Assembly: GCA_017435865.1 (NCBI GenBank)
Contig: JAFSEF010000080.1
Span: 1-53,553 of the forward strand
Origin: Clostridia bacterium
GTDB lineage: Bacteria > Bacillota > Clostridia > Oscillospirales > Acutalibacteraceae
DNA: 53,553 nucleotides
Direction: 5' to 3'
Below are positions 1-53,553 of the stretch, in pieces. The stretch's first letter is position 1, and every line of letters begins with the position of its first letter. Below the pieces are notes generated by a model. It was not told the DNA's origin. It saw only the letters and a list, made by a program, of their open reading frames with translations, and made no database searches. The translations under genes were made by a program, and so were the position numbers.

Positions 1-268
1 AGCCTTCCATAGCTTCTTCTGCAGTTGCAGTAGGATCAATATGTTCAAAGTGGCCGGGTACTTCAACACCTTCATAAACAACCTTACCACCGACAAGATT
101 AATTTTACTTAATGGTTCGCCATAATAAATTTCTCCTTCAGCAGTAGGCCACTCTGTAACATGTGTTGCTTTCAATGCTATTTGTGTTGCCGCACTTGCA
201 AAGATCGGAATGCAGGAAAGAAGCATGAGCGCGATCAGAACAACGGATAGTAATTTCTTTGTTTTCAT
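1..268 (-). CDS. Secreted/surface protein, N-terminal part only
   Basis: The gene begins at the ATG at 268 and runs leftwards out of the window, so only 89 residues are seen. The start follows an AAAGGA ribosome site. The protein opens with a Sec signal peptide (MKTKKLL, a hydrophobic core, and a probable cleavage after ASA near residue 26), then a short beta-type segment with EGEIYYGEPLSKI and YEGVEVPGHF. That segment resembles the small repeated modules of clostridial surface proteins, but I cannot name the family. A possible promoter lies about 140 bases upstream. The function is unknown. Confidence 0.75.
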   Translation of the reverse strand, partial: MKTKKLLSVVLIALMLLSCIPIFASAATQIALKATHVTEWPTAEGEIYYGEPLSKINLVGGKVVYEGVEVPGHFEHIDPTATAEEAMEG

Positions 269-411
269 AAAAAAGTCCTTTCTCAAATGAATTTTTTGTG
301 TGTACTGTTCCTTTTTCCTTTTCGTTTTACTGTGTTTCTCTTGCCCTTTTAAAAATGAGATCTCCATACGCTTTGAGCGATCATCCCCTTTCTGTTGACT
401 GTATACAATGC

Positions 412-442
412 ATTTTAGCACAAAATAACATTCGTTTGTCAA
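412..442 (-). promoter_or_regulatory. Possible promoter for the secreted protein gene
   Basis: On the minus strand TTGACA (437-442) is followed by TAAAAT (412-417). The spacer is 19 bases, longer than ideal, and the start codon is about 140 bases further on. The rest of the 350-base gap 269-618 holds only the terminator at its right end. A 65-codon plus-strand reading frame there has no ribosome site and no recognisable content. Confidence 0.35.
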
Positions 443-554
443 AAAATGCAAAAGCGGTATCGGAATTTGCAAAACGCGCCAAGGCGCATAATTGAAAAAA
501 ACGATCGCGTGTGGTATGATTATATTGGGTAGGTATGTAAAACAGAGTCTTGGA

Positions 555-605
555 AAAAACAATAAAAAACGACCGATCCGGGACAGTGTCTCAGATCGAT
601 CGATG
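555..605 (-). terminator. Terminator after the AAA/RloB-like pair
   Basis: An imperfect inverted repeat (CGATCCGGGACA against TGTCTCAGATCG) is followed on the minus strand by a T-rich run. It lies just downstream of the stop codon at 619. Confidence 0.65.
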
Positions 606-618
606 CAGGTAAATATAT

Positions 619-1398
619 TCAGTTTTCGTCGCATTCCGTTATAATGCCTAATTCAAGCAATGCCATGGAGATCAGTGACAGCAAAGAAAAGGCTCCGTCT
701 GTTTTGTATTTGTTTTGCTGTGCATCATAAGCACCCAATAATACGGGTGCAAGATGATCCGGATCGTATGTATCAAGACCGAATGAATGCAGTCCCTTAT
801 CCATTTCCGTAACTGCATGAAGCAGGTGCTCTTGTGTATTCACATGCTCTGCATTGAAATCAAGCTTTGCAAGCTCCGGCTTGATATCCCGCCCTAAAAA
901 ATACGATTGCAGATGTACATCGTCCTGAATGCAGGACAGCAGATAGCTTTCAACCGCGGGATAACTGAGTAACAGTTGTCCCTGGTTTCCTTTTTCGTCA
1001 CCGTAAGGATCGGTGTATTTCTTCACATATCCGCCTCGCAGCTCATTCGGCTTATAACTCAAAAAATCTCTATCATATAAAAAGAAAACAGGGCAATCCT
1101 CGGGCTTGATATTAAACTCAAGCTTCAGACGGCGAAATAATGCATCCAACGAATCATCTGTCAGTTGCGTTAATTGATTTTTTGGCAGATTCAGTGCAAA
1201 CACGCGGGAATAGGGATTGCTGCCGTAACCGATAAATTCCTCGCAGCCGCGCCGCAATTCACGCACCTCATATTCCAGAATATCGGAAAAAATTTTCTTT
1301 AACAATCTGAGCTCCGTGCCGCCGTCCTTTCTGCCGCCCTCAACAACAAAGATCACATTTCCTATATTCCGGGCTTTGTCAATCTTATAGCTCTTCAT
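619..1398 (-). CDS. RloB/DUF4435-like TOPRIM-type protein, partner of the AAA ATPase
   Basis: A 259-residue cytosolic protein with a TOPRIM-like acidic layout: VVEGG with Glu20 and TEL with Glu29 near the N terminus, FFLYDRDF with Asp109 and Asp111, and YPAVESYLL with Glu150. This order resembles RloB and DUF4435 proteins, which pair with AAA15-type ATPases in anti-phage or abortive-infection modules (RloA/RloB; AriA/AriB of PARIS). That class of role is inferred, not shown. The ATG at 1398 was chosen over one ten codons upstream because it overlaps the ATPase stop by 14 bases, which suggests translational coupling. Which of the related families it truly belongs to is open. Confidence 0.6.
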   Translation of the reverse strand: MKSYKIDKARNIGNVIFVVEGGRKDGGTELRLLKKIFSDILEYEVRELRRGCEEFIGYGSNPYSRVFALNLPKNQLTQLTDDSLDALFRRLKLEFNIKPEDCPVFFLYDRDFLSYKPNELRGGYVKKYTDPYGDEKGNQGQLLLSYPAVESYLLSCIQDDVHLQSYFLGRDIKPELAKLDFNAEHVNTQEHLLHAVTEMDKGLHSFGLDTYDPDHLAPVLLGAYDAQQNKYKTDGAFSLLSLISMALLELGIITECDEN

Positions 1399-2515
1399 AT
1401 ACAGGCAAACCCTCAAACATACCGCCAAGGTACATTTTTTCCATATTCTGTGCTTCTCTCGGTTTGAATTTCGAGAGCTTGTTCACCTGACTGCCTTTTG
1501 AATCCTTAAAGGTGATCAGATTGATCTGATCCGGACGGAAAACGGAATTGGAGATCAGGTTGGTGTGATGCGAAGTTATGAACAGCTGAGAATCCTTTGC
1601 ATTCTTCATGAAGAACCTGATTATTTTCTCAGCCAGCTTATTGTGAAGACTGTTTCCGAATTCATCAAAAACAAGCATTCCGGGATTTTCAATAACACCG
1701 ATTAAGCTCGGCAGCATATCTGCAAAAACCTGATTGCCTTGCGATTCGTTGAAAAATGTATTCGGAATCGGAAAGCTCTTTCGTTTCAGGAAAACACTTT
1801 TTTTATTTGAACCGAGTGTAACCGTCAAGCCTTCTCCTTCACTTTGTGAACCGTATTCTATAAAGAAATCATAATTGAAATCATCAAGATATTGATTGAT
1901 TTTTTCAACACCGTTTTCTTCTGCATATTTTGTAATGCTTTTTCCCCAAGGTGCTCCTTGGTTGTAGCCGTCAATGCAGTATGAGTTGAAAAAGAAGTCC
2001 ATCAGCTCACGAAGCACGGGTTCTTGCGGAAAGCGTCCCGTGTTGAAGGAGGCCGTGCGCAGGAATAAGGTATCACCGTCCAACTGATTGTCAACGGTTA
2101 CGGTGTCTTCAATTCTCAGTTCTCCGGTGCTGCCGCTTCTTTTCAACACGGTAATATTGTCGATCAGCAGATCCTCCGACAGCTTCTTTGTCAGAATATT
2201 GTATTCGATTTTATATTCGACCTTTTTACCGCTGAATGCAAATTCATATTCTACGGTAGTGATCGCATTTTTTGCAAACATGCAACGATAGCTTTCAAAA
2301 CGCACACCATCGCCCTTTATCAGCTTAATAATAAAAGCAATGCCATTCAGTGCATTTGATTTGCCGGACGCATTCGGGCCGATAAACAAGGCGCCCTTGA
2401 GCATGTCATTGCAGACATTTGTTTCACCTAAAACAGAAGACTTTGTCGCTGTGAAATCGAATGCCGTTCGTTCCGAAAACGATAAAAAATTGGTCAGATA
2501 CATTTTTGTAAGCAT
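1385..2515 (-). CDS. AAA15/AAA_21-type ATPase (RloA-like)
   Basis: A 376-residue SMC/OLD-like ATPase. Its Walker A is GPNASGKSN at residues 46-54. The C-terminal half carries a Walker B with DEFGNSLH (MLVFDEFG) followed by a FITSHHTNLI H-loop, which is the usual AAA15 order. The N terminus MLTKMYLTNFLSF is typical of the family. ATG 2515 follows AAGGAGGG. It is the first gene of a two-gene unit with the RloB-like protein, and it is divergent from the response regulator at 2635. Proteins of this kind usually act as the sensor or motor half of defence systems. The defence role is inferred from the pairing. Confidence 0.75.
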   Translation of the reverse strand: MLTKMYLTNFLSFSERTAFDFTATKSSVLGETNVCNDMLKGALFIGPNASGKSNALNGIAFIIKLIKGDGVRFESYRCMFAKNAITTVEYEFAFSGKKVEYKIEYNILTKKLSEDLLIDNITVLKRSGSTGELRIEDTVTVDNQLDGDTLFLRTASFNTGRFPQEPVLRELMDFFFNSYCIDGYNQGAPWGKSITKYAEENGVEKINQYLDDFNYDFFIEYGSQSEGEGLTVTLGSNKKSVFLKRKSFPIPNTFFNESQGNQVFADMLPSLIGVIENPGMLVFDEFGNSLHNKLAEKIIRFFMKNAKDSQLFITSHHTNLISNSVFRPDQINLITFKDSKGSQVNKLSKFKPREAQNMEKMYLGGMFEGLPVYEEL

Positions 2516-2538
2516 CGTGATGCCCTCCTTATATAATT

Positions 2539-2567
2539 ATAATAGCTGATACTATGGTTTTTGTCAA
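2539..2567 (-). promoter_or_regulatory. Promoter of the AAA/RloB-like pair
   Basis: On the minus strand TTGACA (2562-2567) and TATTAT (2539-2544) are separated by 17 bases, ending 23 bases before the ATG at 2515. Confidence 0.7.
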
Positions 2568-2573
2568 TATTAT

Positions 2574-2618
2574 GTGTAATTTTTTTACACATATAATGTA
2601 AATATTTTACACAAATAT
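2574..2618 (+). promoter_or_regulatory. Direct repeats and -10 box before the response regulator
   Basis: TTTTACACATATA (from 2583) recurs as TTTTACACAAATA (from 2605), offset by 22 bases, about two helical turns. A TATAAT box (2592-2597) lies between the copies and has no clear -35. GTGTAA/TTACAC at 2574-2590 also forms an inverted repeat. LytTR regulators commonly bind direct repeats with this kind of spacing, so autoregulation is plausible. Confidence 0.45.
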
Positions 2619-2634
2619 GAAAGGAGCGATTTTT

Positions 2635-3702
2635 TTGAACATTGCCATTGCGGATGATGACAAGGCCATGCGGTCGCAGATGGTTTTGCTTGTCAGAAAT
2701 TTTATGCGCGAAAAAGAGCAGATGTATGATATTTTTGAATTTGCCGACGGTGAAAGCCTGGTCCGTTCGGGCATTGTGTTTGACATTGCCTGCATCGATA
2801 TGCAGATGCCCGGCATGAGCGGTCTTGCTTGCGCCAAACATATTTTGGAACGCAACGAAAACGCATTGATTCTGATTATTACCGCCCACCCGCAGTATCT
2901 GGATGAGGCCATGGAAATCAGTGTTTACCGCTATCTGTCCAAGCCTATTGATCCACAGCGGTTCCGCAACGGTCTGTGCGCGGCCGTGAATCGGTATTAT
3001 CAGATCGTCCAGCCGGTTGTTTTTACCAATGAGGACGGCTGCTACAGGATCAGCTCTGCCGATATTCTGTATCTTTATATTGATAAACGCAATGTAACCC
3101 TCGTGACGCGCATGGGAGAGCTGCCTACCCGGAAAAACATGGAATGGTGGAAAAATACCCTGCCTGCCAATCTGTTTTCGCAGGTGCATAAGAGTTTTAT
3201 GGTCAATCTCAGGTATGTGGTCGCTTACGATAAAACAAGCATCACCCTGCAAAACCGATCGGGAAAATATACCGTTTTCTGTTCCAGACGCTATTACACG
3301 CAGTTTAAGAACGATTTTTATGCTTACCTGAAAGGAACAAATGTTTGGTCGGGGGGGGGGTACATAAATGACTGTTATTGCATCATTCTTCTTTTATCTG
3401 ATGGAGATTATTGCCTGTTTCTTGTTTTTCGAAAATGTCGGCAGCCGAAAAAAGGAAAGCAGCTTTCGCAATTATCGCGTGCCCGTTGCCTATGTCGCTG
3501 TGTTTGCCGTAAACTTTGCGGTTTATTTTTTCAATATACAGTATCTCAACCTTGCCGTTTTTGCGTTGGGCTTGCTGTTTATTTCTTTTTTCTGCTACGA
3601 AATCAAAAAGAAAGCAGCGGTCTTTTTCTCTTTGATGCTGACGGTGTTTATGATCGTTTCGGAATTGATTGTGGTGTCTTTCTTTACGGTCTTTCTGCAT
3701 GA
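2635..3702 (+). CDS. LytTR-family response regulator (reading frame runs on after a poly-G tract)
   Basis: The start is the TTG at 2635, eight bases after AAGGAG, rather than the ATG at 2617 that precedes this site. Residues 1-120 are a receiver domain with IADDD at the N terminus, phosphoacceptor Asp55 in CIDMQMPG, and the SKP lysine motif. Residues of about 125-238 form a LytTR DNA-binding domain (VHKSFMVNLRYV is typical). The family is normally about 240 residues and would end at 3351-3370. Here ten G bases (3351-3360) keep the frame open for another 115 residues of Cys-rich, unlikely sequence laid over the kinase gene. With one G fewer the frame stops at once (TAA), and with one more it stops at a TGA overlapping the kinase ATG. 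The tract may vary or be a sequencing error. Confidence 0.8.
   Translation: MNIAIADDDKAMRSQMVLLVRNFMREKEQMYDIFEFADGESLVRSGIVFDIACIDMQMPGMSGLACAKHILERNENALILIITAHPQYLDEAMEISVYRYLSKPIDPQRFRNGLCAAVNRYYQIVQPVVFTNEDGCYRISSADILYLYIDKRNVTLVTRMGELPTRKNMEWWKNTLPANLFSQVHKSFMVNLRYVVAYDKTSITLQNRSGKYTVFCSRRYYTQFKNDFYAYLKGTNVWSGGGYINDCYCIILLLSDGDYCLFLVFRKCRQPKKGKQLSQLSRARCLCRCVCRKLCGLFFQYTVSQPCRFCVGLAVYFFFLLRNQKESSGLFLFDADGVYDRFGIDCGVFLYGLSA
3351..3360 (+). repeat. Homopolymer of ten G
   Basis: This run of ten G lies at the junction of the response regulator and kinase genes. It sets where the regulator ends, and it occupies the place of the ribosome binding site of the kinase, whose ATG is seven bases further on. 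Confidence 0.95.
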
Positions 3703-4675
3703 GGAGCTGCCGCCGGTGCAGGATAATATGTTGGTGTGGGCGATTCAGGGCGGTATGAGCAAGCTGATTTACTTTTTGCTTGTTTTCGTTTGCGCTAAGG
3801 TGTTTGCAGGCAAAGAGCACCTGCAGGAAACGGACAAATTTTTGTTTGCCCTGACCTTGTTGCCGCTTGCGACCGTGTTTGTGCTCAATTTTCTGTTTTA
3901 CTACGAACTGCATTGCGGATTTGAAGAACCGTACAAAATCGGCTTGACGGTCAGCGCGGTGGGGCTGCTGATTGCCAATATCGTTGTGTTTGCGGTCTAT
4001 GATTTTGTGCAGCGAAGCAACAGCGAAAAGCTGTTTTTGCAAACGGAAAACGAGCGCAACCGAGCCCGCATTGCGTATTACGAGTTTATTACAAGTCAAT
4101 ATGAAGACCGTAATATTCTTATTCACGATATCAAACGACATCTGTACAGCCTGGAAGCAGTTGCAAAAAACAGCGATAATGATGCGGTGGTACGTTATAT
4201 TGATTCTATCCGTGATGATTTTAATCTGGAGCAAACCAATCATTTCAGCGGCAACCGGCTGCTGGATGTTATTCTGAATCGCTATTCACTCATTTGCCGT
4301 CAGAACGGCATCCGCTTTTCTGCGGAGATCGGTAACATTCCGACGGGGAGTGTAAATGAAACGGATCTGACAGCTTTGTTCGACAATCTTCTTGAAAATG
4401 CCGTTGAAGGCACAAGGTCATGTGCTGATCCCTTTGTACGCCTGACTGTGCAAAACAGCAATGATCATTTTTTGTTTGTGCAAATAATCAATTCCTGCAA
4501 AGACAGACCGGTTTTTGATAAAAAAGGAATTCCGAAATCGAAGAAAAACGGAAAACAGCACGGTTGGGGCATAAAAAGCATTCAAAAGGTCATTGACAAG
4601 CATGACGGCGAACTGAAATTTGTGTACCATGAAAGTGAAAACTCTTTTGAAACGCAATGTGTGATAAAATTGTAA
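3368..4675 (+). CDS. AgrC/GHKL-type sensor histidine kinase
   Basis: A 435-residue membrane kinase. About six hydrophobic segments fill residues 1-215, followed by a coiled linker, a DHp-like stretch with His253 in LIHDIKRHLYSLE, and a GHKL ATPase domain. The ATPase domain has an N-box (LFDNLLENAVEG) and a late GWGIKSIQKVID G-box. This is the HPK10 layout of AgrC and ComD kinases, which sense peptides. It pairs with the LytTR regulator just upstream. No AgrB or AgrD gene is next to it, so the signal is unknown. The only Shine-Dalgarno-like sequence before ATG 3368 is the G tract itself. Confidence 0.85.
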   Translation: MTVIASFFFYLMEIIACFLFFENVGSRKKESSFRNYRVPVAYVAVFAVNFAVYFFNIQYLNLAVFALGLLFISFFCYEIKKKAAVFFSLMLTVFMIVSELIVVSFFTVFLHEELPPVQDNMLVWAIQGGMSKLIYFLLVFVCAKVFAGKEHLQETDKFLFALTLLPLATVFVLNFLFYYELHCGFEEPYKIGLTVSAVGLLIANIVVFAVYDFVQRSNSEKLFLQTENERNRARIAYYEFITSQYEDRNILIHDIKRHLYSLEAVAKNSDNDAVVRYIDSIRDDFNLEQTNHFSGNRLLDVILNRYSLICRQNGIRFSAEIGNIPTGSVNETDLTALFDNLLENAVEGTRSCADPFVRLTVQNSNDHFLFVQIINSCKDRPVFDKKGIPKSKKNGKQHGWGIKSIQKVIDKHDGELKFVYHESENSFETQCVIKL

Positions 4676-4726
4676 GCAGTTGGCATTGTTTTGCGTATTA
4701 CTTTGTGCAATGTGAATATAATTTTC

Positions 4727-4755
4727 TTGACTTAAATCTCAAAATAGGTTATATT
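4727..4755 (+). promoter_or_regulatory. Promoter of the GPH transporter gene
   Basis: TTGACT (4727-4732) and TATATT (4750-4755) are separated by 17 bases, ahead of the transporter start at 4803. Confidence 0.7.
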
Positions 4756-4802
4756 TATAAAAGGAGCACAATTGCTTACTATGGACCCGGGGAGGAAATT
4801 CT

Positions 4803-6326
4803 GTGAGCGAAGAGAACAAAACGAATGTTGCCGTTGCTGAAGAAAAAGAAGAACTTGCGTTTGGTGCGAAGTTAGACCGTATTTACTGCTCGAACGCAGA
4901 ACGCATCGTGTATACCGTCAAACGAAGCGTGTCAGGTATGAGTCTGGGGAACTTTTCCATGGGATCGGATATTTATCTGTATCAGATTTTCGGACTCAAG
5001 CCTCTGGCACTTGCAAAAGCAAGGGCAGGGCTTACCTTGTTTGATATGCTCAACGATCCGCTGTCGGCGGTCATCGTGGACAGAATGCGAACACGTTGGG
5101 GCAAGTTCAAGCCCTTCCAGTTCGGCACCATCATCCCGAGTACAATGCTTGGAATGTTCAACTGCTTTATGCCGCTGATTGCAATTATGTTCGGCATGAA
5201 TGCGCATGAAAAGCTGATTATGTATATGGCAAGTGCCTATCTGGGGGAGACCATCGGTGCACTGTTCAGCGGTGCAGGCTTCATTGACCTTGTGTTTACA
5301 CCCAACCCACAGGAACGAACGAGTCTGAACACGGCCTCGGAGTTTCTGGCGGATATTTACGGCAAGATACCGAGTCAGATCGCAACTGTTATTTTTGACC
5401 TTGTGGATCACGGGGTCATCAAGATGGATCTGATCAAGGTGTATGTCATTATGAACACGGCCGTGTGGGCAATTACCACCATTCCGAGCTTTATCTGGGC
5501 ATTTATCAGCAAGGAACGTGTGCCGCAATCCATTCAGCCGCCAAAGGCTTCGTCGAGCATTCTTTCGGTGTTTAAAAACAAGCCCTTGCTGATCCATACG
5601 CTTTCGGGCGCAATCGACAATATTCAGATCGGTACGGCCGAATCGCTGTATTTCCGCAATGTGCTCGGACTGAACTCCTTCGGCACGGTCTGGGGTATCC
5701 CGGGCGGCCCGATTTCGTATTACAGCTACATTCTGGCACCGAAGTTCAGAAAACGCTTTTCAACCAAAACGCTGTGGCTGTTGCAAAGAGGATCGATCAT
5801 TATTTCGGAAGGTGCGTTCTTCTTAGTCGGTCTTTCAGGCGGCATGAAGTATAAGCTGTATGCCAGGGTCGGTGTCATGGGTGTGATGTTCATGCTCGGT
5901 AACTGCCTCGAAATGGTGTTCTATGCAACCAAAAAGATCGTCGGCACGGAAATCAGCTACGAAGTGCAGGACTACTGTGAATGGAAAAACGGTTTCCGCG
6001 TGGAAGCGACCACAGGGCTTCTTACCAACTACTGGGGCAAGGTGCAGGGGTATCTGCTGAACCTCATCAACGCATGGATCCTCGAAAAGTGGACGGGATT
6101 TGAATCCGGTGCACTTGCCGTACAAAGCGAAAAAACAAAATTCCGTCTGTTCATCATGGCTTACGGACCGCGTCTGATTCCCGACATTTTGTGTACGATT
6201 CCGATGTTCTTCTATAATATCGACACAAAAACACGCGAAAGAATGTATCTCGAATTGCAGGAGATCCGAATGAAAAAAGCTGCCGAAGTGGAACAACTCG
6301 CAAACGGCGACAATGAACAGAAATAA
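4803..6326 (+). CDS. GPH-family (MelB-like) MFS transporter
   Basis: A 507-residue polytopic membrane protein of the glycoside-pentoside-hexuronide:cation symporter type. The N-terminal half has DMLNDPLSAVIVDRMRTRWGKFKPFQ, cut here into the family motif DPLSA...D and R-x-R-W-G-K-F-K-P, and about twelve hydrophobic segments follow. It probably imports a sugar or glycoside with a cation. The start is the GTG at 4803, preceded by GGGGAGGAAAT. It ends in a short charged tail. It has its own promoter, so co-transcription with the kinase is not required. A second, longer homologue lies at 31267. The substrate cannot be told from sequence. Confidence 0.8.
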   Translation: MSEENKTNVAVAEEKEELAFGAKLDRIYCSNAERIVYTVKRSVSGMSLGNFSMGSDIYLYQIFGLKPLALAKARAGLTLFDMLNDPLSAVIVDRMRTRWGKFKPFQFGTIIPSTMLGMFNCFMPLIAIMFGMNAHEKLIMYMASAYLGETIGALFSGAGFIDLVFTPNPQERTSLNTASEFLADIYGKIPSQIATVIFDLVDHGVIKMDLIKVYVIMNTAVWAITTIPSFIWAFISKERVPQSIQPPKASSSILSVFKNKPLLIHTLSGAIDNIQIGTAESLYFRNVLGLNSFGTVWGIPGGPISYYSYILAPKFRKRFSTKTLWLLQRGSIIISEGAFFLVGLSGGMKYKLYARVGVMGVMFMLGNCLEMVFYATKKIVGTEISYEVQDYCEWKNGFRVEATTGLLTNYWGKVQGYLLNLINAWILEKWTGFESGALAVQSEKTKFRLFIMAYGPRLIPDILCTIPMFFYNIDTKTRERMYLELQEIRMKKAAEVEQLANGDNEQK

Positions 6327-6338
6327 GTGAATAAACAA

Positions 6339-6369
6339 AAAACGGAGCTGCTCAGTACAGCTCCGTTTT
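6339..6369. terminator. Bidirectional terminator
   Basis: AAAACGGAGCTG pairs with CAGCTCCGTTTT around a 7-base loop. It sits between the convergent transporter and kinase genes and has A and T runs on both sides. Confidence 0.85.
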
Positions 6370-6406
6370 CGTTGTATCCGGATAATTTCAGTTTTTTTTG
6401 TTCTGA

Positions 6407-7318
6407 TCAGTGCATCTGCAGAATTTCCTGCACGGTGGGAATGGAGTTTTCTGCTCCCATTCTGCTGACCGCAATGGCACCTGCTTTGTTGCCCATGTCA
6501 CAGGCATTGCAGATGTCACCGTTTTTTATGTATTCCAGTGCCATTACAGCCGTAAAACAATCGCCTGCCGCTGTGGTGTCAACAACATTTGTTTTATAAG
6601 GCGGAAACAGTTTCAGCTCTTTGCCGTCCCATAAAGAGCAACCCTTGGCACCGAGTTTCAGTACAATGTATTTTGCCTTGCTGCGTTTTTGCAGTATTTC
6701 AGATGCTTGCAGAATGCTTTCTTCATCGGCAGGAAGAATCCCCGTGAGTGCCTGCGTTTCACTTTCATTGGGGGACAGAATGGTTGCACCCTGCATTTTT
6801 TCGAGGCACAGGTTTTTTGCAGGACCGCAATCAATCACGGTCGTTATATTGTTTTTGACCGCATGGTTGACACAGGCAATGATAACATCTTCATTGGTTT
6901 CAAACTGCAAAAGTAAAAGATCTGTGTCCGGTCTGATGGCACTGACCGCTTTTACGGGATCTATTTCAGCATTTGCACCCTCATAAACCACGATTCTGTT
7001 TTTGCCGTCGCCGTCGATCAGAATGGCTGCAAGTCCGGTCTGTGAACCGTCTGTTGCGACATCGGAAACGTCAATATTGTTGTTTTTTAAATTCTCAATC
7101 AGTTTCTTGCCGTTGGCATCGTCGGCAACTTTGCCGATCATTTTCACCTTTGCACCGACTTTTGCCAATGCACACGCCTGGTTTGCTCCTTTGCCACCGT
7201 TGGCATATCCGTAAGTGGAACCGAGTACATTTTCACCTGTTCCGGGTACTTTCGGCATATTGAGAATCATATCCATGTTGATGCTGCCGACCACTGTGGC
7301 ATGAATGTTGCTGTACAT
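6407..7318 (-). CDS. rbsK: Ribokinase-like PfkB carbohydrate kinase
   Basis: A 303-residue cytosolic sugar kinase. The N terminus has VVGSINMDMI and the ribokinase glycine patch GYANGGKGANQA, which binds the sugar. Near the C terminus DTTAAGDCFTAV carries the catalytic Asp of the PfkB signature. The expected reaction is ATP-dependent phosphorylation of ribose at O5. Length and motif order match ribokinase better than fructokinase or adenosine kinase. ATG 7318 follows GCGAGGAAAAC. No ribose ABC genes are adjacent. The next gene upstream on the same strand is a phosphatase, and the two may be co-transcribed. Confidence 0.85.
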   Translation of the reverse strand: MYSNIHATVVGSINMDMILNMPKVPGTGENVLGSTYGYANGGKGANQACALAKVGAKVKMIGKVADDANGKKLIENLKNNNIDVSDVATDGSQTGLAAILIDGDGKNRIVVYEGANAEIDPVKAVSAIRPDTDLLLLQFETNEDVIIACVNHAVKNNITTVIDCGPAKNLCLEKMQGATILSPNESETQALTGILPADEESILQASEILQKRSKAKYIVLKLGAKGCSLWDGKELKLFPPYKTNVVDTTAAGDCFTAVMALEYIKNGDICNACDMGNKAGAIAVSRMGAENSIPTVQEILQMH

Positions 7319-7378
7319 ATTGTTTTCCTCGCCCCGTAATATAAATAAGTGTTAAGTGCCGGACTTGACTGATTTTAT

Positions 7379-8140
7379 TTATTGGAGATACAAGTCTCTC
7401 CAGTGCATTTTTCTTTCTTCTGTGATGTTGTACTCTTTGAGAAGAAAATCGTCAAAATCGGCGTAATTTTTAAAGGCAGCGGTATAAGCTGCATTAAATT
7501 GATGCGTATCCACGGTTTCGCAGAATTGTATGACCTCGCGAAGCCGTTTTTCTTTACGCAGAAGCAGCAACAGAAGCTGTGTTTTGCGGTTGTGCCATTT
7601 GACATATTCGTTGCTCAATAAATACTGCTGTACGATCTGCGGAAGGCTTCTGCCCAGGCAATATTCAATCACAGCAGCTGCCATCCCTGTGCGGTCTTTT
7701 CCTTCCGAGCAGTGAAACAGAATGGTTTCGCCTTTGTCAAGGCAAGCGAACAGATGGCTCCATGTCTGTTTTGCAAACGGCATGGATGCATAGACCATGT
7801 ATTTTTGTCTGCGCATTTCTTCAATGCCTTCTCCCTTGAGGGCAAGCACGCGGTCGGTCTGCTCTTTTGAAACAACCACAAGGTCAAATTGCTTGTTGTC
7901 AAAGACAGGCAGGTGGGTGTAGGTGCTGCCAAGCGGCACATAATCGGGTTTGTTGGCAACTTCTTCATCACTGCGAAGGTCAAGCACGGTATTGATGTGC
8001 AGATTGTCAAGCATCCGTTTTCCGTCGTCGGACAGTTCAAACAGGGAAGCCGAACGGATGAGTTTGCCTTGTTTTATTGTTCTTCCGTCATTGCAGGCAA
8101 GACCGCCCATGTCGCGGAAATTATTGGGTTTGTTTTTCAT
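7379..8140 (-). CDS. Tyrosine/phosphoinositide-type protein phosphatase
   Basis: A 253-residue protein with the phosphatase loop HCSEGKDRTG (Cys144 nucleophile, Arg150 phosphate-binding) of the Y_phosphatase3/DSP family. The N-terminal NFRDMGG motif and the KLIRSASLFELSD stretch are also diagnostic of this group. Related enzymes dephosphorylate phosphotyrosine or phosphoinositides. The cellular substrate is unknown. There is no signal peptide, so it is probably cytosolic. It lies upstream of ribokinase on the same strand, 60 bases apart. A strong terminator separates it from oppA. Confidence 0.85.
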   Translation of the reverse strand: MKNKPNNFRDMGGLACNDGRTIKQGKLIRSASLFELSDDGKRMLDNLHINTVLDLRSDEEVANKPDYVPLGSTYTHLPVFDNKQFDLVVVSKEQTDRVLALKGEGIEEMRRQKYMVYASMPFAKQTWSHLFACLDKGETILFHCSEGKDRTGMAAAVIEYCLGRSLPQIVQQYLLSNEYVKWHNRKTQLLLLLLRKEKRLREVIQFCETVDTHQFNAAYTAAFKNYADFDDFLLKEYNITEERKMHWRDLYLQ

Positions 8141-8231
8141 GTGTGATAAACTCCTGTTGATGAATGGACGTAATAATCATTATTATTGCACAATTTGGTT
8201 TGCCTGTCAATTGTATAAAAAATACAAAAAA

Positions 8232-8253
8232 CCTCCCCGCCGAAACGGGGAGG
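8232..8253 (-). terminator. Terminator of the opp operon
   Basis: CCTCCCCG/CGGGGAGG with a 6-base loop is followed on the minus strand by a T run. It lies downstream of the oppA-like stop at 8290. Confidence 0.9.
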
Positions 8254-8289
8254 AAAAACTGTAATTCTTTTTTTAATCAAACGCGTTGA

Positions 8290-10062
8290 TTATGCGTCCC
8301 AGCCTTCGTAACGACCGAACTGGCAGTCATTGTTACCGGAGGAAGTAGCGAACATTTCGAGCATGTTGATGGGATCGTCGAAGTCAGCAAGCCAGCCTTC
8401 GCGAGCGATGTCGAAGTTGCCGTTCTTTCTTTCTTCAAGGAAGGTGTTCCATTCAACCTGCTGAATGGACATGGAGATGCCCAGTTCTGCGAAGTCCTGC
8501 TGCATGGATTCAGCAGCTGCAACGTGACCTGTACCGTCGTTGGTCAGGTATTCAATAACGATGGGAGTTTCAGCGGACAGCTTGCCGTCTTCGCCGAACT
8601 TGAAGCCTGCAGCCTTGAGGTAGGTGCGAGCCTTTTCAAGGGTAGCTTCTTTGTCGTTGTTGATGCCGTATACATCGTAGTAGGAGTTAGCTTCTGCGGT
8701 TTCTTTGAAGATGCCGCCGTTGCCGTCTGCCATACCAAGCGGAATGTAAGAGGAAGCAGCAACCTGACCGGTCTGGCCAACGTTTTCGCAGATGTAGTCA
8801 CGGTCGATGAGGATGTTGAATGCAAGACGCATGCAAGCAGCTTCTTCGGGAGTCTTGCCTGCGAACAGTTCGCTGTTAGCATTGAATGCTACGTAGTAAG
8901 TGCCGAGGTTGTCGATGATTTTGAACTCTTTGTTTTCGGTTGCAAGAAGGTTCTGGATTTCGTCCGTGGGAACGGTATCGATGATATCAACGTCACCTGC
9001 GTTGTAAGCAGCGTAGATAGCGGTATCATCAGCGGAAAGCATGAATTCGATGGTTTCAACAGTTACACTGTCAGCATTGTGATAGTAGGGGTTCTTTTCG
9101 TAAGTCATGGAAACGTCGTGTTCCCAAGCGGTGCAAACGAACGGACCATTGGAGACGAAGCCTGCTTCAGTACACCAGCCGCCGGGGGAAACTTCCCAAT
9201 CTTCGTATGCTTCAACAGCAGCCTGCGGTACGGGGAAGAATGTCGGGAATGCCATGAGACCTTCCATGTATGCACAAGGAGCAGTCAGAGAGAATTCGAG
9301 GGTGGTGTCATCAAGAGCGGTTACAGCCAGTTCATTGGGATAGCCAACGAAGGTGGAGAACATATAACCGTAGTCGGATGCGGTTGCTTCAGCAGCAGCA
9401 CGCTTCCAGGAATATTCGAAGTCAGCAGCAGTCAGAGCACTGCCGTCGGACCACATGAGGTCTTCCTTAAGGTTGACTGTGAAGGTAACGGAACCGTCTT
9501 CAGCGGGTTCGGATACGGTGTAGTCAACAGCAAGATCGGGAACAGTGTTGCCTTCTGCATCGTAGGTGTAAAGACCTGCGAAGGAGTTAACTGCAAGGCA
9601 AGCGCCGTCAACAGAGCTGTTGAGAGCCGGATCGAGGTAGTCGGGTTCACTTGCAAGGTTGATACGAAGAGTATCGGAATCATTTGCAAGAACTACATTC
9701 TGGAAGAACTTGTAGCCGAACAGGTTGGAGTACATGCCGGAAACATAGTCTTTTTCCATGTAAATGTCGTTGTAGTAGTACAGGGGGATGACGCAGCCGT
9801 TGGACATAAGAATGTCTTCAGCCTGGTGCATGAGCTCGGTACGCTTTGCGTAGTCGGTCTCAGCCTTGATCTGAGCGATCAGTTCATCGTAAACGGACCA
9901 GCCGTTGATGGGGTCGATGAATGCATCGTCAAGAAGATCAGCAGCAGCGGGGATTTCTTCTACATCGCCGTCACTGACGTTCGTGGGTTCTTCAGTAGGA
10001 CCGCAGGCTGCAACAGTAAGAGCCATGATCGCTACAAGAAGAAGTGCAAGAAACTTTTTCAT
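8290..10062 (-). CDS. OppA-like peptide-binding lipoprotein with permuted domain order
   Basis: A 590-residue SBP_bac_5 lipoprotein with signal peptide and lipobox TVAAC (Cys20). Residues 58-123 (YDELIAQIKAETDYAKRTE..., AEDILMSNGCVIPLYYYND, YVSGMYSNLFGYKFF) are what family members carry at their extreme C terminus. Here they come before the usual mature N terminus (LRINLASEPDYLDPALNSS, from about 130). The protein then stops early, right after NNDCQFGRYEGWDA, exactly where that C-terminal segment should follow. All parts of the fold are present but in circularly permuted order. It is the last gene of the opp operon, with its own AGGAGG-like site before ATG 10062. It presumably delivers oligopeptides to OppBC. 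Confidence 0.88.
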   Translation of the reverse strand: MKKFLALLLVAIMALTVAACGPTEEPTNVSDGDVEEIPAAADLLDDAFIDPINGWSVYDELIAQIKAETDYAKRTELMHQAEDILMSNGCVIPLYYYNDIYMEKDYVSGMYSNLFGYKFFQNVVLANDSDTLRINLASEPDYLDPALNSSVDGACLAVNSFAGLYTYDAEGNTVPDLAVDYTVSEPAEDGSVTFTVNLKEDLMWSDGSALTAADFEYSWKRAAAEATASDYGYMFSTFVGYPNELAVTALDDTTLEFSLTAPCAYMEGLMAFPTFFPVPQAAVEAYEDWEVSPGGWCTEAGFVSNGPFVCTAWEHDVSMTYEKNPYYHNADSVTVETIEFMLSADDTAIYAAYNAGDVDIIDTVPTDEIQNLLATENKEFKIIDNLGTYYVAFNANSELFAGKTPEEAACMRLAFNILIDRDYICENVGQTGQVAASSYIPLGMADGNGGIFKETAEANSYYDVYGINNDKEATLEKARTYLKAAGFKFGEDGKLSAETPIVIEYLTNDGTGHVAAAESMQQDFAELGISMSIQQVEWNTFLEERKNGNFDIAREGWLADFDDPINMLEMFATSSGNNDCQFGRYEGWDA

Positions 10063-10106
10063 GTGTTTTTCCTCCGATAAATATTTTTTTTATACTCGCC
10101 GTTTCT

Positions 10107-10153
10107 CCGGATGCTGCCTGCAGAGAGTTCAAGAACTGCAAAAAGATATCCGG
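10107..10153 (-). other. Inverted repeat in the oppF-oppA gap
   Basis: CCGGAT (10107-10112) and ATCCGG (10148-10153), with inner CTGCAG-type pairing, lie in the 129-base gap before the binding-protein gene. Such gaps often hold processing hairpins that raise the level of the binding protein. The structure is weak. Confidence 0.3.
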
Positions 10154-10191
10154 CAACAGAGTAAGTATACAGAATGGAATTGCCGCGTTGC

Positions 10192-11151
10192 TTATTTGTT
10201 GAAGCAGGCGGACATATGACCGTTGCCGCGGTCGGTAAGGGAAGGACATTCGGCAGCACACTGTTCGGTTGCATACTGACAGCGTGTGCGGAACGGACAT
10301 CCTGTGGGCATTCTCAGCGGACTGGGAACGTCGCCTTCAAGAATGATTCTCTGTCTGCTTCTGGCAATGTCGGGATCGGGAATGGGTACTGCCGAGAGCA
10401 AACTCTGTGTATAAGGATGCAGGGGATTGTTGTTCAGGTCATCCGCATCTGCCATTTCCACGATTTTGCCGAGATACATAACGGCAATGCGTTTTGAAAT
10501 GTGATGTACGACAAGCAGGTCATGTGCAATGAAAAGGTAGGCGACACCGAGTTTTGCCTGCAGGTCTTCAAACATATTGATAACCTGTGCCTGAATGGAA
10601 ACGTCAAGAGCCGAAACAGGTTCATCACAGACGATGAACTGCGGATCAACCGCAAGTGCTCTTGCGATACCGATACGCTGACGCTGACCGCCCGAGAACT
10701 CATGTGCATAACGTGTTGCGTGTTCGGAGTTCAGACCGACATAATTCATCAGTTCAAGAATCTTTTCACGGCGTTCCTTCTTGTTGGAGTACAGCTTGTG
10801 CACATCCAACGGTTCGCCGATGATGTCTTCAACCGTCATGCGGGGGTCAAGGGATGAGTAGGGATCCTGAAAAACCATCTGCATCTTTTTACGCATGGTG
10901 CCGATGTTTTTCTTTGTAACCAATTCACCGTCAAAGTAAATTTCACCTGCGGTGGGTTCATACAAGTGCAGCAGCGTTCTGCCGACCGTGGTTTTGCCGC
11001 AGCCGGATTCACCGACAAGACCGAGTGTTTCGCCTTTGTTGATGGTAAAGGAAACACCGTCAACAGCTTTCAGTGGGGTTGTTTTCATGAATCCCGTGCG
11101 GATAGGGAAATGCTGTTTTAAATCTCTGACATCTACAAGGACATCACTCAT
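10192..11151 (-). CDS. oppF: Oligopeptide ABC transporter ATP-binding protein OppF
   Basis: A 319-residue ABC ATPase with Walker [10 protein letters not shown], signature [14 protein letters not shown], Walker [13 protein letters not shown] and H-loop AHDL. The C-terminal oligo_HPY extension contains the [10 protein letters not shown] region and a Cys cluster ([19 protein letters not shown]) that in this family can bind an Fe-S centre. It powers uptake together with OppD. It overlaps the oppD stop by 8 bases (start 11151, oppD ends at 11144), which implies coupling. The order on the minus strand is oppB-oppC-oppD-oppF-oppA. Confidence 0.92.
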
Positions 11152-12148
11152 TGTTGTTTCCTCCCTCCGCTTCCAGCATTGCTTTTACATTCATCCAGCA
11201 GGATGCTTTGTGGTTTTCATTGATTGTCAGTTCTTCGGGTTGCTCGGTCAGACAGATTTTCATGGCCGCATCGCAGCGTGCACAGAAGGAACAACCTTTG
11301 GGAAGATTGAGCATGTTGATCGGTGTGCCGAGAATGGGGACCAATCTTTCTTTCATGCGGGTGACATTGGGAATGGAACGAAGCAGTCCCTTTGTGTATT
11401 CATGGCAGGGATTGTAGAAGATTTCGTGTGCGGTACCGCGTTCGCAGATTTTGCCGCCGTACATAACAACAATATTGTCACACATACTTGCGATAACACC
11501 CAGGTCATGCGTAACGAGAATAACAGCCATGCCGAGTTCTTTCTGCAGTTTCTGAATCAGCTCCAGAATCTGTGCCTGAATGGTAACGTCAAGGGCTGTT
11601 GTCGGTTCGTCTGCAATCAGAATGTCGGGTTCACAGGCAAGAGCCATGGCGATCATGACACGCTGACGCATACCGCCCGAAAGTTCGTACGGATACTGTT
11701 TCAGACGCTTGTAGGGTTCGTTGATGCCGACCAGTTCCAGAAGCTCTGCAGCACGATCTTTGGCAGCTTTGCCTTTTTTGTCGGTGTGCAGGGTGATGGC
11801 TTCAGTCAGCTGATTTCCGATTGTGAAAACGGGATTCAGGCTGGTCATCGGATCCTGGAAAATGATGGAGCAGCACTTGCCGCGGAAACCGCGCATCTGC
11901 TTTTCGGACCATTTTGTGATGTCTTCACCTTTGTAGTAAATATTACCGTCCACGACTTTACCGGTTGCGGCAAGAATCTGCATAATGGAATATGCAGTGA
12001 CACTCTTACCCGAACCGGATTCACCGACGATACCGAGGATTTCGCCGTGGTCAAGTTCAAAAGATACACCGTTTACGGCACACACTTCACCGGAGTCCGT
12101 AAAGAAAGAAGTATGAAGATTCTGTACACTGATAAGAGGTTTATTCAT
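11144..12148 (-). CDS. oppD: Oligopeptide ABC transporter ATP-binding protein OppD
   Basis: A 334-residue ABC ATPase with Walker A GESGSGKS, signature [15 protein letters not shown], Walker [14 protein letters not shown]-loop THDLG, and the C-terminal oligo_HPY domain with a Cys motif ([15 protein letters not shown]). It forms the nucleotide-binding pair with OppF. It starts six bases after the oppC stop and overlaps oppF, within a tightly packed operon. Confidence 0.92.
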
Positions 12149-12154
12149 CTTTCA

Positions 12155-13228
12155 TCACCTCTTCAATTTGGGATCGAATGCATCACGCAGGCCGTCACCA
12201 AGCAGGTTCAGGCTCAGAACGATCAGACAAATCATAATAGCGGGGAATACGAGCTTGTAAGGATATGTCATGATACCGCCTCTGGCTGCATTTGCAAGCG
12301 AACCGAGGGAAGGCATGGGAGCCTTGACACCAAGACCGATAAAGGACAGATAGCTCTCCGTAAAGATTGCAGACGGAATCTGCAGGGCAACGGAGATGAT
12401 GATAACCGACAGACAGTTGGGAATGATGTGCTTTTTGATGATTCTGCCGGGTTTTGCACCGATGGAACGGGCTGCAAGGATGTATTCGTTTTCTTTGATG
12501 GAAAGAATCTGACCGCGGATCAGACGTGCCATGCTGACCCAATACAGAAGACCGAAAACGATGAAAATGGAAATCATGTTTGTGCCGAGTTCTGCGAGGA
12601 TGGTTCCGCTCGGAAATACAAGCACTTCGTTGAGAACCACGCTCAACAGGATGATGATGAGCATATCCGGCAGTGCATATATGATGTCGACAATACGCAT
12701 CATGATAAGGTCCACTTTACCGCCGAGATAACCCGATATACTGCCGTAAATCAAGCCGATGATCAGAACGATGATGCTGGCAAACAAGCCGACAACCAAC
12801 GAAACTCTTGTGCCGTAAATAACGCGGATGAAATAGTCGCGGCATTGTTCATCGGTACCCAGGATATGCGGAAAACGTTCGCCGCCGTTTTCAATATATT
12901 CCTGTTCAGCCTGACTGTATTCAAACGGAGCAAGGTTTTTTGCACCCTTGTCACGCTTGCCGTCAATGGAAAGCATTTCTTCGTAGCCGTAGGGAACAAT
13001 CATGGGAGCGACGATGATTGTGATGATGATTACCGAAAGGAGAATGATACTCAGCACTGCAAGCGGATTCTTGAACAAACGACGCATACCGTCTTTGAAG
13101 AAGGTTGTGCTTTCGCTCATGACATCCTGCTGTGCTTTTTCTTCTGCCGTTGCAAGAGTGAACTTCGACAGATCGATCTGTGCACTGAGAATGCTCTTTT
13201 TAGGAAGGTTATTTTCTTTGTTGCTCAT
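12155..13228 (-). CDS. oppC: Oligopeptide ABC transporter permease OppC
   Basis: A 357-residue permease. The N-terminal cytosolic stretch is about 60 residues, followed by six membrane segments with the BPD_transp_1 EAA loop (YILAARSIGAKPGRIIKKHIIPN) that docks the ATPase. The large extracytoplasmic loop after the first helix (PHILGTDEQCRDYF) is typical of OppC/DppC. It is the partner of OppB in the membrane pore. It lies 18 bases from oppB and 6 bases from oppD. Confidence 0.92.
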   Translation of the reverse strand: MSNKENNLPKKSILSAQIDLSKFTLATAEEKAQQDVMSESTTFFKDGMRRLFKNPLAVLSIILLSVIIITIIVAPMIVPYGYEEMLSIDGKRDKGAKNLAPFEYSQAEQEYIENGGERFPHILGTDEQCRDYFIRVIYGTRVSLVVGLFASIIVLIIGLIYGSISGYLGGKVDLIMMRIVDIIYALPDMLIIILLSVVLNEVLVFPSGTILAELGTNMISIFIVFGLLYWVSMARLIRGQILSIKENEYILAARSIGAKPGRIIKKHIIPNCLSVIIISVALQIPSAIFTESYLSFIGLGVKAPMPSLGSLANAARGGIMTYPYKLVFPAIMICLIVLSLNLLGDGLRDAFDPKLKR

Positions 13229-13246
13229 TATGCTTGTCCCTCCTTT

Positions 13247-14158
13247 TTAGTCGAATTTGATTCTGGGATCCACTGCTTTGTACAGCAGGTCACAGATCAG
13301 GTTGGCAATAACCATCAGTGTTGCAAGGAAAACGGTTGTTGCCATGATCATGGTATAGTCACGGTCGTTGATTGCCGTAATGAATTTGCTGCCGATGCCG
13401 CCGACGGTGAAAATGGTTTCAACAACCATGGAACCCGTGATGATATATGCAATCTGCGGGCCGGCATAGGTAATAACGGGAATCAGAGAATTACGCAGTG
13501 CGTGTTTGAAGATGACTTTCAGACGGGAAACACCCTTTGCACGGGCGGTACGGATGTAGTCCTGTCCCAATGCATCAAGCATACTTGTTTTTGCAAGACG
13601 GGTGGTGTATGCCATCGGATATGCAGCCAGTGCGATAACGGGCAGAATGTAATTCGGATTGTTCGCATTCCATACAGGAATCCACTGGAGTTTAATACAG
13701 AATACCAACAGCAGCAAGGTTGCAAGAACAAAGCTCGGAACTGCAGTGAACAATGTAGAGAAGAAAACGATGATTCTGTCAGGCAGTTTGTTACGCATAA
13801 GTGCTGCAATGCTGCCGAATACCGTTCCCAATGAAAGGGCAATTGCCATTGCCATCAGACCGAGTTTTGCGGAAATCGGGAAGGATTCACCGATGATTTT
13901 TGTGATTTCGCGGCCGTTTTTCAGTGAGACACCGAAGTCTCCCTGCAGAATTCCTTTCATCCAGTTGATGAACTGAATGTATACAGGCTCATTCAGGCCG
14001 TAACGTGCATTCAATGCTTCCACAGTGGCAGGATCCAGTGCCTTTTCAGAGTTGAACGGACCACCGGGGACTGCATGCATGGTGAAGAATGTGATCGCGC
14101 AGATAATAAGAATTGTAAAAATTGCAAGTAATATGCGCTTCACAAAGTATCGGGACAT
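13247..14158 (-). CDS. oppB: Oligopeptide ABC transporter permease OppB
   Basis: A 303-residue permease with an N-terminal helix (MSRYFVKRILLAIFTILII), the characteristic AVPGGPF loop, a second loop with GDFGVSLKNGR, and an EAA motif (DYIRTARAKGVSRLKVIFKHALRN). It has six membrane segments, as is normal for OppB. It is the first gene of the five-gene operon, with a promoter 120 bases upstream and a GAGAGGAG-type ribosome site. Confidence 0.92.
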   Translation of the reverse strand: MSRYFVKRILLAIFTILIICAITFFTMHAVPGGPFNSEKALDPATVEALNARYGLNEPVYIQFINWMKGILQGDFGVSLKNGREITKIIGESFPISAKLGLMAMAIALSLGTVFGSIAALMRNKLPDRIIVFFSTLFTAVPSFVLATLLLLVFCIKLQWIPVWNANNPNYILPVIALAAYPMAYTTRLAKTSMLDALGQDYIRTARAKGVSRLKVIFKHALRNSLIPVITYAGPQIAYIITGSMVVETIFTVGGIGSKFITAINDRDYTMIMATTVFLATLMVIANLICDLLYKAVDPRIKFD

Positions 14159-14281
14159 AGTGCGTAACTCCTCTCGGTTTTAACTAAAAACAATTCGAAA
14201 AACTGTTCCTGATTGAAAAAAGGCAAAATAAAGGAAACAACATGTTCATTTTGCTGAAATTAATCAAGACAAATTCAAGTT

Positions 14282-14310
14282 ATTATACATTTTTTTACGC
14301 AATTTGTCAA
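14282..14310 (-). promoter_or_regulatory. Promoter of the opp operon
   Basis: On the minus strand TTGACA (14305-14310) and TATAAT (14282-14287) are separated by 17 bases. The leader to ATG 14158 is about 115 bases. I saw no known riboswitch fold in it. Confidence 0.8.
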
Positions 14311-14338
14311 TAGTCAAGACTTGTTGCCAAAATACATA

Positions 14339-14367
14339 TTGAAAAATACAATAAACATGATTATAAT
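14339..14367 (+). promoter_or_regulatory. Promoter of the propeller/toroid gene
   Basis: TTGAAA (14339-14344) and TATAAT (14362-14367) are separated by 17 bases. This promoter is back to back with the opp promoter. Confidence 0.7.
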
Positions 14368-14391
14368 ATAGAAAATAAAGGAGGTAGGCAA

Positions 14392-16479
14392 ATGCAATCA
14401 ACAAAGAGAATCTGCGTCGGCAAGTACAAGCAATCCGATGTGACAATGTACACAACGCCGGCTGTACGTTGCTGCGGTTTTGCAGGTGACAACGTATTTG
14501 TCGGAACGGACAACGGTTTGCTCATTCTGAAGGATGGTCAATTTGTTCCTTTTGATGCCGTTTCAGGCAAGGTGAATGCACTGTATGCTGCTGCAGACGG
14601 TGTCCTCTGGTGTGCAAGCGGAAACGATGTTTACAGAATCACTGACGCAAATGCAACACTCTGGCAGTCCTTTGCAAGCGAAGCACGCGGTTTTGCGGAA
14701 GATGAAAAAAGACTCTGGATTCTGACAGCGGATGAATTGTTCCGCGAAGAAAACGGAACGGCTGTGCGTCATTGCCGTGTCGAAATGGGCAACGGTACCT
14801 GTATTGCTGCCTACGGAGACGGCGGAGTTTTTGTTTTCAACGGTCAGGCACTTCTCGGTCTGCACGGAAAACGTCCCCGTTGGGGCGGTGTGATTCCTGC
14901 TCTTTCGGATATGCCCACCAATCAGGTCACGGCTCTGGCAGGGGACCGTTGGGGACATTTGTTTGTGGGAACACCGCAGGGACTTGTGCTGTATGACGGA
15001 AAAAGTGCATGGTATACGAGCAAAGAAATCAGGGATCTGCCCGATGAAAGTGTGACGGCTCTTGCCATTGCACCTGACGGAAGTCGCTATATCGGAACCG
15101 ACGGCGGTCTGATTCTGCAGCGTGGTGTACGCAGAAGTTACTATGGTGCAGGTCGCTGGTTACCCTCCGGTCGGGTCACTGCCATTGGTGTGCATCCTGT
15201 TGACGATGCAATCTGGGTCGGTACGGACAGCGGTGTATCCTGTATTTCTTTCAAAGAAATGACACTGGCCGAAAAAGCAGAGCATTTTCAGACCGTTGCA
15301 GAAAAGTATCATATCCGTGAGGACTATTTCAGCTATCGCAATCTGCATGAAGCAGGCAACATGGATAACGGTACTGTGGAAATCAGCGACAATGACGGTT
15401 TGTGGACCGGTTCGTTCCTGGCTGCCATGGCTCTGAAGTACGCTGTGACCAAAGATGAGCATGCACTCGACCTTGCACGCAAAGCCATGCGTGCACTGAT
15501 TAAACTCTTTACCGTGACGGAAATTGACGGTTTCCCTGCAAGAGCATACCGCAGACCCGGTGAAGATCGTTTCGGTAACGGGGATCCCGAATGGCATCTG
15601 ACGGAAGATGAAAAAGGTGCACTCGAATGGAAAGGTGAAACTTCCAGTGACGAAACGGCGGGACACTTCTTCGGCTTGTCATACTATTATGATATGTGTG
15701 CAGATGATAACGAAAAAGCAGACATCAGCAAAACAATCTGTGCCTGTGTGGATCATATTCTGAAAAACGGATATACCCTGTGCGATGCAGACGGTCTGCC
15801 GACCACCTGGGCACATTGGGGACCGCATGAACTCAATCGTGTGGATTACTGGAGATATGAACGCGGCATCAATGCTTTTGAGCTGCTGTGTATGCTTCGC
15901 ACTGCATATCATATGTCCGGTGACGAAAAATACATGGATGAATACAAGCGGTTGATTAAAGAAGAGCATTATGCAATCAACTGCATGCAGCACAAAATGG
16001 AAGATGCACATGAAAATCACATTGACGATCATCTCGGTTTCCTGACCGCTGCCACCTTGCTGCGTTATGAAGAGGATTCGCACCTGAAATCCATGCTGCT
16101 GTCGGGACTTCTGCATCACTGGCAGTATGAACGTGTGGAGCGTTGTCCGTTCTTCAATCTGATTTTCGGTCATTACGCTGACGGTGAGTGTTGTGATCTG
16201 GATACAGCGGTGCAATCCATGAAAGATCTGCCGATGTCGTTTATCGATTATCCGATCCGTAATTCCCACCGCAAGGATCTTGTCTGGACGGATGATGCAA
16301 TTGCATTCGGCGGCAGACGTCAGCTTGCAGAACCGCTGCCGTATGACGAAAAACTTGTCAACAATTTTGACGGGGATCCGTTCCGTGCGGACGGAAACAG
16401 AGGAACAGGTGTCAACCTTCCGACAATCTTCCTGTTGCCGTATTGGTATGGTCGCTGGTGCGGTCTGATCGAAGATTAA
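14392..16479 (+). CDS. Cytosolic beta-propeller plus alpha/alpha-toroid protein
   Basis: A 695-residue protein with no signal peptide. Residues of about 20-300 contain repeated blades of the two-component-regulator-propeller kind (VFVGTDNGLLI, VTALAGDRWGHLFVGT, VTALAIAPDGSRYIGTDGG, AIWVGTDSGVSCI). The remaining 390 residues are helical with aromatic/His-rich segments (SDNDGLWTGSFLAAMA, DPEWH, SSDETAGHFFGLSYYYD, HWGPHELNR, DDHLGFLTAATLL). That pattern suits an alpha/alpha toroid such as glycoside hydrolases or lyases. I cannot assign a reaction. It follows a strong AAGGAGGTAGG site and is divergent from opp, with its own promoter and terminator. Confidence 0.75.
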   Translation: MQSTKRICVGKYKQSDVTMYTTPAVRCCGFAGDNVFVGTDNGLLILKDGQFVPFDAVSGKVNALYAAADGVLWCASGNDVYRITDANATLWQSFASEARGFAEDEKRLWILTADELFREENGTAVRHCRVEMGNGTCIAAYGDGGVFVFNGQALLGLHGKRPRWGGVIPALSDMPTNQVTALAGDRWGHLFVGTPQGLVLYDGKSAWYTSKEIRDLPDESVTALAIAPDGSRYIGTDGGLILQRGVRRSYYGAGRWLPSGRVTAIGVHPVDDAIWVGTDSGVSCISFKEMTLAEKAEHFQTVAEKYHIREDYFSYRNLHEAGNMDNGTVEISDNDGLWTGSFLAAMALKYAVTKDEHALDLARKAMRALIKLFTVTEIDGFPARAYRRPGEDRFGNGDPEWHLTEDEKGALEWKGETSSDETAGHFFGLSYYYDMCADDNEKADISKTICACVDHILKNGYTLCDADGLPTTWAHWGPHELNRVDYWRYERGINAFELLCMLRTAYHMSGDEKYMDEYKRLIKEEHYAINCMQHKMEDAHENHIDDHLGFLTAATLLRYEEDSHLKSMLLSGLLHHWQYERVERCPFFNLIFGHYADGECCDLDTAVQSMKDLPMSFIDYPIRNSHRKDLVWTDDAIAFGGRRQLAEPLPYDEKLVNNFDGDPFRADGNRGTGVNLPTIFLLPYWYGRWCGLIED

Positions 16480-16498
16480 CAATGATGTAAAGTAAAAA

Positions 16499-16525
16499 CG
16501 GGACAGTTCACAGCGAACTGTCCCG
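16499..16525. terminator. Bidirectional terminator
   Basis: CGGGACAGTTC/GAACTGTCCCG with a 5-base loop sits between convergent genes, with A-rich and T-rich flanks. Confidence 0.9.
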
Positions 16526-16540
16526 TTGGTTTTGAAGAAA

Positions 16541-17419
16541 TTATAATGTTGTATATAAGAGTGTATTCTCCTCAAAAGAAATGCCGATACGGTCTGTGTC
16601 ATAAAGATACGAAAGGTATGACCGCACGGTGCTGCCGATGAGAACGTGCTGTTCATGTGTCATTTGCAGTCCGTAATGGCTGAACACCGTCTGCAGCAAC
16701 TTTTCAAAGGAGATCGCATTCTGACATTGTGTGCAAAGGAAGTCTGCCGTTTCGAGAATTTTCTGACGGTTGAGGTCAATCAGCGGTACAATGTCTTTTG
16801 TTGCCGGTGCATGGGAGGGAATATACAAATCCGCTTTCGTTTCTTGCAGTGTGTCGAGTGAATGCAGGGTTTTGCTGACATCGAACAAAAATGTGATGCC
16901 GTATTTCTGCAGGGTTTCTTCGCTGCAAATGCTGTCTGCGACAAAGAGGATGTTGTCTGTCGTGCGGTAGCCGACCATATCGTAAGAATGTCCGGGCAGG
17001 CAGATGTGTTCTGCCCCGTCGGGGTATCCGTCATCGGTCAGCAGCTTTGTATCACACGGCTGTGCAAGCAGGAATTTGTGCTGCAGGTCTTTGTGAGGAC
17101 AGCCGCCGTACAGTGTTGTTGCTTCCAGATAGGGGTGTTTTGTGTAATCCGCTTCCCCTGCAGATGCAAAAACGGAACAACCTGTGGTATCCTGTAAAAA
17201 GCGATTTCCGCCGATGTGATCGGCATGTGCGTGGGTCACAAGAATGCCCTGTAATGCAAAGCCGTGTTCACGAAGTACGCGGAGTGCTTTTTTTGCGGTA
17301 TCTTTGTGCGGACCGCTGTCGATGAAAAATGCATTTTTGCCGTCGGGAACAAAAACACCGATTTTGGACGGAAGGTCAAAATAAAAAGTGTGTTCACCGA
17401 CCTGTGTGAGTTCAAACAT
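16541..17419 (-). CDS. MBL-fold metallo-hydrolase
   Basis: A 292-residue metallo-beta-lactamase-fold protein. The metal motif is THAHADHIGG, later metal ligands lie in LPGHSYDMVGY and IPSHAP, and FFIDSGPHKD forms the early strand motif. The fold covers glyoxalase II, lactonases and other hydrolases, and the substrate is not evident. ATG 17419 was chosen because AAGAGGAA precedes it by eight bases. An in-frame ATG 25 codons upstream lies in sequence without family similarity. There is no signal peptide. Confidence 0.8.
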   Translation of the reverse strand: MFELTQVGEHTFYFDLPSKIGVFVPDGKNAFFIDSGPHKDTAKKALRVLREHGFALQGILVTHAHADHIGGNRFLQDTTGCSVFASAGEADYTKHPYLEATTLYGGCPHKDLQHKFLLAQPCDTKLLTDDGYPDGAEHICLPGHSYDMVGYRTTDNILFVADSICSEETLQKYGITFLFDVSKTLHSLDTLQETKADLYIPSHAPATKDIVPLIDLNRQKILETADFLCTQCQNAISFEKLLQTVFSHYGLQMTHEQHVLIGSTVRSYLSYLYDTDRIGISFEENTLLYTTL

Positions 17420-17474
17420 GGTGATTCCTCTTTTCGGAAAATGACTGGAATAATGAATCAGTAAAACAGAAAAG

Positions 17475-17530
17475 CAGATGCCGTCAGGTGACATATCGGT
17501 CTTACAGCATCTGCTTTTTATTGCTTTTTA
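17475..17530 (-). terminator. Terminator after the secreted hydrolase gene
   Basis: GCAGATGCTG and CGGCATCTGC pair around a loop of about 20 bases and are followed by TTTT on the minus strand. It lies just past the stop at 17556. Confidence 0.6.
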
Positions 17531-17555
17531 TGGGACTGAAACAGTCACTTGGAAA

Positions 17556-19406
17556 TCAGGTGTTGTAACCGGGGAGATCCATGAATCCGGCACCGCCTGT
17601 GACTTTGAACTGCACTTCATTAAAGACACGAAGGATTTTGGTAAGAATCTCCAGGAAGAAGATTTTCAGCTTTTCACCGAATTCAATGTTTTCTTCTTCG
17701 CTGCCGGTGGTGATGAGTCTGACAATGTCATCAAATTCATCAAGGCAGGCATCGAGTTCTGCCACTTCTTCGGGTGTTGCAGCTGTGTCATCAAGCAATG
17801 TCTGTGCTCTGTCGATCACACCTGCAAGGCGTTCTTTGACAGCGGGATCCACCGTTTCATCGGTCAGATATTTTTTCATGGAATCAATCTTGTCCTGTGC
17901 ACCTCTGGTTCTTCTTGCGGTGTTGAACTGCGGGAAAGCTTCGTAGGTGTAAACATCCTTGAAGTTGGGGTCGGTCAGCAGGTTGACAACAAGCTGCATG
18001 ACGATGTCGTTTCTGCCGGTCTGTTCGTGGTCACCGTTGTAGAAATAGAAGGTGGTGTCGGGAAGAAGACCCGTGGAAGCGTCAATGAGGTTGTAGGGGT
18101 CGATGTGGTTGTGATTTTCGGGATCCGTACAGGTGGGGTTGGTGTTCTGCTGCTTGTAACCTTCGGGAAGCTGTACGTCTACACCGATGCCGTATGCACC
18201 GATGGAAGTGGATTCGAGCTGAATGATGCCGTCTGCCTGGCACTTGTTCCAGTTGTCGCAGATGGGGTAGAGTGCATCGTTGTAGTTGACAATGTCAAAT
18301 ACTTCCACACCGTGATCAATGGCGGTCAGAATGTTTTCTTCACGGTTGAGCTGTGCCTGATAGTAGCGGTCGGTCTGTTCAACCAGAATGGCATTGTCTT
18401 CGTCGGTCAGGTAACGTTCGCGAAGTTCGGGATAGTATTCACTCGGCATCAGACCCCACATCATGGTGGAGTATTCAAGATAATCTTCAATCAGAATATC
18501 AACCGCGATATCGAGCACATCGTTCAGAACTTTCTTGGGGAAAATTCTGATGAGGGTGTTGACGAGATAACCGAGCCATTCCTGATCGCCTTCCAGAAGA
18601 AGCGGGAACATATAATTATAAAGGGCTTCGTCATCATCAAGCAGACCGTGGTAATAAATATCACCGAGTGTGTAGCTGCCGTCGAGTGCGGGAATGACAT
18701 AAACGATGCGGTTCAGTTCATCAAAAATGCCCTCATCCTTGTAGGTTTCAAGCAGGGAATTGCAGATGGTACCGCCCTGGCTGATGGGAACAATGTTGAC
18801 TTTGTCATAACCGGTTTCTTCTTTGACGGTCTGAATGAGGTTGTAAAGACGTTCGGTGACGGTGTCCATGTTTTCAAAGGAGAAATAGGTGAAGAAATAG
18901 AGCTTGTCTTCGCCTGCGATCTCTTTGTAAGTTGTCAGCGGAATGGTGTCATACACATAGTGCTTCTGTTCTTCGGTCAGGTTGCTGACTGCTGTGTTGA
19001 GCTGTTCAGGACGAAGATCGTAAATGAACTTGCCGTTTTCGTCACTCTTGATTTTGCCGAGAAGAATTTCACCGAGTGCGGTACCCAGTGCATTTGCAAA
19101 CTCAAGATCCTTGTCACGCTGTGTCATAAGAGTGGTCAGCAGCGGAATGCCTGCAATTTCGAGTGCAGTGCCGATAATGTCTTCCGTACCGCTGAGGAAG
19201 AACGGTGCTTCAAGGGGTTCACCCTCTGCATTGACGGCGACTTCACCGTTTTCATACAAGGTGGCTCTTCCCTGGAACAGACCGGGGATGACAATGGACG
19301 GATACATTTCTTCTTTTGCTACAGCAGTTGCTGCCAATGCCAACGAGCAGCTGCAAAGCATGATCATAGCAAGCAACAGGGCTGTTATACGTCTGGCCAT
19401 TTTCAT
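17556..19406 (-). CDS. Secreted alpha/beta-hydrolase (lipase/acyltransferase-like)
   Basis: A 616-residue exported protein with signal peptide residues 1-27 (ending ALAATA) but no clear lipobox. SIVIPGLFQG near residue 38 is the oxyanion-strand motif of LCAT/PGAP1-like hydrolases. The nucleophile elbow reads PISQGG (Ser209), a variant of GxSxG with Pro in the first small position. A conserved His is likely in FYFYNGDHEQTGRND. The C-terminal 110 residues are helical and end in a hydrophobic stretch. It probably acts on an ester outside the membrane. ATG 19406 follows AAGGAAG. A longer frame to 20330 exists, but its extra part overlaps the aquaporin gene. Confidence 0.75.
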   Translation of the reverse strand: MKMARRITALLLAMIMLCSCSLALAATAVAKEEMYPSIVIPGLFQGRATLYENGEVAVNAEGEPLEAPFFLSGTEDIIGTALEIAGIPLLTTLMTQRDKDLEFANALGTALGEILLGKIKSDENGKFIYDLRPEQLNTAVSNLTEEQKHYVYDTIPLTTYKEIAGEDKLYFFTYFSFENMDTVTERLYNLIQTVKEETGYDKVNIVPISQGGTICNSLLETYKDEGIFDELNRIVYVIPALDGSYTLGDIYYHGLLDDDEALYNYMFPLLLEGDQEWLGYLVNTLIRIFPKKVLNDVLDIAVDILIEDYLEYSTMMWGLMPSEYYPELRERYLTDEDNAILVEQTDRYYQAQLNREENILTAIDHGVEVFDIVNYNDALYPICDNWNKCQADGIIQLESTSIGAYGIGVDVQLPEGYKQQNTNPTCTDPENHNHIDPYNLIDASTGLLPDTTFYFYNGDHEQTGRNDIVMQLVVNLLTDPNFKDVYTYEAFPQFNTARRTRGAQDKIDSMKKYLTDETVDPAVKERLAGVIDRAQTLLDDTAATPEEVAELDACLDEFDDIVRLITTGSEEENIEFGEKLKIFFLEILTKILRVFNEVQFKVTGGAGFMDLPGYNT

Positions 19407-19543
19407 AACAATTACTTCCTTTTCATAAAATTTGTCAGCTATTATTTTACTGCATTGTATTGTTCTTTGCAAGCAAAAAACTTTTTTTAAAGAGAAAAAA
19501 AGAAGGCACTTTTTTATGCAGTTTGCCATATTTATTATTTCAG

Positions 19544-19572
19544 TTGACGATAGAAGCTGAAAAGTGTATAAT
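19544..19572 (+). promoter_or_regulatory. Promoter of the aquaporin gene
   Basis: TTGACG (19544-19549) and TATAAT (19567-19572) are separated by 17 bases, 30 bases before the start codon. Confidence 0.85.
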
Positions 19573-19601
19573 AAATCTATTAAATGTAAGGAGGACTTTT
19601 T

Positions 19602-20288
19602 ATGCTCAGAAAATTTACGGCTGAATTTATCGGAACGGCAACGCTTGTTCTGTTCGGCTGCGGTACTGCAGTTGTGACAGGGTGTGCGGTCGGTGAGGTT
19701 TCTTATCTGCTGACGGCACTTGCCTTCGGTCTTGTCATTGTTGCCATGGCTTACAGCATCGGCAATGTGTCGGGTTGTCACATCAATCCTGCCGTTTCGC
19801 TTGCCATGCTCATTTCCAAACGCATGAATGTAAAAGATTTCTTTTTGTACCTCGGTGCACAGATCACGGGCGGTATCGTCGGTGCTGTTCTCTTGTCGAT
19901 TCTTGTCGGCAATGACGGCGGCCTTGGTGCAAACGGATTGTATGATGACAATATTGTAAAATCTTTGTTGGCTGAAATGATTCTGACTTTTGTTTTTGTC
20001 ATTGCTATCCTCGGTGTTACCAATTATACATCCAATGCTTCCGTTGCAGGTGTGGTCATCGGTCTGACCCTGACACTGGTGCACATTTTCGGCATTTTCT
20101 TCACCGGGACAAGCGTCAATCCTGCCCGTTCGTTCGGACCTGCCCTTGTGCAGGCTCTCGCCGGTGACACACAGGCACTCAAGGTTGTATGGGTGTTCAT
20201 TGTTGCTCCTTTGCTCGGTGCTGCACTTGCAGCAGTGGTCTATATGACCATCGCTCCCGACAAGAAGATCAGACACAAGGCAAAATAA
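19602..20288 (+). CDS. aqpZ: Aquaporin (MIP family)
   Basis: A 228-residue channel with six membrane segments and both NPA loops: HINPAVSLAM near residue 65 and SVNPARSFGPAL near 172. The length and the ARSFGPA form after the second NPA fit the water-selective AqpZ branch better than the glycerol facilitators, which are longer. It starts at ATG 19602 after TAAGGAGGA. It is a single-gene unit divergent from the secreted hydrolase. Confidence 0.9.
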   Translation: MLRKFTAEFIGTATLVLFGCGTAVVTGCAVGEVSYLLTALAFGLVIVAMAYSIGNVSGCHINPAVSLAMLISKRMNVKDFFLYLGAQITGGIVGAVLLSILVGNDGGLGANGLYDDNIVKSLLAEMILTFVFVIAILGVTNYTSNASVAGVVIGLTLTLVHIFGIFFTGTSVNPARSFGPALVQALAGDTQALKVVWVFIVAPLLGAALAAVVYMTIAPDKKIRHKAK

Positions 20289-20323
20289 TTTCATTTTTTC
20301 GTGAAGTAAATTTTGCAGAGACC

Positions 20324-20352
20324 TTGACAAATTGAAATTTGTTTACTATAAT
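20324..20352 (+). promoter_or_regulatory. Consensus promoter
   Basis: TTGACA (20324-20329) and TATAAT (20347-20352) are separated by exactly 17 bases. This is a perfect sigma-A promoter and implies strong expression of the following gene. Confidence 0.92.
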
Positions 20353-20419
20353 GATACTGTTTGTAGGTATCGCTAAAAAGGCGAACCGAGTGTTATCAAA
20401 CTGATTAGGAGAGTTGAAT

Positions 20420-20974
20420 ATGGGTCCGGTACTGTTTTTCGCACCTACAGTCATTGTTTACATCGTGCTTGCTGCTGCAGTCGGTGCAACAGGTGCATTT
20501 TTCTACTTGCGTAAAAAAGGTGTTATCACCATCGGAAGAGCTCCCGCTCAGCCGACCGATCCCATTATCATCGGTCTTCGCGAGAATGCTGCTCTGTTCG
20601 GCCAGCTTTATGAAGCAATGTATCTTGTAAGCCGCGGCAAGTCCGCAAAGGTCCGTACAAGCTTTGCTGCATGGAATAACCGCATTGACACTTTGGATGA
20701 TGATTCCGATTTTGTTGTTGCATTCCGTGAAGAATACGGCGATTTCGATGAATGGAAAGACAGAAAGGCTATCAAAAAAGCCAACAAGCTTGTCAAGACA
20801 TTCAAAAAAGCAGGTGTCATCCGTGACAAGGCTGTTTCTGTATTTGCAGAAGAAGATTTCACCGAAAAGTATTACATCACCGGCGGCATCGTTGAAGAAG
20901 GCGAAGAACTTGACGTTCTTGCACCTTATTGGAGCTGCGACGGCGAAATTATCGAAAAGGGTATTGCCCGCTGA
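20420..20974 (+). CDS. Membrane-anchored protein of unknown function
   Basis: A 184-residue protein with one N-terminal membrane helix (VIVYIVLAAAVGATGAFFYL), then a basic stop (RKKG) and a charged cytosolic helical domain of about 155 residues rich in Lys, Asp and Glu. I do not recognise the family. ATG 20420 lies eight bases after AGGAG, whereas the in-frame TTG at 20414 is too close. It has its own consensus promoter and terminator, so it is probably abundant and independent of its neighbours. Confidence 0.8.
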   Translation: MGPVLFFAPTVIVYIVLAAAVGATGAFFYLRKKGVITIGRAPAQPTDPIIIGLRENAALFGQLYEAMYLVSRGKSAKVRTSFAAWNNRIDTLDDDSDFVVAFREEYGDFDEWKDRKAIKKANKLVKTFKKAGVIRDKAVSVFAEEDFTEKYYITGGIVEEGEELDVLAPYWSCDGEIIEKGIAR

Positions 20975-20989
20975 GGCATCTGAAGATTC

Positions 20990-21016
20990 AAAGAGAGGAT
21001 ATTGTATCCTCTCTTT
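20990..21016 (+). terminator. Terminator
   Basis: AAAGAGAGGATA/TATCCTCTCTTT with a 3-base loop is followed by a long T run. Confidence 0.92.
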
Positions 21017-21083
21017 ATTTTTTTTCTCTTGCTATTTTTGAATACGAATGCTAAAATGTAAAAAAAGGAAAGGATGATGTTTT

Positions 21084-22046
21084 ATGTTTCTCGGTATTCA
21101 ATCTGTACTCGCTGCAATTATTACATTCTTTATGATGGTTTACGGTCTGATTGCAGGTGTCAATTTCAACGACACTGTCAAAGCCTACAAAGCAAATGTC
21201 AGCTCCGTTACTGCCTATGAAAACACCATTGAAACAGCAGTTCCGCAGACAGATATTTACGGCACAATCAAAGGCCATTTTGAATCTGAGCTGCCTGCAG
21301 GCAAGACCGAAAAGAAAGTGATTGTTCTCGGTTATGACGGCGGCAGAGCCGATGCTCTTTCGCTGCTTGATGATTCTGCTGATGCATCGGCTGTCAACTA
21401 TCTTGTTTCCACGGGCGGTACTGCACAGATCGGCTATTGCGGCGGTGTCAATTATCCCGCTTTTAACAAACAGGACACTTCCACGGCTCCCGGTTGGGCA
21501 TCCATCCTGACGGGTCAATGGGCAGATGTGACAGGTGTTACAGGCAATAGTGTTCCCAAATCCAATGACCATTTGAGTCTGCTCACTTCGCTTGTTGAAG
21601 ATCAAATCATTGATGACAGTGCATTTTACGTTTCCTGGAACGGTCATTTTATGGATGAAGATTCCACTTACATCAATGAAAAACAGTACATTGCAGACAA
21701 AAATCTCGATGTCACATTCCTGGATGCAGATGATGATAACGGTACCTTTGCAAGCACTCTTGCCGATGTACAGAATGCTGATTGTACCGATTTTATCTTC
21801 ACCATTTTTGAATATCCCGATCATGCCGGTCACGATACCGGATTCTGTATTGAAAATCCCGAATATGCAGCTGCATTCAAAGAAAATGATGCACAGTGCA
21901 AGCTGATCATCGATGCAATCGAAAGCCGCGAAACGTATGAAACGGAAGACTGGCTTATCATTCTTACTTCCGACCACGGCGGCTACAATACTGGCCACGG
22001 TTTTCTGACTCTGCAGGAGAGAATGACATTCATCGTTGCCCGCTGA
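21084..22046 (+). CDS. Membrane-anchored alkaline-phosphatase-superfamily phosphodiesterase
   Basis: A 320-residue protein. Residues 1-28 are an uncleaved membrane helix. The catalytic core has VIVLGYDGGRAD (first metal Asp), TSTAPGWASILTG (probable Thr nucleophile), EYPDHAGHDTGF (metal Asp and His) and ILTSDHGGYNTGH (metal Asp and His), the set found in type I phosphodiesterase/nucleotide pyrophosphatases. It is shorter than most family members. It probably hydrolyses phosphate esters or diesters outside the cell membrane. It has its own terminator. Confidence 0.8.
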   Translation: MFLGIQSVLAAIITFFMMVYGLIAGVNFNDTVKAYKANVSSVTAYENTIETAVPQTDIYGTIKGHFESELPAGKTEKKVIVLGYDGGRADALSLLDDSADASAVNYLVSTGGTAQIGYCGGVNYPAFNKQDTSTAPGWASILTGQWADVTGVTGNSVPKSNDHLSLLTSLVEDQIIDDSAFYVSWNGHFMDEDSTYINEKQYIADKNLDVTFLDADDDNGTFASTLADVQNADCTDFIFTIFEYPDHAGHDTGFCIENPEYAAAFKENDAQCKLIIDAIESRETYETEDWLIILTSDHGGYNTGHGFLTLQERMTFIVAR

Positions 22047-22055
22047 AACACACTG

Positions 22056-22085
22056 CAGTCCCCGTAACAGGGGACTGTTTTTTAT
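22056..22085 (+). terminator. Terminator
   Basis: CAGTCCCC/GGGGACTG with a 6-base loop is followed by TTTTTTATT. Confidence 0.92.
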
Positions 22086-22163
22086 TCTTGCGTTACACAT
22101 AATCCGGGATGTTGGCATATATATTATTAGTGAAAACAAATTAAAAAAATGAGAAAAAAAGAC

Positions 22164-22215
22164 TTGACAAAGATGTTAGCTTGTGCTAATATTGGCATTG
22201 TTAGTGAAGGCTAAC
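22164..22215 (+). promoter_or_regulatory. feoA promoter with two DtxR-like iron boxes
   Basis: TTGACA (22164-22169), 17 bases, then TAATAT (22187-22192). TTAGC-N4-GCTAA (22176-22189) covers the spacer and -10, and GTTAG-N5-GCTAAC (22200-22215) lies at the start site. Both resemble the TTAGGTTAGGCTAACCTAA-type operator of DtxR/IdeR regulators, so iron-dependent repression is expected. Confidence 0.75.
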
Positions 22216-22251
22216 TTCTTTGACAGTCGCTTTTTTGGAGATGAAATTTTT

Positions 22252-22464
22252 ATGACTTTGTTGGAAGCACAAGAAGGCAAAGAATATATAATCAGTTCTA
22301 TTGAAACCGATGATGAAGAAATGAATGCTTTCCTTTTTTCGCTCGGTTGTTACAGCGGTGAACCCATTACAGTTGTATCCAGAAGAAAAGGCAGCTGTGT
22401 GGTTTCCGTAAAAGACGGCAGATATTGCATTGATAAACAGTTGCAGAGTGCAATTGTAATATAA
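22252..22464 (+). CDS. feoA: Ferrous iron transport protein FeoA
   Basis: A 70-residue cytosolic SH3-like protein starting MTLLEAQEGKEYIISSIE, with the FeoA core LGCYSGEPITVVSRRKG. It modulates FeoB. ATG 22252 follows a TTGGAG site. The longer frame from 22183 runs through the iron boxes and is not used. A hairpin terminator and a further iron box separate it from feoB. Confidence 0.9.
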   Translation: MTLLEAQEGKEYIISSIETDDEEMNAFLFSLGCYSGEPITVVSRRKGSCVVSVKDGRYCIDKQLQSAIVI

Positions 22465-22471
22465 AAAATGA

Positions 22472-22497
22472 AAAAGCAGTTCTTGCTTTTCTTTTTT
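22472..22497 (+). terminator. Terminator between feoA and feoB
   Basis: AAAAGCA/TGCTTTT with a 5-base loop is followed by CTTTTTTG. It is probably partial, giving less feoB than feoA transcript. Confidence 0.65.
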
Positions 22498-22506
22498 GTA
22501 ACAGAT

Positions 22507-22522
22507 GTTAGTTAAGGCTAAC
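22507..22522 (+). promoter_or_regulatory. Third DtxR-like iron box, upstream of feoB
   Basis: GTTAG-TTAAG-GCTAAC is very close to the second feoA box. It suggests that feoB has its own iron-controlled start, although no good -35/-10 pair is evident. Confidence 0.65.
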
Positions 22523-22567
22523 AAGGAATATATTTCACATCATACGATACGGGGGAATACGGTTATC

Positions 22568-24583
22568 ATGAGAATCGCATTTGCAGGCAATCCGAACAGC
22601 GGAAAAACAACCATGTACAATGAGCTCACCGGCAGCAGCGAAAAAGTCGGCAACTGGGCAGGTGTTACGGTTGACAAAAAAGAAAGCACCATCAAAAAGG
22701 CATATGCAAACGGAAAAGAAATTCTGGCTGTGGACCTTCCGGGTGCTTATTCCATGTCACCGTTCACTTCGGAGGAAAGCGTTACAAGTGATTATGTAAA
22801 GAACGAGAATCCGGATGTCATTGTCAATATTGTGGATGCAACCAATCTCAGCCGCAGCCTGTTTTTTACAACACAGCTGCTTGAATTGGGGATTCCCGTT
22901 GTTGTTGCCCTTAATAAAGCGGACATCAATAAAAAGAAAAAGAACACCATCAACAGTGTTCTGCTTGCAGAAAAACTGGGTTGTCCCGTTGTGAACACGG
23001 TTTCCACCTCGGCAGACGGACTTGCAGAAGTGGTTGCCACGGCAATCCGTGTGGCAGGCACGGTGCAGAAAGCTCCCTATTCACAAGCAGGTGCTGCACC
23101 TGCTGACAAAAAAGCAGCCATGGAAGCAGATAAAAAGAGATTTGCTTTTGTCAATGCCATTGTCAAGGAAGTAGAACATCGTACGGTGCTGACGAAAGAC
23201 ATCAATGCAACAGACAAAATTGACCGTGTGCTGACAAGCAAATGGTTCGGTATTCCGATTTTTGCTGTGGTGATGGCATTTGTATTTCTTGTATCGCAGC
23301 ATGAAAAAGGCCCCGGTGTAATGATTGCCGATTTTCTTGTGGGCTGGATTGAAACATTCCAGGCTTACATCGGCGAACTGCTTGCCAATGCACATCCGTT
23401 GTTGTCCGCATTGTTGGTAGACGGTATCATCGGCGGTGTCGGAGCTGTTGTCGGTTTTCTGCCCCTTGTTATGATTATGTATTTCCTGATTGCACTGTTG
23501 GAAGACTGCGGTTATATGGCACGTGTTTCGGTTGTGTTGGATCCGATTTTCAAAAAAGTCGGTCTGTCAGGCAAATCCGTTATTCCTTTTGTTATCGGTA
23601 CAGGTTGTGCGATTCCCGGTGTCATGGCCTGCCGTACAATCAAAAATGATCGCGAACGCAGAGCAACTGCCATGCTGGCTCCCTTCATGCCCTGCGGTGC
23701 AAAACTTCCCGTTATTTCATTGTTTGCAGGGGCATTCTTTAAAGAAGCTTCCTGGGTCGGCACGCTGATGTATTTTGTCGGTATTGTGATTATTCTGATC
23801 GGTGCGTTGCTGGTGAAAAAAATCACAGGCAACAGTGCAAAAAAATCTTATTTCATCATTGAATTGCCCGAATATAAGCTGCCGTCTCTGAAAAGAGCAT
23901 TCTTCTCCATGTGTCAGCGTGGTTGGGCTTACATTGTAAAAGCTGCCACCATCATTCTTTTGTGCAACACTGTCGTACAGATCATGCAGTCGTTCACATG
24001 GCGTTTTGCAATGGCTGAAACGGCCGATGCTTCTATTCTTGCTTCTGTTGCAGGACCTTTTGCTTATCTGCTTGTGCCGGTTGTCGGTGTGCTTTCATGG
24101 GAACTTGCAGCAGCTGCCATCACAGGATTTATCGCAAAGGAAAATGTTGTCGGTACACTGGCAGTCTGTTTTGTCGGCCTTGAAAATCTCATTGATACGG
24201 AAGAACTGCAGCTTATGGCAGGTGCAGGTGAAGAAGTTGCCGGTGTTATGGCAATCACCAAAGCCGCTGCACTTGCATATCTTATGTTCAATTTGTTTAC
24301 ACCGCCCTGTTTTGCAGCAATCGGTGCCATGAACAGCGAAATGAAGAGCAAAAAGTGGCTCTTTTCGGGTATTGCACTGCAGTTGGGTGTCGGTTACACG
24401 GTTGGTTTTCTTGTATATCAGATCGGTACGCTTATTACAACAGGCACGGTCGGAGAAGGTTTTGTGCCCGGTCTGATTGCGGTATTGATTATGGTGGCCG
24501 TGGTTGTTGTCCTGTGTGTACGCGGTGACAAAGGTGCACAAAGCGGAACACAGCTGAAAAAAGAAAAAGCCACCGTAAAATAA
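22568..24583 (+). CDS. feoB: Ferrous iron transporter FeoB
   Basis: A 671-residue membrane GTPase. The N-terminal G domain has GNPNSGKTT (G1), DLPGAYSM (G3) and NKADI (G4), and GNWAGVTVDK is the Feo switch region. The membrane part has two Gate domains (GCAIPGVMACRTIKNDRERR and the later AAAITGFIAKENVVGTL) with the conserved Cys of the pore. It drives Fe(II) uptake. ATG 22568 was chosen because the protein begins MRIAFAGN there, as in the family. The frame from 22505 would read through the iron box. Confidence 0.93.
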   Translation: MRIAFAGNPNSGKTTMYNELTGSSEKVGNWAGVTVDKKESTIKKAYANGKEILAVDLPGAYSMSPFTSEESVTSDYVKNENPDVIVNIVDATNLSRSLFFTTQLLELGIPVVVALNKADINKKKKNTINSVLLAEKLGCPVVNTVSTSADGLAEVVATAIRVAGTVQKAPYSQAGAAPADKKAAMEADKKRFAFVNAIVKEVEHRTVLTKDINATDKIDRVLTSKWFGIPIFAVVMAFVFLVSQHEKGPGVMIADFLVGWIETFQAYIGELLANAHPLLSALLVDGIIGGVGAVVGFLPLVMIMYFLIALLEDCGYMARVSVVLDPIFKKVGLSGKSVIPFVIGTGCAIPGVMACRTIKNDRERRATAMLAPFMPCGAKLPVISLFAGAFFKEASWVGTLMYFVGIVIILIGALLVKKITGNSAKKSYFIIELPEYKLPSLKRAFFSMCQRGWAYIVKAATIILLCNTVVQIMQSFTWRFAMAETADASILASVAGPFAYLLVPVVGVLSWELAAAAITGFIAKENVVGTLAVCFVGLENLIDTEELQLMAGAGEEVAGVMAITKAAALAYLMFNLFTPPCFAAIGAMNSEMKSKKWLFSGIALQLGVGYTVGFLVYQIGTLITTGTVGEGFVPGLIAVLIMVAVVVVLCVRGDKGAQSGTQLKKEKATVK

Positions 24584-24600
24584 TTCATTACGGAGTACTT

Positions 24601-24780
24601 ATGGAAAATATTATTCTTGTTATCATATTGTTGCTTATTCTCGGTCTTGCCGCTTTTGCCGTTTACAGATCCAAAAAAAGCGGTAAAAAATGCATCGGCT
24701 GTCCCGACAGCGGCAGCTGTTCATCCTGTGCAGGATGTAAGGGCTGTGCTTCGATGCAGACAGAGCAGGAAATGCAATAA
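24601..24780 (+). CDS. FeoB-associated Cys-rich membrane protein
   Basis: A 59-residue protein with one membrane helix (NIILVIILLLILGLAAFAVY) followed by a basic stretch and a Cys-rich tail (CIGCPDSGSCSSCAGCKGC). This is the layout of the small FeoB-associated family (PF12669), thought to bind iron at the membrane. It lies 17 bases after feoB with a CGGAG site and ends the operon. Confidence 0.9.
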   Translation: MENIILVIILLLILGLAAFAVYRSKKSGKKCIGCPDSGSCSSCAGCKGCASMQTEQEMQ

Positions 24781-24787
24781 ACCAAAA

Positions 24788-24817
24788 AACAGACGGTCAG
24801 TGCCGTCTGTTTTTTTA
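24788..24817. terminator. Bidirectional terminator
   Basis: ACAGACGG/CCGTCTGT with a 6-base loop and a T run ends the feo operon and also faces the GH39 gene. Confidence 0.9.
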
Positions 24818-26164
24818 TCATAGCCGTAATGTTGCAAAAGAATAAGCAGGCATACTGATGTGTAGTTCCTGCGTGAACGGAATGCAATCAATTTCCGTCA
24901 GGTCATGTTCCTTGTCAAGCAGTTCGATTGTGATTTTGTCTGCCGAAGTGTTGTGAAACTGCACAAGAATATCATGGTCTTCTTTGTCTATATTGCTGAT
25001 TGCAAGCATATTGTAATCATCTTTTGCAGCACAGGTGTATATGTTTTTTTCTTGTGTACTCATGCAGTGATTTCCGAGTCTGTACAGTTCTGCAAATTGT
25101 AAAAATGCGTAATAAGCCTTTGTCGGTTGCAGGGAAGGGGTGTGAAACAATGCACCGTATGCACACCACAGCTGTGTGTCATAATACATCGCCATGTCCA
25201 CTTTCAGCCGCTGCATTTCATACAGGGAGGCAGCCACATGGGATGCACCTTTTTCGTTGCGGAAGTTGATATATTGCTGTGTGCGTCGGTCTGTGGTTTC
25301 AATGTCACAAATGCAGCAATTCCATTCTGCATCAATCCGCAGTGTATCATAAAAGCCGTATTTGTTCAGGGTTTCATCGACAAACTTGCTTTCGGTTTCG
25401 ATTTTTTCGAGGTATTGCTGCCCGAGATATCCGTGCCATGTGAAAAAATCAAGCGGTGCTTTTGTGTCGGGTGCACTGATGTATGCAAGAAAATCCGTAA
25501 AAAACGAAGTCGGTCCCGGGGTCCATACGCCGTTTACATTTGCACCGAGAATATAACAACTTGAATAACCGCCCACAAGAATGTCGGGATGCATCTTTTT
25601 CAGGTGATTGGCCGTTATGCTGTAGAGTCTGTAATAGTCCTGTGCGGTGCCGATCCAGTTCGGCGGTCCGTAGGGTTCCACTTTCGGATCCAGACCGTCG
25701 GGTTCATTCCAGATTTCCCAGAAACGGATATTCCAATGGTATCCGTTTGCCCAACCGCAGTTGTAGTGTCGCACGATGTGCTCGCATATGTCTGCCCATT
25801 TGCAGGGGTCGGATGGTGCGTAGATGTTGTATTTTTTCGGTTCATGCTCAATGGTGACACCAAGACGGTAAAACACTTCGATGTGATTGTCAATCAGCTC
25901 TTTAATGTAGGCATCCGTCAGGGTGAAGTCGTAATTATCCTCACAATCGGCATCAGCGGAAAAATCAGGGAAAATATTGGGAATGTCCACATAATGTGTG
26001 CCGCCGTAAGTGCCGCCTGTGTCATGAAGACGGGAAACGGGAATCTGCAGTTTTTTGAAATCGTCAAGCAGCGGGCCGTAATTGGTGATTCTTGATGCAT
26101 TGTTGACACCGTGGACGGGTTTGATTTTGCCCGTTACAGTGCCGAAATCAACTGAAATTTTCAT
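24818..26164 (-). CDS. GH39 glycoside hydrolase (beta-xylosidase-like)
   Basis: A 448-residue intracellular enzyme with a TIM-barrel opening (ITNYGPLLDDFKKLQIPVSRLHD), acid/base Glu in RFWEIWNEPDG and nucleophile Glu in RIDAEWNC, the order found in GH39. A C-terminal beta-sandwich follows (ITIELLDKEHDL to SFATLRL). Known GH39 members cleave beta-xylosides or iduronides. The absence of a signal peptide implies action on imported oligosaccharides. Its ATG overlaps the stop of the acetyltransferase (ATGA), so the two are translationally coupled. Confidence 0.85.
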   Translation of the reverse strand: MKISVDFGTVTGKIKPVHGVNNASRITNYGPLLDDFKKLQIPVSRLHDTGGTYGGTHYVDIPNIFPDFSADADCEDNYDFTLTDAYIKELIDNHIEVFYRLGVTIEHEPKKYNIYAPSDPCKWADICEHIVRHYNCGWANGYHWNIRFWEIWNEPDGLDPKVEPYGPPNWIGTAQDYYRLYSITANHLKKMHPDILVGGYSSCYILGANVNGVWTPGPTSFFTDFLAYISAPDTKAPLDFFTWHGYLGQQYLEKIETESKFVDETLNKYGFYDTLRIDAEWNCCICDIETTDRRTQQYINFRNEKGASHVAASLYEMQRLKVDMAMYYDTQLWCAYGALFHTPSLQPTKAYYAFLQFAELYRLGNHCMSTQEKNIYTCAAKDDYNMLAISNIDKEDHDILVQFHNTSADKITIELLDKEHDLTEIDCIPFTQELHISMPAYSFATLRL

Positions 26165-26646
26165 TGTTCACCTCTCGGAAAACGCTTGATATAAAGCAGT
26201 TCTTCTGTCGGACTTTTGCCGATTTTTTCAAAACCGCAGCGTTCATACAGCTTTTGTGCTCTGTGATTGGTGGCAGCGGTGGAAAGCAGAATGCCGCCAT
26301 GGTCATGTTCTTTGCAATAGTCAAAAACAAACGAAAGCAGTTCCTGACCGAGGTGTTTTCCCTGAAAACTGTCCCGTATGGCTATACCGAGCCAGACAAC
26401 AGACGTATCTTTGCCCCAGATAAAAACAAGACCTGCAATAACCGGCTGATTGTTTTCGGTTGCCTGTAAAACCCAGAAAAGATGATCCTTTTTGCCGTTG
26501 ATGAAAAATTCCATGGTTCTTTTTTCGTTGCCGTGATTGACATTGAAAAAGGAAGCACTTTCTTCACCCATGTCATCAAAAAACTTCTGCATCTGTTCTT
26601 TGTCGTTTTGTTGCAGGGGACGGATGATAAAATCGTTTTGCTGCAT
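26161..26646 (-). CDS. GNAT-family N-acetyltransferase
   Basis: A 161-residue GNAT enzyme: FIIRPLQQND at the start, a central AIRDSFQGKHLGQEL acetyl-CoA pyrophosphate loop, and NHRAQKLYERCGFEKIG near the end. The substrate is unknown. The start at 26646 is the first codon inside the conserved fold with a purine-rich GGGAAAAAGAG upstream. An in-frame ATG ten codons earlier has no ribosome site. It overlaps the GH39 start by four bases. Confidence 0.8.
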   Translation of the reverse strand: MQQNDFIIRPLQQNDKEQMQKFFDDMGEESASFFNVNHGNEKRTMEFFINGKKDHLFWVLQATENNQPVIAGLVFIWGKDTSVVWLGIAIRDSFQGKHLGQELLSFVFDYCKEHDHGGILLSTAATNHRAQKLYERCGFEKIGKSPTEELLYIKRFPRGEQ

Positions 26647-26706
26647 ACTCTTTTTCCCACTTTCTGTTTTTTTCATGGTAACACAGGACTTTAAGAAAAT
26701 CAACAA

Positions 26707-26837
26707 GAAAACGGCTTCGCCGTAACGCGGCGACCGTTTTCGATTCGTCCATCTCCGAGCACGTGAAGCGTGCGTTCGGAGGGACATACAATATTTTTTT
26801 ACTTTATAGAAAACGCAGTTTCCTATAAAGTAAAAAA
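26707..26837. repeat. Three consecutive inverted repeats
   Basis: The three are: GAAAACGG...CCGTTTTC (26707-26741); CTCCGAGCACG...CGTGCGTTCGGAG (26753-26781); and a long hairpin from 26794 to 26837, whose core ACTTTATAG/CTATAAAGT extends into T and A runs and an AAAC/GTTT inner stem around GCA. With the peptide terminator next to them they fill nearly the whole gap between the acetyltransferase and the peptide gene. No protein-coding content is visible. Confidence 0.7.
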
Positions 26838-26863
26838 GAGGGAAATGCACAGGCATTTCCCTC
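26838..26863 (-). terminator. Terminator of the 30-residue peptide unit
   Basis: GAGGGAAATGC/GCATTTCCCTC with a 4-base loop is followed on the minus strand by TTTTTT. It lies 20 bases after the peptide stop. Confidence 0.88.
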
Positions 26864-26883
26864 GGTTCTGACATCAGATTGCT

Positions 26884-26976
26884 TTAAAACGTCGGAAGAA
26901 AGTTTTCCATAATGTATGAAAAAAATGCAGAGAGATAAAGCGGAATGTCACTGAGAATAGCAATAATAGCAAGCAT
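26884..26976 (-). CDS. 30-residue hydrophobic peptide
   Basis: A very short gene encoding MLAIIAILSDIPLYL followed by SAFFSYIMENFLPTF. It has a near-ideal ribosome site (AGGAGGT, 7 bases before ATG), a consensus promoter and a strong terminator, so it forms a complete transcription unit. The peptide is hydrophobic, has Asp and Glu but no Lys or Arg, and contains two Pro. I do not recognise a family. Type I toxin, membrane regulator and secreted signal are all possible. The missing positive charge argues against the common Fst/Ldr-type toxins. Confidence 0.75.
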   Translation of the reverse strand: MLAIIAILSDIPLYLSAFFSYIMENFLPTF

Positions 26977-27012
26977 GGGCTTGACCTCCTGTTTGTTTTT
27001 TTTTGCATCTTT

Positions 27013-27041
27013 ATTATACATTGTTTTTAAGAACCCGTCAA
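27013..27041 (-). promoter_or_regulatory. Promoter of the 30-residue peptide
   Basis: On the minus strand TTGACG (27036-27041) and TATAAT (27013-27018) are separated by 17 bases, about 36 bases before the ATG. Confidence 0.85.
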
Positions 27042-27164
27042 GCGCAAAAGAATAAATGAAACATAAACAGGAAAAAATGTATGATCCGAAAATGATTTGC
27101 AGTTACAGACTGCTGTTTTTTTTGCTGCTATGGTATAAAATTTTAAAAAATTTGTAAAAGATGG

Positions 27165-27193
27165 TAGACAAGACTTTGCAAGAATGATAAAAT
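27165..27193 (+). promoter_or_regulatory. Promoter of the DUF1846 gene
   Basis: TAGACA (27165-27170) and TAAAAT (27188-27193) are separated by 17 bases. Confidence 0.55.
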
Positions 27194-27250
27194 AATCTAT
27201 GAGTTTGTTATCTTGCAAAATATGAACATATAAGTGAGAGGTTTTCCGTT

Positions 27251-28735
27251 ATGCCTAAAATCGGTTTTGACAATGACCAATACCTGCGGATGCAATCAAA
27301 GTGTATCCGTGACAGAATTGCACAGTTCGGCGGCAAGCTGTATCTTGAATTCGGCGGCAAGCTGTTTGATGATTATCATGCATCCCGTGTGCTGCCGGGT
27401 TTTCAGCCTGACAGTAAAATCAGAATGCTGTGTGAACTGCGTGATGAAGCTGAGGTTGTTATTGTTATCAGTGCCGACGATATTGAAAAGAACAAGCGTC
27501 GCGGTGACCTCGGTATTACATATGACGTGGATGTGCTGCGTCTGATCGACACGTTCCGCGACCGCGGTCTGTTTGTCGGCAGCGTTGTCATTACACGTTT
27601 CCATCAGCAACCGTCCGCCGTTATGTTCCGCAAGCGTCTGGAAGCTCTCGGAATCCGTGTGTATCAGCATTACAGCATTGATGATTACCCGTCCAACGTT
27701 CCGTTGATTGTCAGCGATGACGGTTTCGGCAAAAATGATTTTGTTGAAACACAGCGTTCGCTGGTCATCGTTACGGCTCCCGGTCCCGGCAGCGGTAAAA
27801 TGGCGGTCTGCCTGTCGCAGCTTTATCATGAGCACAAACGCGGAATCAGTGCAGGCTATGCAAAATTTGAAACATTCCCGATCTGGAATCTGCCGCTCAA
27901 ACACCCTGTCAACCTTGCTTATGAAGCCGCAACCGCAGACCTGTCGGATGTCAATATGATCGACAATTATCACATGGATGCTTACGGCGAAATGGCGGTC
28001 AACTACAACCGCGATATTGAAATTTTCCCCGTTCTGAACACCATGCTGACCCGTATTTCGGGCAAATCCCTGTATCGTTCTCCGACGGATATGGGCGTGA
28101 ATATGGTCGGCAACTGCATTATTGATGAAGCTGCCGTAACGGATGCTTCCAAGCGTGAAGTGATCCGCCGTTATTACAACACTGCCTGCGAAAAACGCAA
28201 AGGACTTGCCGATGCGAGTGAATTGCAGCGTATTGAGCTGATTATGAATCAGCTTGATATCACGCTTGAAAACCGCAAGAGTGCCGTTGCTGCACGCAAA
28301 AAGGAAGAAGAAACGGGTGCACCTGCTGCTGCGATCGAACTCGATGACGGTACCATTATCACAGGTAAAACATCCAATCTGCTCGGTGCTTCTTCCGCAG
28401 TCCTGCTCAATACACTCAAGCATTTTGCAGGCATTGCCGATGAAGTTATGCTTCTTTCTCCGTCGGTCATTGAACCGATACAGAATCTGAAAGTGAAGAA
28501 CATGGGCAACCGCAATCCGCTTCTTCATATTGACGAAATACTGATTGCACTTGCCATTTGTGCCGTGCATGATGAAGCTGCCGCAAAAGCACTCGAACAA
28601 CTGCCGAAGTTACGCGGTGTGGATGCACATTCGTCTGTTATGCTTTCCAATGTGGATGAACGTACATTCAAAAAGCTCGGTGTCAACCTGACCTGCGAAC
28701 CCAAGAGCGAAATGATAAACAGACTTTATTTCTGA
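27251..28735 (+). CDS. DUF1846 family protein
   Basis: A 494-residue cytosolic protein matching the DUF1846 family throughout: KIGFDNDQYLRMQSKCIRDRI at the start (quoted in part), FGGKLFDDYHASRVLPGF, and a P-loop-like TAPGPGSGKMAVCLSQLYHE near residue 180. The family has a known fold but no established biochemical role. ATG 27251 follows GAGAGG. It is followed 36 bases later by an oxidoreductase on the same strand, perhaps as one operon. Confidence 0.88.
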   Translation: MPKIGFDNDQYLRMQSKCIRDRIAQFGGKLYLEFGGKLFDDYHASRVLPGFQPDSKIRMLCELRDEAEVVIVISADDIEKNKRRGDLGITYDVDVLRLIDTFRDRGLFVGSVVITRFHQQPSAVMFRKRLEALGIRVYQHYSIDDYPSNVPLIVSDDGFGKNDFVETQRSLVIVTAPGPGSGKMAVCLSQLYHEHKRGISAGYAKFETFPIWNLPLKHPVNLAYEAATADLSDVNMIDNYHMDAYGEMAVNYNRDIEIFPVLNTMLTRISGKSLYRSPTDMGVNMVGNCIIDEAAVTDASKREVIRRYYNTACEKRKGLADASELQRIELIMNQLDITLENRKSAVAARKKEEETGAPAAAIELDDGTIITGKTSNLLGASSAVLLNTLKHFAGIADEVMLLSPSVIEPIQNLKVKNMGNRNPLLHIDEILIALAICAVHDEAAAKALEQLPKLRGVDAHSSVMLSNVDERTFKKLGVNLTCEPKSEMINRLYF

Positions 28736-28771
28736 TACGATATTAAATTTTTAAAATCGGAGGGAACAGAT

Positions 28772-29833
28772 ATGGAAAAGCTTCGTGTAGGATCTATCGG
28801 ACTCGGCGGCATGGGTCGCCATCACACAAGAGCACACAAGAATCTCGGTATGTCGGAAATTGTTGCATTCTGTGACATCATTCCCGAACGTGCCGAAAAA
28901 ATGCGTGATGAATATTTTCCGGAAGCAAAAGTGTATACGGATTACCGCGAGATGATCGAAAAAGAAAATCTTGATGCGGTGGATATCGCAACTCCCAACT
29001 ATCTGCATTCTCCCATGGCTGTGTTTGCACTTGAACACGGTTGCCATGTTTTCTGTGAAAAGCCCGATGCTGTCAGTGTGGAAGCTGCACAGAAAATGAA
29101 GGATGCTGCCGAAAAGGCAGGCAAAATTCTGATGGTTATGCGTAACAATCGTTATTACGCACCGTCCGTGTTTATGAAAAAATACATTGCCGAAGGCAAA
29201 GCAGGCGAAATTTATGCTGCCCGCTGCGGTTGGCAGAGAAGACGCGGCATTCCCGGTAAGGGCGGCTGGTTCACCACCAAAGAACAGTCGGGCGGCGGTC
29301 CGCTGATCGACCTCGGTGTACATATGATCGACCTTGCCATCTGGGCAATGGGCAATCCCACCCCTGTGGCGGTTTCCGGTTGTACCTATAATAAGTTTGC
29401 CGATGACAATGCTGACAGTGACTCCGAAAATGCAAAATTCGGCGATGCAATGTCCGAAGGCACATTTGACGTTGAAGACCTTGCCATGGGCTTTATCCGT
29501 TTTGACAACGGTGCCTGCCTGCAGATCGAATTCAGCTGGGCATCCAACGTCGGCGAAGAAAAGCGTTATGTTGAATTGCGTGGCACCAAGGCCGGATTCT
29601 CCTGGAGATCTTCGGATGAAATCGAAGTCTACGGCGAGGAATGCGGCGTGCTGACCGATCTTAAGCCGCAGCTGAAATCGCTTGACGGTCACGAAGCAAA
29701 TATTGCACACTTCATGGATTGCATCCTCAACGGCACCGAGCCCGACTTTGTGCCGCAGCAGGGTGTCAATATGATCAAGATCCTTTGTGCCATTTACGAA
29801 TCAGCCGAAACAGGCAAGGAAGTTCTGCTGTAA
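28772..29833 (+). CDS. Gfo/Idh/MocA-family oxidoreductase
   Basis: A 353-residue NAD(P)-dependent sugar-type dehydrogenase. The N-terminal Rossmann fold has SIGLGGMGRHH, the pyridine-nucleotide loop has the EKP motif (VFCEKPDAVS), and the C-terminal alpha/beta domain has GGGPLIDLGVHMIDLAIW with the catalytic Asp/His. The substrate is unknown, and inositol- or sugar-type compounds are usual. It has an AATCGGAGGG ribosome site. It ends just before a bidirectional terminator. Confidence 0.87.
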   Translation: MEKLRVGSIGLGGMGRHHTRAHKNLGMSEIVAFCDIIPERAEKMRDEYFPEAKVYTDYREMIEKENLDAVDIATPNYLHSPMAVFALEHGCHVFCEKPDAVSVEAAQKMKDAAEKAGKILMVMRNNRYYAPSVFMKKYIAEGKAGEIYAARCGWQRRRGIPGKGGWFTTKEQSGGGPLIDLGVHMIDLAIWAMGNPTPVAVSGCTYNKFADDNADSDSENAKFGDAMSEGTFDVEDLAMGFIRFDNGACLQIEFSWASNVGEEKRYVELRGTKAGFSWRSSDEIEVYGEECGVLTDLKPQLKSLDGHEANIAHFMDCILNGTEPDFVPQQGVNMIKILCAIYESAETGKEVLL

Positions 29834-29842
29834 ACAAAAACA

Positions 29843-29872
29843 AAAGCGGTATGACCAATCTCATACCGCTTT
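29843..29872. terminator. Bidirectional terminator
   Basis: AAAGCGGTATGA/TCATACCGCTTT, a 12-bp stem with a 6-base loop, lies between convergent genes. Its right end overlaps the HTH stop codon. Confidence 0.88.
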
Positions 29873-30113
29873 ATTCTTCATTAAGACCTAACAGAAAATC
29901 TGCCGATACGTTTAATACACGGCACATTTTACAGATTGTGTCGAGGGTCGGTTCTGTTTTGTCGATTTCATAATTGGCATAGGCTTCTCTTTTTAAATCG
30001 AACAAAGCTGCAAATTCCTTTTGTGTAAGATCCATGTGTCGTCTGATTTTACGTAATCTTCTTCCGAGGGTTTGCGGTGTTTCTGTGTCAAATCGAGCCC
30101 ATTCGTTTTCCAT
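29871..30113 (-). CDS. XRE-family HTH regulator
   Basis: An 80-residue Cro/CI-type DNA-binding protein. The helix-turn-helix covers LGRRLRKIRRHMDLTQKEFA, ALFDLKREAYANYE and the family tail RVLNVSADFLLGL. There is no extra sensing domain. ATG 30113 lies behind GGAGGG. Earlier in-frame codons precede that site. A small hairpin (30142-30163) lies in its 5' leader. The target is unknown. Confidence 0.85.
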   Translation of the reverse strand: MENEWARFDTETPQTLGRRLRKIRRHMDLTQKEFAALFDLKREAYANYEIDKTEPTLDTICKMCRVLNVSADFLLGLNEE

Positions 30114-30141
30114 CGTAACAGCCCTCCGTGGCAATAAAAAA

Positions 30142-30163
30142 GTGCGCAGTCAAGACTACGCAC
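30142..30163. repeat. Short inverted repeat in the HTH gene leader
   Basis: GTGCG-C-AGTC pairs with GACT-A-CGCAC around two bases. It may be an operator for the regulator or part of the neighbouring repeat block. Confidence 0.5.
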
Positions 30164-30185
30164 CGAAAAACGCAATCTTGCCTGC

Positions 30186-30290
30186 GCCACACAAGTCTTT
30201 TGCCATTCCAAAGAAAGTAAAAGAAAAGATCGCGTTTTTGCCAAAGCAAAAACACTTTCTTTAAAATGGCACAATATTTACTTGTGTGGC
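30186..30290. repeat. Long nested hairpin element of 105 bases
   Basis: There are three nested arm pairs: GCCACACAAGT (30186-30196) with ACTTGTGTGGC (30280-30290); CCATTCCAAAGAAAGT (30203-30218) with ACTTTCTTTAAAATGG (30254-30269), 14 of 16 pairing; and GTTTTTG (30234-30240) with CAAAAAC (30247-30253). There is no coding content. It is probably a miniature inverted-repeat element or a structured transcript. Confidence 0.75.
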
Positions 30291-30384
30291 AATTAATAAA
30301 ATACCACGAAAACAGAAAAAAATCAAGAAGAAATTAAATTGGAGTTTAGCGGGATGACATCCAAGTAAATTATCCTCTCAAACA

Positions 30385-30520
30385 CTTGTCGCCCCTGAAA
30401 GGGGAGGTGTCACGAAGTGACAGAGGGGTTAACCAAATCTGCACAAAATCGGTCAATAAAGTCTGTTCTTTTCGTAAACCCCTCTGCCCTTTGGGCATCT
30501 CCCCTTTCAGGGGCGACAAG
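30385..30520. mobile_element. MITE-like repeat unit with 22-bp terminal inverted repeats
   Basis: The terminal arms are 30385-30406 (starting CTTGTCGCCCCTGAAA) and 30499-30520 (its exact reverse complement). A second inner arm pair, CAGAGGGGTT (30421-30430) and AACCCCTCTG (30477-30486), is nested inside. Small hairpins GTCACGAAGTGAC and GCCCTTTGGGC sit between the arms. The unit is 136 bases, non-coding, and of the kind dispersed in gut Clostridia genomes. Confidence 0.8.
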
Positions 30521-30605
30521 GGAATAGCGGATCGTTTTGAGCTAAGCGGAAACTCCTCGTCAAACCGCAATTTGAATTTTACATCAGTTGTTATTTGAAA
30601 TTTAT

Positions 30606-31238
30606 ATGGAAATAAATATTTTATACCGCGACGCTGAAATCTGTGTTGTTCAGAAAGAACCCGGTCTGCTCTGTGAGGATACCCCCGACGGCATCCCGTC
30701 GGTGTTGCGAGAACAGCTGCAGATCGATTATGTCGCCACTGTGCATCGGCTCGATGCCGGCACAGGCGGAGCGATGGTGTTTGCCTTGACGAAACATGCA
30801 GCCGCAAAGCTGTCTGCCCAATTACAGGCAGGGGAGCTGACCAAAACCTATCTTGCCGTCACACACGGCTGCCCCGATGAACAGCAGGGAATATTCCGCG
30901 ATCTGTTGTTCCATGACCGCCGTGCCAACAAAACTTTCATTGTTAAAAGTGAAAGAAAAGGCGTGAAAGAGGCTGTGCTTTCTTACCGCATCAAGGCGAC
31001 GAACAATGGTCTGTCACTATGGGAGATCAAACTGCTGACAGGCAGAACACATCAGATCCGTGTGCAGCTTGGAAGCCGCAAAATGCCCCTTGTCGGTGAC
31101 CGCCGTTACGGCGCAAGAGACGATTACAAAGGCTTTGCCCTGTGGGCAACTGAGCTTTCCTTTACCCATCCGCAAAGCGGTGAAAAACTGCTCTTTTCAT
31201 CCCTTCCGCCGGAAAAAGACCCGTGGAAGCTGTTTTAA
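30606..31238 (+). CDS. RluA-family pseudouridine synthase
   Basis: A 210-residue enzyme with the catalytic Asp in VHRLDAGTGGAM, followed by AKLSAQLQAGELTKTYLAV and the TGRTHQIRVQL motif, which is the standard RluA order. There is no S4 domain, and the protein is shorter than RluD, so it is a small RluC/RluA-type enzyme whose rRNA or tRNA target is unknown. ATG 30606 lacks a clear Shine-Dalgarno. A TTG six codons upstream is the alternative. Confidence 0.85.
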   Translation: MEINILYRDAEICVVQKEPGLLCEDTPDGIPSVLREQLQIDYVATVHRLDAGTGGAMVFALTKHAAAKLSAQLQAGELTKTYLAVTHGCPDEQQGIFRDLLFHDRRANKTFIVKSERKGVKEAVLSYRIKATNNGLSLWEIKLLTGRTHQIRVQLGSRKMPLVGDRRYGARDDYKGFALWATELSFTHPQSGEKLLFSSLPPEKDPWKLF

Positions 31239-31266
31239 AAAAAGCATAAAAGTCAGGAGAGATACT

Positions 31267-33618
31267 ATGACTGCTGTTGCAAAACTGTTCAATACCGTAA
31301 AAGCAATTCTTGAAGAATTCCGGCTGTACTGGAACCGACCTAAACCGGGTGAGTATGTAACATACAAAGAAATCGTTATGCTCAGCGTTGCCTGGGCGGC
31401 AATGAATATGTGCGTGCAATGGGGCATCGGCTTCGGTGTCGGCAATGAGTTCACGGGCATGACGCTGAAAATGAATAACAATCAGCTGCTTGTTATGGGC
31501 TATGTCTGCACTGCGATCGGTTATATCACCACACCGCTGAATGCCTGGATCGTTGACAATCTTCGCAGCAAGGAAGGAAAATACCGTGTGTATATCCGTC
31601 TTGCCGTGCCGACGATGATTCTTACCATTCTGTCTCTGTGGCTGCCTTATGAGAGCATCCGCGACTACAATCAGCCCTACTCGCAATACGTGATGATTGC
31701 AGTGCTGTTCCTTGTCGGTCAGGTGCAGGGCTACATAAAGGGCTGGTTCCAGACAGGGCTTACCAATATGGTGCATGTCATCACCCCGAACACGCAGGAA
31801 CGCACCAAAATCATGTCCATCACCTCGATTATTTACAGCATGGGCTTTACCATCAATAATCTCTATTATCCGCTGATGGTCGAGCTGCTGTGCGAAAACG
31901 ATTATAAGTACACCATGACCTATTACAGAGGTGCTTACACCCCTGTTGCATTGCTGGCTCCGGTCTGTCTGCTTGCTTTTTATTATACCAAAGAACGTCT
32001 TGTTCTTCCAAAGAGCCGCATCACCAAAATGAGCTTTGCTTCCTCGATGCGTGCCGTTGCGGGCAACAAGATTTTCTGGATCAAATGTGCCGACGGCTGG
32101 AACGATTTCCTGGAGGGAGCAAAGGGCAATGTATGGGACTGGATGGTCTACCGCGCACACATCATGAAGCCCGGCACCTATGCCATTCTCAACACCCTTG
32201 CTCACAACGCACAGTTCTGGGCCATGCTGTTTTCCCCCGCGCTTATCAAACGCTTCGGCAAGCGCAAGCTCAAAATCTTCTGCAACCTTATGCAGGTTGT
32301 GCTGATTGCCGGTATCGGCATTTTCCTTGAATCGAGCGTCTTGCCGGTTATGCTGTTCATTATCAACTTTATCAACCGCTTTGTGGATTGCCGTGAGGTT
32401 ATCGACAAAGCCATCGAGTCGGATATGCGTGATAATCAGCAGTATCTCATCGGGGAACGCATCGACGGTGCATTCGGCTTTATTCAGTCGTATGCAGGCA
32501 GCGTCATCGGTGCGTTCACGGGTCTTTTTGTGCCGTGGGTCTATAAGAAAAAAGGCTTCGACGGCAACGACTATTCCGTTTTGGATGTGTATCTGGATTA
32601 CGACGAAAGCAAGCCGCTTGATCAGCAGACCAAGAACCCCGACTGTGTTTTGTTCCCGATGCTCAAAACGCTTATTTCCATTTCCGTTGTCGGTGCGGCA
32701 ATCGACGTTCTGCCGTGGTTTGCCTATGACATCAGCGAAACGGGGCAGAAATCCATGATCCGCGTTATCCGCATCCGAACCATTGTTGAAGACCGCAAGG
32801 CAAAAGTTGTGGAAGATTCGGAATATATTGAAGGTTGCGATGCACTGCGTCTTGCTCAGAAATATGCAAATGCAGACAAAGTGCAAGTGCCCTCGAAAGA
32901 AGCTTTGCAGCGTGCAAAACGTCTTCCTGACAGCACACCGTCCGAAGAAGCGATCCGCACACAGGCAATCAGGGATGCAAAGCAGGCAATTGCCGATGCA
33001 CAGATGCATAATGAAGAAATTGAAATCTCGAAATTTGTTATGTTTGAGCTGAATCGTTTTTCGACCGAATTCGGTAAAGCACAGCTTGCTCTTGCACAGG
33101 CAATCGTGGAAGCAGGTCCCGATGGTTTCTACCGCCGTGCGGATGAGTTCATTGCACTTGCAGCACAGCTGCCGCTGAGCAAGGTCAAGGAAGAAAAAGT
33201 ATGGCGTAAGCAGGATGTCCGCAATGCAAGAAGCATCCGTCGCAGTGCAAAACTTGCTGCAAAGCATTATCCCGAAGGCGTTGTGGAATTTGACCGTCAG
33301 ATTTACGAAGATGCTTACAATCTTCCCGATGATACCGCAGAACAGGCAAAATACCGCCGCAAAGCCATGCGTGAAGCAAGCAAGCAGAGAAATATCTACG
33401 CAAACGTTGCAGCTCCGTATCTTGCCGCAAAAAGAACGGTTGATCTTGCCGAAGGGTATCGCAATATTGAAGATCTGACATCCGATTATGAAGCGACAAA
33501 GCTTCGCATGGAAGAAACGTACGAAAAAGATGCAGCCATTGCACAGCGTCTTGCGGATGAAAGAAAAGCCGATGCACTCCGCCGCAAGAACGAACGCAAA
33601 ACAAAAAAACACGGATAA
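31267..33618 (+). CDS. GPH-family MFS transporter with long cytosolic tail
   Basis: A 783-residue protein. Residues 1-500 are a twelve-helix GPH-type transporter (NAWIVDNLRSKEGKYRVYIR near the first cytosolic loop, NTQERTKIMSITSIIYSMGF further on), distantly related to the transporter at 4803. Residues of about 505-783 are a highly charged, Ala/Lys/Glu-rich helical tail (for example RRKAMREASKQRNIY, RLADERKADALRRKNERK), probably coiled coil. Normal family members end soon after the last helix. ATG 31267 follows AGGAGAG. The open frame extending back to 31060 overlaps the pseudouridine synthase and is not used. Confidence 0.82.
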   Translation: MTAVAKLFNTVKAILEEFRLYWNRPKPGEYVTYKEIVMLSVAWAAMNMCVQWGIGFGVGNEFTGMTLKMNNNQLLVMGYVCTAIGYITTPLNAWIVDNLRSKEGKYRVYIRLAVPTMILTILSLWLPYESIRDYNQPYSQYVMIAVLFLVGQVQGYIKGWFQTGLTNMVHVITPNTQERTKIMSITSIIYSMGFTINNLYYPLMVELLCENDYKYTMTYYRGAYTPVALLAPVCLLAFYYTKERLVLPKSRITKMSFASSMRAVAGNKIFWIKCADGWNDFLEGAKGNVWDWMVYRAHIMKPGTYAILNTLAHNAQFWAMLFSPALIKRFGKRKLKIFCNLMQVVLIAGIGIFLESSVLPVMLFIINFINRFVDCREVIDKAIESDMRDNQQYLIGERIDGAFGFIQSYAGSVIGAFTGLFVPWVYKKKGFDGNDYSVLDVYLDYDESKPLDQQTKNPDCVLFPMLKTLISISVVGAAIDVLPWFAYDISETGQKSMIRVIRIRTIVEDRKAKVVEDSEYIEGCDALRLAQKYANADKVQVPSKEALQRAKRLPDSTPSEEAIRTQAIRDAKQAIADAQMHNEEIEISKFVMFELNRFSTEFGKAQLALAQAIVEAGPDGFYRRADEFIALAAQLPLSKVKEEKVWRKQDVRNARSIRRSAKLAAKHYPEGVVEFDRQIYEDAYNLPDDTAEQAKYRRKAMREASKQRNIYANVAAPYLAAKRTVDLAEGYRNIEDLTSDYEATKLRMEETYEKDAAIAQRLADERKADALRRKNERKTKKHG

Positions 33619-33633
33619 AATGCTACAAAAAAA

Positions 33634-33710
33634 GACCGCGACGGGGAGCGGTCCAATAAAATAGCATAATAATGTTTTCGGAGAGGCGGCATGATTTAGG
33701 TCATGCCGCC
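33634..33710 (+). terminator. Two hairpins after the transporter gene
   Basis: GACCGC/GCGGTC (33634-33653) and the stronger GGCGGCATGA/TCATGCCGCC (33685-33710), the second followed by a T-rich run. Confidence 0.65.
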
Positions 33711-33885
33711 TTTCCGTTTATAATGTCATAGAGTAAATTGGCGGGGAGTATGCCGATATAGTCGTAGCTGATGTCTACATTATGTATGCTTTCCATAAAG
33801 TTTCTCGGTCTAAGTATCCGTTGGGTGTATGGGGTGGCAGAAATATTTCTGTATAAATCACGCCGTCCTTAGGTTTGTATTCCAT
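33686..33885 (-). pseudogene. Remnant of a MobA/MobL-type relaxase gene
   Basis: The open part (33775-33885) begins at an ATG behind AAAGGAGGTCC and encodes YTEIFLPPHTPNGYLDRETLW, given here as the residues IFLPPHTP and YLDRETLW. That matches the conserved segment around LLPPHAP..Y.DR..LWN of MobA/MobL relaxases. It stops after 36 residues. Reading on in the next frame gives a further 31 codons to a stop inside the hairpin at 33686. The relaxase core is missing. It is a decayed piece of a mobilizable element, best read with the TnpV and DUF6809 genes at 36 kb. Confidence 0.45.
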
Positions 33886-34260
33886 AGGACCTCCTTTGCA
33901 TGTTTGGGTTTTCAGCCCTGTGGGGACGGAATGATTTGCTGCAATCGTTTCGTACTCACAAGGGCGTTGGGATAGCTGCATAGCAGCGCAAGGGATGAGC
34001 CCCTTGTTCGGAATAAAGTGACGGAAGGACAGATACAACTTCGAAGTTGTTGTCTGTCTTTCTCGCAGAGCGCACATACGAGGTGTGGAACACACCCGTA
34101 TAGAAGTGCGCCCTTAGTAAACTAAGGGTTCGTTAAAGCAACTTGTACACAGCCTGTGTAGAAGTTAAAAACCGTTGGCATCTTAATTTCAAATCTTGTC
34201 ATGTCGGCTCAGTTATAATTATGTGATTCCACACACAAAAATATATAATAATTTTGTGAA
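33886..34260. other. Gene-free mobile-element flank
   Basis: No gene is supported here. It contains a near-perfect hairpin GACAGA...ACAACTTCGAAGTTGT...TCTGTC (34028-34058) and a CCCTTAG/CTAAGGG hairpin near 34110. The GC-richer sequence before 34090 resembles leaders of small genes in conjugative elements, consistent with an element remnant. Confidence 0.4.
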
Positions 34261-34265
34261 ATGGG

Positions 34266-34336
34266 TTGATTTGTTCACAAGTTTTGAATATAATAATAGT
34301 GTGATTGTAAAACCCAAAACTCCAATAATAGTGTGA
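34266..34336 (+). promoter_or_regulatory. Promoter and 13-bp direct repeats before the AAA_14 ATPase gene
   Basis: TTGATT (34266-34271) and TATAAT (34289-34294) are separated by 17 bases. AATAATAGTGTGA occurs at 34292-34304 and again at 34324-34336, where it touches the GAAGGAG ribosome site. TTGTGAA/TTCACAA (34255-34280) flanks the -35. These are candidate operator sites. Confidence 0.6.
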
Positions 34337-34348
34337 AGGAGTGCTTTT

Positions 34349-35695
34349 ATGGAACGATTGATTTTGAGTAAACTGCTTGAATGGAAGAATTCACCCTATC
34401 GCAAGCCGCTGATTCTGAAGGGTGTGCGTCAGGTGGGAAAGACCTGGATTCTGAAAGAGTTCGGCAGACGCTATTATGAAAATACCGCTTATTTCAACTT
34501 TGATGAAAACGAAGAATATAAACAGTTCTTTGAAACTACCAAGGATGTGGATCGGATTCTGCAGAATCTGATGCTGGCCAGCGGCTATAAGATATTGCCC
34601 GAAAAGACGCTCATCATTTTTGACGAGGTGCAGGACTGCCCCAAGGTCATCAATGCCATGAAGTATTTCTGCGAGAATGCCCCGCAGTATCACATTGCCT
34701 GTGCCGGTTCGCTGCTTGGCATTGCCCTGGCTAAGCCATCTTCTTTCCCTGTAGGAAAGGTCAACTTCATGCAGATCGACCCTATGACATTTACTGAATT
34801 TCTTCTCGCAAACGGTGACGAGAACCTTGTGAAATATTTGGAGAGCGTGGATACACTTGATCCGATCCCCGATGCTTTTTTTAATCCGTTGTATGAGAAG
34901 CTAAAGATGTACTATGTTACCGGAGGTATGCCTGAATCGGTAAAGATGTGGACGGAGGCCCGTGACGTATCTGCCATGCAGGAAGCTCTGTCCGATATCA
35001 TCGGTGCTTACGAACGTGACTTTGCCAAGCATCCCAATCTCACAGAGTTTCCGAAGATCTCTATGATCTGGAAATCTGTTCCCTCTCAGTTGGCAAGAGA
35101 GAACAAGAAGTTTATCTATAAGGTTGTCAAAGAAGGTGCAAGAGCTCGTGAATATGAGGACGCTCTGCAATGGCTGGTAGATGCCCGTTTGGTGCATAAA
35201 GTCTACCGCAGCAGCGCACCCGGTCTTCCTGTGGCCGCTTATGATGATCTGTCTGCGTTCAAAATCTATTTGGTGGACGTAGGCCTGCTCCGTCGTCTGG
35301 CACAATTGGCTCCTACAGCTTTTGGCGAAGGCAACCGCCTGTTCACCGAGTTCAAGGGAGCATTAACCGAAAACTATGTATTGCAAACTTTGATTACGCA
35401 GTTTGAGGTACTGCCTCGTTATTGGTCACAGAATAATCCTCCCTATGAAGTGGATTTTCTGATTCAACGAGAAAATGACATTTTCCCCATCGAAGTAAAG
35501 TCCGAAGCAAATTTGGCGAGCAAGAGCCTCAGAAAATTCAAGGAATTGTTTCCGGATAAAGTGAAGCTCCGTGTGCGATTCTCACTGGATAATTTGAAGC
35601 TGGACGATGATGTGCTGAACATTCCGCTGTTTATGGCTGATCAAGCTGATCGGTTGATTGGATTGGCGTTAAAAAAGAGAAATGTAAAGCTCTGA
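34349..35695 (+). CDS. AAA_14/DUF4143 ATPase
   Basis: A 448-residue ATPase. The AAA_14 domain has Walker A GVRQVGKTW and Walker B LIIFDEVQDCP, and AGSLLGIAL is the sensor region. The C-terminal DUF4143 domain has GGMPESVKMW and a restriction-endonuclease-like motif (FEVLPRYWS, EVDFLIQ, FPIEVKSE), where Asp, Glu-x-Lys may form a degenerate PD-(D/E)xK site. Members are widespread in anaerobes and their function is unknown. It sits between mobile-element remnants and is preceded by direct repeats, so it may be autoregulated. ATG 34349 lies behind GAAGGAG. Confidence 0.85.
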   Translation: MERLILSKLLEWKNSPYRKPLILKGVRQVGKTWILKEFGRRYYENTAYFNFDENEEYKQFFETTKDVDRILQNLMLASGYKILPEKTLIIFDEVQDCPKVINAMKYFCENAPQYHIACAGSLLGIALAKPSSFPVGKVNFMQIDPMTFTEFLLANGDENLVKYLESVDTLDPIPDAFFNPLYEKLKMYYVTGGMPESVKMWTEARDVSAMQEALSDIIGAYERDFAKHPNLTEFPKISMIWKSVPSQLARENKKFIYKVVKEGARAREYEDALQWLVDARLVHKVYRSSAPGLPVAAYDDLSAFKIYLVDVGLLRRLAQLAPTAFGEGNRLFTEFKGALTENYVLQTLITQFEVLPRYWSQNNPPYEVDFLIQRENDIFPIEVKSEANLASKSLRKFKELFPDKVKLRVRFSLDNLKLDDDVLNIPLFMADQADRLIGLALKKRNVKL

Positions 35696-35996
35696 TCCTT
35701 TGGGCGGAGCACATGACATAGTGTTTTTTCATAGAGCAAGGAGAATAACAAAACATTATCTTGGCTCCCACCTTAAAACCGTTTTGGAAAATCAAGCAAT
35801 CAGTGATAGTTTGATATTCTCGCACACAGTCGGTATATTTCTCGAACAGCTCTTTTTGATCGTCTGTTATGGTAGCTCTGAGTTTTTCTTCGTTCCTACA
35901 GATTAGCTCCACTAATTTCTTGTACTCTTTGTCGGAAGAGGTGTCGTACTCTGTCGGCTCGATATTGCCGTACCAAAATTCTTCAAGGATTCTCAT
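35631..35996 (-). CDS. DUF6809-like mobile-element protein
   Basis: A 121-residue protein beginning MRILEEFWYGNIEPTEYD, with the conserved EKYTDCVREYQTITDCLIFQNGFKVGAKI that resembles the DUF6809 family of plasmid and transposon genes. The usual family end is near GAKIM. The last 40 residues here look unrelated and overlap the end of the AAA_14 ATPase gene, suggesting loss of the original stop by truncation. ATG 35996 overlaps the TnpV stop (ATGA). Confidence 0.7.
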   Translation of the reverse strand: MRILEEFWYGNIEPTEYDTSSDKEYKKLVELICRNEEKLRATITDDQKELFEKYTDCVREYQTITDCLIFQNGFKVGAKIMFCYSPCSMKKHYVMCSAQRIRALHFSFLTPIQSTDQLDQP

Positions 35997-36358
35997 ACAG
36001 CATCCTCCTCGTAGATCATTTCCTGGAGGACGATTTCCTCGGCTCGGTTGCGGATGCTGTTTATGGCTCCGACCCATGCCATCTGATCGTGCAGCTTCAT
36101 GCGCTCTGTCACGCCCTCAGCATCTTTCATTTGCTCAATGATAAATTCAAAACGGCGCTGTGCCTGCTCATTTAGATCAGCGAGATATGTCCATAGCTGA
36201 CCGCTGAGAACAAGGTCGTTAAAGCGGATAGGGTGATGTTCTTCAAGATAATCCCTGTGCAACCGTCCCCACCGACCAATAGGTCTGTTTTCATCTGGTA
36301 AACGAATATCGGGAATATGGTAATCACCGCAACGGATACAGTTCAGTTCCTGCATCAT
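35993..36358 (-). CDS. TnpV-like transposon-encoded protein
   Basis: A 121-residue protein similar to transposon-encoded TnpV of Tn4451-type elements: a YHIPDIRLPDENRPIGRWGR opening (quoted in part), then YLEEHHPIRFNDLVLSGQL, and the very conserved DQMAWVGAINSIRNRAEEIVL. ATG 36358 follows GGAGG. Its role in transposition is unclear. It is coupled to the DUF6809-like gene. No serine recombinase is present in the window, so the element is incomplete. Confidence 0.8.
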   Translation of the reverse strand: MMQELNCIRCGDYHIPDIRLPDENRPIGRWGRLHRDYLEEHHPIRFNDLVLSGQLWTYLADLNEQAQRRFEFIIEQMKDAEGVTERMKLHDQMAWVGAINSIRNRAEEIVLQEMIYEEDAV

Positions 36359-36401
36359 ATGTGCCTCCAATAAGCTTCAAACATTCTGTTAAAGATAGAA
36401 A

Positions 36402-36437
36402 AAGGCGATACCTGGTTGTGAAAACCAAGTATCGCCA
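36402..36437. terminator. Hairpin between tnpV-like gene and znuB
   Basis: GGCGATAC-CTGGTT and AACCAAG-TATCGCC pair around GTGA, with T-rich sequence to the right. It probably ends transcription from one or both sides. Nothing else is seen up to 36537. Confidence 0.6.
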
Positions 36438-36537
36438 ATTTTTCTTGTCGCACTCCTGTACGGCAGCTACCCTATGTCGGTAATGTTCTCATACTGTCTT
36501 ATTGGAAACTACTCTGCAGCGGTCTTTTTTTGTTCAA

Positions 36538-37431
36538 TTATGCTTTCTTTTTGCGGTTGTATGCGTTGCGGCAATAGCTAATTACCGAGAATAAAAGGAA
36601 CAGAATGATGTTGAAAACAATGACCATCGGCCCTGTCTGAAAACCGACACACAAAGCGGTGAAGAAGCCTGCAAGGAAACAGAAAACACCGCTTGCTACC
36701 GAGCAGATGATAACACCTTTGAAGCTTTTGCAGAGTCTCATGGCTGCAAGGGCAGGGAACAGAATCAGACCCGAAATCATGATCGAACCCATCATTTTCA
36801 TACCGACAACCACCGTAACCGCGGTCAGCACTGCAATAAGGGATCGGTACAGGGATGCGTTGATGCCCGATGCACCTGCAAAGGTTTCATCAAACGTGAT
36901 GGCAAAAATGCGGTTGTAAAACAGAACAAACAACACAAGCACCGCAACCGAAACAAGAATGCTGAAAACCAGGTCGGTATTGCTGATGGAGAATATGCCG
37001 GCCGAACCGAACAGGGAAGTACAGATTTCCTGGTATCGCTGATTCGAAAAATTGTACAGCAGGCTGCCGACCGCAACAGCACCCGTGGATAAAACCGCAA
37101 TGGCGGTGTCGCCATGGATTTTACTGTTCTCACCGGTACGCAGCAGGAAAAACGCTGCAATGACAACAATGGGCAGGGTGATGTGGTAGGCAGAACCGGT
37201 GGCACCGAGAATGGTTGCAATCGCAAGTGCACCGAAACCGGTATGGGAAAGACCGTCACCGATCATGGAGAAACGTTTGAGAACAAGGGGAACTCCCAAC
37301 AGGGAGCAGCACAGGCAGACAAGCAATCCCACGGCGAGAGCCTTGAGGATGATCGGCAGCATGAAACTGTCGGTCAGATAATAGGAAAGCGGTTTGTAAT
37401 CAACAGAGGTGATCAGTTCGGTGAGGTTCAT
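36538..37431 (-). CDS. znuB: Zinc/manganese ABC transporter permease (ZnuB-like)
   Basis: A 297-residue ABC-3 family permease with eight or so hydrophobic segments and the family stretch GDGLSHTGFGALAIAT. MGSIMISGLILFPALAAMRL is typical of the metal-specific ABC-3 group. It forms the membrane channel for the ZnuA/ZnuC system. It overlaps the znuC stop by four bases (37428-37431) and is the last gene of the operon. Confidence 0.88.
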   Translation of the reverse strand: MNLTELITSVDYKPLSYYLTDSFMLPIILKALAVGLLVCLCCSLLGVPLVLKRFSMIGDGLSHTGFGALAIATILGATGSAYHITLPIVVIAAFFLLRTGENSKIHGDTAIAVLSTGAVAVGSLLYNFSNQRYQEICTSLFGSAGIFSISNTDLVFSILVSVAVLVLFVLFYNRIFAITFDETFAGASGINASLYRSLIAVLTAVTVVVGMKMMGSIMISGLILFPALAAMRLCKSFKGVIICSVASGVFCFLAGFFTALCVGFQTGPMVIVFNIILFLLFSVISYCRNAYNRKKKA

Positions 37432-38117
37432 TTGTCCACCCCCCAGAATCGTTTTGCCTGGCCGCTGCTTATGTATTCTTCGGATGTGCCGTAATACAGC
37501 ATACGGTGATCCATGTGCAGAATGTGGGTCGCATCGGTCAGTGATGTGTCAATGTCATGTGAGATGATGATCACTGTAATGCCCTGTTCACGGTTGAGTT
37601 TGTTGACGATGGCATACAGTTCTTCCGTGACGAGTTTGTCAAGACCTGCCGTCGGCTCGTCCAATAACAGAAGCTTTGAGGATGCACACAAAGCTCTTGC
37701 AAGCAACACACGCTGCAATTGACCGCCTGATAATTCGGAACAGGAATGCTTGGCGATATCGGAAAGACCGAGCAGCTGCAGCGTTTCTTCTGCTTTCTGC
37801 TTGTCCTGTTTTGAATAAAAAAGGCTTCTTGTGCCTGAAAGAACCACTTCTTTGACGGATGCAGGGAAGTTTTTTTGCACCACCGTGGCCTGCGGCAGAT
37901 ACCCGATGCGTGATGCGGTCAGGCCGTCACCGTAGAGAATCTGTCCGTCAGACGGTTTTATGAGGCCTGCGATGGCCTTGATGAGTGTGCTTTTGCCCGA
38001 GCCGTTGCGTCCGAGAATGCACAGGTAATCACCGGCATTCACATCAAATGTGATGTCGGTCGCTACGGTTGCACCGTCGTATGCAAGTGCTACATTTTTG
38101 CATGAGAGCAGTGCCAT
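37428..38117 (-). CDS. znuC: Zinc ABC transporter ATP-binding protein (ZnuC-like)
   Basis: A 229-residue ABC ATPase with Walker A GRNGSGKSTL, signature LSGGQLQRVLLARAL, Walker B LLLDEPTAGLD and H-loop ISHD. It belongs to the metal-type ATPase group by operon context. It overlaps both neighbours by one to four bases, so translation is coupled. Confidence 0.88.
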   Translation of the reverse strand: MALLSCKNVALAYDGATVATDITFDVNAGDYLCILGRNGSGKSTLIKAIAGLIKPSDGQILYGDGLTASRIGYLPQATVVQKNFPASVKEVVLSGTRSLFYSKQDKQKAEETLQLLGLSDIAKHSCSELSGGQLQRVLLARALCASSKLLLLDEPTAGLDKLVTEELYAIVNKLNREQGITVIIISHDIDTSLTDATHILHMDHRMLYYGTSEEYISSGQAKRFWGVDK

Positions 38118-39073
38118 CAGGAAAGAGCCTCCTTCAGAGTTTCGGTGTTGCGTTTCATCAGATCAACATATGTCACACCGTTGTCGAAATCCTCTTGTGT
38201 GACATTGTGGTAAGAGTGCATTTCTCTTTTTGTACAGCCTGTTGCCGCAACAATGCTGTCAGCAGTCTGCATTTTTGAAAATTCAAGATACAGCACACAG
38301 GGAATATTGTGATTCTGTACGGTTTTGACAAGTGTATTGAGGGTGGCTGCGGAAACTTCGGTATTGCCTGCACATCCGCCGAATGCAGAGGTGTGTGAAA
38401 GACCGAACTGTTCGCAGAAATAAACAAACGGAAAACGATCTTCAAAGACCAGCATTTTGTTGCTTGCGTTGTCAACAATCTTTTGTATTTCCTGTGCCTG
38501 TGCCGTGATCTGATTCGCATAATTTTCTGCGTTGGAACGGAAGGTTTCTTCATGTTCGGGATACAGTCTGCACAGTTCATCGCAGATGGCCTTAAGAATG
38601 CGGACAGCATTTTCGGGGGAAGTCCAGACGTGTTCGTCGTAGTCTTCCGTTTGTGCGTGATCGTGCTCGTGATCATGCATATCTTCTTCGATCGCAGCAG
38701 GAATGGCTTTGAGTTCCACGCAGGACGTCATTGCAAGTGCCGTGAACTGTTCCGTGTCGAGGTTGCCGCTTCTGAATTGTTCGTCTGCCCATGTGTCGGT
38801 TTCTCCGCCGGAATAAATGAACAGGTTGCAATTCTGCACGGCAGCAAGGTCATCGAGTGTAGGAGAAAAACCATGGACTTCGCTACCAGGGGAAATGAGC
38901 ATTTTTATTTGCAGCAGATCACCGGCAACGGCTCTTGCAAAATCATAAGCAGGGAATACGGTCGCAATTACGTCCCATTGTTGTGTCTGTACGGGGCTGT
39001 CGGTGCAGCCGCCTGTTACAAAAGCCGTCAGCATAAGAACACAAAGTAAAACGGCAGTGATATATTTTTTCAC
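38117..39073 (-). CDS. znuA: Zinc-binding lipoprotein (ZnuA-like)
   Basis: A 318-residue cluster A-I solute-binding lipoprotein with lipobox VTGGC and metal ligands likely His in SPGSEVHGFSP, His in DYDEHVWTSPEN and later His/Glu residues. A His-rich loop (HDHEHDHAQ) between the first two lobes is characteristic of zinc rather than manganese binding. GTG 39073 was chosen because GAGGAG lies just before it. The ATG at 39091 precedes that site. The operon order is znuA-znuC-znuB. Confidence 0.88.
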   Translation of the reverse strand: MKKYITAVLLCVLMLTAFVTGGCTDSPVQTQQWDVIATVFPAYDFARAVAGDLLQIKMLISPGSEVHGFSPTLDDLAAVQNCNLFIYSGGETDTWADEQFRSGNLDTEQFTALAMTSCVELKAIPAAIEEDMHDHEHDHAQTEDYDEHVWTSPENAVRILKAICDELCRLYPEHEETFRSNAENYANQITAQAQEIQKIVDNASNKMLVFEDRFPFVYFCEQFGLSHTSAFGGCAGNTEVSAATLNTLVKTVQNHNIPCVLYLEFSKMQTADSIVAATGCTKREMHSYHNVTQEDFDNGVTYVDLMKRNTETLKEALS

Positions 39074-39111
39074 GGATATACTCCTCAGCAATAAAAATAG
39101 TAATTCAATTT

Positions 39112-39140
39112 ATTATATATGAAACAGAAGAAAAATTCAA
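39112..39140 (-). promoter_or_regulatory. Promoter of the znuACB operon
   Basis: On the minus strand TTGAAT (39135-39140) and TATAAT (39112-39117) are separated by 17 bases. No clear Zur or AdcR box is seen. Confidence 0.7.
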
Positions 39141-39157
39141 TATCTTTTTATTCTTAC

Positions 39158-39185
39158 TTGATTATTTTGTAAAACAGTGTAAAAT
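39158..39185 (+). promoter_or_regulatory. Promoter of the small nucleotidyltransferase gene
   Basis: TTGATT (39158-39163) and TAAAAT (39180-39185) are separated by 16 bases, divergent from the znu promoter. Confidence 0.5.
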
Positions 39186-39216
39186 AAAGACATGGAAGCA
39201 ATTTTGGGAGGTTCTT

Positions 39217-39600
39217 ATGAATAAAAATACACTTGTTGAAAAGGTAAGAAACTTGCATCTTCCGATCGGCAGCTACTGTGTGCTTGCAGGCGGTGCCATG
39301 CTTTTTTACGGTCTTCGGGATCAGACACAGGATGTGGATCTGCACGTGAATGAGGATGCTTTTTCGATTTTAAAAAACACACAGCAGCTTATTCTGTTGG
39401 ATGAAGAACGCTGTCATTATGCAATCGGTGAGGATGTGGAGCTGTATGTTATGCCGCAAAGTGAAATTGTGTATGCTGTGCATGACGGAATTTGTGTGCA
39501 GACACCGCAGGCTGTGCTTGCTCTGAAAAAAAGACTGAACCGAGAAAAAGACAAAACAGACATTGCTGCTCTGGAAGAATATATAAAAATGCACGAATGA
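39217..39600 (+). CDS. Nucleotidyltransferase-like protein (AbiEii-related)
   Basis: A 127-residue protein with VLAGGAMLFYGLRDQTQDVDLHV, the nucleotidyltransferase signature of a Gly-Gly loop followed by Asp-x-Asp. A short C-terminal helical part follows (AVLALKKRLNREKDKTDIAALEEYI), as in minimal AbiEii/MenA-type enzymes. No AbiEi antitoxin gene is next to it, so a toxin role is not supported. It could be a domesticated or metabolic relative. It has a strong TTGGGAGGT site. Confidence 0.7.
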   Translation: MNKNTLVEKVRNLHLPIGSYCVLAGGAMLFYGLRDQTQDVDLHVNEDAFSILKNTQQLILLDEERCHYAIGEDVELYVMPQSEIVYAVHDGICVQTPQAVLALKKRLNREKDKTDIAALEEYIKMHE

Positions 39601-39701
39601 TGTAAAAAGGCAGAATAAATATACAGCAGTTGGTGGAAATGTGTCACTTTCTGCTGTTTTTTGTGTAATATATTAAAAATATTTAAGCTGTTTTTTATAG
39701 A

Positions 39702-39730
39702 TTGACTTTATTATGCTTATATGTTAATAT
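39702..39730 (+). promoter_or_regulatory. Promoter of the PASTA protein operon
   Basis: TTGACT (39702-39707) and TAATAT (39725-39730) are separated by 17 bases. Confidence 0.75.
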
Positions 39731-39786
39731 TAATAATGGTGTGTCAGAGCCTTATCTGATGATTCTGAATTAAGGGGTTGCCCATA

Positions 39787-42700
39787 ATGAGAGATTTAAA
39801 ATCCTATGAGCCGTTTTTCGGGGCATGGTATATCAGACGTCCTATTTTTGAAAACGCGTTCGGCGGCATATATGAAATTTATAAGCAGGACAGTGACGAA
39901 CCCGCACAGTCCATGAAGGTAATCCGTATGCCTGATCCCGGCAGCGGATCCGAAGAGGAATATTCCCGGAAACTTGAGAAAGATCTTGTTGCGGAAATCA
40001 ACATGATGACTGCACTGAAAGGCCATATCAATGTTACCGCTTACGAGGAGTATGAGGTCCTGCGTCGCGGAGACGGTTTCGGATGGGATATCGTGATCCG
40101 TATGGAACCGGTTATGCCGCTTCCCGAATACATCCGCAACAATCCTTTCACCATCGGTGATGCAGTGCGGCTGGGTGCAGAAGTCTGTGCGATGCTTGAG
40201 TTTTGCCATCCGCATGAGATTGTGCATCGTAACATCTGTCCGCAGAATATTTTTGTTTCTGCTGACGGCGTGTATAAAGTCGGTGATTTTGCCATTGAAG
40301 ATCCGAACGGTCAGCTGCTTTCTGCTCTTAAAGAGCTTGATGCTGCCTGTTACACGGCACCCGAAGTGCACAACAATGATCTTTATGTTCCTGCATCCGA
40401 CATCTATTCACTGGGTATTCTGCTGTACGGTCTGCTCAACAACAACCGTCTTCCCTTTATGCCGGCATATCCGCAGCAATACTCTTTGACAGATGTGGTC
40501 TTTGCCAATGAAAAACGTTTCCGCGGTGAAGAAATGCAGGCTCCCAAGAATGCAGGCGAAGAACTCTCCGCCATCATTCTCAAAGCTTGTTCATTCAATG
40601 TAAACGACAGATATGAAAGTGCATCCGAAATGAAAGCTGCGTTGCTTGCAGTGCTTTACGGCAACGCTCCGCAAACGGAAGCACCTGCTCCTGCTGCACA
40701 GCCGCAGGAAGAAGAAAAGGCAGTCGACTCGGTTGCGGTTGTTGAAGCGGTTGCAGCTGATGAAGAAGCACAGACTGCTGAAATGACTGAAGAACCCGTT
40801 GAAACAGTGGCTGCAGAACCTGCAGAATCCGCTGAAGTTGCAGCCGAACAGAAAACAGAGGTTGCTGAATCCGAAGCAACGCAGGTACCTGTTGAAGCAG
40901 AAATGCTTACCGAAGCAGAGGAAGAAGAAAAGGCTGCCAGCCCTGTCGGTGATGTGGTGGCCGATGAAGCGTTTGTTTCGGCTGAAGTTGCTGCCATTGT
41001 CAATGAAGTGTTTGATTCCGTGCAGAAGGAATCCGATTCCGGCAAAGATGCATTTGAACTGGAAGACGCATTTGATATGCTTGTGGGATCGTCAACCAAG
41101 GAAGATGATATTCTTCATGCTGAATTTGAAAAGGTCGTAACGGATAATACCGAAGAAAAGAAGACGCAGGATGCTGTTGTGTATGAACCCGAAAAGGATT
41201 ACACAGCTCCCGAAGCAAAAGCTGATGATCATATTGAAGTGCCTGTTGCTGATGAAAAACAGGGTAAAAACCGTAAAACGGGCATTCTTGCTGCCATTGC
41301 AGTCATTGCGGTGGTGGGTGTGTCGGCTTTCGGTGTCAAGTATTTTGTGACAGAACCCGAACTGCCTGTTGACAGCAGCGATACGGCATCCGGAAGCATC
41401 AGTGAAGATATTTCCGCATCCGAAGAACAAAGCACTGCCGCAACAACAGAAGAAGTCACTACCAAACCTGCAAAAACGGAAGTTCCGTCTCTGACGGGTA
41501 TGAATGCTGCTGATGCCGAAATCCTTTTGCAGAGTCTCGGTTTCAGAGTTGTCAGAGAAACAACCTACAGCGACACAATGGCTGTGGATTATGTCGTTTC
41601 GCAGACGCCCGTTGCAAAGACGCAGGCAAAGACCGGTTCTGTTGTTACCATCACGGTCAGCATCGGCAAACAGGCCAATGCCGTCACCTCTCTTTCGTTT
41701 GTACAGTCTTCCGTCACCCTGCGTGTAGGACAGACTCTGAAACTCGATTATACATTTGAACCTGCCGATGCAAATACGGACGGACTGAAGTGGACTTCCT
41801 CCGCATCCAATGTTGCAACCGTCGAAAACGGTACAGTCAAAGGACTTGCCATCGGCACAACGCAGATCACCGTACGCAGTGCCGACGGTAAGACAAGCAG
41901 TGTTTGTACGGTTGCGGTTGTCGGTGAATCCGAAATCACAGTCCCCTCTCAGGTCGGTCAGTCAAAGGCACAGGCAGTAGCCGTGTTTGAATCCCTCGGT
42001 CTGAATGTAACTGTCAAAGAACAGTACAGCACCACGGTTGCCAAGGGTAAGGTCATTTCGCAGAGCATTGAAGGCGGCAAAACCGCAAAAGCAGGCGATA
42101 CCATTGCGTTGGTTGTCAGCCTCGGAAAACAGGAAGAAGCAACCACGGTTCCTTCTGAACCGACCACGCAGCAGCCGACTTCCTCTTCGGACGGCACAAC
42201 CGAAAAACCGACCACGACTCCTGCAACACCGGGAACAACCGTTCCGTCCACAACGCAGAATTCTGGTGACAATACAACTACCACGACCACACAGGCAGCC
42301 AATGTAGCTGTCAAGAGTGTTTCTCTTTCACGCAGAAGCACGACCATGCAACTGGGTGAAACGCTTGTGCTTGTTGCAACGGTTTCTCCTGCGGATGCAA
42401 GCAACAAATATGTCACATGGGCATCTTCCGATTCGTCTGTTGTCAGTGTTTCTGACGGTACGCTCTATGCAAAGTCAACAGGTACCGCAAAGATCACGGT
42501 CACCACAGCTGACGGTTCCAAGACCGCTACCTGCAGTGTCACGGTCAAGGATGACACGGTGAGTGTTCCCAATGTTGTCGGCAAAACGGCAGAACAGGCA
42601 GAATCGCTTCTGAAATCGGCAGGCTTTACAGTTGTCAAAAGCCATGATTTCACTGCAAACGGCACACCGGGTACGGTACAGTCGCAGTATCCTGTTGCAA

Positions 42701-42960
42701 ACTCGAAACTCACGAAGGGTGAAGAAGTGCAGATTGTTGTTTGTCAGCGTGTTGTTCAGATTCGCGTTACCGCAAGTGAAGGCGGCAGTGTCAGCGACGG
42801 CGGTGTTGCTGTACCCGGTAAAAAGATCACTATTTCCGCAACACCGGACAGCGGCTATCGCTTCGTAAAATGGAGTGACGGCAATACAAATGCAAGTCGC
42901 AGCGTTACGTTCGGCAACGCCGATGAAACCTATACTGCATATTTTGAAAAAATATCATAA
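39787..42960 (+). CDS. Membrane pseudokinase with PASTA and Big_2 repeats
   Basis: A 1057-residue protein. Residues of about 10-300 form a Ser/Thr kinase fold with the Lys of MKVIR, a helix-C Glu (LVAEINMM) and DFA in place of DFG. The HRD motif reads IVHRNICPQN, so the catalytic Asp is Asn and activity is doubtful. An acidic Ala/Glu-rich linker (300-490) leads to one membrane helix (494-522). Outside are PASTA (565-629), Big_2 (633-713), PASTA (718-781), a Thr/Ser/Pro linker, Big_2 (840-923), PASTA (925-987) and a C-terminal InlB-type B-repeat (990-1057). ATG 39787 follows AAGGGG. PASTA domains usually bind muropeptides. It is the first gene before a secreted protein, murD and murI. Confidence 0.88.
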   Translation: MRDLKSYEPFFGAWYIRRPIFENAFGGIYEIYKQDSDEPAQSMKVIRMPDPGSGSEEEYSRKLEKDLVAEINMMTALKGHINVTAYEEYEVLRRGDGFGWDIVIRMEPVMPLPEYIRNNPFTIGDAVRLGAEVCAMLEFCHPHEIVHRNICPQNIFVSADGVYKVGDFAIEDPNGQLLSALKELDAACYTAPEVHNNDLYVPASDIYSLGILLYGLLNNNRLPFMPAYPQQYSLTDVVFANEKRFRGEEMQAPKNAGEELSAIILKACSFNVNDRYESASEMKAALLAVLYGNAPQTEAPAPAAQPQEEEKAVDSVAVVEAVAADEEAQTAEMTEEPVETVAAEPAESAEVAAEQKTEVAESEATQVPVEAEMLTEAEEEEKAASPVGDVVADEAFVSAEVAAIVNEVFDSVQKESDSGKDAFELEDAFDMLVGSSTKEDDILHAEFEKVVTDNTEEKKTQDAVVYEPEKDYTAPEAKADDHIEVPVADEKQGKNRKTGILAAIAVIAVVGVSAFGVKYFVTEPELPVDSSDTASGSISEDISASEEQSTAATTEEVTTKPAKTEVPSLTGMNAADAEILLQSLGFRVVRETTYSDTMAVDYVVSQTPVAKTQAKTGSVVTITVSIGKQANAVTSLSFVQSSVTLRVGQTLKLDYTFEPADANTDGLKWTSSASNVATVENGTVKGLAIGTTQITVRSADGKTSSVCTVAVVGESEITVPSQVGQSKAQAVAVFESLGLNVTVKEQYSTTVAKGKVISQSIEGGKTAKAGDTIALVVSLGKQEEATTVPSEPTTQQPTSSSDGTTEKPTTTPATPGTTVPSTTQNSGDNTTTTTTQAANVAVKSVSLSRRSTTMQLGETLVLVATVSPADASNKYVTWASSDSSVVSVSDGTLYAKSTGTAKITVTTADGSKTATCSVTVKDDTVSVPNVVGKTAEQAESLLKSAGFTVVKSHDFTANGTPGTVQSQYPVANSKLTKGEEVQIVVCQRVVQIRVTASEGGSVSDGGVAVPGKKITISATPDSGYRFVKWSDGNTNASRSVTFGNADETYTAYFEKIS

Positions 42961-42990
42961 ACAATCTGTCTGACAAAGGAGATGCATAAA

Positions 42991-44028
42991 ATGTTCAAAA
43001 GAATAGTAAGTTTTGTTTTGAGTGTTATACTGCTGCTCGGTTGTTGTGCATCTGCTGTCGCACAATCGACAGAAGCAGACCGTCTGGTAGACGAGAAAGA
43101 GTATCTTCTTTTCGGTGCGCTGTACCGTGCACAGGGGGTTGCTACAGACGGAGGCTACCTTTATTTCGGTTCCAACCAGTTTGTCGGGCAGCTCAGTGAT
43201 ATTCTGAAAACCACTTTTGACGGTGATGCTGTCTGCATCAATCCCGATGCCATTCCCTTTGAAGCAAAAATGGATCAGTGTTTCCATGTCGGCGGCATTG
43301 ATTACCATGACGGCAAGATTTATGCCGCCATTGAAGACAACGGCTATTACAATCCCTATATTGCCGTTTATGATGCCGAAAACCTGGAGCTGCTGGAATA
43401 TAAACGTCTGCCTGTCGGCACAACGGCTGACCTGGAACCCATTGAGAACAAAGAGGATATTGATTTTGCAAAAGGGGATATCCGTATGCACATGGACGGT
43501 GTTCCGTGGGTGGCTGTGGATCCTGCAAGAAATGTATTCTATACTGCAGAATGGAGCGATGCCGATCGCCTGAATGTCTTTTCTCTTACGGATTACTCCT
43601 TTGTCGGCTTTGTGGAGCTGAAAGACGAACAGGGCAATGCGGTTGTGCTGGATCGTTGCCAGGGTGCAGATGTTTACGGCAATATGCTTTACTGCTCCTG
43701 CGATATCGGATCTGAGCAGCCCTTTATGGCCATCGATCTTGACAGCGGTGTAATGACCCGTTTGTTTGATCGTAACCTCGGGGATGATGCCGAGGCAGAA
43801 GGAATGTGCGTGCAGACAACAGAAGACGGTGTTTTCTTTGTGTCGCAGTATTATGCCGGTGTCAAAGTCACGGTTTGCACATATGATGTTTCAGACCTTG
43901 TGGCACCTGTTGAAGAAGCAAAAGAGCCTGTTGTGCTTTCATTCTTCGATAAGATCGTTGCGGCATTGCGTACTGTGTTTGTCGGCATGATCAATATGTT
44001 TTCTCTTACGCTGAACAAAGCAGCGTAA
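42991..44028 (+). CDS. Secreted propeller-like protein
   Basis: A 345-residue exported protein with signal peptide (VLSVILLLGCCASAVAQS, cleavage near AVA-QS). The mature part has repeated beta-strand units (FHVGGIDYHDGKIYAAIEDN, PWVAVDPARNVFYTAEWSD, LDRCQGADVYGNMLYCSCD) that fit a beta-propeller. A hydrophobic C-terminal stretch may be an anchor. I cannot name the ligand. ATG 42991 is nine bases from AAAGGAG. It lies 30 bases after the PASTA pseudokinase and 36 bases before murD, probably in one operon. Confidence 0.75.
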   Translation: MFKRIVSFVLSVILLLGCCASAVAQSTEADRLVDEKEYLLFGALYRAQGVATDGGYLYFGSNQFVGQLSDILKTTFDGDAVCINPDAIPFEAKMDQCFHVGGIDYHDGKIYAAIEDNGYYNPYIAVYDAENLELLEYKRLPVGTTADLEPIENKEDIDFAKGDIRMHMDGVPWVAVDPARNVFYTAEWSDADRLNVFSLTDYSFVGFVELKDEQGNAVVLDRCQGADVYGNMLYCSCDIGSEQPFMAIDLDSGVMTRLFDRNLGDDAEAEGMCVQTTEDGVFFVSQYYAGVKVTVCTYDVSDLVAPVEEAKEPVVLSFFDKIVAALRTVFVGMINMFSLTLNKAA

Positions 44029-44064
44029 CGGTTACTTTTTATACTATAGCGGAGGCTTTTCTTT

Positions 44065-45417
44065 ATGTGTGATTTTAACGGCCGTAAGGTTCTGGTGCTC
44101 GGTCTTGCAAGAAGCGGTCTTGCAGCTATTGAATTGCTCAGAAAACTCGGTGCAGAAATAACTTTATCCGAAATGCGTACAGAGGATCAGATCAAAGAAG
44201 CAGCCATGCTTCGTGAAATGGGTGTACGTATTGTCGGGCAGACACCTGATGTGTTTGAAGAGGAGTATGATCTGGTTGTCAAAAACCCCGGTATTCCGTC
44301 TTCAAAGCCGTTTGTAAAAAGTCTGCGTGCACGCGGCATTCCCGTGATCACGGAAATAGAACTCGGATTCGCCGTTGCGAAACCGCAGCATTATCTTGCC
44401 GTCACCGGTACAAACGGAAAGACCACAACAGCAACCTTGTTGGGTGAAATCGTAAAAGCAGCATATCCCGGCAAAACACACGTTACGGGGAACATCGGTG
44501 TGCCGCTTTGCAGAACGATTCTGGATTATGACCTGATGAATGAAGAAGGACATTATATTGTCCTTGAAATTTCAAATTTTCAGCTTGTGGATATTGTGCA
44601 GTTCCATCCGCAGGCAGCTGTGATTCTCAACCTGACGCCCGACCATGTGGATGTGATGGGTTCGCTTGAAAATTACTATGAATCCAAGACCCGTGTCTAT
44701 CGCCGTATGACACCCGATGAGGTGTTTATCCGCAATACCGACGATGCGGATGTGGTTGAATATACAGGTACTTATCCTGTTCCCTGTAAACGTCTGGATA
44801 TGAGTCTGACGGATGAAAAGGCATTTTACCATCTGCAGGACGGTTGGATGATGGCAGGCGACGACAAAATCATGCCACTGGATGAAATCAAGATTGTCGG
44901 TATGCACAATGTGCAGAATTGCATGGCAGCGGCTGCACTTGCAAGGGCTGCAGGTGTTGCGGACGAAACCATCCGCAGTGTCATTGCTGCATTCAAGGGT
45001 GTTGAACACCGCATTGAATTTGTCCGTGAGCTCAACGGCGTGCGTTATTACAATGACTCCAAGGGAACCAATCCCGATGCTACCATCACGGCTCTGAAAG
45101 CTTTTACACAACCTGTACTTCTTCTTGTCGGCGGATTCGAAAAAGGTCTTGCCATGGATGAAGTAAAAAAATACATCGGAAATGTCAAAAAAGTCATCGG
45201 ATTCGGTGCTTGCGGAAAACGTCTTGTTGCCGAATTGACAGGTGATGACGGTATTGTTGTTGAAACCATGCAGCAAGCTTTGCAGGAAGCTGTGTCGCTT
45301 GCCGAAAGCGGTGATGTTATACTGCTTTCCCCGACAACGAGTTCTTTTGATCAGTTTTCTTGCTATGAAGAACGCGGTGAAGTGTTTGTAAAGCTTGTGA
45401 ATGAATTGCAAGTGTGA
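44065..45417 (+). CDS. murD: UDP-N-acetylmuramoyl-L-alanine--D-glutamate ligase
   Basis: A 450-residue Mur ligase. The N-terminal UDP-MurNAc-Ala-binding domain is VLVLGLARSGLAAIELL, the ATP loop is VTGTNGKTTTATLLG, the central metal/Lys region carries EISNFQL and TPDHVDVMG, and the C-terminal domain has YYNDSKGTNPDATITAL and LLVGGFEKGL. It adds D-Glu to the peptidoglycan precursor in the cytosol. It is followed by murI, which makes D-Glu, and this gives a coherent pair. Confidence 0.94.
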   Translation: MCDFNGRKVLVLGLARSGLAAIELLRKLGAEITLSEMRTEDQIKEAAMLREMGVRIVGQTPDVFEEEYDLVVKNPGIPSSKPFVKSLRARGIPVITEIELGFAVAKPQHYLAVTGTNGKTTTATLLGEIVKAAYPGKTHVTGNIGVPLCRTILDYDLMNEEGHYIVLEISNFQLVDIVQFHPQAAVILNLTPDHVDVMGSLENYYESKTRVYRRMTPDEVFIRNTDDADVVEYTGTYPVPCKRLDMSLTDEKAFYHLQDGWMMAGDDKIMPLDEIKIVGMHNVQNCMAAAALARAAGVADETIRSVIAAFKGVEHRIEFVRELNGVRYYNDSKGTNPDATITALKAFTQPVLLLVGGFEKGLAMDEVKKYIGNVKKVIGFGACGKRLVAELTGDDGIVVETMQQALQEAVSLAESGDVILLSPTTSSFDQFSCYEERGEVFVKLVNELQV

Positions 45418-45426
45418 GAGAGAATT

Positions 45427-46242
45427 ATGCAGAAAAAAAACAAGCCGATCGGTGTTTTTGATTCAGGTCTGGGCGGTCTGACCGTTGTCAAAACCCTGTT
45501 TGAACAAATGCCGAATGAGGATATTATTTATTTCGGGGATACCGCACGTGTTCCCTACGGCAGCAGAAGTCCCGAAACCATCCGTACCTATGCTTGTCAG
45601 GATGTTGATTTTTTGCTGCGTTACGACGTAAAAGCGATCGTAATTGCCTGCAACACGGCAGATTCCATGGCACGTGAGCTGATAAAGGAGAAATATGATC
45701 TTCCTGTCATCGGTGTTGTGGAGCCTGCAGCAAAAAAGGCAGTCAGTCTGACCGAAAACGGAAAAATCGGTGTCATCGGTACAAAGGCAACCGTAAACAG
45801 TGCTGCCTATGAAAACGCGGTAAAGGCAATTGATCCGCGTGTCAGAGTGTTCAGCCGTGCTTGTCCGTTGCTGGTACCCCTGGTAGAAAACGGTCGGTTC
45901 AGAAAAGATGACAGGGTTGTCAATATTATTCTGGAAGAATATCTTGAACCGCTGCACCGTGAAGGTGTGGATGCCCTTGTACTCGGATGTACGCATTATC
46001 CCTTGCTTAAAGAGGCAGTACAGTGTTGTATGCCCGGCGTGAAGATCATTTGCTCAGGGGAAGCCTCTGTTGATATGCTTGCGGAAATGCTCACCGAGAA
46101 TGATCTGCGAAGCGAAAGTACCGCAGAAGGGGAGCATCGTTATTTTGTCAGCGATGATGTGAAGAGTTTTACAGAGAATGCCGAATCCTTCCTGGGTCGC
46201 TCCCTGGACGGTGCTGTAATGACTGCACAGCATTTTTGCTGA
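45427..46242 (+). CDS. murI: Glutamate racemase
   Basis: A 271-residue enzyme with GVFDSGLGGLTV at the start, the first catalytic Cys in VIACNTADS and the second in LVLGCTHYPLL. These are the two Cys bases of glutamate racemase. It converts L- to D-glutamate for MurD, whose gene ends only nine bases upstream. AGAGAGAA precedes the ATG at 45427. Confidence 0.94.
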   Translation: MQKKNKPIGVFDSGLGGLTVVKTLFEQMPNEDIIYFGDTARVPYGSRSPETIRTYACQDVDFLLRYDVKAIVIACNTADSMARELIKEKYDLPVIGVVEPAAKKAVSLTENGKIGVIGTKATVNSAAYENAVKAIDPRVRVFSRACPLLVPLVENGRFRKDDRVVNIILEEYLEPLHREGVDALVLGCTHYPLLKEAVQCCMPGVKIICSGEASVDMLAEMLTENDLRSESTAEGEHRYFVSDDVKSFTENAESFLGRSLDGAVMTAQHFC

Positions 46243-46275
46243 TTGAAAATATGTAATTAAAGAGAGGTTATTTGT

Positions 46276-46629
46276 ATGAAATCCAAGATTGCACTGGTGC
46301 TTGCTGTTGTTGTTCTTGTTTGTTCTTTTGCAATGACAGCTTGTACGAAGCCTGAAGAAGAAATCATCGGCACATGGAAAGCACAGCAGGTTACCTTGGG
46401 GGTTGTGACCGAGTCCGTCATTACTTTCAATGCAGACGGAACAGGATCTGTTACCGGTTTGATGAATATCACAGGAAATATCAATTATGTGATGGCGGAA
46501 GATTATCTGACTATGACATACAATGTGTTGGGTATTGAAAATTCCGTTACATATCAGTTTACCATTGAAGATGACACTTTGAATCTTACAAAGGATGCCA
46601 CCACCGTGACATTTACACGTGTTGTGTAA
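46276..46629 (+). CDS. Small lipoprotein (lipocalin/DUF5640-like)
   Basis: A 117-residue lipoprotein with lipobox FAMTAC (Cys about 23), then a small beta-sheet domain with EIIGTWKAQQV, ITFNADGTGSV and YQFTIEDDTLNLT, the pattern of the DUF5640/lipocalin-like domains common in Clostridia. No ligand is known. It follows murI by 33 bases with AGAGAGG before the ATG and is closed by a terminator, so it is probably the last gene of the wall operon. Confidence 0.8.
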   Translation: MKSKIALVLAVVVLVCSFAMTACTKPEEEIIGTWKAQQVTLGVVTESVITFNADGTGSVTGLMNITGNINYVMAEDYLTMTYNVLGIENSVTYQFTIEDDTLNLTKDATTVTFTRVV

Positions 46630-46652
46630 GGACTCGAAAAAAGTGAATTATT

Positions 46653-46686
46653 CCGACCGGAGAGTGATTTTTCGGTCGGTTTTTTT
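46653..46686 (+). terminator. Terminator
   Basis: CCGACCG/CGGTCGG with a 13-base loop is followed by seven T. Confidence 0.85.
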
Positions 46687-46747
46687 GCAATAGGCAGTAT
46701 TGTTCATAAGACAATGAACTTTTTTGTATGAGAGAGGAAACAAAAAA

Positions 46748-48262
46748 ATGAGAGAGTACAAATGGTTGCCGATCGACACACCGTCGATTATGTTTTCGGC
46801 AATTTCATCCGCAACATGGGGACGCACAATACGTATGGCTGTTGTGTTCAAAGAACACACAATACAGGAAGGCATTTTGAGGCAGGCGGTTGCGGACCTG
46901 CAGAATCGTTTTCCTGTGTATTTTTCTTACCTGAAACGCGGTTTTTTCTGGAATTATCTGCAACAGACCGATGCAATGCCTGAAATCCGTCCCGAAGACG
47001 GAAAAGCTTTGCATCCGATTGTTTTGCATAAGGATGAAAAACCCGATTTTCGCATTGTTTATTCCGGCAGACGTCTTGCTTTTGAATGTGCCCATTACAT
47101 CACAGACGGTCATGGTCTGCAGGCCTTTTTACTTGCTTTGGTGCAAAGGTACATGATTCTTGCAGGTTTGACGGAGGATGCTGAACAGGACGGCATTCTG
47201 TACTGGAAAGATTCCGCTGATGCAGGTGAATGGGAAGATTCTTTCCTGAAATACGGTGACAATGAACAGGAAAAGGCAAAATCCGTGAATCAGGATGTCT
47301 GACATTTTGACCTTGCTTGCGAAAAGGATGCACTGTATCTGACATATTTCCTTATGAATGTCAGTGAAATCAAAGAAAAATCCGCTGCACTTGGTGTTAC
47401 CCTGACGGAATATCTGACAGCCGCGTATATGCTTGCGATCATCAGAACGGCAAAAAATAAGATCGAAAAGCCTGTTTGTGTGGATATTCCTGTCAATCTC
47501 CGTCGTTTCTTTGAAACTGCAACGCTGCGTAATTTTGTCTATCAGGTCAGTACCGTGCTGGACACGGAAGGCAGACAGGATTGGACTCTTACAGAAATCG
47601 CTGCAAAAATCAAAGGACAGGTTGCTTCACAGCTGAATCAGCAGGCATTGCAATCCATTCTGAAAAAACTGACAGGTCTTGCAAAGAATCCTGTAGTACG
47701 ACTTGTTCCCAATGTTATCAAACTGCCTGTTTTGCGTGTTTTGCAGAAACGGTCTCATGCCAACCAGTCTACCATTTTTACAAACCTCGGCAATGTGAGT
47801 CTGCCGCAGGAAATTGCACAGCACATTGAAAGACTGGAACTTGTCAATGGCGATACGAGCGGTTACGGCCTGCCTGCCACTTGTTCCGGCGTCAGTTTCA
47901 ACGGTCAGTTTGTGTTCTGCATTTCTTCCAATTCGGGGGAAAATGCAGTCTGGAAAGAACTGGCTTCCATTCTGACCGCGGAAGGTCTTGCAGTGCGTGT
48001 TGAGTGTTCATATGCCGACAAGAAAAAAGAGGAACAGACAAAAGTCGGTCATACACTTTGTGAATCATGCGGTGTTTTGTTGCCGACGGAGTATGCAGTT
48101 TGCCCGCTTTGCGGCAAAAAGCCTGTTCATACAGACAACAAAGCATTCACAAGCGTGCCCGTTGCATATCCTGCTGCACAGTGTCATGCTGAAAAATACG
48201 AAAACAAAGAAAAAGTACAGTATGATATAAAAGGCCGTTTGCAGGCTTATTTCCACTTCTGA
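46748..48262 (+). pseudogene. Alcohol/condensation-type acyltransferase with in-frame TGA and zinc-ribbon end
   Basis: There are two open stretches in the same frame, 46748-47302 and 47303-48262, separated only by the TGA at 47300-47302. The first has the condensation-fold motif CAHYITDGHGLQ (HxxxDG). The second continues the fold (NVSEIKEKSAALGVTLTEYL, PVNLRRFF, NLGNVSLP) and ends in a zinc ribbon (CESCG...CPLCGKK). Together they match a full acetyl/acyltransferase of about 500 residues. The codon may be a nonsense mutation, a sequencing error, or less likely recoded. ATG 46748 follows GAGAGGAAAC. Confidence 0.8.
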
Positions 48263-48269
48263 AAACACG

Positions 48270-48304
48270 GCAATTCCGACGAATGAATCGGGATTGCTTT
48301 TTTT
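48270..48304 (+). terminator. Terminator
   Basis: GCAATTCCGA/TCGGGATTGC with an 8-base loop is followed by a long T run. Confidence 0.88.
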
Positions 48305-48353
48305 TCTTTTTGTGGTATAATAAGTAATATTCATTTTATAAAGGAGGAATACG

Positions 48354-49862
48354 ATGCTTCGTTTCGGTTGTGTATCCTGCGGTTCTCTTCTTGTGATGGA
48401 TTGTGGCACTTCTCTTTGCAGATGTGGTGTGTGTGGCGTGCAACAGCCGGTTCCTGTTACGCTGAATCCGGAAATGTTGGCACTTTATAATCTTGCGTGT
48501 GATGCACAACGTGACGGTGGTTTTCATGCCTGCCGTTCTTATTGCGAAACGATTCTGTCGGTTTTTCCCGAAAGTGCGTGTGTGCACTGGCTTGCGGTAT
48601 TGGCAGAATACGGGGTGGAATATATCCGTACTCCGCAATCCAAAAAGCCTGCCATTGAAAGCGGTTATCTGAATGTAATGCGTGTGAGTGACAGCATGCA
48701 CTATCTTGCTGCCATGGATCATGCGGATGCGGATATGGAAGTCTTTCTTGAAAAGAATGCTTCTTTGATTGAGCAGCAGCAGAAAGTGCTGTATGATGCC
48801 GCAGTGAACGCACCGATGTATGACGTGTTTTTGTCCTGCAGTTCCGATTTTGTCAGGGATTCCGAACGTGAAGATCATCTTGCCGCTATGCGGATTTTTA
48901 AAAAGCTCGTCAAAAACGGATTTCGTGTGTATATGCGCGGTGTTTGCGGTGAAACGGATGAAGCATCTGTATTTTCTGCTTTGCATTCGGCAAAGGTTAT
49001 GTTTGTGATCGGCAACACGGCATCTGTGTTTTTTGAAAACAGTGTACGCAATGACTGGTCGCGGTTTATTCAGCTTTCTCAATCGGCAAGCCGAGGAAAA
49101 TTGTATGTATTGCATGAAGGCTTTTCCAATGAAGTGTTGCCCGATGAGCTGAGTCTGTATCCGTCGTATTCATATCTGAATCATGCCGCACTTTCCGCAG
49201 TGTTACAGGAGGCTGTGACCTGCATAAAGACTGCGGGAACAACGGATGAATTGCGTGATCGCAATGATATTTTTATTGCCAATGCCGTTGCAGAACAATA
49301 CAACGTGGCGGCAAGAATGCGTGCAAAAGACGAACAACGCGGTGAGCTGTTTGCAAATCTGTGCGAACAGGAACGAAAAGCACAGACAAAAGAAGAATTT
49401 GCAAGCATTGCGGAAGGATTCCTGCGGATCAGCGGATACAAGGATTCCAGACAACGTGCAGAACGATGTCAGCGCAGAGTTACGCAGCTGCATTATGAAA
49501 AACTGGCTGAAGAAGAAACACTGCGTCTGGCAGCAGAAAATAAAAAGGCCGTTGAACAGGCAGAAAAAGATGAACGGGAAAGCGGTACATTTGCAGACCG
49601 GAACCGTCAGCGATTGGTTATTGCCGGTGCATTGTTTGCATTTTTTGCAACGGCGGCCGCTGTTGTGCTGCTGTTGACGCAAATCGTTCTTCCGTATGCA
49701 CATTATTATGATGCCAAAAAACAGATGCTTGCAGGAAAAACGGAAGAAGCGTTGTCGGTGTTTGAAGAATTGGGCGATTTCCTGAACAGTGAAGAGTATG
49801 CACAAAAGATCGAAAACGCACAGCTGAACCCCGAACCGACGATGCCTTTTGCATTACGGTGA
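48354..49862 (+). CDS. Zinc-ribbon/TIR/membrane protein
   Basis: A 502-residue protein. Residues 1-30 are a zinc ribbon (Cys6, Cys9, Cys24, Cys27). A helical stretch follows, then a TIR-like domain from about 155 (YDVFLSCSSDFVRDSE) with FRVYMRGVCGETDEASVFSAL, where a Glu could serve as NADase catalytic residue, and KVMFVIGN/WSRFIQLSQ later. A helical charged part leads to one membrane helix (about 419-447) and a short TPR-like end (AKKQMLAGKTEEALSVFEEL). Similar proteins occur in gut Clostridia, but the role is unknown. TIR domains act in NAD-depleting defence or signalling. It has an AAAGGAGG site. Confidence 0.78.
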   Translation: MLRFGCVSCGSLLVMDCGTSLCRCGVCGVQQPVPVTLNPEMLALYNLACDAQRDGGFHACRSYCETILSVFPESACVHWLAVLAEYGVEYIRTPQSKKPAIESGYLNVMRVSDSMHYLAAMDHADADMEVFLEKNASLIEQQQKVLYDAAVNAPMYDVFLSCSSDFVRDSEREDHLAAMRIFKKLVKNGFRVYMRGVCGETDEASVFSALHSAKVMFVIGNTASVFFENSVRNDWSRFIQLSQSASRGKLYVLHEGFSNEVLPDELSLYPSYSYLNHAALSAVLQEAVTCIKTAGTTDELRDRNDIFIANAVAEQYNVAARMRAKDEQRGELFANLCEQERKAQTKEEFASIAEGFLRISGYKDSRQRAERCQRRVTQLHYEKLAEEETLRLAAENKKAVEQAEKDERESGTFADRNRQRLVIAGALFAFFATAAAVVLLLTQIVLPYAHYYDAKKQMLAGKTEEALSVFEELGDFLNSEEYAQKIENAQLNPEPTMPFALR

Positions 49863-49928
49863 GTTTATTTGACGGAAAAAACTGCATTTTTGTGAAATAT
49901 GTTGAAAAAAATGACTCTATTTTTAGAG

Positions 49929-49966
49929 AATCGAATATTGACAAATCTTTTTTATTCGATTATTAT
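49929..49966 (+). promoter_or_regulatory. Sigma-factor gene promoter inside an inverted repeat
   Basis: TTGACA (49938-49943) and TATTAT (49961-49966) are separated by 17 bases. The perfect 9-bp arms AATCGAATA (49929-49937) and TATTCGATT (49953-49961) flank the -35 and reach the -10, which makes a good operator candidate. Confidence 0.75.
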
Positions 49967-49999
49967 TAAACTGTTATATGTAATCAAGAGGGAATGTAT

Positions 50000-50587
50000 A
50001 TGTCATCCCCCGTATCTGAAGTTTATATGAATGCCGCGGACACTGAACTTGTCCGCATGACAAAAGACGGTGATCGTGCAGCACTGAATGCACTGTTACA
50101 TCGTCATACGGCAATGGTCAGAGCCATTGCATCACGTTCCTTTGGCGCTTCGCTTGAAACCGACGATCTTGTGCAGGAAGGAATGCTCGGACTGCTCGCA
50201 GCCGTGTATTCTTATGTACCTGATCAGGCAGCCTCTTTCCACACCTACGCCTCGGTCTGTGTTTCCAACCGCATTGCTTCGGCTGTGCGTGCGGCATCCA
50301 GATTAAAGCATTCGCCTTTGAACTCCTATGTTCCGTTGTCTGAAGCGGACGGGTCTGCAGGGAACAATCCCGAAGATCTCGTTCTTGCAGAAGAACAAGC
50401 CGAATATCTGCTTTCTTTTTTGTCGAAGTCTTTGACGGCACTTGAAACAAAAGTGCTTCGTCTGCATCTGACAGGGAAGAACTACACCGCCATTGCAGAA
50501 GAGTTGAATATCAATGTCAAATCTGTTGACAACGCTCTGCAACGTGTCCGTGCAAAATTGAAATTCGGTTTGCAGGAAGGGTCATAA
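50000..50587 (+). CDS. Sigma-70 family RNA polymerase sigma factor
   Basis: A 195-residue alternative sigma factor. Region 2 includes DDLVQEGMLGLLAAVYSY and FHTYASVCVSNRIASAVR. Region 4 is LTALETKVLRLHLTGKNYTAIAEELN followed by VKSVDNALQRVRAKLK. Region 3 is short. The style resembles SigH/sporulation-type factors more than ECF factors, but the regulon is unknown. ATG 50000 lies seven bases from AGAGGG. ATG 49994 is too close. No anti-sigma gene is adjacent. Confidence 0.85.
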   Translation: MSSPVSEVYMNAADTELVRMTKDGDRAALNALLHRHTAMVRAIASRSFGASLETDDLVQEGMLGLLAAVYSYVPDQAASFHTYASVCVSNRIASAVRAASRLKHSPLNSYVPLSEADGSAGNNPEDLVLAEEQAEYLLSFLSKSLTALETKVLRLHLTGKNYTAIAEELNINVKSVDNALQRVRAKLKFGLQEGS

Positions 50588-50683
50588 CAGCAAAAAGCTG
50601 TATGATAAATGCCACAGCACATAATCTGAAAAAGGTCTATGCGTCAGGGGTAAATTTATTTTTTTTGAGCGAGGTAAACCAAA

Positions 50684-50959
50684 ATGTTCGAAGACAAAAC
50701 ACTCATTTGCAAAGAATGCGGCAAAGAATTCGTATTCACCGCCGGTGAACAGGAATTTTATGCAGAAAAGGGTTTCGAAAATGAACCCCAGCGCTGCAAG
50801 GAATGCCGTGCTGCCCGTAAGCAGGCTCCCAAGGGCGAAAGACAGTTCTTTGAAACAACCTGCAGCGAATGCGGCGGCGTAGCAAGAGTTCCCTTTAAGC
50901 CCCGTGACGACAAGGACGTACTCTGCAGCGATTGCTTTGCTAAGCGTAAAGCTGAATAA
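50684..50959 (+). CDS. Small zinc-binding protein
   Basis: A 91-residue protein with four CxxC-type knuckles: CKECGKEF, CKECRAAR, CSECGG and CSDCFAKRK. This is the layout of the zinc-ribbon family common in Clostridia (zinc-probe/CxxC_CxxC type), possibly an RNA- or protein-binding factor. A GAGCGAGG site precedes the ATG. It is well expressed in codon terms and has its own terminator. Confidence 0.85.
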   Translation: MFEDKTLICKECGKEFVFTAGEQEFYAEKGFENEPQRCKECRAARKQAPKGERQFFETTCSECGGVARVPFKPRDDKDVLCSDCFAKRKAE

Positions 50960-50979
50960 GTTAAGAATTGTACAAAAAG

Positions 50980-51008
50980 AACAGCACCGTAAAGGTGCTG
51001 TTTTTTTG
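50980..51008 (+). terminator. Terminator
   Basis: AACAGCACC/GGTGCTGTT with a 5-base loop is followed by TTTTTT. Confidence 0.9.
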
Positions 51009-51111
51009 TTCTTCGCGGAAAGTTTGGGGATTTTGATGTCATCCCGATAAACCGCAATTTTCGTTTCTTGATCCCCAATTTTTTTTATCGAAAAAGCGAA
51101 AGAATTGAAAA

Positions 51112-51141
51112 ATACCTCCGTAATGCAGCCATTACGGAGGT
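51112..51141 (-). terminator. Terminator of the phosphoglucomutase unit
   Basis: ACCTCCGTAATG/CATTACGGAGGT, a 12-bp stem with a 4-base loop, is followed on the minus strand by a T-rich run. It lies after the 57-residue peptide. Confidence 0.8.
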
Positions 51142-51158
51142 GTATGTGTTTATTGTTT

Positions 51159-51332
51159 TTATGCCGCAAGCAGCAAAGGAGCTGCAAGTTTTACAACCTC
51201 AGCAGTTGTTGCAACAGTTGCTGCCGAAGCGGTCAGTGTGCCTGCCACAACGGCAATCAGGACATAGGCAACGCTGACAATCATGATGACAGCAAGGATA
51301 ATTGCTACCACTTTAACGAATTTTTTGTTCAT
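51159..51332 (-). CDS. 57-residue membrane peptide
   Basis: A small protein MNKKFVKVVAIILAVIMIV followed by a second hydrophobic part and an Ala/Thr-rich end (TASAATVATTAEVVKL, APLLLAA). The basic start and a membrane helix of about 22 residues could be either an anchor or a signal peptide with an ASA cleavage site. No family is recognised. It lies 21 bases after the phosphoglucomutase stop on the same strand and before the operon terminator. The ribosome site AAAGGA is about 14 bases away, which is rather far. Confidence 0.6.
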   Translation of the reverse strand: MNKKFVKVVAIILAVIMIVSVAYVLIAVVAGTLTASAATVATTAEVVKLAAPLLLAA

Positions 51333-51353
51333 ATTCTTTTTTTTGATCCTTTC

Positions 51354-53072
51354 TTATGCCAGACCGAGGACAGCTTCAATGGCAGCCTTGTATTCTTCGG
51401 TGGTTTTCTTTGCATTTTCTGCATTGTCAGCAGCAACCGATGCATAAATCTTGAGCTTCGGTTCCGTGCCGGACGGGCGGACAATGAGCTTGTCTCTGCC
51501 GAGAGTCAATACAATGACGTTGCTGACGGGCAGCGTTGTCTTTTTCACTTCACCTGTGACAAGATCCTTGTCGGTGCATTCTTTGTAGTCGGTTACATTG
51601 GTAACGGCGGCACCTGCGATTGCGGTCGGAGTTGCTGTGCGAAGTGTGTCAAGCATGGCGTTCATCTTCTGCATACCGTCTGCACCCTCAACATAATAGT
51701 TGAACAGGGAATTCAGGTAATAGCCGTGTTTTGCATACAGCTCGTTGAGAACTGCAACCAGTGTTTTGCCCTGTTTTTTGTAGTAAGCTGCCATTTCTGC
51801 AATGAGCATGGAAGCGTTGACGGCATCCTTGTCTCTTGTGTGAAGACCGGACAGATAGCCGTAGCTTTCTTCAAAACCGAGTTCAAAACGGTCCGCTTCG
51901 CCTTTTTCTTCAAGCTGTGTCATCAGCTCGCCGATATATTTGAAACCTGTTAGCAGGTCGAACATTTCGGCACCGTAGGACTTTGCAATCACGGCTGCAA
52001 GTTCGGACGATACAATGGTCTTGATGATCACGGGATTCTTTGCAAGTGTACCGTTTGCTTTTTTGCAGGAAAGAATATATTCAATCAGCAGGCAGCCGAC
52101 CTCATTGCCGGTCAGCAAAGTGTATTCGCCGTTGTCAAGCACTGCAATACCCACGCGGTCGCAGTCGGGGTCGGTTGCAAGCAGAATATCGGCTTTGTTT
52201 GTTTCGGTCAGTTTGAGGGCTTCTTCAAAAGCCTGTTTGATTTCGGGGTTCGGATAAGGACAGGTCGGGAAATTTCCGTCGGGCAACTCCTGGGATGCAA
52301 CAACCGTTACATCATCGAGTCCGATATCCTTGAAAATGCGGCGGACAGGCTTGTTGCCCGAACCGTGAAGCGGTGCATAAATGAGTTTCAGACCGCTGTC
52401 CTTGCAAACCCCGGGGTTGATCTGACGGGATGCCACGGCTGCAAAATAATCTTCCAGCAGGCTGTCTTCAATGTATTCGATCTTGCCGCTTGCAAGACCT
52501 TCTTCCAACGAAACGGTTTTTACATCATCAAAAAGATCAATGCGGTTGATGTAGCCCAAAGTCTTGTCGGCAGCTTCATCAGTCATCTGATATCCTCTGG
52601 GATCATAGCACTTGTAACCGTTGTATTTTGCAGGGTTGTGACTTGCGGTGATGACAATACCGGAGCTGCAACCGAGTTTACGCACGGCCCATGCAACCAC
52701 AGGGGTCGGGATGAGTTCTTTAAAGAGATAGACCTTGATGCCGTTTGCTGCAAGAACGCAGGCGGCTCTTTGTGCAAAAAGAGCAGATTTGTTGCGTGAA
52801 TCATACCCTACCGCAACACTCGGAGCAGTAAAATCTTCGTTGAGGTAATTTGCAAGACCCTGTGTGGCAGCACCGACAGTATAAATGTTCATGCGATTGG
52901 TGCCTGCACCCAAAACACCGCGCAAACCACCTGTGCCGAATGCAAGGGATTGATAAAAACGGTCAAGGATTTCTTCTTCATTGCCTTCAATCGCAGCAAG
53001 TTCATTCACAAGATCAGGATCCTGTGTGCATTTTTCTTTCCAGATTCCGTACAAAGCTTTGATATCGTTCAT
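51354..53072 (-). CDS. pgcA: Phosphoglucomutase/phosphomannomutase
   Basis: A 572-residue alpha-D-phosphohexomutase. The active-site Ser144 lies in ITASHNPAKYNGYK, the metal loop is DPDCDRVG, the sugar-specific loop is GFEESYGYL, and the C-terminal phosphate loop is RPSGTEPKLK. The N-terminal FGTGGLRGVLGAGTNRMN is typical of the long bacterial group that interconverts glucose 1- and 6-phosphate. It links glycolysis with sugar-nucleotide and wall-polymer synthesis. ATG 53072 follows AAAGGAG. Confidence 0.9.
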   Translation of the reverse strand: MNDIKALYGIWKEKCTQDPDLVNELAAIEGNEEEILDRFYQSLAFGTGGLRGVLGAGTNRMNIYTVGAATQGLANYLNEDFTAPSVAVGYDSRNKSALFAQRAACVLAANGIKVYLFKELIPTPVVAWAVRKLGCSSGIVITASHNPAKYNGYKCYDPRGYQMTDEAADKTLGYINRIDLFDDVKTVSLEEGLASGKIEYIEDSLLEDYFAAVASRQINPGVCKDSGLKLIYAPLHGSGNKPVRRIFKDIGLDDVTVVASQELPDGNFPTCPYPNPEIKQAFEEALKLTETNKADILLATDPDCDRVGIAVLDNGEYTLLTGNEVGCLLIEYILSCKKANGTLAKNPVIIKTIVSSELAAVIAKSYGAEMFDLLTGFKYIGELMTQLEEKGEADRFELGFEESYGYLSGLHTRDKDAVNASMLIAEMAAYYKKQGKTLVAVLNELYAKHGYYLNSLFNYYVEGADGMQKMNAMLDTLRTATPTAIAGAAVTNVTDYKECTDKDLVTGEVKKTTLPVSNVIVLTLGRDKLIVRPSGTEPKLKIYASVAADNAENAKKTTEEYKAAIEAVLGLA

Positions 53073-53104
53073 GGTGCACTCCTTTGAAAATATTTCTTTT
53101 TATA

Positions 53105-53133
53105 AGTATACTCTATTTTTTTGTGTTTGGCAA
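53105..53133 (-). promoter_or_regulatory. Promoter of the phosphoglucomutase gene
   Basis: On the minus strand TTGCCA (53128-53133) and TATACT (53105-53110) are separated by 17 bases. Confidence 0.7.
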
Positions 53134-53159
53134 TCTGTTTTTAATAAAAAAGCAAAAAA

Positions 53160-53191
53160 GGAAAAACCCGGATTACTACCCGGGTTTTTCC
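53160..53191. terminator. Bidirectional hairpin
   Basis: GGAAAAACCCGG/CCGGGTTTTTCC with an 8-base loop. The next 160 bases (53195-53360) show no gene or structure I can support. Confidence 0.75.
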
Positions 53192-53365
53192 TTTTGGGGA
53201 AGAGAAAATAAAATGAAAAGGAATTGGTAAAAGAAAAGTGGATACTGAATTTGTTGTATCGTTGTGAATATACTATACTATCAACCCGTTACACGTATAC
53301 CATAAAATTGTAAACAAACTGTTAATAATATAAACTCAATGTTTCGCTAATTGTGAAAAAAATGC

Positions 53366-53404
53366 AACAATCCTTATGTCGACGGACATAAGGATTGTTT
53401 TTTG
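53366..53404 (+). terminator. Strong terminator before the IS-like end
   Basis: AACAATCCTTATGTC/GACATAAGGATTGTT, a perfect 15-bp stem with a 4-base loop, is followed by TTTTT. A second hairpin, GAACCCCGCC/GGCGGGGTTC, lies at 53412-53436. Confidence 0.8.
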
Positions 53405-53471
53405 TAATCGAGAACCCCGCCATAGTGGCGGGGTTCAAAAAAGGCTATTGCCTATGAGTGAGACAAAAAAA

Positions 53472-53535
53472 CTCCTGATGTGTTATAATAAAAGCGTGAC
53501 CTGCCAGTTACGCAAACAAAATAACACATCAGGAG
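53472..53535 (+). promoter_or_regulatory. Inverted repeat that can hide a ribosome site
   Basis: CTCCTGATGTGTTAT (53472-53486) is the exact complement of ATAACACATCAGGAG (53521-53535), and the right arm contains the AGGAG of the next gene. A TATAAT box (53484-53489) begins inside the left arm, so transcripts from it would lack that arm, while read-through transcripts would fold and block translation. This is typical of IS leaders. Confidence 0.7.
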
Positions 53536-53544
53536 GACATTAAA

Positions 53545-53553
53545 ATGTCAGAA
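53545..53553 (+). CDS. Start of a gene cut by the window end, probably an IS transposase
   Basis: Only ATG TCA GAA is seen, behind AGGAGG. The transposase call rests solely on the leader structure upstream. Confidence 0.4.

Follow-up and report, generated by a model that had tools for sequence, protein, structure and literature searches.

The stretch of DNA analysed here (the window, 53,553 nucleotides from a Clostridia bacterium) carries on its minus strand, from position 10062 to position 8290, an open reading frame of 590 aa, whose strand the original prediction had left unstated. In a Pfam scan of its product (E 1e-3), SBP_bac_5 was the sole family found, and the relevant model, PF00496, scored 250.8 bits at residues 173-578, above its curated cut-off of 32.4. 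The gene is the last one of an intact oppB-C-D-F operon with all genes on one strand. The Opp names of the four upstream genes (oppF, oppD, oppC, and oppB) are provisional assignments. Past the operon, at 4803-8140, the window encodes an MFS_2 sugar transporter, a pfkB-type kinase and a Y_phosphatase3 protein.

Table 1. Features of the binding-protein gene and its operon, with positions in the window.
Feature	Positions	Strand	Basis or remark
Consensus promoter TTGACA-17-TATAAT	14282..14310	-	upstream of oppB; 12/12 match; candidate by consensus only
oppB permease	13247..14158	-	ORF list and matching gene order in relatives
oppC permease	12155..13228	-	ORF list and matching gene order in relatives
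oppD ATPase	11144..12148	-	ORF list and matching gene order in relatives
oppF ATPase	10192..11151	-	ORF list and matching gene order in relatives
GGAGG ribosome-binding site	10071..10075	-	8 nt ahead of ATG; read from sequence
Signal peptide and lipobox, residues 1-20 (...LTVAAC)	10003..10062	-	translation
Low-complexity linker behind lipid anchor, residues 21-49	9916..10002	-	poorly conserved
Segment S, residues 50-123 (C-terminal in relatives, first here)	9694..9915	-	DppE/OppA alignments
Junction, residues 124-129, old C terminus to old mature N terminus	9676..9693	-	HMM spacing
Body N1-N2-N3, residues 130-584, SBP_bac_5 domain	8311..9675	-	Pfam and DppE alignment
W557-x-x-D560, peptide N-terminus clamp position	8383..8394	-	conservation and OppA alignment
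C-terminal tail YEGWDA and stop, at cut site	8290..8310	-	translation
Predicted intrinsic terminator	8232..8253	-	3' of binding-protein gene; 9-pair stem, 4-base loop, T run; terminator-like sites in region number 6, not above shuffles (mean 6.8)

The product of this gene is a full-length peptide-binding lipoprotein of the OppA/DppE type, the mature domain of which is circularly permuted; we refer to its order as cp1. It resembles OppA and DppE (SBP_bac_5, cluster C) in its homologous mature length, operon partners, W-x-x-D clamp, and lipoprotein leader but differs from them in the order of the chain, its new termini being located in the loop that precedes the last segment. The canonical order of the mature domain, in which segment S comes last, is not found, and S stands ahead of N1. 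In phmmer comparisons with PDB sequences, residues 130-578 of the window protein correspond to DppE 22-444 and residues 54-117 to DppE 447-512, while in B. subtilis OppA the counterparts of residues 129-580 and 57-123 are 19-450 and 456-522, respectively. In Salmonella OppA (1b05), the match to the body runs to 441 and that to the segment, weak when taken alone, starts from 445. The E-values of S itself are 1.2e-9 for DppE, 8.2e-5 for B. subtilis OppA, and just 0.087 for Salmonella OppA. With the normal-order relative from locus L179 as a reference, the window protein reads as residues 515-590 followed by 55-514, the cut being exact at 514/515, and its last six residues, YEGWDA, form an unaligned tail.

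The protein thus consists of two complementary pieces that are swapped and each present once, as in a natural circular permutant, and the same permuted order recurs in other genomes. This agrees with the original prediction, which had placed the C-terminal segment ahead of the mature N terminus, the chain end at the cut site, and every part in the protein once. The possibility that residues 58-123 are an unrelated duplicate is rejected, as S is single in the protein and tblastn over the whole window gave no second copy further downstream.

Both pieces are under purifying selection. In five pairs of proteins, dN/dS was 0.06-0.14 for S and 0.10-0.14 for the body, although these ratios are rough because dS (0.8-1.8) is near saturation. 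Residues 1-49 evolve faster (dN 0.34-0.48 vs. 0.09-0.20 for the body in the five pairs). Together with the conservation of the order across loci, purifying selection led us to reject the notion of a pseudogene. Among 94 cp1 proteins, a lipobox-type motif (loose pattern) is present in 76, and the spacing from S to N1 is 2-8 residues between HMM matches. Their C termini lie directly after an FGR-type motif in 69 of the 94, while a [YF][ED]GW tail is found in 11.

Many Clostridia and Spirochaetota have kept the cp1 order. Of 26 genomes from the genus, 8, including that of the window, contain full-length collinear matches to the permuted protein, and three of those eight carry a second permuted copy. 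A scan of genome contigs with 11 permuted proteins, which as queries favour permuted matches, yielded 217 stretches in 187 relatives; all 80 kept loci (80 of the 187 relatives), at least six of them contigs of genus genomes already counted, have the permuted order. By title, 66 of these loci belong to Bacillota and 14 to Spirochaetota, the named strain Treponema bryantii XBD1002 among them; herbivore gut samples are named in many of the 80 titles (uncounted). Four spirochaete loci included in the tree described below occupy two separate places among Bacillota, which suggests transfer of the Opp operon between the two phyla. A phylum-wide draw of 398 genomes gave matches in 19 at a threshold of E 1e-100, and 12 of the 13 newly fetched loci are in normal order, the remaining one having a different permuted order (cp3, see below). 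Since the draw was mostly normal, the permutation appears to be concentrated in the group of bacteria to which the window belongs. A match on an Ilyobacter plasmid, seemingly collinear over residues 64-582, was discarded, as it runs into the neighbouring ATPase gene; the Ilyobacter binding-protein gene reaches about 250 bases beyond the match, which leaves room for a normal-order end.

The assembly of the window's genome comprises 133 contigs, and the titles of most relatives mark them as metagenome bins, so that reads joined in the wrong order during assembly or binning had to be considered as a source of the permutation. However, the order agrees among the eight genus genomes and the 80 kept loci mentioned above, including T. 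bryantii XBD1002. The frames are open and have leaders at 61-83% identity, and dN/dS is about 0.1, which misassembly cannot produce. The probability of such an artefact is negligible, and for the family we reject it.

Results of our analysis extend beyond the original prediction in that the same gene has two more circular permutations, cut at other loops. Each protein was split into S, N1, N2, and N3, and every locus fetched by then was scanned, which gave 160 ORFs with distinct cores. Of these, 95 have the cp1 order (S-N1-N2-N3), 43 the normal one (N1-N2-N3-S), 12 the order N3-S-N1-N2 (cp2), and 2 the order N2b-N3-S-N1-N2a (cp3); 3 more are normal with a split HMM match and 5 are partial, and at least one of the normal-order rows (L043) repeats another row in clipped form. 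Two cp3 genes identified later, at L216 and, in another class of the phylum, at L273, bring the total of this order to four. In pairwise BLAST against normal-order relatives as references, the cp1 protein of L184 corresponds to reference residues 515-596 and then 58-514, the cp2 protein of L231 to 437-624 and then 38-429, and the cp3 proteins of L216 and L225 to 335-623 and then 41-334, and to 330-617 and then 56-330, respectively. At the cp2 cut, about 5-10 loop residues are missing; in cp1 and cp3, the chain is cut cleanly. A leader resembling the normal one is kept in front in 8 of 11 compared proteins, and a lipobox-type motif (loose pattern) was detected in 12/12 cp2, 3/3 cp3, and 45/48 normal proteins.

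The genes for OppB, OppC, OppD, and OppF are all located upstream of 78/94 cp1, 11/12 cp2, 3/3 cp3, and 33/48 normal genes, a count that does not comprise the cp3 gene of L273; the remaining genes have fewer opp neighbours (none to three at the 16 other cp1 loci), partly because the fetched stretches are short. As all topologies occur behind oppBCDF, the topology has changed within one operon position. The original prediction was an understatement: the permutation is a conserved family trait, with two more permuted orders in the same slot in related bacteria. The NCBIfam OppA model matches a normal-order relative in one stretch, the window protein and a cp2 protein in two stretches each, and a cp3 protein in three. 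Profile searches that assume chain order will thus report a permuted protein as broken pieces.

The number of topology changes was estimated from an OppBCDF tree of 80 operons and 1282 columns, in which 46 other operons were added to 34 of the 78 complete cp1 operons, picked so as to be well spread. It requires a minimum of 7 changes, or 6 when branches with bootstrap below 95 are collapsed, and a tree of the binding protein in common order (94 rows) also gives 7. With short constrained tree searches, the AU test rejects cp1 as a single clade (p 0.017 for Opp and 0.007 for the combined data), whereas it is not rejected by the SH test (0.101 and 0.052). Three topologies and, by the AU test, at least one extra change within the cp1 clade add up to four or more changes. 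At least four topology changes is therefore the firmer claim that the data support, and seven is a point estimate.

Fewer events would be needed if all permuted orders went back to a single ancient ancestor, fused or permuted, and reversions and reshuffling came later. The AU test leaves a single origin open both for cp2 (p 0.61 and 0.51) and for cp3 (p 0.17 and 0.054), and tests with the binding protein only (0.226 and 0.071) give no rejection either. Additionally, the normal-order genes of L179 and L219, the latter with an internal stop, nest inside the cp1 clade, and several proteins of the cp2 and cp3 orders share a VDG/VEGK-like stretch at their junctions. On the other hand, cp2 and cp3 sit within a clade of normal-order proteins with a long N3-S loop, away from cp1, and we regard descent from a single ancestor as a rather unlikely alternative to separate changes.

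The permuted orders probably originated by tandem duplication of the binding-protein gene in its operon slot. Copy 1 would then have lost its 5' part behind the leader, and, so trimmed, would have been fused in frame to a leaderless copy 2, with a new stop arising at the cut. Fission followed by fusion, or movement of a fragment, could give the same product. Among the loci examined, neither a double-length or part-trimmed intermediate of the duplication nor a gene split at the cut site, as fission would imply, was present, and the clean cp1 and cp3 cuts are what fission and fusion could leave. The leader kept in most of the compared proteins, the unchanged slot, and tandem copies of binding-protein genes in a related operon fit duplication: at L217:4900-11314 (minus strand), three normal-order genes, 72-86% identical, follow oppF in tandem. 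We therefore treat fission and fusion as possible but doubtful. No fused double OppA-type copy was found among the fetched ORFs of more than 1000 aa that hold a binding-protein domain (L063 and L214 were scanned, L215 was judged by the layout of this domain). The cp1 gene at L218:5711-7393 and the normal-order gene at L219:4891-6822 (both on the minus strand) each have one in-frame stop, located inside N1 and off the cut.

Directly behind the cp3 gene of L225, a 215-aa 3' fragment (N3-S) of another binding protein is encoded (L225:8457-9101, plus strand). Being just 33% identical to the cp3 gene, it is not the duplicate of that gene, and we rejected it as a leftover copy that would prove duplication. 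The GW that the N-terminal linker has in common with the C-terminal tail was likewise rejected as a duplication scar. It is ambiguous, since the native loop of L251 has YEGY at the site of YEGWDA.

W557 and D560 of the window protein are invariant in both of our alignments (11 and 41 rows), and in the alignment the W557-x-x-D560 motif falls on the OppA motifs GWLGDF and GWCADY. In AliB and AliD, the Trp and Asp of the clamp motif are described as holding the peptide N terminus (PMC11192437). Both chain ends are assigned to domain I in the accounts of BbOppA4 and AliD (PMC5736914, PMC11192437). With the first and last segments in one domain, a short junction can join the old termini cheaply. 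Thus, the closure of the fold with strands supplied from the N terminus, as originally proposed, is plausible, and the permuted chain would adopt the usual two-lobed receptor structure. The N-terminal S could instead complete a neighbouring molecule, giving a swapped oligomer, and a domain-swapped dimer of the related AliC is reported among crystal structures (PMC11192437). The junction of 2-8 residues and the location of the old ends in one domain nevertheless favour closure in cis, which makes such an oligomer improbable. Most likely, the protein serves as a peptide receptor of the ordinary kind whose lipid tether has been shifted to a different loop; it would bind peptides via the retained W-x-x-D clamp and then feed OppBCDF.

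On the 1b05 alignment, the three cuts map near OppA residues 441-445, 353-354, and 279-286. All three are inside domain III of Salmonella OppA if this domain spans residues 271-486, as we assume. In 48 normal proteins, the N3-S gap, which is the site of the cp1 cut, varies widely (27-29 residues in 25 proteins and 2-4 in 13). The variability of this gap and the mapping of the cuts to domain III led us to propose that permutation transfers the lipid tether from one lobe to the other; by alignment, the new termini are placed in domain III. Taken together, a conserved cp1 receptor with kin cut elsewhere in the same operon slot, a presumed usual fold and a putative origin by tandem duplication form a joint explanation that we consider highly probable from the sequences compared.

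Natural circular permutation is rare, and most cases are fixed differences that separate distant families. In the present case, normal, cp1, cp2, and cp3 proteins are encoded in the same operon position of related bacteria, and so both the stepwise origin and the function of permutation become testable among near relatives. The question arises why a permease-docking receptor tolerates a shifted lipid tether or gains from it. Among the matches listed in the open-access literature on permuted substrate-, solute-, and peptide-binding proteins, a permuted OppA-type protein is absent. The matches listed from the general literature on circular permutation concern mainly sensors and include a study of ribose-binding protein. 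In the text of permutation-detection papers, none of the six binding-protein terms looked up occurs.

The nearest precedent is TpMglB-2 (Tp0684) of Treponema pallidum, described as a naturally permuted glucose-binding lipoprotein of Type Ic/Cluster Bc (PMC4990184). It too is a natural permutant of a tethered ABC-importer binding protein and, according to that description, such proteins occur in treponemes and Gram-positive bacteria. However, it belongs to another family with the cluster B sugar fold and a different cut. The window protein, with its SBP_bac_5 domain, falls by homology into cluster C and not into Type Ic/Cluster Bc, so that only the principle is common to both. One topology is described for TpMglB-2, whereas three cuts occur in one slot in our case. 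A tethering idea was also raised by the authors of that study for their permutant (PMC4990184). In DNA methyltransferases, permuted orders of one fold likewise occur in nature and are explained by duplication, as outlined in the source (PMC3320104). These are enzymes and not receptors, and part-duplicated intermediates are documented for them there, in contrast to the loci studied by us.

A second permuted lineage looks to be represented by AliB-like proteins. The ORF at L063:7320-10976 (minus strand, genome G009) encodes a protein of 1219 aa, P0003, with a TIR_2 domain, Gly/Gln/Pro-rich repeats, a transmembrane helix (assigned by eye), and an AliB-like domain, a layout that resembles an odd receptor-like design. 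In its binding domain the last segment is ahead of the body, with a weak match of this segment (i-Evalue 1.8e-4 for AliC and 0.15 for AliB). At E 1e-70, P0003 has matches in 10 of 300 family genomes, eight over the binding domain in the order of P0003 and two with the TIR part only. In these eight AliB-like proteins, those of L252-L259, the last segment is seemingly placed before the body. One of them, that of L256, shows the same swap relative to AliC, the second stretch of the match having no significance of its own (i-Evalue 1.2).

We lean, by a small degree, towards the view that the Opp binding protein is topologically labile in gut Clostridia, with at least three cuts in one slot, probably reversion, an independent AliB-like permutation, and an evolvable lobe-to-lobe tether. 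The last element would follow from the position of the cuts in variable loops of one lobe, since cutting there would move the membrane tether.

Other unusual architectures were encountered among the fetched loci. The ORF at L214:2211-5585 (plus strand, 1125 aa) combines a dockerin I, a Bmp-type binding domain, and SBP_bac_5 in a single chain, and the ORF at L215:1277-4720 (minus strand, 1148 aa) is similar to it by size and by the layout of its binding-protein domain only. The permuted binding proteins of L035, L051, and L052 have N-terminal dockerin-like repeats, recognized by eye; that of L051 scores below the cut-off of the Pfam dockerin model. At L051 and L052, no opp genes are present within the fetched stretch. 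Similar dockerin-like repeats occur in the normal-order copies of L038, L039, L060, and L062.
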